A DNA stretch of 24,414 nucleotides from a virus: positions 1 through 24,414 of IMG/VR virus record IMGVR_UViG_3300037963_000895, one strand, 5' to 3'. Position numbers and translations under genes: made by a program. Shown here one piece after another: positions 1 to 24,414 of this stretch; position 1 is the first letter of the stretch, and each line of letters begins with the position of its first letter. The notes beneath the pieces were generated by a model. That model was not told the origin of the DNA, did no database searches, and worked only from the letters and a program-made list of their open reading frames with translations.

Positions 1-1345
1 CACCAAGCTTCTCAGCCTTGCGTTTAGCAATGTTGCCAAGCTCGCCAAGCTCAGAGAACTTATTAAGTTTTTCTTTGCTAAACTTAAGTTCGTAGCCACC
101 ACCTTCAGCACGCTGAAACATATTCAACCCATCTTTTTGGTTGATTTGATCACTGATGTAGTTAGTTAGTGGACGACGAAGACTGTCAATAAGTCTTGTA
201 TGATCTTTGTCATACTTCTCGGCGTTAGAAGAAAGCTTTTTATAATCTGTTTCCGCCAGCTTGGCATTAGTTTTACGGCCTCCAAGATTAGTAATCTTCA
301 TGCGCTGAGTAGCGCTGTCTTTAAGTTCTTGGAGGTAATCCTTACTTGAAAGTTTATCTTCATAAAAAGCTAGCTTCTGAGTAAGTGGTCCATCATCCTT
401 ACCCAGTAGTTGCTTGTAGGCCTTTTGATCTAATTCCTTATCTTCAAGCTCACCTAAAATATTGTCACCGTCTACAGCAGGTTCAGTTTCTTGCGGACGG
501 TCCTCAGCATCAGGTTCTTGTAGATCAGGTATAGGTACGGTTTCTCTACCACCCTCTAGAGGGCGATTGATAGTGCCTGGTGCGTTAGGAGTACCACCGG
601 GTCCACCACCACGAGTCTCGTTAGGGTTACGACCAGTCGAAGGAGAAGTGTCTCCCACACCTGGACGTGGTTCAACACGACCAGTCGAAGGAAAAGTGTC
701 TCCCACACCTGGACGTGGTTCAACACGACGACCAGGTGCAGTCACACCGGGTGCAGTGGTATCTGTTTCACCAGGAAAAGCACTGGTTGATTCAGGAACC
801 TTCCCATATCTAGTGCCATCCTTATAGAACTGCTCACCTTCTCGTGTTGCGTAGTCACCCGCTGCGTTGACCTTGAGTCTTTTACCTACAACGCTTGCAG
901 CTTGTCTTTGGATCTTGAGGTCAGGGTTGTTGTCGAACTGACTGTTCAGAGTTTTCTGAAGGTAGTCATCGTTGAAATTTAAATTACCAGCAAGATCCTT
1001 AAGTTCTTTAGCTTCGTCACGAGTAAACTTATTGTCAGAGACCATCTGCTCCAACTTACTGTTGAACTTAGAGGTTAACTCTGCACGTCTTTCTCGCTCA
1101 TCATTACGCTGATCTTCGTTTGCATCATCGTAGAGCTTTGTGTATTGCTCGTTAAGCTGTACACGTGCACCCTTTTTCGATAGCTGCCTACGGATGTAGT
1201 TGATGTCAGTTTTAGAGGCACCCTTACTAAGTAGAAAATCTACATCCTTATTTCCGAAAACACCTTTGTTGCCAAGTACACCTTTAATGTCCCAAGAGTC
1301 AAAGGTTTCAGCGTATTTTTTCTTTTGACTTTCTGTTAATGCCAT
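1..1345 (-). CDS. Large unidentified protein, partial (runs off left edge), Pro/Gly-rich linker
   Basis: An ATG at 1345 opens a frame with no stop through 448 codons to the window edge, so only the N-terminal part is present. It starts MALTESQKKKYAETF. Residues 1-185 are charged, Lys/Glu/Asp-rich and probably helical. Residues about 185-275 form a Pro/Gly/Thr-rich linker containing two copies of a 16-residue repeat (VEPRPGVGDT core, about 208-239). From about 290 onward the chain is again Lys/Glu-rich and helical. The gene begins 4 nt after the stop of the preceding small gene, so it is in the same operon, downstream of the ribonucleotide reductase genes and where T7-like phages move into virion genes. 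A virion, scaffold or internal protein is possible from position and composition, but I do not recognise the family. The uninterrupted frame and codon pattern make it a real gene; the function is unknown. Confidence 0.8.
   Translation of the reverse strand, partial: MALTESQKKKYAETFDSWDIKGVLGNKGVFGNKDVDFLLSKGASKTDINYIRRQLSKKGARVQLNEQYTKLYDDANEDQRNDERERRAELTSKFNSKLEQMVSDNKFTRDEAKELKDLAGNLNFNDDYLQKTLNSQFDNNPDLKIQRQAASVVGKRLKVNAAGDYATREGEQFYKDGTRYGKVPESTSAFPGETDTTAPGVTAPGRRVEPRPGVGDTFPSTGRVEPRPGVGDTSPSTGRNPNETRGGGPGGTPNAPGTINRPLEGGRETVPIPDLQEPDAEDRPQETEPAVDGDNILGELEDKELDQKAYKQLLGKDDGPLTQKLAFYEDKLSSKDYLQELKDSATQRMKITNLGGRKTNAKLAETDYKKLSSNAEKYDKDHTRLIDSLRRPLTNYISDQINQKDGLNMFQRAEGGGYELKFSKEKLNKFSELGELGNIAKRKAEKLG
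629..724. repeat. 48-bp tandem repeat, two copies, inside a coding region
   Basis: Units 629-676 and 677-724 are identical except for one base (G versus A in the GAAGGRAAAG segment). The 48-bp length is a multiple of three, so the repeat adds 16 residues per copy to the Pro/Gly-rich linker of the partial protein on the minus strand without breaking frame. Near-identity indicates a recent duplication and predicts copy-number variation among relatives. Confidence 0.95.
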
Positions 1346-1349
1346 TGGT

Positions 1350-1511
1350 TCATTGTTCCATACGATCAATTAACCACTCCACAACAGAACGTTGACCAGA
1401 GCGGTACATGATTTTTTCAATTGAATCTTCAGGAGTAGGTGTAACGGGTGGAAACCTATCTTCCATTTCAGTTAGTACAGCTCTAGCCTCCATTCCGAAG
1501 ACCTCAAGCAT
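1350..1511 (-). CDS. Small conserved-looking hypothetical protein (53 aa)
   Basis: The frame from ATG 1511 encodes MLEVFGMEARAVLTEMED followed by a C-terminus with a SGQRSVVEWLIDRMEQ segment. An earlier in-frame ATG at 1529 would add six residues; 1511 gives the short overlap with the nrdB stop that is typical of this phage. No transmembrane segment is visible. The acidic helix and the GQRSVVEWL stretch recall small proteins that I have seen near the replication/virion boundary of marine podoviruses, but I cannot name a family. It sits between nrdB and the large left-edge gene and ends 4 nt before the latter starts, so it is co-transcribed with both. Confidence 0.65.
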   Translation of the reverse strand: MLEVFGMEARAVLTEMEDRFPPVTPTPEDSIEKIMYRSGQRSVVEWLIDRMEQ

Positions 1512-2217
1512 ATTGGGGGAGATTGACATTGCTGTGTTCAAAGAATGCAGGCATTCTTCCTGCCTTGGTTTCTGCTAGTTCAGGTGCTTTGCCTTCATAC
1601 ATAAGACGATCACTAGAAGCAAGCCAGAATTGTTTATCTAAATGTTTATCAGATGATTTACCCAAAGGTTGCATCACCCAATTGATAGTTGCCTTCCGGA
1701 GTTTATCAAGAGAAGGACTGATGTTATACCCCAGCTCAGTATGAACCAGACTATTGGTAGCCACATGAATTTGTTCATCTCGACTGATGTCAGCACTTAC
1801 TGTTCGCATACCAGCGTCACCATTAAAGCGAAAGAATGGTAGAAGAACGAAGAAAATTGCACGCTCGGCAACCATCGCTTTGGTGATCGTGTGATCAGGA
1901 TGCGCTTCCCAAGCAGCTTTGAGTTTGAGGGCTTCAGCTTCCGCTTTCTCATCAACGCCGTAAGCAGAGGCAATGTAACCAAGTGCCACGTCGTGGTTCT
2001 CTTCGTCGGTGACATTAGATCGCAGGAGATCACGCGATGCTTTCGGTACGTCAGTGGATAAAGCATCAGTAATAAAATCTCCCACAGGTAGTTCCATATG
2101 TCGCAATGCAAGAGCACGGAGGATCGCTTCCTCCGCACCTTGTTTGCATGTACCAGCACTCACTTGTACTGGTGTCCATTTTCTTTTTCGAGCAAGTAGT
2201 TTTTGATACGGATTCAT
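1504..2217 (-). CDS. nrdB: Class I ribonucleotide reductase small (beta) subunit, ferritin-like diiron fold
   Basis: Start ATG 2217 overlaps the nrdA stop as ATGA, a coupled arrangement; an upstream in-frame TTG at 2226 is less likely. The 237-residue protein shows the ferritin-like metal-ligand pattern twice. Numbered from the TTG, E45 lies 30 residues before E75-x-x-H78, and E121 lies 30 residues before E151-x-x-H154. The C-terminus (FFEHSNVNLPQYA) resembles the flexible tail by which beta subunits dock on alpha. The position four residues after the first ligand histidine, which carries the radical tyrosine in E. coli NrdB (H118/Y122), is leucine here, so a conventional tyrosyl radical is not expected. 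This agrees with published reannotation of cyanopodovirus P-SSP7 RNR as class I with a tyrosine-less beta subunit. It works with NrdA next door to make dNDPs for phage DNA synthesis. The family call is strong; the cofactor type is inference. Confidence 0.85.
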   Translation of the reverse strand: MNPYQKLLARKRKWTPVQVSAGTCKQGAEEAILRALALRHMELPVGDFITDALSTDVPKASRDLLRSNVTDEENHDVALGYIASAYGVDEKAEAEALKLKAAWEAHPDHTITKAMVAERAIFFVLLPFFRFNGDAGMRTVSADISRDEQIHVATNSLVHTELGYNISPSLDKLRKATINWVMQPLGKSSDKHLDKQFWLASSDRLMYEGKAPELAETKAGRMPAFFEHSNVNLPQYA

Positions 2218-3596
2218 TCTTGACAATCACATTGAGGTTCTAGAGAAGACTCCTCAAACAGGTTGGCAAGATAGTCATCAATGTCGTCATCACCCAAAGC
2301 GGCGTACGCACTTGACTTATCCTGCACATCACCCATTACTTGGAGCGAGTAGTAGAGGGAAGTCTGGGGCGATTCCAGCCACTCTTCAATAAAAGACTCA
2401 TCCATAGTGACCATGTCTGACCACCAATTTTGTGAGTACCCGTGAAGAAGTCCAGTCCTATCCAACAAAAGCATAATGTTGTCGGATACTTTCTTGAATG
2501 CCTCCCATCCGACAGCAGAGGCAATTTCTACGTCACCGTAGTTATATGTTTGGACACCAAAGGTGCCACTGTCCCTATCAACAGTGGTAGCAATAGGCGG
2601 TGCAATTTCAGGGGTAGAAGTAAACCCATCAACATCCTGTGAGCGGTAGCTACAAGACGCTGTGGGGGCGATTGCAAAGGCACGGACCATGTTGTTCTGC
2701 CTGGCAATTTGAGCAGCTGCTTCAATGCCATCACGCAGTTGTTTAGCAAGCTCGAATGCTGGAGATGCTTTTACCAGTCCTGAATTGAGAGATTCCAGGG
2801 CGTCTCCGAATTGGTTGTAGGTGATTCCATATCGCCTAAGAAGGTTAGCGAGTCCAAGCATCCCGAGTCCGACTTGACGGTCGGTTTCAGCTGGGAGATA
2901 CTCTCCTGTATCACCGACACCAGTTCGAGAGTGGAGCTTGCACAGCTCCGACATACCCTGAACGAAAGCTTGCGGGATGTTGTCGAACTCACAGGCAGCG
3001 AGATTGATATGTTCAAGCAAGCACGTTCCGCGTGATCGCAAGTAAACTTCAAGGCAGACATTTCCATAGATTCGTTGTCCTTCATTGTCATACTTAACTT
3101 TGTTGAGCCATACATCACCACGCTTCATGCTGTTCAGTAGCTTGACGCGAGTGACAACATCCATCTGTTCCCACCACTCTTCGTTGATGTCAACGCAACG
3201 CTTGACCCAAGGAAGTTGTTCACGTGGTGTATTGATGAACTCCTCAATGTCAGGATGATTGGCATCAAGGTGAAGGACAATTGCACCATTCTTGTATTTA
3301 CCACCACGACGCAAGACCTCATTCAAAGTAGAATAGATCTTCCCGAACGAGACAGGACCAGAGGCAACAAGCCCTTTGCCATTATCGTCTCCTTTGGCTC
3401 GGAGTTTGCTGAGGTGGATGGCAACCCCTGCTCCATTTCGCAAGGCGTGTGATGCGAATCGCCAGCTGGCTTCAATGCCTTCTGGACCTTCCATGGAATC
3501 TTCAACTACAAATACTGTGCACGACACAGGGAGACGGCCATCGGGATCATCAATCCACGATTGGACACGTCCAGTTCTAGAGATAAGTTCAGGCAT
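2214..3596 (-). CDS. nrdA: Class I ribonucleotide reductase large (alpha) subunit, compact form
   Basis: This 460-residue catalytic subunit reduces ribonucleotides to deoxyribonucleotides. Active-site features are in the expected order: C26 in LPVSC, the N179-x-C181-x-E183 finger-loop triad in GNVCLEV, the resolving C202 in NLAACEF, the PTASCS loop at 311-316, the tyrosine pair Y415-Y416 in SLYYSL that relays the radical from the beta subunit, and the C-terminal C456-D-C458 that re-reduces the site. The Tyr-Tyr pair and the adjacent beta gene make it class I rather than B12-dependent class II. It is much shorter than the roughly 760-residue E. coli protein and begins close to the catalytic barrel, so the N-terminal ATP-cone allosteric domain is missing. 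ATG 3596 overlaps the end of the MazG-like gene by 8 nt, and its stop overlaps nrdB. Confidence 0.92.
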   Translation of the reverse strand: MPELISRTGRVQSWIDDPDGRLPVSCTVFVVEDSMEGPEGIEASWRFASHALRNGAGVAIHLSKLRAKGDDNGKGLVASGPVSFGKIYSTLNEVLRRGGKYKNGAIVLHLDANHPDIEEFINTPREQLPWVKRCVDINEEWWEQMDVVTRVKLLNSMKRGDVWLNKVKYDNEGQRIYGNVCLEVYLRSRGTCLLEHINLAACEFDNIPQAFVQGMSELCKLHSRTGVGDTGEYLPAETDRQVGLGMLGLANLLRRYGITYNQFGDALESLNSGLVKASPAFELAKQLRDGIEAAAQIARQNNMVRAFAIAPTASCSYRSQDVDGFTSTPEIAPPIATTVDRDSGTFGVQTYNYGDVEIASAVGWEAFKKVSDNIMLLLDRTGLLHGYSQNWWSDMVTMDESFIEEWLESPQTSLYYSLQVMGDVQDKSSAYAALGDDDIDDYLANLFEESSLEPQCDCQE

Positions 3597-3972
3597 TTAC
3601 GAGATCGTTCAAAATAGGTGGTTGGTAGTTCGGTCCTTTCAAGACCTTGCCGTCAGCACGGCGGATTGGTTTACCGTCCAAACCAAGCTTGGACATGTTT
3701 GATTTATGGACACGATCAAGTGCTTCCTCTAGATCCCATTCCATATTTTCAGCGTATTGGAAGCAGACATAAACAAGATCTGCTAGCTCCTTTAGTTCAT
3801 TTTCGTACGGTTCATTCTCAACCGCTGAAGCAAACTCTTTAGCCTCTTCAGCGATCAAATCCCGTTGCATAGTCCGGTTCTCCATCGCGTTCTGGATTCC
3901 ATACGCCGACCGGAATTCGATTGCTTGATCGCTCAGACTTTTCGATCTGCAATGTGCAGTGGTGGAGTTCAT
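3589..3972 (-). CDS. MazG-like nucleoside triphosphate pyrophosphohydrolase
   Basis: From ATG 3972 the product is 127 residues. The segment RDLIAEEAKEFASAV followed by KELADLVYV gives the EExxE (E42, E43, E46) and ExxD (E62, D65) metal-binding pattern of all-alpha NTP pyrophosphatases (MazG/dUTPase-like). These hydrolyse (d)NTPs to monophosphates; cyanophage MazG proteins are thought to act on nucleotide pools or alarmone levels, which is inference here. The C-terminal part (LGLDGKPIRRADGKVLKGP) resembles the tail seen in phage members. The start is uncertain: the frame is open up to 4065, no ribosome binding site is evident, and the upstream DUF3310 gene overlaps by about 125 nt under this choice. 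Conserved-looking sequence begins near SLSDQAIEFRSAYGI. It precedes the RNR genes in the same nucleotide-metabolism cluster. Confidence 0.75.
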   Translation of the reverse strand: MNSTTAHCRSKSLSDQAIEFRSAYGIQNAMENRTMQRDLIAEEAKEFASAVENEPYENELKELADLVYVCFQYAENMEWDLEEALDRVHKSNMSKLGLDGKPIRRADGKVLKGPNYQPPILNDLVNA

Positions 3973-4147
3973 TTTCAAGATAGTGGATAGCCTTCTTAAG
4001 GTCTTGAGTCTTTGTGTTATTACTTTTGAAACCGGCTCTGCAAATATATTTAATAGCATTGCCAAGGTGGTAGTTGAGGTCTTGGTCTCTAATGAAATCC
4101 CATACTTCTATTTGACCTCGGGTGTAGTGGGTGGGTGATTCGGCCAT
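3848..4147 (-). CDS. DUF3310-domain protein (T7 gp1.7-like)
   Basis: ATG 4147 begins a 99-residue protein. Residues 6-62 (HYTRGQIEVWDFI, LNYHLGNAIKYICRAGFK, DLKKAIHYLENEL) are a clear DUF3310 domain, common in tailed phages and present in the T7 gp1.7 nucleotide kinase family. The roughly 38 residues after the domain are hydrophilic and unlike the rest. It overlaps the preceding small gene by 40 nt and lies between the exonuclease and the MazG-like/RNR genes, which fits a role in nucleotide metabolism. The domain call is confident; kinase activity is not established from the sequence. Confidence 0.8.
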   Translation of the reverse strand: MAESPTHYTRGQIEVWDFIRDQDLNYHLGNAIKYICRAGFKSNNTKTQDLKKAIHYLENELHHCTLQIEKSERSSNRIPVGVWNPERDGEPDYATGFDR

Positions 4148-4344
4148 TGTTTGATCAGATTAGTAACAGTATTAGATAGAACGAAGTTCTGCTTTTGAAG
4201 AGCAAGAAAGACCGTGATTAGATCTTTCTTATCTGCTTCAGGAAGTAGATCCTCTATCCTTCTCATCTTGAACTGTTGCTCCATCGTCAACTCTGTAACC
4301 GGGGGTGGGGGTCCAAGGAATGACTTGTCTGTTGATTGGGTCAT
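4108..4344 (-). CDS. Small cyanophage hypothetical protein (78 aa)
   Basis: The frame runs from ATG 4344; an ATG at 4284 is an alternative that would remove the Pro-rich leader and the overlap with the exonuclease 3' end would shrink. The core, from MEQQFKMRRIEDLLPEADK through LITVFLALQKQNFVLSNTV, looks like a helical small protein that I have met in cyanophages, including myoviruses, but it has no assigned function to my knowledge. No membrane segment or metal motif is visible. It overlaps the exonuclease by about 107 nt if 4344 is the true start. Confidence 0.65.
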   Translation of the reverse strand: MTQSTDKSFLGPPPPVTELTMEQQFKMRRIEDLLPEADKKDLITVFLALQKQNFVLSNTVTNLIKQWPNHPPTTPEVK

Positions 4345-5020
4345 AGTCTTCACAGGTAAGGATTCTTGCTAGACGTGCGTTCATCAATGCAGCGTCTTCA
4401 TCAAGCTCCTTATTTGCAAAGGCTTTCACAACTGTCTCCCAGCTGTAACCATCTTCGTCAAACAAAGCGACTGCACGTTTGACACCGATACCAGGGACAC
4501 CGCTGTAACCATCTGTTTGATCACCAGCCAGTGTCTGAATCAAGTGCCACTTAGCACCCTCCTCAGGTGTGATGTGGAGTGTCTCGTCTAGGTTGTAGAC
4601 ACGGCCTGGGATCTGACGCATGTCTTTGTCTGGACTGACAATGATGTTGCCAGGATTTGCAGTAGCGTAGATACCCATGGCATCATCAGCTTCAAGCTCA
4701 GGCATCCTGATAACTTCATAGTCATTTGCAAGTTCTGTAATTACGCGCCTGTATCCACAGGGCTTTTTACGATTCCGATGACCCTTGTAATCGGGAAAAA
4801 TTTTCTTCCTAAAATTCTTAGAGTCACTGAAAAACAAGATAAGTTCAGGCGTATCCCACAAGAACTCATTCTTGATTTTATTTAGTTCTTTTAGAACATT
4901 GTTGTACGCATCGCTAAATTTACTGGTGACAAGGATGACATCATCACCCCAGTCGATCTCCGTTTCAGCGGCAGCGCAGGATTTATAGACAATAAAGTCT
5001 GCATCTACCAGCAGTTTCAT
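4238..5020 (-). CDS. T7 gp6-like 5'-3' exonuclease (FEN/PIN family)
   Basis: The 260-residue product has the layout of flap-endonuclease-type 5' nucleases: an N-terminal acidic strand (LLVDADFIVYK, D6 and D8), the helical region with basic residues (NFRKKIFPDYKGHRNRKK), the acidic cluster ELEADDAMGIYA near 108-119, SPDKDMRQ near 129-136, and a helix-three-turn-helix DNA-binding motif GDQTDGYSGVPGIGVKRA near 164-181. In T7 this enzyme degrades host DNA, removes RNA primers and acts in recombination and concatemer formation. ATG 5020 overlaps the stop of the upstream nuclease gene as ATGA. Its position after DNA polymerase matches T7 gene 6. The C-terminal 20 residues are charged and overlap the next gene. 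Confidence 0.88.
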   Translation of the reverse strand: MKLLVDADFIVYKSCAAAETEIDWGDDVILVTSKFSDAYNNVLKELNKIKNEFLWDTPELILFFSDSKNFRKKIFPDYKGHRNRKKPCGYRRVITELANDYEVIRMPELEADDAMGIYATANPGNIIVSPDKDMRQIPGRVYNLDETLHITPEEGAKWHLIQTLAGDQTDGYSGVPGIGVKRAVALFDEDGYSWETVVKAFANKELDEDAALMNARLARILTCEDYDPINRQVIPWTPTPGYRVDDGATVQDEKDRGSTS

Positions 5021-5556
5021 TTACCCTGACCCACGTGAGTGAGTTGTTTAGACCAAAAATTTTCGAGCCCTGGTGGACAATGTGGTGGAGAGTTGGGTGC
5101 TGTCGTGAGTTGTTTCCATCTAATTCTCCAGTCCATGATGTCGCCGTAAGGAATGACAAGAACAGGGTAGATAGGAAGTTCTACATTGGAAGCGGTAGGA
5201 GTCTTCCAAGAATAAACACCTTTTCTACATTGATGATATTGGGCGAGTTTAACGTCAATCTCTACGAGTTGATCTTCAATTTTTAAAACAATGTCAGTCT
5301 TGCCATCGCATCCAGCGTTTCGGAAAACATCAGCTCCCTTCCATTCTGCGATAAGACAAACATAAAGTTCAGCAATATCACCCCTACGGTTAGTACTTAG
5401 CTCAGTGCGTAGCCGCCCAAGACTCTCCTTCGCTGGTTTCAGCTTCGATTGGGACTCTGAGGTTGTAGTATTCTCCAGCAGCGATTGCTGAGTATACCAA
5501 GGATGTTGATAAGTCTTCGGCGTGCTCTCTTGCACACTCGAATTGTAATTCGTCAT
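5017..5556 (-). CDS. PD-(D/E)XK-like nuclease of unknown specificity
   Basis: The longest frame is 179 residues from ATG 5556. Residues 57-106 contain a plausible PD-(D/E)XK core: NRRGDIAELYVCLIAEWKG (E63), CDGKTDIVL (D88) and VEIDVKLAQ (D101, K103), in a beta-alpha-beta spacing common to restriction-endonuclease-like and resolvase-like enzymes. Residues 1-45 are low in structure and lie inside the DNA polymerase 3' end. The start is doubtful: no ATG, GTG or TTG occurs in this frame between 5556 and the nuclease core, no good ribosome binding site precedes 5556, and the overlap with the polymerase is about 155 nt. Translation may depend on coupling to the polymerase. It could process recombination intermediates alongside the adjacent exonuclease; that is inference from position. 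Confidence 0.65.
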   Translation of the reverse strand: MTNYNSSVQESTPKTYQHPWYTQQSLLENTTTSESQSKLKPAKESLGRLRTELSTNRRGDIAELYVCLIAEWKGADVFRNAGCDGKTDIVLKIEDQLVEIDVKLAQYHQCRKGVYSWKTPTASNVELPIYPVLVIPYGDIMDWRIRWKQLTTAPNSPPHCPPGLENFWSKQLTHVGQGK

Positions 5557-6670
5557 GTATAAATGCTAGTTGTGATGCACACAACTTCGTTTGGTGGATA
5601 GTTTCGTCGTTGATAACAAGCCAACGCTTTGCAATTACACCGGCTCCTGACTGGAGCAGGTAGTTAAGGGCTTTGTGAGGACTATCTAGATTGATCTTCC
5701 GACCATCAATAGATTTTACAAAGCCACGTTTAGAAGCAATGTCAATGGCTTCCAATAGTTCAGCCATGCCAGGAATAGCAGCAACAAAGGCTTCTCTAAT
5801 CTCTGCTCCTTTCTTCTTTGCCTTAGCTGATGAAAGTTGTGGGTCATAGCTGTGCCCGATCTTTTCGTTACCAGCTCCATAGCACCAGGCATAGGTGATG
5901 GTTTTGATCTGCCTACGAGAGACACCTACTTTGTCAGCATTAACTTGATGGATGTCACCATTCAAGAGAACATCTGCAAAATGTGTGTCCCATTTAGATA
6001 AGTAATGCCCAAGCATTCTTAACTCAATACCACTAAGGTCAGCACCAACCATCACCTGTCCAGGTGTAGCGGTAAATAAAGCTCTGAACTCAAGATCACT
6101 AGGGACTTGCGCTAAGTTTGGCTTACGATGTGCACAACGATGTGTCGCTGTAGCAACCGAACAATGGTGGTGAATACGATTATGTTTCGTGGATAGTTTC
6201 AGCCATGCGTTCATGCCGTTCGACAGCATCCCAAGCATTTTCGTTACCGTCAAACATCTCGCAAACATCGTAGAAATCTCTGACCCAATCTCGGTCAGAA
6301 TAACTTCGTCCACGATGGGCTTCCCAGTAGCTGTCATCTGGGTTGGCTTCCAACCATAGTACGTTTGCAATATCCATGAGATGTGATCGCGAGAGGTAGG
6401 GTTTAGTTCTTTGAGTCGGGTGAAGGGTGCACCTTCGATGTAGCCGCTAGTTTTGTTATTTCGTTTTGGAGTGAATTCACTTCCTGCGACGTAAGGGTGT
6501 CGCGTGCGAAGTACTTCTTCAAGATCTTGAAGTTCTTGTTGGAGAGACGATGCAAGTTGCCATGCAGACCGCTCATCGAAATACCATCCATGTTGTTCTT
6601 GCGTAGCTAGTATTTGTGCAACCTTGTGCTCTAACGCGACCCACTCAGGTAGGGGTGGAAGTGTTCGCAT
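5402..6670 (-). CDS. Family A DNA polymerase, polymerase domain (T7 gp5-like), separate frame from its exonuclease domain
   Basis: This frame carries the T7-type polymerase domain: motif A GADLSGIELRML with the catalytic aspartate, motif B RRQIKTITYAWCYGAG with Lys and Tyr at the positions of T7 K522 and Y526, and motif C FIHDELQFEC with the second catalytic aspartate. Further T7 landmarks are NPTSRDHI, PNLAQVP and DGRKI. The last residues, ESWAATH, match the T7 C-terminus style. The frame is open back to 6736, but the first ATG is at 6670, without a ribosome binding site, inside the exonuclease-domain frame. The two frames overlap at 6631-6736 in a -1 relationship, so the likely native product is a fusion through frameshifting, or a single-base error in the CCCC run at 6652-6655. 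A natural split polymerase remains possible. Confidence 0.9.
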   Translation of the reverse strand: MRTLPPLPEWVALEHKVAQILATQEQHGWYFDERSAWQLASSLQQELQDLEEVLRTRHPYVAGSEFTPKRNNKTSGYIEGAPFTRLKELNPTSRDHISWILQTYYGWKPTQMTATGKPIVDEVILTEIGSEISTMFARCLTVTKMLGMLSNGMNAWLKLSTKHNRIHHHCSVATATHRCAHRKPNLAQVPSDLEFRALFTATPGQVMVGADLSGIELRMLGHYLSKWDTHFADVLLNGDIHQVNADKVGVSRRQIKTITYAWCYGAGNEKIGHSYDPQLSSAKAKKKGAEIREAFVAAIPGMAELLEAIDIASKRGFVKSIDGRKINLDSPHKALNYLLQSGAGVIAKRWLVINDETIHQTKLCASQLAFIHDELQFECAREHAEDLSTSLVYSAIAAGEYYNLRVPIEAETSEGESWAATH

Positions 6671-7146
6671 AGTTTGCGTGTAACGTTTACGTCTTGTATG
6701 CAGTATTCCTGCATTTCTTGTGACCACTCTTTCCAATCAGTGGTCTTACTGAAACATCCTTTGTATTCACCTAAGCGGTATCCCCAGGCTTCAAGAGAAT
6801 GCCTTCCACGTAATTGCAATGAGTGACGTGGATCGTTCTTTTTTGAATCTACTTTAAGAAGGTCCGTGTGATATAGCCGCGACAAAAGTAAGGTGTCAAC
6901 GACCAATGCTTTGCATTTAAACCACGGGTAAATTTTTTCAATAACTGGAATGTCATACGAAATAACATTGTGACCGCAGATAATGTCTGCTTCTTCAAGC
7001 AGTTGTATTCCGCGAACGATCGGCTCTTCAGAACCCTCGTCGTTAAATACATACGTCTCATTAACCTCCGAGTCATAAATGACCAAACAGTGAATACGGG
7101 TAACATCATTTAGAAGACCGTCCGTCTCCAGATCGAATACCAGCAT
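6631..7146 (-). CDS. DNA polymerase 3'-5' proofreading exonuclease domain (T7 gp5 N-terminal part)
   Basis: The 171-residue product matches the N-terminal exonuclease domain of T7-type polymerase. Exo I is LVFDLETDGL (D5, E7), Exo II is in CGHNVISYDIPV, and Exo III is in YCIQDVNVTRKL. All four catalytic acidic residues therefore appear intact, so proofreading should be functional. The frame ends eight residues after LCEHFHP, exactly where family members continue into the polymerase domain; that continuation is found in the overlapping -1 frame. ATG 7146 lies within the 3' part of a 58-residue overlapping gene. See the polymerase-domain entry for the split. Confidence 0.88.
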   Translation of the reverse strand: MLVFDLETDGLLNDVTRIHCLVIYDSEVNETYVFNDEGSEEPIVRGIQLLEEADIICGHNVISYDIPVIEKIYPWFKCKALVVDTLLLSRLYHTDLLKVDSKKNDPRHSLQLRGRHSLEAWGYRLGEYKGCFSKTTDWKEWSQEMQEYCIQDVNVTRKLCEHFHPYLSGSR

Positions 7147-7282
7147 GTTTCCAAACGTAAGTTTTGTCGATAAATTGTGCTTTCTTGATCATCTCCTCAG
7201 TAGGAGGATTAGGTGGCGTCAAAATCGCCTGCTGATGAGGAGATTCAAAAATCTGTTGACGGGTTGAATTGTTTTGATTCAT
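7106..7282 (-). CDS. Small hypothetical protein overlapping both neighbours (58 aa)
   Basis: ATG 7282 opens a frame MNQNNSTRQQIFESPHQQ through a Pro-rich middle (TPPNPPTEE) to a basic C-terminus ending at TGA 7106. It overlaps the end of the primase-helicase gene (7245) and the start of the polymerase exonuclease frame (7146), filling the 98-bp gap between them. An internal ATG at 7192 directly follows a GAGGAG, but the spacing is too short to be a good initiation site. I do not recognise a family; the position is like the small T7 genes between 4 and 5. Confidence 0.5.
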   Translation of the reverse strand: MNQNNSTRQQIFESPHQQAILTPPNPPTEEMIKKAQFIDKTYVWKHAGIRSGDGRSSK

Positions 7283-8810
7283 AGAATTTGCACTTTTCTT
7301 TGTCGTATTTCAGCTGACACGCGATGCCAGTTTCCCCAGTAAAGCGATTCTTGAGGACTCGCACTGTTGTATCAGCGTGTTCATCTGAACTCTGTTGATC
7401 TCGTTCAAGTCCAATAACTGCGTCAGAGATTTGGCTAATGCTGTGACTTCCACGCAGCTGTCCAAGTGAAACTTTTGCTCCATCTTCATGTCCTTTGTCG
7501 CCTTGTGCTCTTCGTAGGTGAGACACAAGGAACATCGAGATACCTGTCTCTTCACACAACGACCGAAGCTTGGTCATTGTGGTGTCGATCATCTTCCGTT
7601 CATCACCGTCTAGACCTGACAGCAAGATGCTGAGGTGATCTAGAAATACAATCCTGCAGTCGAGTCCCGCAGCGAGGTAGCGAATTCGGGAGATGATGTT
7701 ATCAGGATCAAAAGAACCAAACCCATCAAAAAGATAGAGGTTCCACTGAGCAAGAGTGCTTTGATAAGCCTCGGTGAGATCAGATCGTTCATGTGTTCCT
7801 ATGTGAAATTGTTTACCGCAAGCTGCAGACATAAGTCCCAGTGCAGTACGTCTGTTTGATTCTTCAAGTGCCACGTACCCAACCCTCTCTCCTTTGGAAA
7901 GAAAGTGGGTAGCAAGTTCACGGCAGAGAGATGACTTGCCTTGGCCTGTACCGCTGGTGATAGTTACTAACTCACCTGCACGTACACCTTGTAGTTTTTC
8001 TTGTAGTCCTGGGTACGGATACTCATGAATGCAATCCTGTTGGGGTTCGATTACAAGTGAAAGTAAAGACTTTCCATCGACAATCCCGTCAGGCTTATAT
8101 GGTTGAGCATTCCAAATAGCTTGACGTACCGCCTCAAGATTATTGTCTTGTGCGGCATCTGAGGCGTCCTTATAGCTTTTGAGATCAGCGATCTTGACCT
8201 TGCCAGGTGGCAATACGCTTGCCGCTTCCTGCGTCGCCTTACGGCCTGCATCATCGTTATCGAAGAACAGGACGACCTCATCCCAGTTCTCAAGCCACTC
8301 GTAGTTGTGTTTGATTGATTTCTTTGCAGCCGCTGCGCCATACGGGAGTGACACAGCTTCCCATGTAGGGAACGCTTCTCTGCACGTAGCAGCATCAATC
8401 TCACCTTCGCATATAACCATTCTCTTTCCTTTGTGTCGGAAGAGATGTTGGCCGAAGAACCTCCCATCTGATTCTCCTTCGTATCTAAATTCTTTGTCTT
8501 TTGTCTTGGTCTTTATCCCAACAATTCGTCCAGAGCTGTCTCGATAATGGAAGCATAAGATGTCCCCATCTGCTGTGATTCCATATTCCTCACAAACTCG
8601 TTCAGAGATTCCTCGCTTTGAAAGTCGGCGTGGGAATCCTCTTTGTTCCATTCGTTGTACATAGGTGGTTTTGTGATTGTGAACATTGCCGTCTCCGCCT
8701 TTCCAGGTGTGACAAACAAAACAGAAGGTGTGTCCATCTGTATAGAGGCTGTTGCCATCCGATGAACCACACTCTCCACAAGGTATGTGTCGTTCAAACT
8801 CGCTTGTCAT
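7245..8810 (-). CDS. T7 gp4-like primase-helicase
   Basis: This 521-residue bifunctional protein synthesises primers and unwinds DNA at the replication fork. It has an N-terminal zinc-binding domain (C11-x2-C14 and C30-x2-C33), a TOPRIM primase fold with VICEGEIDAAT (catalytic Glu about 135) and FFDNDDAGRKA (about 183-193), then a RecA-like helicase domain with Walker A SGTGQGKSS (about 286-294), RIVFLDHLSIL as Walker B, and a conserved SHLRRA motif IV segment. ATG 8810 overlaps the endonuclease stop as ATGA; an in-frame TTG at 8819 is less likely. All domains needed for both activities are intact. It should interact with the T7-type polymerase and SSB encoded nearby. Confidence 0.93.
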   Translation of the reverse strand: MTSEFERHIPCGECGSSDGNSLYTDGHTFCFVCHTWKGGDGNVHNHKTTYVQRMEQRGFPRRLSKRGISERVCEEYGITADGDILCFHYRDSSGRIVGIKTKTKDKEFRYEGESDGRFFGQHLFRHKGKRMVICEGEIDAATCREAFPTWEAVSLPYGAAAAKKSIKHNYEWLENWDEVVLFFDNDDAGRKATQEAASVLPPGKVKIADLKSYKDASDAAQDNNLEAVRQAIWNAQPYKPDGIVDGKSLLSLVIEPQQDCIHEYPYPGLQEKLQGVRAGELVTITSGTGQGKSSLCRELATHFLSKGERVGYVALEESNRRTALGLMSAACGKQFHIGTHERSDLTEAYQSTLAQWNLYLFDGFGSFDPDNIISRIRYLAAGLDCRIVFLDHLSILLSGLDGDERKMIDTTMTKLRSLCEETGISMFLVSHLRRAQGDKGHEDGAKVSLGQLRGSHSISQISDAVIGLERDQQSSDEHADTTVRVLKNRFTGETGIACQLKYDKEKCKFYESKQFNPSTDF

Positions 8811-9160
8811 ATCAGCCAATCAAGCGGGATGTTTGCCCAAGATGTCCAAGGAATACCAAGCTTTTCACAGTACTTGGCATATGTTGTCTTTGATTTTTTA
8901 CTAATTTTGTTAAACGGTGCCTGAAACACCATACGAAGATCAATATCAGGATGTTGTTGTTTAACAGCTTTGATCTTCCTACGGTCAGCACTATCCCAAT
9001 AACCTTTGGTTTCCAACCAGACCCCGTTTGGAAGAACGAAGTCTGGCGTATAGGAATGTTGGATTACATATGGGATCTTGGTGCTTTCGTATTCATACTT
9101 GACACCTAGCTCGACGAGAAGGTCAGCAACCTTCTCCTCTAGCCCAGATCTGAATGCCAT
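8807..9160 (-). CDS. T7 endonuclease I (Holliday-junction resolvase, gp3-like)
   Basis: The 117-residue protein matches T7 endonuclease I across nearly its full length: GLEEKVADLL, KYEYESTKIPYVI, YTPDFVLPNG (D40), LETKGYWDSADRRK (E50, K52) and an IDLRMVFQAP strand. D40, E50 and K52 are the equivalents of the T7 catalytic D55, E65 and K67. The enzyme resolves branched DNA before packaging and contributes to host DNA breakdown. It ends in an ATGA overlap with the primase-helicase and overlaps the preceding 48-residue gene by 38 nt, so all three are translated from one message. Confidence 0.93.
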   Translation of the reverse strand: MAFRSGLEEKVADLLVELGVKYEYESTKIPYVIQHSYTPDFVLPNGVWLETKGYWDSADRRKIKAVKQQHPDIDLRMVFQAPFNKISKKSKTTYAKYCEKLGIPWTSWANIPLDWLI

Positions 9161-9269
9161 CTACATTGATTGATTTTTTGATGTAAGAAACGCCGCGATA
9201 CTTCAATTGCTGCTCACGACGAGCAGAGTTTTGCTCACGGACCCGTTGACGAAGTTCGACTGTAGGCAT
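9123..9269 (-). CDS. Small YRGVSY-motif protein (48 aa), DUF4278-like
   Basis: ATG 9269 to TGA 9123 encodes MPTVELRQRVREQNSARR followed by EQQLKYRGVSYIKKS. The YRGVSY block is the hallmark of short cyanobacterial and cyanophage DUF4278-type proteins, whose function is unknown. The N-terminal half is a highly charged helix. The gene starts 2 nt after the stop of the broken frame downstream of psbA and overlaps the endonuclease start, which supports real coupled translation. It was recovered by reading the gap between psbA and the endonuclease. Confidence 0.65.
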   Translation of the reverse strand: MPTVELRQRVREQNSARREQQLKYRGVSYIKKSINVDGIQIWARGEGC

Positions 9270-9271
9270 GA

Positions 9272-9397
9272 TTAAATCTTGAAGTACTTGACCCCCGTTC
9301 CATGGTCAAGCGACATGCGTCTCCATCCGTTATTGGTAACTTGTCCTGATAGACGGATTTCGATGAACGTACGTTTCTTATCCGATTGCTGGTGCTT
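9272..9397 (-). pseudogene. Start-less reading frame downstream of psbA, possible gene remnant
   Basis: Directly after the psbA stop the minus strand reads [18 protein letters not shown], then WRRMSLDHGTGVKYFKI and TAA. The composition looks like real protein sequence, but the frame begins at a TGA inside the psbA 3' end and contains no ATG, GTG or TTG before the internal ATG that would leave only 14 residues. The next gene starts 2 nt after its stop, the spacing seen between genuine genes of this operon. The simplest reading is the 3' remnant of a gene whose 5' part was replaced when psbA and its neighbours were inserted; a non-canonical start cannot be excluded. Confidence 0.4.
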
Positions 9398-10454
9398 TCA
9401 GTGCAACAGGAGTTGTGTCAGCTGATGCAAGATCCAGCGGGAAGTTATGTGCATTCCGCTCATGCATAACCTCAAAGCCGAGGTTTGCACGGTTCAGAAT
9501 GTCAGCCCAGGTGTTTACCACATGGCCTTCTTTGGCAACAATGGATTGGTTGAAGTTAAATCCATTCAGGTTGAACGCCATGGTAGATACACCAAGAGCA
9601 GCAAACCAGATGCCAACAACAGGCCAAGCTGCCAAAAAGAAGTGGAGACTACGGCTGTTGTTAAAAGAAGCGTACTGAAAAATAAGACGACCAAAGTATC
9701 CATGTGCGGCTACGATGTTGTAAGTCTCTTCCTCTTGACCAAACTTATATCCGTAGTTCTGACTTACCTCTTCTGTCGTTTCACGGATCAGACTAGAAGT
9801 CACTAGGGATCCATGCATCGCGCTGAACAGTGCACCACCAAAGACACCAGCCACTCCCAGCATGTGGAAGGGGTGCATCAAGATGTTGTGCTCCGCTTGA
9901 AACACGAGCATGTAGTTGAAGGTCCCAGAAATTCCAAGTGGCATACCATCCGAGAAGGAACCCTGACCAAATGGATACACCAAGAAGACTGCAGTAGCAG
10001 CTGCGACTGGTGCGCTGTAAGCGACGAAAATCCATGGTCGCATTCCTAATCGATAGCTAAGTTCCCACTCGCGTCCCATGTAAGAAAAGACGCCAATGAG
10101 GAAGTGGAAAACGACGAGCTGATATGGACCCCCGTTGTAGAGCCATTCATCAAGTGTATTAGCTTCCCAAATTGGGTAGAAGTGAAGTCCGATGGCATTG
10201 CTGCTCGGAACGACGGCTCCCGATATGATGTTGTTTCCATACAACAGGGAGCCAGATACGGGTTCTCTGATTCCATCAATATCAACAGGTGGCGCTGCGA
10301 CGAACGCCGTAATAAAACAAATGGTTGCGGCTAGAAGGCATGGAATCATTAGGACACCAAACCAGCCAACGTATAAACGGTTATTAGTGGACGTTACCCA
10401 CGCGCAGAAGTCATCCCAGTTGGATGACCGCTGCTGTGCAATAGTTGCAGTCAT
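9378..10454 (-). CDS. psbA: Photosystem II reaction-centre protein D1
   Basis: The 358-residue product is a full-length D1 with five transmembrane helices. Numbering is one lower than the standard. Visible sites are YZ (Y160), manganese-cluster ligands D169, H331, E332 and D341 and the C-terminal A343 of the mature chain, followed by a 15-residue extension that host CtpA would remove. S263 of the QB pocket is present. Glu129, equivalent to position 130, is the residue of the high-light D1:2 form; low-light forms have Gln there. Phage D1 replaces damaged host D1 so that photosynthesis continues during infection. It starts 45 nt after a small basic gene, in the middle or early-replication region between ssb and endonuclease I. 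In P-SSP7, as I recall, psbA lies after RNR near the virion genes, so this location is different. Confidence 0.98.
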
Positions 10455-10499
10455 AGCGGGATCAATTAATTACCTGAACCTCCCACCCACCGCAATTAA

Positions 10500-10649
10500 T
10501 TACTTTTTCTTAGCTGTCTTTGCAGCCCGCTTGAAGTTAGATGCGGTTGGTGCACCTTTACTGCCAGGCTTTCTCATCTTTTCTCCACTGCCAGCAGCGA
10601 TACGCTTACGCTTGGCGTGGATGTTTGCATACAATCCAGGTTTAGCCAT
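10500..10649 (-). CDS. Small basic protein, MAKPGLYANIHAKRKRI family (49 aa)
   Basis: ATG 10649 to TAA 10500 encodes MAKPGLYANIHAKRKRIA, then GSGEKMRKPGSKGAPT and a Lys-rich tail. I recognise this as a small protein type found in many marine phages; its function is unknown. Strong positive charge (Lys/Arg throughout) suggests nucleic-acid binding or packaging inside the virion, by inference. It begins immediately after the stop of the DUF6321-like gene and is the last small gene before psbA. Confidence 0.75.
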   Translation of the reverse strand: MAKPGLYANIHAKRKRIAAGSGEKMRKPGSKGAPTASNFKRAAKTAKKK

Positions 10650-10889
10650 TTAGCATTTCCATTTACGAAGAGCAAGTGCTTTACGAGTAGGTCTACCTTT
10701 GGAGTCCTTCATCGGACCCTTGACCCCACCCATGCGTGCACAAAAAGATTTTTTACGTTTACCGCCACCAGGCTGTGGAGCCTTGAGGTTAGATCCGGTT
10801 TCACGATTGTATTTTTCACGGCCAGCTTTAGTCAGCCCTCCAGTTCGGGACTTATGCTTACCGATCTTCAGACTGACATTCTTAGCCAT
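10650..10889 (-). CDS. DUF6321-like small basic protein (79 aa)
   Basis: The product contains GGLTKAGREKYNRETGSNLK, KKSFCARMGGVKGP and a C-terminal GRPTRKALALRKWKC. This pattern, including the paired SFCARM and RKALALRKW segments, is the conserved DUF6321 family that occurs widely in phages. It is very basic. ATG 10889 overlaps the preceding stop as TAATG and the stop is directly followed by the next ATG, so it is translated as part of a tight chain from hli to psbA. Function is unknown. Confidence 0.8.
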   Translation of the reverse strand: MAKNVSLKIGKHKSRTGGLTKAGREKYNRETGSNLKAPQPGGGKRKKSFCARMGGVKGPMKDSKGRPTRKALALRKWKC

Positions 10890-10960
10890 TACTTTTTCTT
10901 AGTTCCTTTTTTAGGGGGACGGCCTTTCTTAGTGCCGTATGTTCCTTTTCCTTGAGGCAT
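10889..10960 (-). CDS. Very small Lys-rich peptide (23 aa)
   Basis: ATG 10960 to TAA 10889 encodes MPQGKGTYGTKKGRPPKK and a further GTKKK. The GTYG..KGRPPKK pattern recalls short basic peptides in other phages, and the TAATG overlap with the next gene and 5-nt spacing from the previous one fit translated genes. At 23 residues it could also be chance, but it exactly fills the space between two genes in the same chain. Confidence 0.55.
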   Translation of the reverse strand: MPQGKGTYGTKKGRPPKKGTKKK

Positions 10961-10965
10961 AATAA

Positions 10966-11121
10966 TTACTTTCCGTTGAAACCTTTTTTGAATGCTTTAG
11001 CTAAAGGAGTGCCGTCCATCTTGGTTTTACCAGGTGGTGTATATGGACGACCTCCCTTTTTAGGGTCTTCACCTTTAGGGGTCTTTTTGAGAATACCTTT
11101 AAGAAGTGGATTGATTGCCAT
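10966..11121 (-). CDS. Small basic hypothetical protein (51 aa)
   Basis: ATG 11121, overlapping the hli stop as TAATG, opens a frame MAINPLLKGILKKTPKG with a GGRPYTPPGKTKMDGTPLAK segment and a basic C-terminus, ending at TAA 10966. It is Lys/Gly/Pro-rich without a membrane segment. It belongs to the run of tiny positively charged proteins between hli and psbA. No family recognised. Confidence 0.65.
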   Translation of the reverse strand: MAINPLLKGILKKTPKGEDPKKGGRPYTPPGKTKMDGTPLAKAFKKGFNGK

Positions 11122-11294
11122 TACCAAACTCCGGGGATAATTTGTCCAGTCAAGGCATACGCACCTAGCGCAGCCATGACACCTAGCATTGCTAGGCGTC
11201 CATTGAGCATTTCTGCTTTTTCGTTGTGTGACACAGTGTATTTTTCGTCGAAGGTTATACGTGGTTCAGTAGGCCAGATTTGAGTGTCATTCAT
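11121..11294 (-). CDS. hli: High-light-inducible protein (Hli/Scp, one-helix chlorophyll-binding)
   Basis: ATG 11294 gives a 57-residue protein whose residues 26-50 carry the chlorophyll a/b-binding helix motif, with E28, N31 and R33 in AEMLNGRLAMLGVMAA, followed by a hydrophobic helix ending GAYALTGQIIPGVW. This single-helix form is the standard cyanophage Hli. In cyanobacteria such proteins bind chlorophyll and dissipate excess light energy around photosystem II, so it is functionally paired with the phage D1 encoded about 700 bp downstream. The N-terminal 25 residues are polar and phage-like. A second ATG at 11290 is out of frame. The gap from the SSB stop is 55 nt, with no convincing gene. 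Confidence 0.92.
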   Translation of the reverse strand: MNDTQIWPTEPRITFDEKYTVSHNEKAEMLNGRLAMLGVMAALGAYALTGQIIPGVW

Positions 11295-11349
11295 TGTGGT
11301 CAGGTACTATCCATTGAGTGTAAATATCGTCGTAGCAATAGACTTCCTC

Positions 11350-11907
11350 TCAGAAGTCATCCTCATCATGTGCGGTTACGTTCGGGTCATTGGCTTTGAA
11401 GCCTTGTGTTTTACCAAACAACTGCGCAACATCTTCCGGTGCCATGTCACCTGCATCAACACCAGCTTGGCCGTTGCAAGAAACAACTTGGACACCAACC
11501 AACTTAAGAGACGTGCCATAGGTGACACCATCCTTAAGAATGTAGGGCTTTTGGAAGAATGCCAGCTTAACCTGACTCCCACTATAAATCGGTGTGCGAG
11601 TATCAGTAATCGCTGTACCTTCAGTGTCAACAATAGGAGGCTTGGTGTCTTCGTTCCAGCTGAATTTGACCGTGTACTTGCCATCGGCTACCTCTTCCCA
11701 AGGTTCGGGTTTAAGAGATGAACGCTTTGGATTCTTGAGTTTTGACTCCGCCCACTTGAGCGTGTCAGTTCGATCGTCTTCAAGTTTGTCGATCATGTCT
11801 TGATCAACAACGGCTTTCAATGAATAGCCAAACTTAGACGGTTGCATTACAGCCTGATAGCCCTCAAGGACAACAGGCTCAGGAGTTACAAATGTGTTAC
11901 GTGCCAT
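11350..11907 (-). CDS. T7 gp2.5-like single-stranded DNA-binding protein
   Basis: The 185-residue product has the signature of T7-type SSB: a beta-rich OB-fold region with WEEVADGKYTVKFSW, SGSQVKLAFFQKPYIL and YGTSLKLVGVQVV, and an acidic tail ending HDEDDF with the C-terminal phenylalanine that docks on polymerase and primase-helicase in T7. ATG 11907 overlaps the RNA polymerase stop as TAATG; a TTG at 11913 is less likely. Its place immediately after RNA polymerase fits the T7 order. The acidic tail is complete, so it should interact with the replisome encoded further along the window. Confidence 0.9.
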   Translation of the reverse strand: MARNTFVTPEPVVLEGYQAVMQPSKFGYSLKAVVDQDMIDKLEDDRTDTLKWAESKLKNPKRSSLKPEPWEEVADGKYTVKFSWNEDTKPPIVDTEGTAITDTRTPIYSGSQVKLAFFQKPYILKDGVTYGTSLKLVGVQVVSCNGQAGVDAGDMAPEDVAQLFGKTQGFKANDPNVTAHDEDDF

Positions 11908-14249
11908 TAACAAAAGAAATAGGTGGATTCAATTACTGACTCAGGTTTTAACGTGTCAATAATCGGTGGTTTAGATTCAGCGCCAATCTGTTGCGCCCAA
12001 TCTGTTAGGTAGTCATGCTCCGCAAATAAGTACATGTATGTTTCACGAACGATTTGTGAAAGCATAGACATGTCAGTAGCACGACAAAGTACCGAGTCGT
12101 GTATGAGGGAAATCGGAGCGTTGAAGCGTGTTGCAGATAGGTGAAGTAAAGACGCATCAAGGGAGTGGATTAAGTTGGGAGCAGTTGCATTCTTGTGATG
12201 ATTTTTATCTACTTCATCAGTGTTGCCATCAGCCACCTTGATTTGACAACGTCCTAACAACTGAAGCTCTACCATCTTCAAGTCTTTCTTCATTAGTTTT
12301 TGTGTTACCACAAAGCCTGAAGGTGTGACCCAAGAGAGTTCAGTAGCTCCTCTATCAATGGCCGCAGCCACCTCTTGCTCAATCCACTTCATTACACGCA
12401 TAGGACCAGGAACAATGACGTTCATGGCATCACGTACAGCTTTGACAACAGCAGTGAGATCTTCCTTTTCTACTTCTATACCTTTCTCAGCTAATGCTTC
12501 ACGTATGTATCCACGGTTGCTGAAAGGTTTAGCGTTGTAAGGAACAGTCATCACTGTTCGTTTTGTTGTCTTCCTGTCCATGTACGGTTGTAGATGAACA
12601 GGTACGTGAGGTTTAGCTTCTTCAGCTATTACTTTGTATGCGTCTTGTGGTCTATCACTAGGAAGGACGTTGACTAATTGTGCTGTACTTTTATCTCTCG
12701 CCAATCCGGCAAGAATTTGTAGCCCACTGCACGTAGCATCAACGGCGACACAGCTGTTAGTGTGAATACGATCACGCTTGATGACGCAATGATAGTACTC
12801 ATCACAGGCAGCAAGGAAAGTCCAAGGCTCGTCAGCTCCTTCCCACTCAGATAGGTTTCCGATTGGGTCTTTTGCAATACGTGTAATTAGATCTAGGTTT
12901 TCAAGCGTCCATGTGAGGCGTTCAGCAATGGTGTCTTTTGTTCTGCCATATGTAGTGGCACATTGAAATGACAACCAGCTTTCAGCCGTCTCTGTCATTG
13001 GCGCGTGATTGTGAAACTTTAGTAGGGATTTACCAAAGTCTGTATCTTGTGGTGTCAAGAATGCTGGGATTGGATAAGCCCTACCCCGATAATCAAATGA
13101 CCAAGGAATAAAGAACTTATCTACATCCTTGAATCTTTCCACCGCATTCATTGTCATCCGTGTTCGACATGACTTTTTAAATGCTTGTGCATTGATGTTG
13201 CAAACCTCTGCAGCTCGTCGCCTGTAATCGTGACGTGCTTCCGCATTATCAGCGATGTCAGGTGGCTTGGGTGGTAGAGGTATCTCAACAATCGGAATGA
13301 ATTTTCCGACTTGCATTTGTCGTCTTTGTAGTGTCTCAGCGACCTCAACAATGAACGGGTTCAGGGTGTACGCAACCTTTTGAATCCTGTTTAAGAACTC
13401 AACGGGTTGTTCTCCCTGTATACGGTAGGGATTGCCCCGACGCACCATGTCGTAGCCACGCATCACCTCATTCAGGATGTATCCGCCATGCTTTCCGTCA
13501 GGTGTCCAGTCGTTTGGCTCGACCAACATCGGCCATGCCAACGGGCTGAACAGCTCCGCCTTGGACATGATCTCGTCCTTGACGGATAAAAACTCAGGCG
13601 TAGGACTCACTTCAAGAATTGTTTTGCGTCCTTGTCTACGGGTGGTTTTCATGAAGTAGTTGCTGACTTCACAAATGCAGTCCAGCAACCATCCACCAAG
13701 CTTGACCCTGTTTGTCCTTCCCCAGTGTTTCCAATGATCAACGTCATAACGATTCATCAACGTTGTGATGACCTTGACCTTCTGAACTGTACCTATTGAA
13801 CGGTGAAAATAGTTTTCCTTGAGAACATTGAGAAGACCAGGAACGTTGCGTTCGTAGTGACGCATCATGCACTCATTCTCAACCGCTTGACCAATTGAAT
13901 CGGTCACACTCGTGACTGTTGATTGACCTGGCTTGGCGCTGAAAACCTTGTCAAAGGTAACTTTTAAAGCAATAGCTGCAGCAGCTTCAGGTTCAATGTC
14001 AGCAAGAAAGCGTATGATCTCTTTAAAAGCTCGTCCTGTCTTCCTTTCTCTTATCCGATCATTAGTCTCTTGAATACGTGCAACCACAAGAGGAAGCAAC
14101 TGGTCAATAGAAACAACTCCGTAAACAGAAGCACTCGCATAACTCTTTTCCTCAAGTTTGTAAGTGTTGTCTCGTAACTCTTTTAAACCTTGTCTGATTT
14201 GTTCTCGTTCAAGAGCTATTTGTTCGTCAATCTGTGCTGGTGTTGGCAA
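11907..14249 (-). CDS. T7-like single-subunit DNA-dependent RNA polymerase
   Basis: The 780-residue polymerase transcribes phage middle and late genes from phage promoters. Visible landmarks are DYRGRAYPIP (386-395), the catalytic aspartate D504 in AVDATCSGLQ, the K563 to Y571 pair in KRTVMTVPYN matching T7 K631/Y639, H695 in NLIHSLDAS and the second catalytic aspartate D718 in LIHDSV. It is about 100 residues shorter than T7 RNA polymerase, mostly in the N-terminal domain. The start is TTG 14249, supported by a GGAG five nt upstream and by the lack of an early ATG. A putative phage promoter lies 31 nt upstream, implying self-amplification. Residues about 272-280 are encoded by a 26-bp stretch duplicated exactly behind the terminase gene. 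Confidence 0.94.
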   Translation of the reverse strand: MPTPAQIDEQIALEREQIRQGLKELRDNTYKLEEKSYASASVYGVVSIDQLLPLVVARIQETNDRIRERKTGRAFKEIIRFLADIEPEAAAAIALKVTFDKVFSAKPGQSTVTSVTDSIGQAVENECMMRHYERNVPGLLNVLKENYFHRSIGTVQKVKVITTLMNRYDVDHWKHWGRTNRVKLGGWLLDCICEVSNYFMKTTRRQGRKTILEVSPTPEFLSVKDEIMSKAELFSPLAWPMLVEPNDWTPDGKHGGYILNEVMRGYDMVRRGNPYRIQGEQPVEFLNRIQKVAYTLNPFIVEVAETLQRRQMQVGKFIPIVEIPLPPKPPDIADNAEARHDYRRRAAEVCNINAQAFKKSCRTRMTMNAVERFKDVDKFFIPWSFDYRGRAYPIPAFLTPQDTDFGKSLLKFHNHAPMTETAESWLSFQCATTYGRTKDTIAERLTWTLENLDLITRIAKDPIGNLSEWEGADEPWTFLAACDEYYHCVIKRDRIHTNSCVAVDATCSGLQILAGLARDKSTAQLVNVLPSDRPQDAYKVIAEEAKPHVPVHLQPYMDRKTTKRTVMTVPYNAKPFSNRGYIREALAEKGIEVEKEDLTAVVKAVRDAMNVIVPGPMRVMKWIEQEVAAAIDRGATELSWVTPSGFVVTQKLMKKDLKMVELQLLGRCQIKVADGNTDEVDKNHHKNATAPNLIHSLDASLLHLSATRFNAPISLIHDSVLCRATDMSMLSQIVRETYMYLFAEHDYLTDWAQQIGAESKPPIIDTLKPESVIESTYFFC
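13410..13435 (-). repeat. 26-bp exact repeat, copy inside the RNA polymerase gene
   Basis: On the minus strand this copy runs from GCAATCCCTACC to CAGGGAGAA and encodes NPYRIQGE of the RNA polymerase. The identical 26 bp occurs at 19727-19752 in the same orientation, directly after the terminase stop. Flanks differ on both sides, so the similarity is confined to these 26 bp. Confidence 0.95.
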
Positions 14250-14280
14250 TAAGACTCCGCGTTAGATGTGGGTATTACAC

Positions 14281-14298
14281 GGTTGACCTAGTGGAACC
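14281..14298 (-). promoter_or_regulatory. Putative phage RNA polymerase promoter motif, upstream of RNA polymerase gene
   Basis: Minus strand reads GGTTCCACTAGGTCAACC. It aligns without gaps to four other sites in the window (consensus NGTTNCACTAGGKCAACC) and its CACTAGG core is reminiscent of the CACTATAGG of T7-family promoters. It lies 31 nt before the RNA polymerase start. Promoter function is inference. Confidence 0.55.
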
Positions 14299-14306
14299 GT
14301 GATTGT

Positions 14307-14338
14307 GAAAGGAAGGCCAGGGCGCGGACCCTGACCTT
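14307..14338 (-). terminator. Stem-loop terminator after integrase/attP
   Basis: On the minus strand AAGGTCAGGG and CCCTGGCCTT (14313-14338) form a 10-bp stem with one G-T wobble and a six-base loop, followed by CCTTTC. The U tract is weak, so termination may be partial. It separates the lysogeny module from the RNA polymerase gene. Confidence 0.6.
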
Positions 14339-14364
14339 TGCACTAATGAAATTCAGTCGCTTGC

Positions 14365-14405
14365 GAACCTGAAACTAGCGCGTCTACCAATTCCGCCACA
14401 TCCGC
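14365..14405 (-). other. Putative phage attachment site (attP): 5' half of a tRNA-Leu
   Basis: The 41 bp on the minus strand from GCGGATGTGGCGGAATTGG to CAGGTTC reproduce the 5' acceptor strand, D arm and anticodon loop (CAG) of a bacterial tRNA-Leu. The similarity stops abruptly just after the anticodon loop; what follows cannot form the variable, T or 3' acceptor parts. It lies about 85 bp after the integrase stop. P-SSP7 is known to carry a 42-bp identity to a host tRNA-Leu gene next to its integrase, so this is very probably the attP core. It is not a functional tRNA gene by itself. Confidence 0.8.
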
Positions 14406-14488
14406 GTGTGGATTCCAGCGATTGGACTCGCTGAGAACTGTCGGCGTTTCCGACCGGAACAAGGTAGCAGAGCACCCATTAGTCACGC

Positions 14489-15346
14489 CTAGATCGCAGC
14501 CATGGCCTCGATTGAAGCCTTGTTCGTGACCTTGGCGTAGCGCAACGTTGTCTCGATGCGCTTGTGTCCCATCAGCACCATCAGGGTCCGCATCGGAGTC
14601 CCTGCTTCTGCGTGCCACGTCGCAAAGGAGTGACGTAACGAGTGGAAGCAGTAACCCTCAGGCAACCCGACGTAACGACGGACCTTGTTAAAAGCTCTTA
14701 GGAGCTGGTCTTTGGTCGTCCAGTCATCAAACACCCTGACGTTGGGTGAAACGTCTTCCAGGCGATTCTGGAGGGGTGTGGTGATGCGTTCGTGAATGGG
14801 AATGGATCTGTAGTTCCCAGCCTTGGTCACTACGTCCGGTCTCCCACCCACGTGGATGGTGTTGAGAGACAAATCAATGTCCCTTGCCTTGAGCTTGAGC
14901 AGCTCTCCCTGTCGCATCCCTGTGAAGGCTGCAACTTGGATGATCTCTGCCAAGTCCAAGCGGTTGAACACATCAACCGAGGCATGACACATCTGATTCA
15001 CATCCTCCTTTGTGAAGAAAAGGATGCGTCCTTCTGTTTCTTTGCGTCGTTTGAACTTGGGCGGTGGTCCACACAAGTCATCGCAAGCGCAATGATTCAG
15101 AACTGTTGAGATTGCACTAATGCAACGATTGATCGTAGCGTTAGACATACCATTGTCTTCTAGATCTACTGCCCATTGATTAACAAGAGCAGAAGAAATC
15201 TTGGAGGTAGGAAAACTACGTCCGTGGTGCTCAGTGAAGTGACCAGCATTGATCATGTTGGTCTTCCGGCTGTTGCCGCTACGCCACGTATCACGGGTGC
15301 GAAGTGTGTAATCCACAGCTTCACCCCAAGTGAATTGTTTAGCCAT
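14489..15346 (-). CDS. int: Tyrosine-family site-specific integrase
   Basis: The 285-residue recombinase would integrate the phage at a host tRNA-Leu. The N-terminal SAM-like core-binding domain spans about 1-100. The catalytic domain shows R145 (TGMRQGELLKL), K175, H235-x-x-R238 (FHSLRHSFATWH), H261 (MGHKRIETT) and the nucleophile Y270 (LRYAKV), a complete set, so it should be active. ATG 15346 overlaps the end of the winged-helix gene by 8 nt. The attP-like tRNA-Leu segment lies just downstream. Few lytic-looking T7-like phages have an integrase; members of the P-SSP7 group do. Confidence 0.93.
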   Translation of the reverse strand: MAKQFTWGEAVDYTLRTRDTWRSGNSRKTNMINAGHFTEHHGRSFPTSKISSALVNQWAVDLEDNGMSNATINRCISAISTVLNHCACDDLCGPPPKFKRRKETEGRILFFTKEDVNQMCHASVDVFNRLDLAEIIQVAAFTGMRQGELLKLKARDIDLSLNTIHVGGRPDVVTKAGNYRSIPIHERITTPLQNRLEDVSPNVRVFDDWTTKDQLLRAFNKVRRYVGLPEGYCFHSLRHSFATWHAEAGTPMRTLMVLMGHKRIETTLRYAKVTNKASIEAMAAI

Positions 15347-15695
15347 TGAGTTGGGTAGATAACTGTTTAGCTAGGTTGCGTCCCTGCTGTGTTAACCGCA
15401 GGAAACGGAGTCGTTTGTTGGGTTGGTAGACCTCCTTTGTGATCAGGTTGAGTCCTCGCTTTGGGTTGCTGCGGTGCTGACCAGTGAGCCACGTCGTGCA
15501 ACGTGAAGCACTAGCAGCAGTCAGACCAAGTTCATCCTGTAGTTCTGCCGTAGTGCAACCGTCATCACGGGTGGCTACGAACAAGAAACAAGACATGACC
15601 TGAGCAGGCATCTCAACGTCAAGGACGCGGAGAGTCTCGACTACGCTCAACATGCGGAGCATGTCGGAGCGGATGCCGATGTTTAACGCGTCCAT
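15339..15695 (-). CDS. Winged helix-turn-helix DNA-binding protein (MarR-like)
   Basis: The 118-residue protein has a MarR-type winged-helix pattern: CTTAELQDELGLTAASASR (about 52-70) as helix-turn-helix, followed by a wing with LNLITKEVYQPNKRLRFLRLT and a C-terminal helix LTQQGRNLAKQL. MarR-type repressors usually bind DNA as dimers. It overlaps the integrase start by 8 nt and so is co-expressed with it, which suggests control of integration or of the early promoter; this is inference. No ligand-binding cysteines or metal sites are evident. Confidence 0.75.
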   Translation of the reverse strand: MDALNIGIRSDMLRMLSVVETLRVLDVEMPAQVMSCFLFVATRDDGCTTAELQDELGLTAASASRCTTWLTGQHRSNPKRGLNLITKEVYQPNKRLRFLRLTQQGRNLAKQLSTQLNG

Positions 15696-15748
15696 GACGA
15701 CAGCGAAGACAACGGCAACAGTCTACCCGATACTTGCCCATGTGCAAA

Positions 15749-15779
15749 ATAATACATTGGGGTTCGGTCCATAGGTCAA
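15749..15779 (-). promoter_or_regulatory. Candidate host sigma-70-type promoter for regulator-integrase
   Basis: The minus strand has TTGACC at 15779-15774 and TATTAT at 15754-15749, separated by 19 bp, a little long, and about 55 nt before the winged-helix gene start. A host promoter would allow expression of the lysogeny genes without the phage polymerase. It is a pattern match only. Confidence 0.35.
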
Positions 15780-15781
15780 AG

Positions 15782-15798
15782 AAGGACTGTTCGTCCTT
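15782..15798 (-). terminator. Weak stem-loop after the RHH regulator
   Basis: Minus strand AAGGAC and GTCCTT pair (6 bp) around a five-base loop, then CTTTG. It lies 22 bp behind the stop of the RHH gene and before the integrase promoter candidate. The stem is short and the U tract poor. Confidence 0.35.
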
Positions 15799-15819
15799 AG
15801 AGATACAAACGTCAATCAA

Positions 15820-16047
15820 TTAAGACTTTTTTAATAGTTGTTCGCGGAGAGTGTACGCACGAGATCCAACAGGCAGGTCCTCGTTTTCAAGCAACCTTAG
15901 GAATCGTTCATCCTCTAAACATAGTTTGTAGAAACGCTCAGCTACTGCGTCGTAACAGTACTCACTAACACTTATGTCCAAGAGAGCACATGCGGCTTTG
16001 AGTAAACGCGCACATTCAGGAGCCATGTTGAAATTGATGCGCTTCAT
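15820..16047 (-). CDS. Ribbon-helix-helix DNA-binding protein (75 aa)
   Basis: The N-terminus MKRINFNMAPECARLLKAA followed by LLDISVSEYCYDAVAERF has the beta-strand plus two-helix layout of Arc/CopG-type ribbon-helix-helix proteins: a short basic strand (KRINFNM) and a second helix starting after ISVSEY. Residues 40-75 form an acidic extension. Such proteins are usually dimeric repressors. The gene ends the early small-gene cluster, just before the winged-helix regulator and integrase, so a part in early or lysogenic control is plausible. There is no partner that would make it an obvious antitoxin. Confidence 0.65.
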   Translation of the reverse strand: MKRINFNMAPECARLLKAACALLDISVSEYCYDAVAERFYKLCLEDERFLRLLENEDLPVGSRAYTLREQLLKKS

Positions 16048-16059
16048 AGGCTGAATAGT

Positions 16060-16197
16060 TCACCTAGATACAACGCTAGTGTCGTCGATAAGCTGTTCAG
16101 TAGCAAGCGCTACGATTTCATCTTTGTGTGAATGTTCTTTAATTTCCTTGACAAGCTGCTGCACAAGGCGATCAGCTGTCTTCTTGCTCATCTTCAT
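16060..16197 (-). CDS. Small hypothetical helical protein (45 aa)
   Basis: From ATG 16197 (alternative 16191) the frame encodes MKMSKKTADRLVQQLVKEIK then a charged helix KDEIVALATEQLIDD. The frame is open further upstream, but that part lies in another frame of the preceding gene and looks unstructured. It overlaps the preceding gene by 26 nt. No family recognised. Confidence 0.5.
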   Translation of the reverse strand: MKMSKKTADRLVQQLVKEIKEHSHKDEIVALATEQLIDDTSVVSR

Positions 16198-16504
16198 AGT
16201 CTTCAATGTCGAGTTGTGATACGAAATGGATTTGTTCAGGTGTACAAACGGTGAATTCAATGCCGTCTTTCTTCATCAGCTGCGAAACTTTCTTTTCAGC
16301 AGCAGATCGTCGTTGGTAGACATACTCTTTGACCTTCTTTGTTTCAAGGTCTGACTCCCTGATCACAGCACAAATGTTGCTGGGTAATTCCCAAGCTGCG
16401 ATCTTGAAGTCCATGATCTCATCGTACGTGTGTGGCAGAAACAACTCATCAGGTGCATCCTTGAACTTTTGCCAATTGTTTGGAAAATACTTTTTACCAC
16501 TCAT
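16172..16504 (-). CDS. Conserved cyanophage early protein (110 aa), unknown function
   Basis: ATG 16504 opens a protein with KKYFPNNWQKFKDAPDELF, MDFKIAAWELPSNICAVIR and a YVYQRRSAAEKKVSQLMK helix, then IEFTVCTPEQIHFV and an acidic tail EDYEDEQEDS. I recognise the NNW..APDE..F, W.LP..I..IIR and Y.YQ...AA..K pattern from early genes of many cyanophages; no function is known to me. It overlaps the preceding gene by 11 nt. The strongly acidic tail could mimic nucleic acid or act in host protein binding, which is speculation. Confidence 0.75.
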   Translation of the reverse strand: MSGKKYFPNNWQKFKDAPDELFLPHTYDEIMDFKIAAWELPSNICAVIRESDLETKKVKEYVYQRRSAAEKKVSQLMKKDGIEFTVCTPEQIHFVSQLDIEDYEDEQEDS

Positions 16505-16673
16505 AAGTTCTAATTACGTCCTTTAGTTGTGCATTACGGTTCGTGGACAACTCAAGAGCAGACCAAGCGGCATGTTCAAGGTCGGGAGCGTAGACATATT
16601 CAGTCCAACGTTCCTCACCGTCTTGTAAAACAACCATGTATTCATCAAGATTCTGTTTTCCCAGTAGTGGCAT
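16494..16673 (-). CDS. Small hypothetical protein (59 aa)
   Basis: From ATG 16673 the product reads MPLLGKQNLDEYMVVLQDG and continues with YVYAPDLEHAAWSALELS. The pattern of a beta-hairpin followed by an alanine-rich helix resembles a group of short phage early proteins. The frame stays open to 16739, where only a GTG is available and the sequence there belongs to the neighbour in another frame. Overlaps: 29 nt with the gene before and 11 nt with the gene after. Confidence 0.6.
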   Translation of the reverse strand: MPLLGKQNLDEYMVVLQDGEERWTEYVYAPDLEHAAWSALELSTNRNAQLKDVIRTYEW

Positions 16674-16851
16674 GTGCGTCCTTGCTTCGTGATTGTGAAC
16701 GTTTGCGGGCTGGCCGCGGCTTAGGTAGGTACACGTCACGCTTTACAAGGGCTTTGTATCGTGGCGTCCAAGGATGATCAGGAAAGTGATGCAACCAACA
16801 ACCAATGGCGTTCTTGATCAACCAATCATCTGTCTTTTCTTTGTCAGGCAT
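16645..16851 (-). CDS. Small hypothetical protein with basic C-terminus (68 aa)
   Basis: ATG 16851 starts MPDKEKTDDWLIKNAIGCW, then HHFPDHPWTPRYKALVKRD and a Pro/Arg/Lys-rich tail (KPRPARKRSQSRSKD). The tail is highly basic and Ser/Arg-rich, suggesting nucleic-acid contact. It overlaps the preceding membrane-protein gene by 8 nt. Family unknown. Confidence 0.6.
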   Translation of the reverse strand: MPDKEKTDDWLIKNAIGCWLHHFPDHPWTPRYKALVKRDVYLPKPRPARKRSQSRSKDAHATTGKTES

Positions 16852-17068
16852 ATACAAATTGTTTGTTTAATTCGATCCGCTTATCATTCACAAAGCTGTA
16901 AACCTTGTGCCAATCAACACGGAGGGCTGCGTCCATGATGTAAGAACACAGCACAATAAAAAGGACACAGGTAAACTTCACTGCGTCCATGATGAAAGCA
17001 AGCATGATGCGTAGCGCAGCCAAGAATGCAGGCCAACGCTTCACAAGAGAGTGGAAATCGTGTGTCAT
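16844..17068 (-). CDS. Small membrane protein (74 aa)
   Basis: The N-terminus MTHDFHSLVKRWP is basic; residues 14-48 form one long or two short hydrophobic segments (AFLAALRIMLAFIMDAV, FTCVLFIVLCSYIMD). The C-terminal third is charged and soluble. ATG 17068 overlaps the preceding stop as ATGA. Position in the early cluster suggests interference with a host envelope function or superinfection, but nothing in the sequence proves it. Confidence 0.65.
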   Translation of the reverse strand: MTHDFHSLVKRWPAFLAALRIMLAFIMDAVKFTCVLFIVLCSYIMDAALRVDWHKVYSFVNDKRIELNKQFVYA

Positions 17069-17193
17069 TGTTTGATGAATGATCTACGGTCGAGTGTGTG
17101 AACAATGTTGAGAAGCTGCGTCCTTGAGATCAAACCCTTGTGATAATCAGCAAGGGCGACACATTGCAGCTCTTTGATTTGCTTTTGTGTCAT
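17065..17193 (-). CDS. Small hypothetical protein (42 aa)
   Basis: ATG 17193 to TGA 17065 encodes MTQKQIKELQCVALADYHKG and a further ISRTQLLNIVHTL segment, a helix-rich peptide. ATGA overlaps at both ends with the genes before and after, the strongest sign that it is translated. No family recognised. Confidence 0.65.
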   Translation of the reverse strand: MTQKQIKELQCVALADYHKGLISRTQLLNIVHTLDRRSFIKQ

Positions 17194-17360
17194 TCAATAT
17201 CATCCGAGAATTCAGAGATGCACGACAAGTATGCGTACATGTACTGATTGAATCGTGGATAATGTGCATCACCAAATGCATCAGGCTTGGCATGTTCGAC
17301 CACGTCGTTAATGTGGTCGTACCAACTGTCTACATTTTCATGCAGTTTGTTGTAAGTCAT
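17190..17360 (-). CDS. Small hypothetical protein (56 aa)
   Basis: From ATG 17360 the frame encodes MTYNKLHENVDSWYDHIND, then AFGDAHYPRFNQYMYAYLS and an acidic end. It is rich in Tyr, His and Asp. A TTG at 17381 could add seven residues. It ends in an ATGA overlap with the next gene. A copy of the putative promoter motif lies 54 nt upstream with a GC-rich stem-loop between them. Family unknown. Confidence 0.6.
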   Translation of the reverse strand: MTYNKLHENVDSWYDHINDVVEHAKPDAFGDAHYPRFNQYMYAYLSCISEFSDDIE

Positions 17361-17385
17361 TGTGTCCGTGAGATAAGACAACGAG

Positions 17386-17401
17386 GGGTGAGTCCCTCAA
17401 A
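17386..17401 (-). other. Stem-loop in the leader of the 56-aa gene
   Basis: Minus strand GAGGG and CCCTC pair around the loop ACTCAC at about 17386-17401, between the motif at 17415-17430 and the gene start at 17360. No U tract follows, so a leader structure is more likely than a terminator. Confidence 0.4.
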
Positions 17402-17414
17402 TAACCCGCCACAC

Positions 17415-17430
17415 GGTTGCCCATGTGGAA
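17415..17430 (-). promoter_or_regulatory. Putative phage promoter motif, divergent copy
   Basis: Minus strand TTCCACATGGGCAACC aligns with the consensus over TTNCAC..GGKCAACC; the central TA is reversed to AT. It is 54 nt before the 56-residue gene. It is the weakest of the five copies. Confidence 0.4.
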
Positions 17431-17446
17431 GGGTTGTTAGTGGGAA

Positions 17447-17761
17447 TCAAACAACGCCATACCAACCGGAGTTGGTCATAGCTGTGTCATTGACGTACCA
17501 GACAAAATCTTTTTGATAGATAGTGTCCGTCTCATCACCAAACTCAGCGAGTAATGCACGCAACCTTGAACGGGTTGTGTTTGTCTTCCAGCCAGCGTGA
17601 CTGACTTTGATCCAATCATCACCGAGTTGTGCAATCTCATTGCCATGTAGATACACATGATGTGTACCCTCTGTGTCCTTGATCACTGAGGTGTTGGCCT
17701 GTGACCAGTGCTGGCAATCGTCATCGATTGCACGACACATAGCTTGTTCGAGCTTGCGCAT
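17447..17761 (-). CDS. Conserved phage early protein, VYLHGN/GWxTxTTRSRL family (104 aa)
   Basis: The product has HHVYLHGNEIAQLGDDWIKV, HAGWKTNTTRSRLRALL and a FVWYV strand. This combination is a recurrent small early protein in cyanophages and other marine phages; its function is unknown. The predicted structure is mixed alpha/beta. ATG 17761 is separated by one nucleotide from a copy of the putative promoter motif, and no ribosome binding site is present, so translation may start on a nearly leaderless message or depend on a longer transcript. Confidence 0.78.
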   Translation of the reverse strand: MRKLEQAMCRAIDDDCQHWSQANTSVIKDTEGTHHVYLHGNEIAQLGDDWIKVSHAGWKTNTTRSRLRALLAEFGDETDTIYQKDFVWYVNDTAMTNSGWYGVV

Positions 17762-17762
17762 A

Positions 17763-17778
17763 GTTGACCTAGTGAAAC
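17763..17778 (-). promoter_or_regulatory. Putative phage promoter motif
   Basis: Minus strand GTTTCACTAGGTCAAC, matching the copy before the RNA polymerase gene at 15 of 16 positions. It abuts the ATG at 17761 and follows a tRNA-like stem-loop. Confidence 0.5.
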
Positions 17779-17784
17779 GATAAG

Positions 17785-17838
17785 GGGACTAAGTCCCAGG
17801 CCTGGCGAGGGAGTCGAACCCTCGCTGCACCATCAGGC
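17785..17838 (-). ncRNA. tRNA T-arm-like minihelix 1 with adjacent hairpin
   Basis: On the minus strand, GCCTG (17838-17834) pairs with CAGGC (17804-17800), and GCGAGGG pairs with CCCTCGC around the loop TTCGACT. The result is a 12-bp helix with a 7-base T-loop and an 8-base bulge ATGGTGCA on one side. Twelve base pairs and a TTCRANY loop are the dimensions of a tRNA acceptor/T-arm stack. A second hairpin, GGGAC-TTA-GTCCC (17797-17785), follows. No D or anticodon arm is present, so this is not a normal tRNA. The outer stem overlaps the stop codon of the KTSC gene. Function is unknown; a processing signal is possible. Confidence 0.5.
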
Positions 17839-18111
17839 AGTGATAGGCATCTCGGATGCACTGAGTCCACGAAGTGGAGTGCAGCTACCGAGTAGCCGTG
17901 TCTTGCAATCGAAGGGCAAGAGGTTTGTGTTAACCCAGAAACCAAGGCTCATGTTTGGGTTCATGAGAAGGTTGAGGATTGCACGACGGCTGACGCAGTC
18001 GTACTCGTAGATGTTGCCTTTGGCGTATGCAACTTGCACAACACCACGCAACGGATCAACAACCATACGCTCAACACAGTCAGACGTACGGCAAGGAATG
18101 TTGATGAACAT
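17833..18111 (-). CDS. KTSC-domain-like small protein (92 aa)
   Basis: From ATG 18111 the core MVVDPLRGVVQVAYAKGN followed by IYEYDCVSRRAILNLL and GFWVNTNLL fits a KTSC domain, a short beta-alpha fold in phage and bacterial proteins whose role is unclear, often found beside nucleic-acid enzymes. The C-terminal 30 residues are extra. A TTG at 18132 would add a hydrophobic MFLYFIY segment but has no better ribosome binding site. It is flanked on both sides by T-arm-like RNA structures, which is unusual. Confidence 0.65.
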   Translation of the reverse strand: MFINIPCRTSDCVERMVVDPLRGVVQVAYAKGNIYEYDCVSRRAILNLLMNPNMSLGFWVNTNLLPFDCKTRLLGSCTPLRGLSASEMPITA

Positions 18112-18135
18112 GTAGATGAAATAAAGAAACAATTG

Positions 18136-18203
18136 TTGAGTCCTTGATGACTCAATGACTGGTCAGGGACTCGAACCCTGATGCACGCCGATGCATGCCA
18201 GCC
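18136..18203 (-). ncRNA. tRNA T-arm-like minihelix 2 with adjacent hairpin
   Basis: On the minus strand, GGCTGGC (18203-18197) pairs with ACCAGTC (18163-18157) through six pairs, one of them G-T, with a C-A mismatch next to the T stem. CAGGG pairs with CCCTG around loop TTCGAGT. Between the acceptor-like strand and the T arm is a small hairpin ATGCA-TCGGCG-TGCAT. A perfect 7-bp hairpin TTGAGTC-ATCAAG-GACTCAA (18155-18136) follows directly. The order of minihelix, short hairpin, gene start is the same as at 17785-17838. It lies just before the KTSC gene and after a promoter-like motif. It lacks D and anticodon arms. Confidence 0.5.
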
Positions 18204-18246
18204 TGCCATGAACAAACAATGCGTGTGGCTCCGCAGTGTATATCAA

Positions 18247-18264
18247 GCTTGCCCTAGTGCAACC
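18247..18264 (-). promoter_or_regulatory. Putative phage promoter motif at the head of the early cluster
   Basis: Minus strand GGTTGCACTAGGGCAAGC fits the consensus at all core positions. It is the first such site after the 640-bp non-coding region and precedes minihelix 2 and the KTSC gene. Confidence 0.55.
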
Positions 18265-18906
18265 AACAGCAAAGCTGTGAAGGAGGTGCCTACCTTCGGA
18301 CCCTAGTTGCAGCGGCTATGCAGTTGTCGAGGTTCTGAGGCAGTGAGTGTTGATTGAAGATCGAGACTCTCCTCCCCCTTAACAGGGAGAGTCGAGATCA
18401 AGATCTACAAAACACTCATCTGGATCCACCATATCACCACTGCAACCATTGCCAACCAGCAACGATGTATCACCGTGATACCACAGCAGCTGAGAACCAT
18501 TGCAGCAACGGAATGATAAGTCTTTTGGTCGTCAACGATTAATGTTGCTTATCAGCTGAGATCAACTGCTGTCACTGGCTTTCTCAACGTTCTCAATAAG
18601 GCCAGACAGATCACGCGTAATACACACGGGTGATCCAACTACCGCGCACGCATCATACGCGCAGGTATCCCCTAAAACCCAGTGCTGGGCGCTAGTTTGC
18701 ATATCTAACGCGCCCGTGCACACCCCCCTGGGGGGGAACGGAGTCCGGTTTATACCGTAAATAGGGTTAAAACATTTCTGTCATTTTTTATCGGGGTGGT
18801 CCGAATGACACATTCCTGAACCTTTTGGTTACTATCTAATCCCTGAACCAGATAAATACCCGGTCCTACGTTAACAAAACCAATAATTAGGCTACCAAGG
18901 ATCCAT
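18265..18906. other. Gene-free region between thyX and early genes; likely genome-end junction
   Basis: About 640 bp hold no convincing coding frame. They contain a nested inverted repeat (18344-18418), a CCCCCC-T-GGGGGGG palindrome (18723-18736), a small stem CCCAG-CA-CTGGG followed by TTTT on the minus strand (18678-18689), a direct repeat TTGAGAACG/TTGAGAAAG, and GGTTCAGG repeated twice near 18820-18860. In T7-like phages terminase is the last gene and early genes the first, and P-SSP7 is known to have linear DNA with direct terminal repeats. This region is therefore where the ends should lie. The exact repeat cannot be delimited from one joined copy. Confidence 0.6.
18344..18418. repeat. 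Nested inverted repeat, potential cruciform or long stem-loop
   Basis: Outer arms TGAGTGTT (18344-18351) and AACACTCA (18411-18418) enclose an inner hairpin: GATC-GA-GACTCTCC (18359-18372) against GGAGAGTC-GA-GATC (18386-18399). The inner stem is 12 pairs interrupted only by a tandem G-A mismatch, and the loop is 13 nt. There is no U tract on either strand, so it is unlikely to be a simple terminator. Confidence 0.8.
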
Positions 18907-19539
18907 TCACACATAACCACACGCCTCTGCGACCATAGGAAACTGCTGAATAATCAGTTTTTTACACTCATCTGCTATAACTTTGTGTTCTAACTGAGTA
19001 CCATTACTACAACGAAGATCACAATAATGTACCCAACTACGAAGGGTTCCATTCATGTACAACTTAGTAGGAGAACAAAGAGGCAACACATCACGTGCAC
19101 ACTCTTTAGCTACACCAGCACCCAACATCTCGTCATACAACATCTGTGCTTGATCAAAGACGTACTTAGCTTTAAGTTGTAGCTCTTGTTTAGTGAACGG
19201 ATCTAAGTCATCAATACTATTTTGTCTGTTCTTTGTATCTTGTCTACGAAGATCAGGAACAACAGGATTATCAATGACTGCTGCATACCTTTGACTGAAC
19301 TCTTGAAAGCTAAAGCTACGGTGTCTAAGGATTTGAGCTGAGATACTACGAGTAGTGTTTATCTCTACACACATATTGACCATCTCTAAAGGAGACCAAT
19401 GCTTGTGTTTAATGAGGTAACTAATCAACTTACTACTGGTCTCAGTATTGTTTTGATTAGTTGGATTACTTACACGTGCCATGTAAGCAATAAGGTTGTC
19501 TCCATCAGGAGTGGAGTGTATTAGTTTTACTTGTGACAT
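18907..19539 (-). CDS. thyX: Flavin-dependent thymidylate synthase ThyX
   Basis: ThyX methylates dUMP to dTMP using FAD, NADPH and methylenetetrahydrofolate. The signature RHRSFSFQEFSQRY (RHRxxSxxExSxRY) lies at residues 72-85 from this start. LRSWVHYCDLR and the region of HKHWSPLEM near 45-53 match family landmarks. Start: ATG 19539 begins MSQVKLIHSTP, like other ThyX proteins, and has a GAGG 12 nt upstream; ATG 19557 would add six residues and has no ribosome binding site. It is a little shorter than bacterial enzymes but complete. It follows a strong terminator, so it needs its own promoter or read-through. With RNR and the MazG-like protein it completes dTTP supply. Confidence 0.93.
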   Translation of the reverse strand: MSQVKLIHSTPDGDNLIAYMARVSNPTNQNNTETSSKLISYLIKHKHWSPLEMVNMCVEINTTRSISAQILRHRSFSFQEFSQRYAAVIDNPVVPDLRRQDTKNRQNSIDDLDPFTKQELQLKAKYVFDQAQMLYDEMLGAGVAKECARDVLPLCSPTKLYMNGTLRSWVHYCDLRCSNGTQLEHKVIADECKKLIIQQFPMVAEACGYV

Positions 19540-19679
19540 ACGGGTGGGAATCCTCATAGTTGATAAGTAGAAACATTCAGCGTTTCCAAGATCAACCAGG
19601 AGTTAGTTCAAGTGAAAGTAAATTGTGTCTTTTTGTCTTTTGGGCGGTACTTACGGAATATCCATTCAAGAGGATATTA

Positions 19680-19708
19680 CTAAAAGGGGAAGATTTGTTG
19701 TCTTCCCC
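19680..19708 (-). terminator. Rho-independent terminator after large terminase
   Basis: Minus strand GGGGAAGA and TCTTCCCC (19708-19686) form a perfect 8-bp stem with a 7-base loop, followed by TTTTAG. It ends the late transcript 46 bp behind the terminase stop. A second hairpin, CAGGGAG/CTCCCTG, directly precedes it. Confidence 0.85.
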
Positions 19709-19726
19709 AGTCCAGGGAGTCCACCC

Positions 19727-19752
19727 TTCTCCCTGTATACGGTAGGGATTGC
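19727..19752 (-). repeat. 26-bp exact repeat, copy behind the terminase gene
   Basis: Identical to 13410-13435 and in the same orientation. It begins 1 bp after the terminase stop codon. Here its 3' end forms the left arm of the hairpin CAGGGAG-AAGGGTGGA-CTCCCTG, placed before the terminator; the copy in the RNA polymerase gene has no such partner arm. Confidence 0.95.
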
Positions 19753-19753
19753 G

Positions 19754-21484
19754 TTAAACCCAGTTGGGGACTGAGTTTTTAGAAGTACCTCTTGCTTGTC
19801 TTCTTTGGTCTAAATTTAGGCCTAAGACAAGGTGGTTAGCGGCTGATTGGGGGTCATCATGCCACTGTTCAAGCATGTCATTCCACTCTTCCAACTTGCG
19901 ATCTTTGATGGCTTCATGAGCGGAGATAGCCATTGCGTCAGTAAAGTATTTGACACCTTGTGCAAGACAGTCCAATCTGTCGTCATGTTTAACTGCACCT
20001 TTTTCTTTGCACATACGGCTCATCTGATAGAAGAGCATGTACATAAGACGTTTTTCAGGAGCTTCATCAGGGTTTGACTTAAAGTCCCACTCAATGACTT
20101 TTCTGTCTACAACAAGGCGGTGTTGGTTGAGAACAGGTTCAAGCGAATCAATGATTCTGTCTTCTTTACGCACATTGGCACGGACCTCTTCGATGTCAAC
20201 GGCTTGTTTGGTCTGAATGCTGTGCTTCTTGAACAATTCAGCAACAATGCCATCACCAAAGTTAGTTTCAATAACGAGTTTCGTGACACCATACTTTCTA
20301 CAGCCTTTAAGAATGTCTAACAAGGTTGAGTCGCCGTACCCGTCCCTATACGCACGCATTTCATGCAAGTAGAGGAAGCCGTTCTTCTGAGATATGAATG
20401 CTGCGGCTGTTTCGTCCGTGCCTCTACCCGACGGATCAACAGAGCAGATTGTTTCGGTGAAAGGTGTCCACTCCCCAGAGAGTTGCATTGGACTATAAAA
20501 GTAATCTCCTGGGAGACCGACTGTGGGTAGGTCTTTAATAATGTTTTGGGGGTCTGAGCACCAGACGACATTGTCAGGAGCAGAGTCGGGATTGACAGAA
20601 GTGACAACCAGATCTGCCATTTTAAGCGGGAACTTTTCTGCATCACTAAGGGTTGTGTCTAGTTGGAACTGCAACATGAAGTTGCTTCGACCCATTGCAG
20701 CTTCACGTTCTAAAAGGTCGCTATCGCTGAATCGGTCAGGGTCAGTAACTTCCCAAGGCTTAGCCCCGTTATCAACGTCAGACTGCAGTTGAGGAGCTAT
20801 TAGACCTTCGTAGTTAGCAAGAGACCGTGGAATACGTGCAGGCCAAACCAAAGGTCTGTAGTTACGTTCAGCAAGCTTTCTGTAGACGGTAAAGGTTGTC
20901 TGTGGGGTCCCAAGGTACATAATGCGTGAATCCTCTTTAGGAGTAAGGATTGATTCAGCCTCTGTGCACAGTTGTAGAAGTTTCTCTCGCATGAGTTCGG
21001 TCATCGAGTTACCAGGAACTTCTATGTCATCAAGGATCATTAAGTCAGCACGGCTACCAGTAAGTTGACCAGTAATTCCCACTGATTTAACAGACGGAGC
21101 TTGGTGTGGACTGCAATTAACGTCGAATGATATACGGGACCAACGGGCGTCATCAGATTTAGGACGCAAGTGAACAAGCCAAGGTGTTTCAATGATCAGC
21201 TTCTGAAGAAAAATGGACATGTTGTCAGCACGCTCTTTAGAAGCCGAGATGATCATGATCTTTTTTTCGGCATTATTAAAGAGAGTCCAAAGAACAAAAG
21301 CACCAGTAATCCAAGACTTTCCGACTCCACGAAATGCTTGGATTTGTAAGCGTTTGGGACCGTGTTGTAGGTAATCTGCGATTGCATATTGTGCTCTTGT
21401 GGGTGAAGGAAGGTCAAGCTGCTCCCACAAAGCTTGCAAAAACAGCTTGAAATCGGCCTGTAAGGCCTCTAAAACGTTTGACAT
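19754..21484 (-). CDS. terL: Large terminase subunit (T7 gp19-like)
   Basis: The 576-residue ATPase-nuclease motor packages DNA into the prohead. Walker A is FRGVGKS (51-57), Walker B LMILDD (148-153), and the coupling motif is near YLGTPQTTFTVYRKL (190-204). The RNase H-like nuclease domain starts with the acidic strand SVDPSGRGTDETA (D350) and has later acidic residues at KLVIETNFGDG and KHDDRLDCLAQG. The length is close to T7 gp19. ATG 21484 follows the HNH gene stop by 12 nt. It is the last late gene before a strong terminator. Confidence 0.95.
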   Translation of the reverse strand: MSNVLEALQADFKLFLQALWEQLDLPSPTRAQYAIADYLQHGPKRLQIQAFRGVGKSWITGAFVLWTLFNNAEKKIMIISASKERADNMSIFLQKLIIETPWLVHLRPKSDDARWSRISFDVNCSPHQAPSVKSVGITGQLTGSRADLMILDDIEVPGNSMTELMREKLLQLCTEAESILTPKEDSRIMYLGTPQTTFTVYRKLAERNYRPLVWPARIPRSLANYEGLIAPQLQSDVDNGAKPWEVTDPDRFSDSDLLEREAAMGRSNFMLQFQLDTTLSDAEKFPLKMADLVVTSVNPDSAPDNVVWCSDPQNIIKDLPTVGLPGDYFYSPMQLSGEWTPFTETICSVDPSGRGTDETAAAFISQKNGFLYLHEMRAYRDGYGDSTLLDILKGCRKYGVTKLVIETNFGDGIVAELFKKHSIQTKQAVDIEEVRANVRKEDRIIDSLEPVLNQHRLVVDRKVIEWDFKSNPDEAPEKRLMYMLFYQMSRMCKEKGAVKHDDRLDCLAQGVKYFTDAMAISAHEAIKDRKLEEWNDMLEQWHDDPQSAANHLVLGLNLDQRRQARGTSKNSVPNWV

Positions 21485-21496
21485 ATAGATATGTAC

Positions 21497-22150
21497 TTAG
21501 AACAGGTCCAAGGGGACTCCTAGAGTCGCTGCGTAGCCGGTAGATTGCATATTGCCGTTAGCACGATCAACAATTTGTGAGCCAGATGAAGGTTCTAAAG
21601 ATTGACCGGGGAAACCACGCATAGCATTTAGTCCTGCCTTAAGTTTTTGAGAACGATTTAGCTCTTCATCAACAGGACTGAGTAAAGATTCAAACTTTCC
21701 AAAACCACCTTGTTTGTTACCTTTAGAACCGTTATTACCGCGTTCCATAAGGCGTAAGTTATACGGATGATGTAAACCACCTTTAGATCTAGGTTCAACG
21801 TGATCAACCTCTAACTTACGGTTTCCAGTACGGCCTTCTTTAGCGTTACGTTCTGCAGCAGATGCATATTTGTCACGCATAAACATCTTTTCACCTTCTG
21901 ACAGCTTGATGCTTTGCTTTTGCTCTGTTCGAGCCATTTCTTTAGCAGCTTGGCCTGCAGAAGTTTTAATTTGATAACCAGAGTTGTAGGGTCCGTTGCC
22001 GCGTTCAAAAGTATATGTAGTGCCTTTATAAGAAAATTTGGCAGAAACACGTTTGCCAGGATTAGCTTCTTTACGTGTGAGGTAGGCTTTAAGTTCTTTT
22101 TGAAACACAGCCTCAGGAACCCCCTTTGTAGGACGGGGTTTCTTAGCCAT
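21497..22150 (-). CDS. HNH-type nuclease-like protein between terminase subunits (217 aa)
   Basis: Residues about 117-150 read LEVDHVEPRSKGGLHHPYN, then LRLMERGNNGSKGNK, the DH...N...N core of a His-Asn-His nuclease; unlike the neighbouring HNH it lacks zinc-binding cysteine pairs. The N-terminal 110 residues are basic and may bind DNA; the C-terminal 60 are Gly/Ser-rich. HNH proteins next to terminase genes are known in other phages to support packaging-related cleavage; a free homing-type nuclease is the alternative. ATG 22150 lies 2 nt after the U tract of a terminator-like hairpin, so the ribosome binding region is within that structure. Confidence 0.75.
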   Translation of the reverse strand: MAKKPRPTKGVPEAVFQKELKAYLTRKEANPGKRVSAKFSYKGTTYTFERGNGPYNSGYQIKTSAGQAAKEMARTEQKQSIKLSEGEKMFMRDKYASAAERNAKEGRTGNRKLEVDHVEPRSKGGLHHPYNLRLMERGNNGSKGNKQGGFGKFESLLSPVDEELNRSQKLKAGLNAMRGFPGQSLEPSSGSQIVDRANGNMQSTGYAATLGVPLDLF

Positions 22151-22151
22151 A

Positions 22152-22179
22152 TAAAAAAAGCCACCCCTTGCGGAGTGGC
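22152..22179 (-). terminator. Terminator-like hairpin directly before the HNH gene
   Basis: Minus strand GCCACTCC and GGGGTGGC pair over 8 bp (one G-T) around loop GCAA, followed by seven U residues. It is textbook in shape, but it lies between a promoter-like motif and the start codon of the HNH gene, so it may act as an attenuator or partial terminator. Confidence 0.8.
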
Positions 22180-22190
22180 GATATAGTTAT

Positions 22191-22206
22191 GTTGCCTTAG
22201 TGCAAC
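22191..22206 (-). promoter_or_regulatory. Putative phage promoter motif, late-region copy
   Basis: Minus strand GTTGCACTAAGGCAAC, with one change in the CACTAGG core. It is a perfect 5-bp dyad (GTTGC/GCAAC). It begins at the last base of the upstream HNH gene and precedes the terminator-like hairpin. Confidence 0.45.
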
Positions 22207-22535
22207 TATTGTGTATGTTTAGCTAACACGTATTCACGTAGGCGATTAACACCAAAAGTGGTACGCATAAACTCTAAGTAAGGTTTGCTTGCCTTTTGCT
22301 GATTACATTTCTGACAGGCTGGTACGATATTTGACGCGATGGTCTCTCCGCCAGCACTGCGAGGAATAACATGATCGAGAGTAAGATTAGATAGTTCAAA
22401 AGATTCTCCGCAATAAACACATGTACAGTCGAAATGCTCTTTAAGGGCTTTACGCCAAAGCTTTTTAGACATAGAACTGTTCATGGCAATCAGGTTGTGT
22501 AAATAGTGATCAGGTGTAGGAAGCAAGGGTGTCAT
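22206..22535 (-). CDS. HNH endonuclease with zinc-binding cysteines (109 aa)
   Basis: The core CVYCGESFELSNLTLDHVIP, then RSAGGETIASNIVPACQKCN and QQKASKP is a standard HNH fold with two CxxC pairs for structural zinc and the DH, N and N/K catalytic elements. Size and sequence suit free-standing phage HNH nucleases, either homing-type or packaging-associated. ATG 22535 overlaps the preceding stop (TGATG); an internal MSKKLWRKALKEHF start is possible. It sits between small terminase and a second, different HNH protein. Confidence 0.85.
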   Translation of the reverse strand: MTPLLPTPDHYLHNLIAMNSSMSKKLWRKALKEHFDCTCVYCGESFELSNLTLDHVIPRSAGGETIASNIVPACQKCNQQKASKPYLEFMRTTFGVNRLREYVLAKHTQ

Positions 22536-22795
22536 CAGCGGTAACGTTTGTTATTGCCGTGTCCGTTACGAGCACGGTTGATCTTCATGGATTCACGTTT
22601 GAGGTTGCCCTTGCTGTCATGTGACATGTCGGGTCCACCTTTTCCGTAAATACCTGCTTTACGTCTTGCTTTATTAAGACGAGATCTATACGCTGATTTT
22701 CCAGGTTTCTTGTTATATGACCGCATATAGCTGCGGTGTTTTTCTGCTGCTTTCGGATTAGCTGCGTAGTACTTAGCGGTTCTACCTTTTTCCAT
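22535..22795 (-). CDS. Small basic phage protein, KGRTAKYYA family (86 aa)
   Basis: The sequence MEKGRTAKYYAANPKAAEKH followed by an Arg/Lys-rich SAYRSRLNKARRKAGIYGKG segment and a C-terminus with RARNGHGNNKRYR is a small protein type that is widespread in marine phages. Strong positive charge suggests DNA association, perhaps in packaging, as it lies between small terminase and the nucleases; this is inference. It overlaps the small terminase gene by 14 nt. Confidence 0.75.
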   Translation of the reverse strand: MEKGRTAKYYAANPKAAEKHRSYMRSYNKKPGKSAYRSRLNKARRKAGIYGKGGPDMSHDSKGNLKRESMKINRARNGHGNNKRYR

Positions 22796-23027
22796 ACAGA
22801 CGTGTCTGAACCATTTCAGGATCTACCTTTGGCAGGATTGTTGAAAGTTTGTCTAAAGGATTGCCGTCAAAAGCAACCCCAGAAATGTCATTTTTGACAA
22901 GCCAATCGCAGGCTGCCTTCAGATCCTGAGCCGTAGCTTCTCCAGATTTGATTCGCTTAAGGAATTCAGTAGTGACTAGATTATGAAGCTCATTAAATTG
23001 GTCTTCAGTTGCCTTGCGTTTAGCCAT
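22782..23027 (-). CDS. terS: Small terminase subunit (T7 gp18-like)
   Basis: The 81-residue protein has a helical N-terminus (EDQFNELHNLVTTEFLKRIK) and the pattern SGEATAQDLKAACDWLVKND followed by DPLDKL-type segments (NPLDKLSTILPKVDPE). This matches T7-group small terminases, which recognise concatemeric DNA and stimulate the large subunit. Position upstream of large terminase and downstream of holin/tail genes agrees with T7 gene 18. It begins 1 nt after the preceding small gene. Confidence 0.78.
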   Translation of the reverse strand: MAKRKATEDQFNELHNLVTTEFLKRIKSGEATAQDLKAACDWLVKNDISGVAFDGNPLDKLSTILPKVDPEMVQTRLYGKR

Positions 23028-23028
23028 A

Positions 23029-23181
23029 TCAGAGAAGTTTAGTTTTGATTACAGCAACTGCTTGGTCATCAAGTTGGTTGTCAGTGCGCTTAGCAAGAGC
23101 TTCAAGCAATTCAACAACAAGCTTTTTGACAGCACGAGACTGAAGAAAAGAAAACAGGATTGGACGAATAATAGTGATCAT
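23029..23181 (-). CDS. Small hypothetical protein (50 aa)
   Basis: ATG 23181 to TGA 23029 encodes MITIIRPILFSFLQSRAVKK and a helical, leucine-rich remainder LVVELLEALAKRTDNQLDD. The hydrophobic first 13 residues could insert in a membrane. It starts 2 nt after the coiled-coil gene stop and ends 1 nt before the small terminase ATG, so it exactly fills the gap between the two genes. It may belong to the lysis group; function is unknown. Confidence 0.65.
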   Translation of the reverse strand: MITIIRPILFSFLQSRAVKKLVVELLEALAKRTDNQLDDQAVAVIKTKLL

Positions 23182-23183
23182 GA

Positions 23184-23432
23184 TTACTTAAGGGTGAGTT
23201 GATCAAGTTTGTTTTCGATGCGGATCATGTGATCCTCCATGGACTTAATTATTGCCGCAAGATCAGCCTTAGAAACGTACTTTTCTGCTATGCGAAGCTC
23301 TATGCCATCGACACGGCGATCCATATCTAAGAGCCGATCATGTAGGTGGTTGATGCGGGAATGTAATCTATTTGTTAGGGCAGCTACCCCAGCTGCAGCA
23401 GCCAGGGCAGCAGTTACAGCTGCTTCAACCAT
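23184..23432 (-). CDS. Membrane-anchored coiled-coil protein, possible holin (82 aa)
   Basis: Residues 2-20 (VEAAVTAALAAAAGVAALT) form an alanine-rich hydrophobic segment, and residues 22-80 form a heptad-patterned helix (RLHSRINHLHDRLLDMDRRV and onward to the C-terminus). One N-terminal anchor with a long coiled coil recalls small lysis proteins; the location between tail genes and small terminase is that of T7 gene 17.5 (holin). No signal peptidase site is visible. The lysis role is inferred from position and topology. Confidence 0.6.
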   Translation of the reverse strand: MVEAAVTAALAAAAGVAALTNRLHSRINHLHDRLLDMDRRVDGIELRIAEKYVSKADLAAIIKSMEDHMIRIENKLDQLTLK

Positions 23433-23439
23433 TTGTTAA

Positions 23440-23988
23440 TTAAGGGATAGAAGCACCTGTAGTGCCTGTTTCAAATGAAAGGGTGTCATTGCCTGCAGGA
23501 GCAGGAACAGGCTCACTGGAGCCGCTCACAGGCTCCTCTACGGGAGCAGGAGGTTCCCACTCACTGAAGCTGGGAGAGGTTACATAAGCAACCAACTCAT
23601 CAGTGGTAGTAGTTGCTTGGATTGCTACCTCTTTAGTGTTGCTGTAAGTGCGGATCTCTGCACGACGATCAAGAACGTCTTGTGGGATAACAGCACCATT
23701 TTCAGCGTTACGAGTGACGTACCAGTCAGTAGGAGACAACAGGGTTCCAGCAGTCTCTTTGACTTTGCTAACCCACAGCTCTACAAGGCCAGTGTGGTCT
23801 TTAGGATTATCGACACCCCAGTAGAAGCGTTGATCCCAAGTATCCTCAACAGGATCAGGTACTTCAGAAATACCGATACGCTGCTTTTCTTCCCAGGTGG
23901 AAAGGCGCAGCCAATTTGCGGGGTAGGACACCCCATCATGAAAAAAAGCCCTGTCGTAAGGTAAGGGCTTACCATCAAGAATAAGCAT
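23440..23988 (-). CDS. Tail-associated protein (182 aa), YPANWLRLST family
   Basis: The N-terminus MLILDGKPLPYDRAFFHDGV with YPANWLRLSTWEEKQRIGI and VPDPVED is a pattern I associate with cyanophage proteins encoded beside tail fibres. Residues about 84-140 (LLSPTDWYVTRNAENGAVIP and a following helix) resemble the region of tail-fibre assembly and DUF4376-type proteins. The last 40 residues are Pro/Glu/Ser/Thr-rich and flexible. It follows the tail gene by 17 nt. A virion or tail-fibre chaperone role is inferred. Confidence 0.65.
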   Translation of the reverse strand: MLILDGKPLPYDRAFFHDGVSYPANWLRLSTWEEKQRIGISEVPDPVEDTWDQRFYWGVDNPKDHTGLVELWVSKVKETAGTLLSPTDWYVTRNAENGAVIPQDVLDRRAEIRTYSNTKEVAIQATTTTDELVAYVTSPSFSEWEPPAPVEEPVSGSSEPVPAPAGNDTLSFETGTTGASIP

Positions 23989-24005
23989 AGTTTTATTTGA
24001 TTTAA

Positions 24006-24414
24006 TTAGCGTGCGCGGGCGGTTTTGAAGGGATGCTCAGCAAATGCGAGATATATGTAAGTGCCGTTATTTTCGTTAACTTGACCAGCACTTGAGCGCA
24101 ATTTAAATCCATTAGCAAGAATGTCGATTGCTTGATCTGCAGCATCAGTTTCCTCAGCATTAGATAGGTTGCCGAACAAAGGCTCATTTGTGACGTTATA
24201 AGCACTTCTAGCTGTATCCAAAATTGTCCAGTGACTTGTGTCTGAAGTCATTTTCAAAACTACCCATCTCGGCCTAAATCCGGTATAAACAAACGGGGCT
24301 GAGTTATCAGAAGTTCCCGTGCCGGTGTACGAACCAAACGCGCTATAGCCTGCGACAGGTGCAAAAGCATATAGGACAATATCGCTATTCCAAGCAGCGG
24401 TTGGACCGGGCGGC
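24006..24414 (-). CDS. Tail protein C-terminus (DUF7483-like), partial at right edge
   Basis: The frame is open from the window edge to TAA 24006 (about 135 residues). It reads NSDIVLYAFAPVAGYSAFGS, FVYTGFRPRWVVLKMTS, TARSAYNVTNEPLF and finally YIYLAFAEHPFKTARAR. The FVYTGFRP-W, Y-V-LF and YIYLAFAEHPF sequence marks are those of the DUF7483 domain found at the ends of phage tail-fibre or receptor-binding proteins. It is the most upstream gene in the window; an internal ATG at 24257 is not its start. As C-terminal domain of a tail protein it may face the host surface. Confidence 0.75.
   Translation of the reverse strand, partial: PPGPTAAWNSDIVLYAFAPVAGYSAFGSYTGTGTSDNSAPFVYTGFRPRWVVLKMTSDTSHWTILDTARSAYNVTNEPLFGNLSNAEETDAADQAIDILANGFKLRSSAGQVNENNGTYIYLAFAEHPFKTARAR

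Follow-up and report, generated by a model that had tools for sequence, protein, structure and literature searches.

Minimal tRNA-like elements at gene junctions of a T7-like cyanophage and its relatives, with covarying elbow contacts and a possible role in mRNA processing

On the minus strand of a 24.4-kb fragment of a T7-like cyanophage (24,414 nt in full, referred to as the window), a small gene is bordered on both sides by short structures resembling the acceptor and T arms of a tRNA. This raises the question of what such structures are and what they could do between genes. The window encodes RNA polymerase, an integrase, psbA, terminase and thyX. Read on the minus strand from thyX towards the early genes, it presents tRNA-like element B, a KTSC-like ORF, tRNA-like element A and a gene of the Kyano_Gp96 family (Table 1). 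The first-pass annotation had reported two 12-bp acceptor/T-arm stacks, and their coordinates, strand, loops and numbers of base pairs could all be confirmed. The stack of A consisted of 12/12 Watson-Crick pairs and that of B of 12 pairs including a single G-U. The following hairpins lay within 3 nt of both elements with a gene next, as had been described. The inserts between the stems had been taken for a short bulge or mini-hairpin; this was correct for A, whereas B carries a D-arm-like hairpin, which is more than a mini-hairpin. The 5' strand of the outer stem of A overlaps the TGA stop codon of the KTSC ORF (17835-17833). The KTSC label itself stood in part: the PF13619 profile matched 8/9 relatives (best E = 7e-5), but a protein closely related to that of the window reached only E = 0.25. 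A strict descriptor scan of the window returned two matches, A and B, compared to 0.10 per dinucleotide shuffle; loose descriptor scans gave many chance matches, and the later counts are those of stricter rules with shuffles. Upstream of B, the conserved leader (18233-18205) forms a hairpin with the loop GAGCCACA, followed by TTGTTTGYTCATGGCA, and may represent the 5' end of the early transcript.

Table 1. Positions of the tRNA-like elements and neighbouring features in the window
Feature	Position	Strand	Description
Conserved leader upstream of B	18205..18233	-	CGGAGCCACACGC hairpin, then TTGTTTGYTCATGGCA; present in most B loci
tRNA-like element B	18157..18203	-	Outer stem, D-like hairpin and T arm
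Element B outer (acceptor-like) stem	18203-18198/18162-18157	-	GGCTGG/CCAGTC
Element B D-like hairpin	18197-18184	-	CATG-CATCGG-CGTG, loop CATCGG
Element B T arm	18181-18163	-	TCAGGG/CCCTGA; loop TTCGAGT 18175-18169
Hairpin after B	18136..18155	-	7 bp, TTGAGTC-ATCAAG-GACTCAA; one base past element B
KTSC-like small ORF	17833..18111	-	ATG 18111; TTG 18132 is the listed start; phrog_7365
tRNA-like element A	17800..17838	-	Outer stem, 8-nt bulge and T arm
Element A outer stem	17838-17834/17804-17800	-	GCCTG/CAGGC
Element A bulge		-	8 nt between outer stem and T arm; ATGGTGCA; contains GG
Element A T arm	17825-17805	-	GCGAGGG/CCCTCGC; loop TTCGACT 17818-17812
Hairpin after A	17785..17797	-	5 bp, GGGAC-TTA-GTCCC; two bases past element A
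Gene 3' of element A, Kyano_Gp96 family	17447..17761	-	PF23790, E 3.7e-32

Neither element has the anticodon arm or the full cloverleaf of a tRNA gene, since the inserts between the stems measure 8 and 16 nt. ARAGORN called a 93-nt tRNA-Met over B, which is most likely spurious because the program found no tRNA in 39 homologous loci nor in 7 whole phage genomes; these negatives, together with the covariation described below, exclude complete or decayed tRNA genes. At the gathering threshold, Rfam returned nothing at A or B and only Glutamine-II riboswitches elsewhere. The riboswitch of the window (9286-9372, minus strand, 39.4 bits) lies directly downstream of psbA, and others were present in S-RIP2, S-TIP37, P-SSP7 and NATL2A-133. 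Below threshold, B aligned over its full length to the mascRNA-menRNA family RF01684 (19.5 bits versus a gathering score of 42.5). The similarity came mainly from the T arm and the model did not match the B homologues; the family assignment was thus rejected. A T7-type RNase III site, a long irregular hairpin of about two helical turns, could also be rejected, as the elements consist of a T arm and an interrupted outer stem with 12 bp in total. A role of the following hairpins as promoters of the phage RNA polymerase was rejected: in Syn5, the sequence ATTGGGCACCCGTAA, taken here as the promoter of that phage, lies at two sites away from the elements and not at the elements themselves. Neither Rfam nor the open-access literature that could be searched contained a description of such elements in phages.

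The stems were then compared among relatives. All stems covaried in 12 homologues of B: 96% of the alignment cells were paired and 9/17 pairs were altered on both sides, and several pairs showed three different types, even though alignment cells are not independent events. The covariation score was 0.452, compared to 0.139 ± 0.027 in shuffled alignments and a maximum of 0.111 in slid ones, and shifting the partner by one column reduced pairing to approximately 40%. The D stem was paired in 100% of the cells of 26 B-type elements. The compensatory changes that the first-pass annotation had proposed to look for in the 12-bp stems were thereby found, and the two outcomes it had named in advance as contrary evidence, complete tRNAs or uncompensated stem loss in related phages, were not seen. 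The following hairpins also varied, with stems of GCGTC/GACGC, GCGAC/GTCGC or GGGTC/GACCC after B, while GGGAC/GTCCC after A was replaced by TGACAC/GTGTCA or GGACC/GGTCC.

These changes bear on the idea that the elements are relics of tRNA genes or attachment sites which an integration or capture event left behind. Such phages are known to use tRNA genes as attachment sites, and the phages considered here encode an integrase. However, compensatory changes reveal selection on the fold, several elements occur per genome, and different sequences occupy one and the same place. Furthermore, a 25-mer of element A did not occur in any of 84,980 genomes of bacteria and archaea, which removes A as an attachment site or captured host tRNA and leaves the remnant explanation barely credible. 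Downstream of the integrase, a partial tRNA-Leu-like sequence was noticed in S-TIP37 (L045, 4853-5360) and P-SSP7 (L046, 5768-6045); it is probably an attachment site, distinct from the tRNA-like elements.

In the tRNA elbow, D-loop position 19 pairs with T-loop position 56, and position 18 contacts position 55 (PMC4810234). The corresponding pair of element B is 18188-18173, G19-C56. Among the relatives, the D loop CAYCGG went with the T loop TTCGAGT, and CACCGA with TTTGAGT; the 19-56 pair in 26 B-type sequences was GC in 14 and AU in 12, with no mismatches. IMG/VR was scanned with a pattern which left both positions unconstrained. Among the matches listed, there were at least 61 distinct sequences with an intact T stem, part of which already belonged to the discovery set; 37 had G/C, 24 had A/T and none was crossed. 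Crossed combinations were seen in only two sequences among those listed, both lacking the T stem, and a single backbone occurred in both states (A/T 14, G/C 8).

A similar coupling was revealed for 18-55, where D loops ending in AG occurred with TGC T loops (25) and those ending in GG with TTC (11), with no crossed case. A stricter parse gave 38 elements of AG with GC in 14 clusters. Within the 40-nt core, L202 differs from L203 and L204 solely at positions 18 and 55, both of which are changed. When T-loop positions 55 and 56 were left unconstrained, GC was found in 44, TC in 22 and TT in 10 of 89 matches, and such matches were nearly missing in shuffles. From this co-variation we infer an A18-G55 contact. 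The capsid-gene element of S-CBP3 is an exception, combining GG with TGC (CGGCATG with TGCGATC). A second IMG/VR pattern, designed for 18-55, returned mostly anticodon arms of real tRNA genes and was not used as a test; its non-tRNA matches (L361, L363, L396, L398, L402) had GG with TTC. A pattern written for a single AG/GC type of element had no match in bacterial genomes. With a coaxial 12-bp acceptor/T stack and a T loop, and with 19-56 and 18-55 contacts indicated by covariation apart from S-CBP3, the elements are almost certainly genuine minimal L-shaped tRNA mimics under selection, as judged from sequence comparison.

The KTSC relatives mostly carried an element at the same site before KTSC, and many had a further one between KTSC and the next gene. 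The element sequences belonged to several unrelated types, swapped between phages, and the architecture remained constant across the types: an outer stem, then a D-like hairpin or a bulge, the T arm, the following hairpin and the gene. Upstream of the capsid gene, elements built in this way were located in S-TIP37, P-SSP7, Syn5 and S-CBP3, and in many of the 80 capsid loci examined. In MedDCM-S45-C4 an element precedes psbA, and tandem elements were present on contigs outside the T7-like gene order (L208, L211, L213). The elements had been linked to the early transcript in the first-pass annotation; these positions show that they are not confined to the early region. A-type elements were found twice in NATL2A-133 and also in Mycobacterium phage MyraDee, which has two elements. 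The MyraDee elements lie before genes (L049, 47103-49479, minus strand); one includes a 25-nt exact match to NATL2A-133, and TTGACATCGAAC is repeated near them. The strict scan found no elements in T7, phiKMV, HTVC011P and SIO1, and the one match in TM4 was close to the chance expectation.

The length of the stack and its 3' surroundings are informative about function. When stack length was left unconstrained, 12 bp was most frequent (38), followed by 11 bp (28) and 13 bp (12), with none above 14 bp and approximately 0-2 in shuffles. The strict hairpin score was strong in 43/95 elements and not in 52/95; among the strong ones, the hairpin started 1-3 nt past the stack in 42/43, compared to 3 in shuffled sequence. 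An ATG with an ORF followed the elements at a median of 42 nt. After the discriminator position, CCA was present in 0/94 distinct elements, which corresponds to the CCA-less 3' trailer of the RNase Z route. RNase P of many bacteria is helped by a 3' CCA, and its absence here is a point against processing. Position 55 of the G55 variants could not be pseudouridylated, which sets them apart from ordinary tRNA ligands and also counts against processing, as do the junctions lacking an element, the elements with no strong hairpin and the exceptions to the elbow rules. In cyanobacteria and actinobacteria, tRNA genes, including those of elongator tRNAs, mostly lack CCA (PMC5143459); elements without an encoded CCA are therefore as expected for such hosts. 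The elbow is a recognition feature for RNase P as well as for RNase Z, and both enzymes gauge the length of the stack (PMC4810234, PMC4919913), the acceptor-plus-T length being measured from the elbow (PMC4919913). The 12-bp ruler, the covarying elbow, the missing CCA and a hairpin 1-3 nt past the expected 3' cut together strengthen the case for cleavage by tRNA enzymes. On these sequence features, tRNA-style processing, by RNase P at the 5' side and RNase Z at the 3' side, is the likeliest function of the elements, with a probability of roughly 0.6.

In the best explanation, the 12-bp stack mimics the acceptor stem and T stem in the RNA, and two purines from the D-like hairpin of B or the bulge of A dock into the T loop like positions 18 and 19 of tRNA, so that an elbow forms without an anticodon arm. 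Sequence and covariation establish the stems, the D hairpin, the 12-bp length, the elbow contact, the location at gene junctions and the presence of the following hairpin. In the proposed mechanism, host RNase P would cut at the 5' edge, RNase Z one base past the 3' edge, or both, separating the messages. The upstream message would then have its 3' end at the tRNA-like element or immediately upstream of it, and the downstream mRNA would start at the hairpin or not more than 2 nt from it, where the hairpin should protect it against decay that depends on the 5' end. The elements could thus have the role in this phage that RNase III sites have in T7.

The same compact fold with an adjoining hairpin at each junction might instead protect ends or control decay, the elbow-folded stack and hairpin blocking RNase J, RNase E or 3' exonucleases in the manner of exonuclease-resistant RNAs. 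RNase J and RNase E are present in cyanobacteria (PMC10989914), but a roadblock alone needs neither exactly 12 bp nor a site directly before a second hairpin, and this alternative is considered unlikely. Another explanation is that the elements, released or in place, are decoys or regulators of host tRNA enzymes such as RNase P, the CCA-adding enzyme, the ribosome or modification enzymes. The elbow and stack are the features which those enzymes bind (PMC4810234); however, action in trans needs no fixed site about 40 nt before genes, nor overlap with an upstream stop codon. Moreover, the G55 variants avoid TruB. A decoy role is accordingly rated improbable. A transcription signal, in which element and following hairpin form a terminator or attenuator, would agree with the terminator consensus scan, which flagged both following hairpins (3 found, 0.8 expected). 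The tails are nonetheless U-poor (CTTATCGTTT, CAATTGTTTC), and a terminator has no need of a covarying elbow, making this reading quite doubtful as well.

Processing by tRNA enzymes has several known parallels. The mammalian mascRNA, whose anticodon arm is not a normal one, is a substrate of both RNase P and RNase Z (PMC11693755). Like mascRNA and menRNA (from MALAT1 and MEN beta; RF01684), the phage elements combine acceptor and T arms with a reduced D arm, have no working anticodon, and dock two D-loop purines in the T loop (PMC11693755). The mammalian RNAs differ in serving nuclear 3'-end processing of long RNAs and in having an anticodon-like stem, whereas the phage elements are intergenic, occur several per genome and include A-U and A-G elbow variants; no sign of common descent was seen between the two. 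RNase P also cleaves acceptor-plus-T-arm-like structures in M3 RNA, the C4 antisense RNA of P1/P7 and polycistronic mRNAs (PMC11143913), but these are single cases and not a modular series at successive gene junctions.

In the tRNA punctuation of mitochondria and in t-elements, tRNAs or tRNA-like folds located between genes mark RNase P and RNase Z cleavage; most of these are functional tRNAs, whereas the phage elements cannot decode. The early mRNA of T7 carries structured RNase III sites between genes and before the first gene, where the host RNase cuts it into separate mRNAs. The phage elements share this placement, but they have a tRNA-like fold and the T7 sites are long hairpins read by RNase III. 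Since the elements occupy early junctions and the one before the first gene, just as the sites of T7 do, it is plausible by analogy that the elements stand in for the RNase III sites of T7. The standard elbow of cellular tRNA is G18-G19/U55-C56. There is about an even chance that cyanophages, and some phages of hosts with CCA-less tRNA genes, use modular, exchangeable minimal tRNA mimics as general mRNA punctuation replacing RNase III sites, with an elbow code (18,19/55,56) expanded to GG/UC, GA/UU or AG/GC.

With these elements, DNA phages offer a large naturally occurring series of minimal tRNA mimics, with identical junctions and interchangeable sequences. Covariation alone shows selection on the tRNA elbow contact outside tRNA, with an elbow that tolerates A-U at 19-56 and, as co-variation indicates, A/G at 18-55. 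The variants could be used directly as substrates for studying how RNase P and RNase Z recognise their targets. Should the elements indeed be cleaved, it would mean that abundant marine phages process their messages with host tRNA maturation enzymes, and the replacement of RNase III in T7-like cyanophages would become directly testable.

Some junctions were without an element and had other hairpins instead, which would suit a shared function of the junction but does not prove cleavage. At element-less KTSC junctions (L037 after KTSC; L078, L079, L083 and L092 before KTSC), a GTTACA-CT-hairpin-TC-TGTAGC structure was found, whose 3' arm is able to pair with the next hairpin as well; these hairpins resemble RNase III sites or switches. 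In several capsid loci (L131, L135, L140, L176 and others, with S-RIP2 as L043 and NATL2A-133 as L044), an alternative hairpin replaces the tRNA-like element; its stem showed compensated variation around a nearly invariant 15-nt loop, CACCTCAGAGTCGGA, and it had no match in Rfam. Most cyanopodovirus capsid loci also carried a conserved leader, GGATACC...GCCGTC-NN-GACGGTGGGATAGACCACA, after the element and upstream of the capsid gene, which looks like another structured RNA. Larger degenerate tRNA-like folds, with outer stems of 7 bp and shorter and with extra hairpins, were observed before the first gene in NATL2A-133 (L044, 44115-44700, minus strand) and P-SSP7 (L046, 900-1085). A third T-arm type, with the loop ATCGAAT and a partner hairpin loop GTGAT, was present after KTSC in L022, L031 and L036 and before KTSC in L066, L068 and L070, and falls outside the T54 elbow rules.
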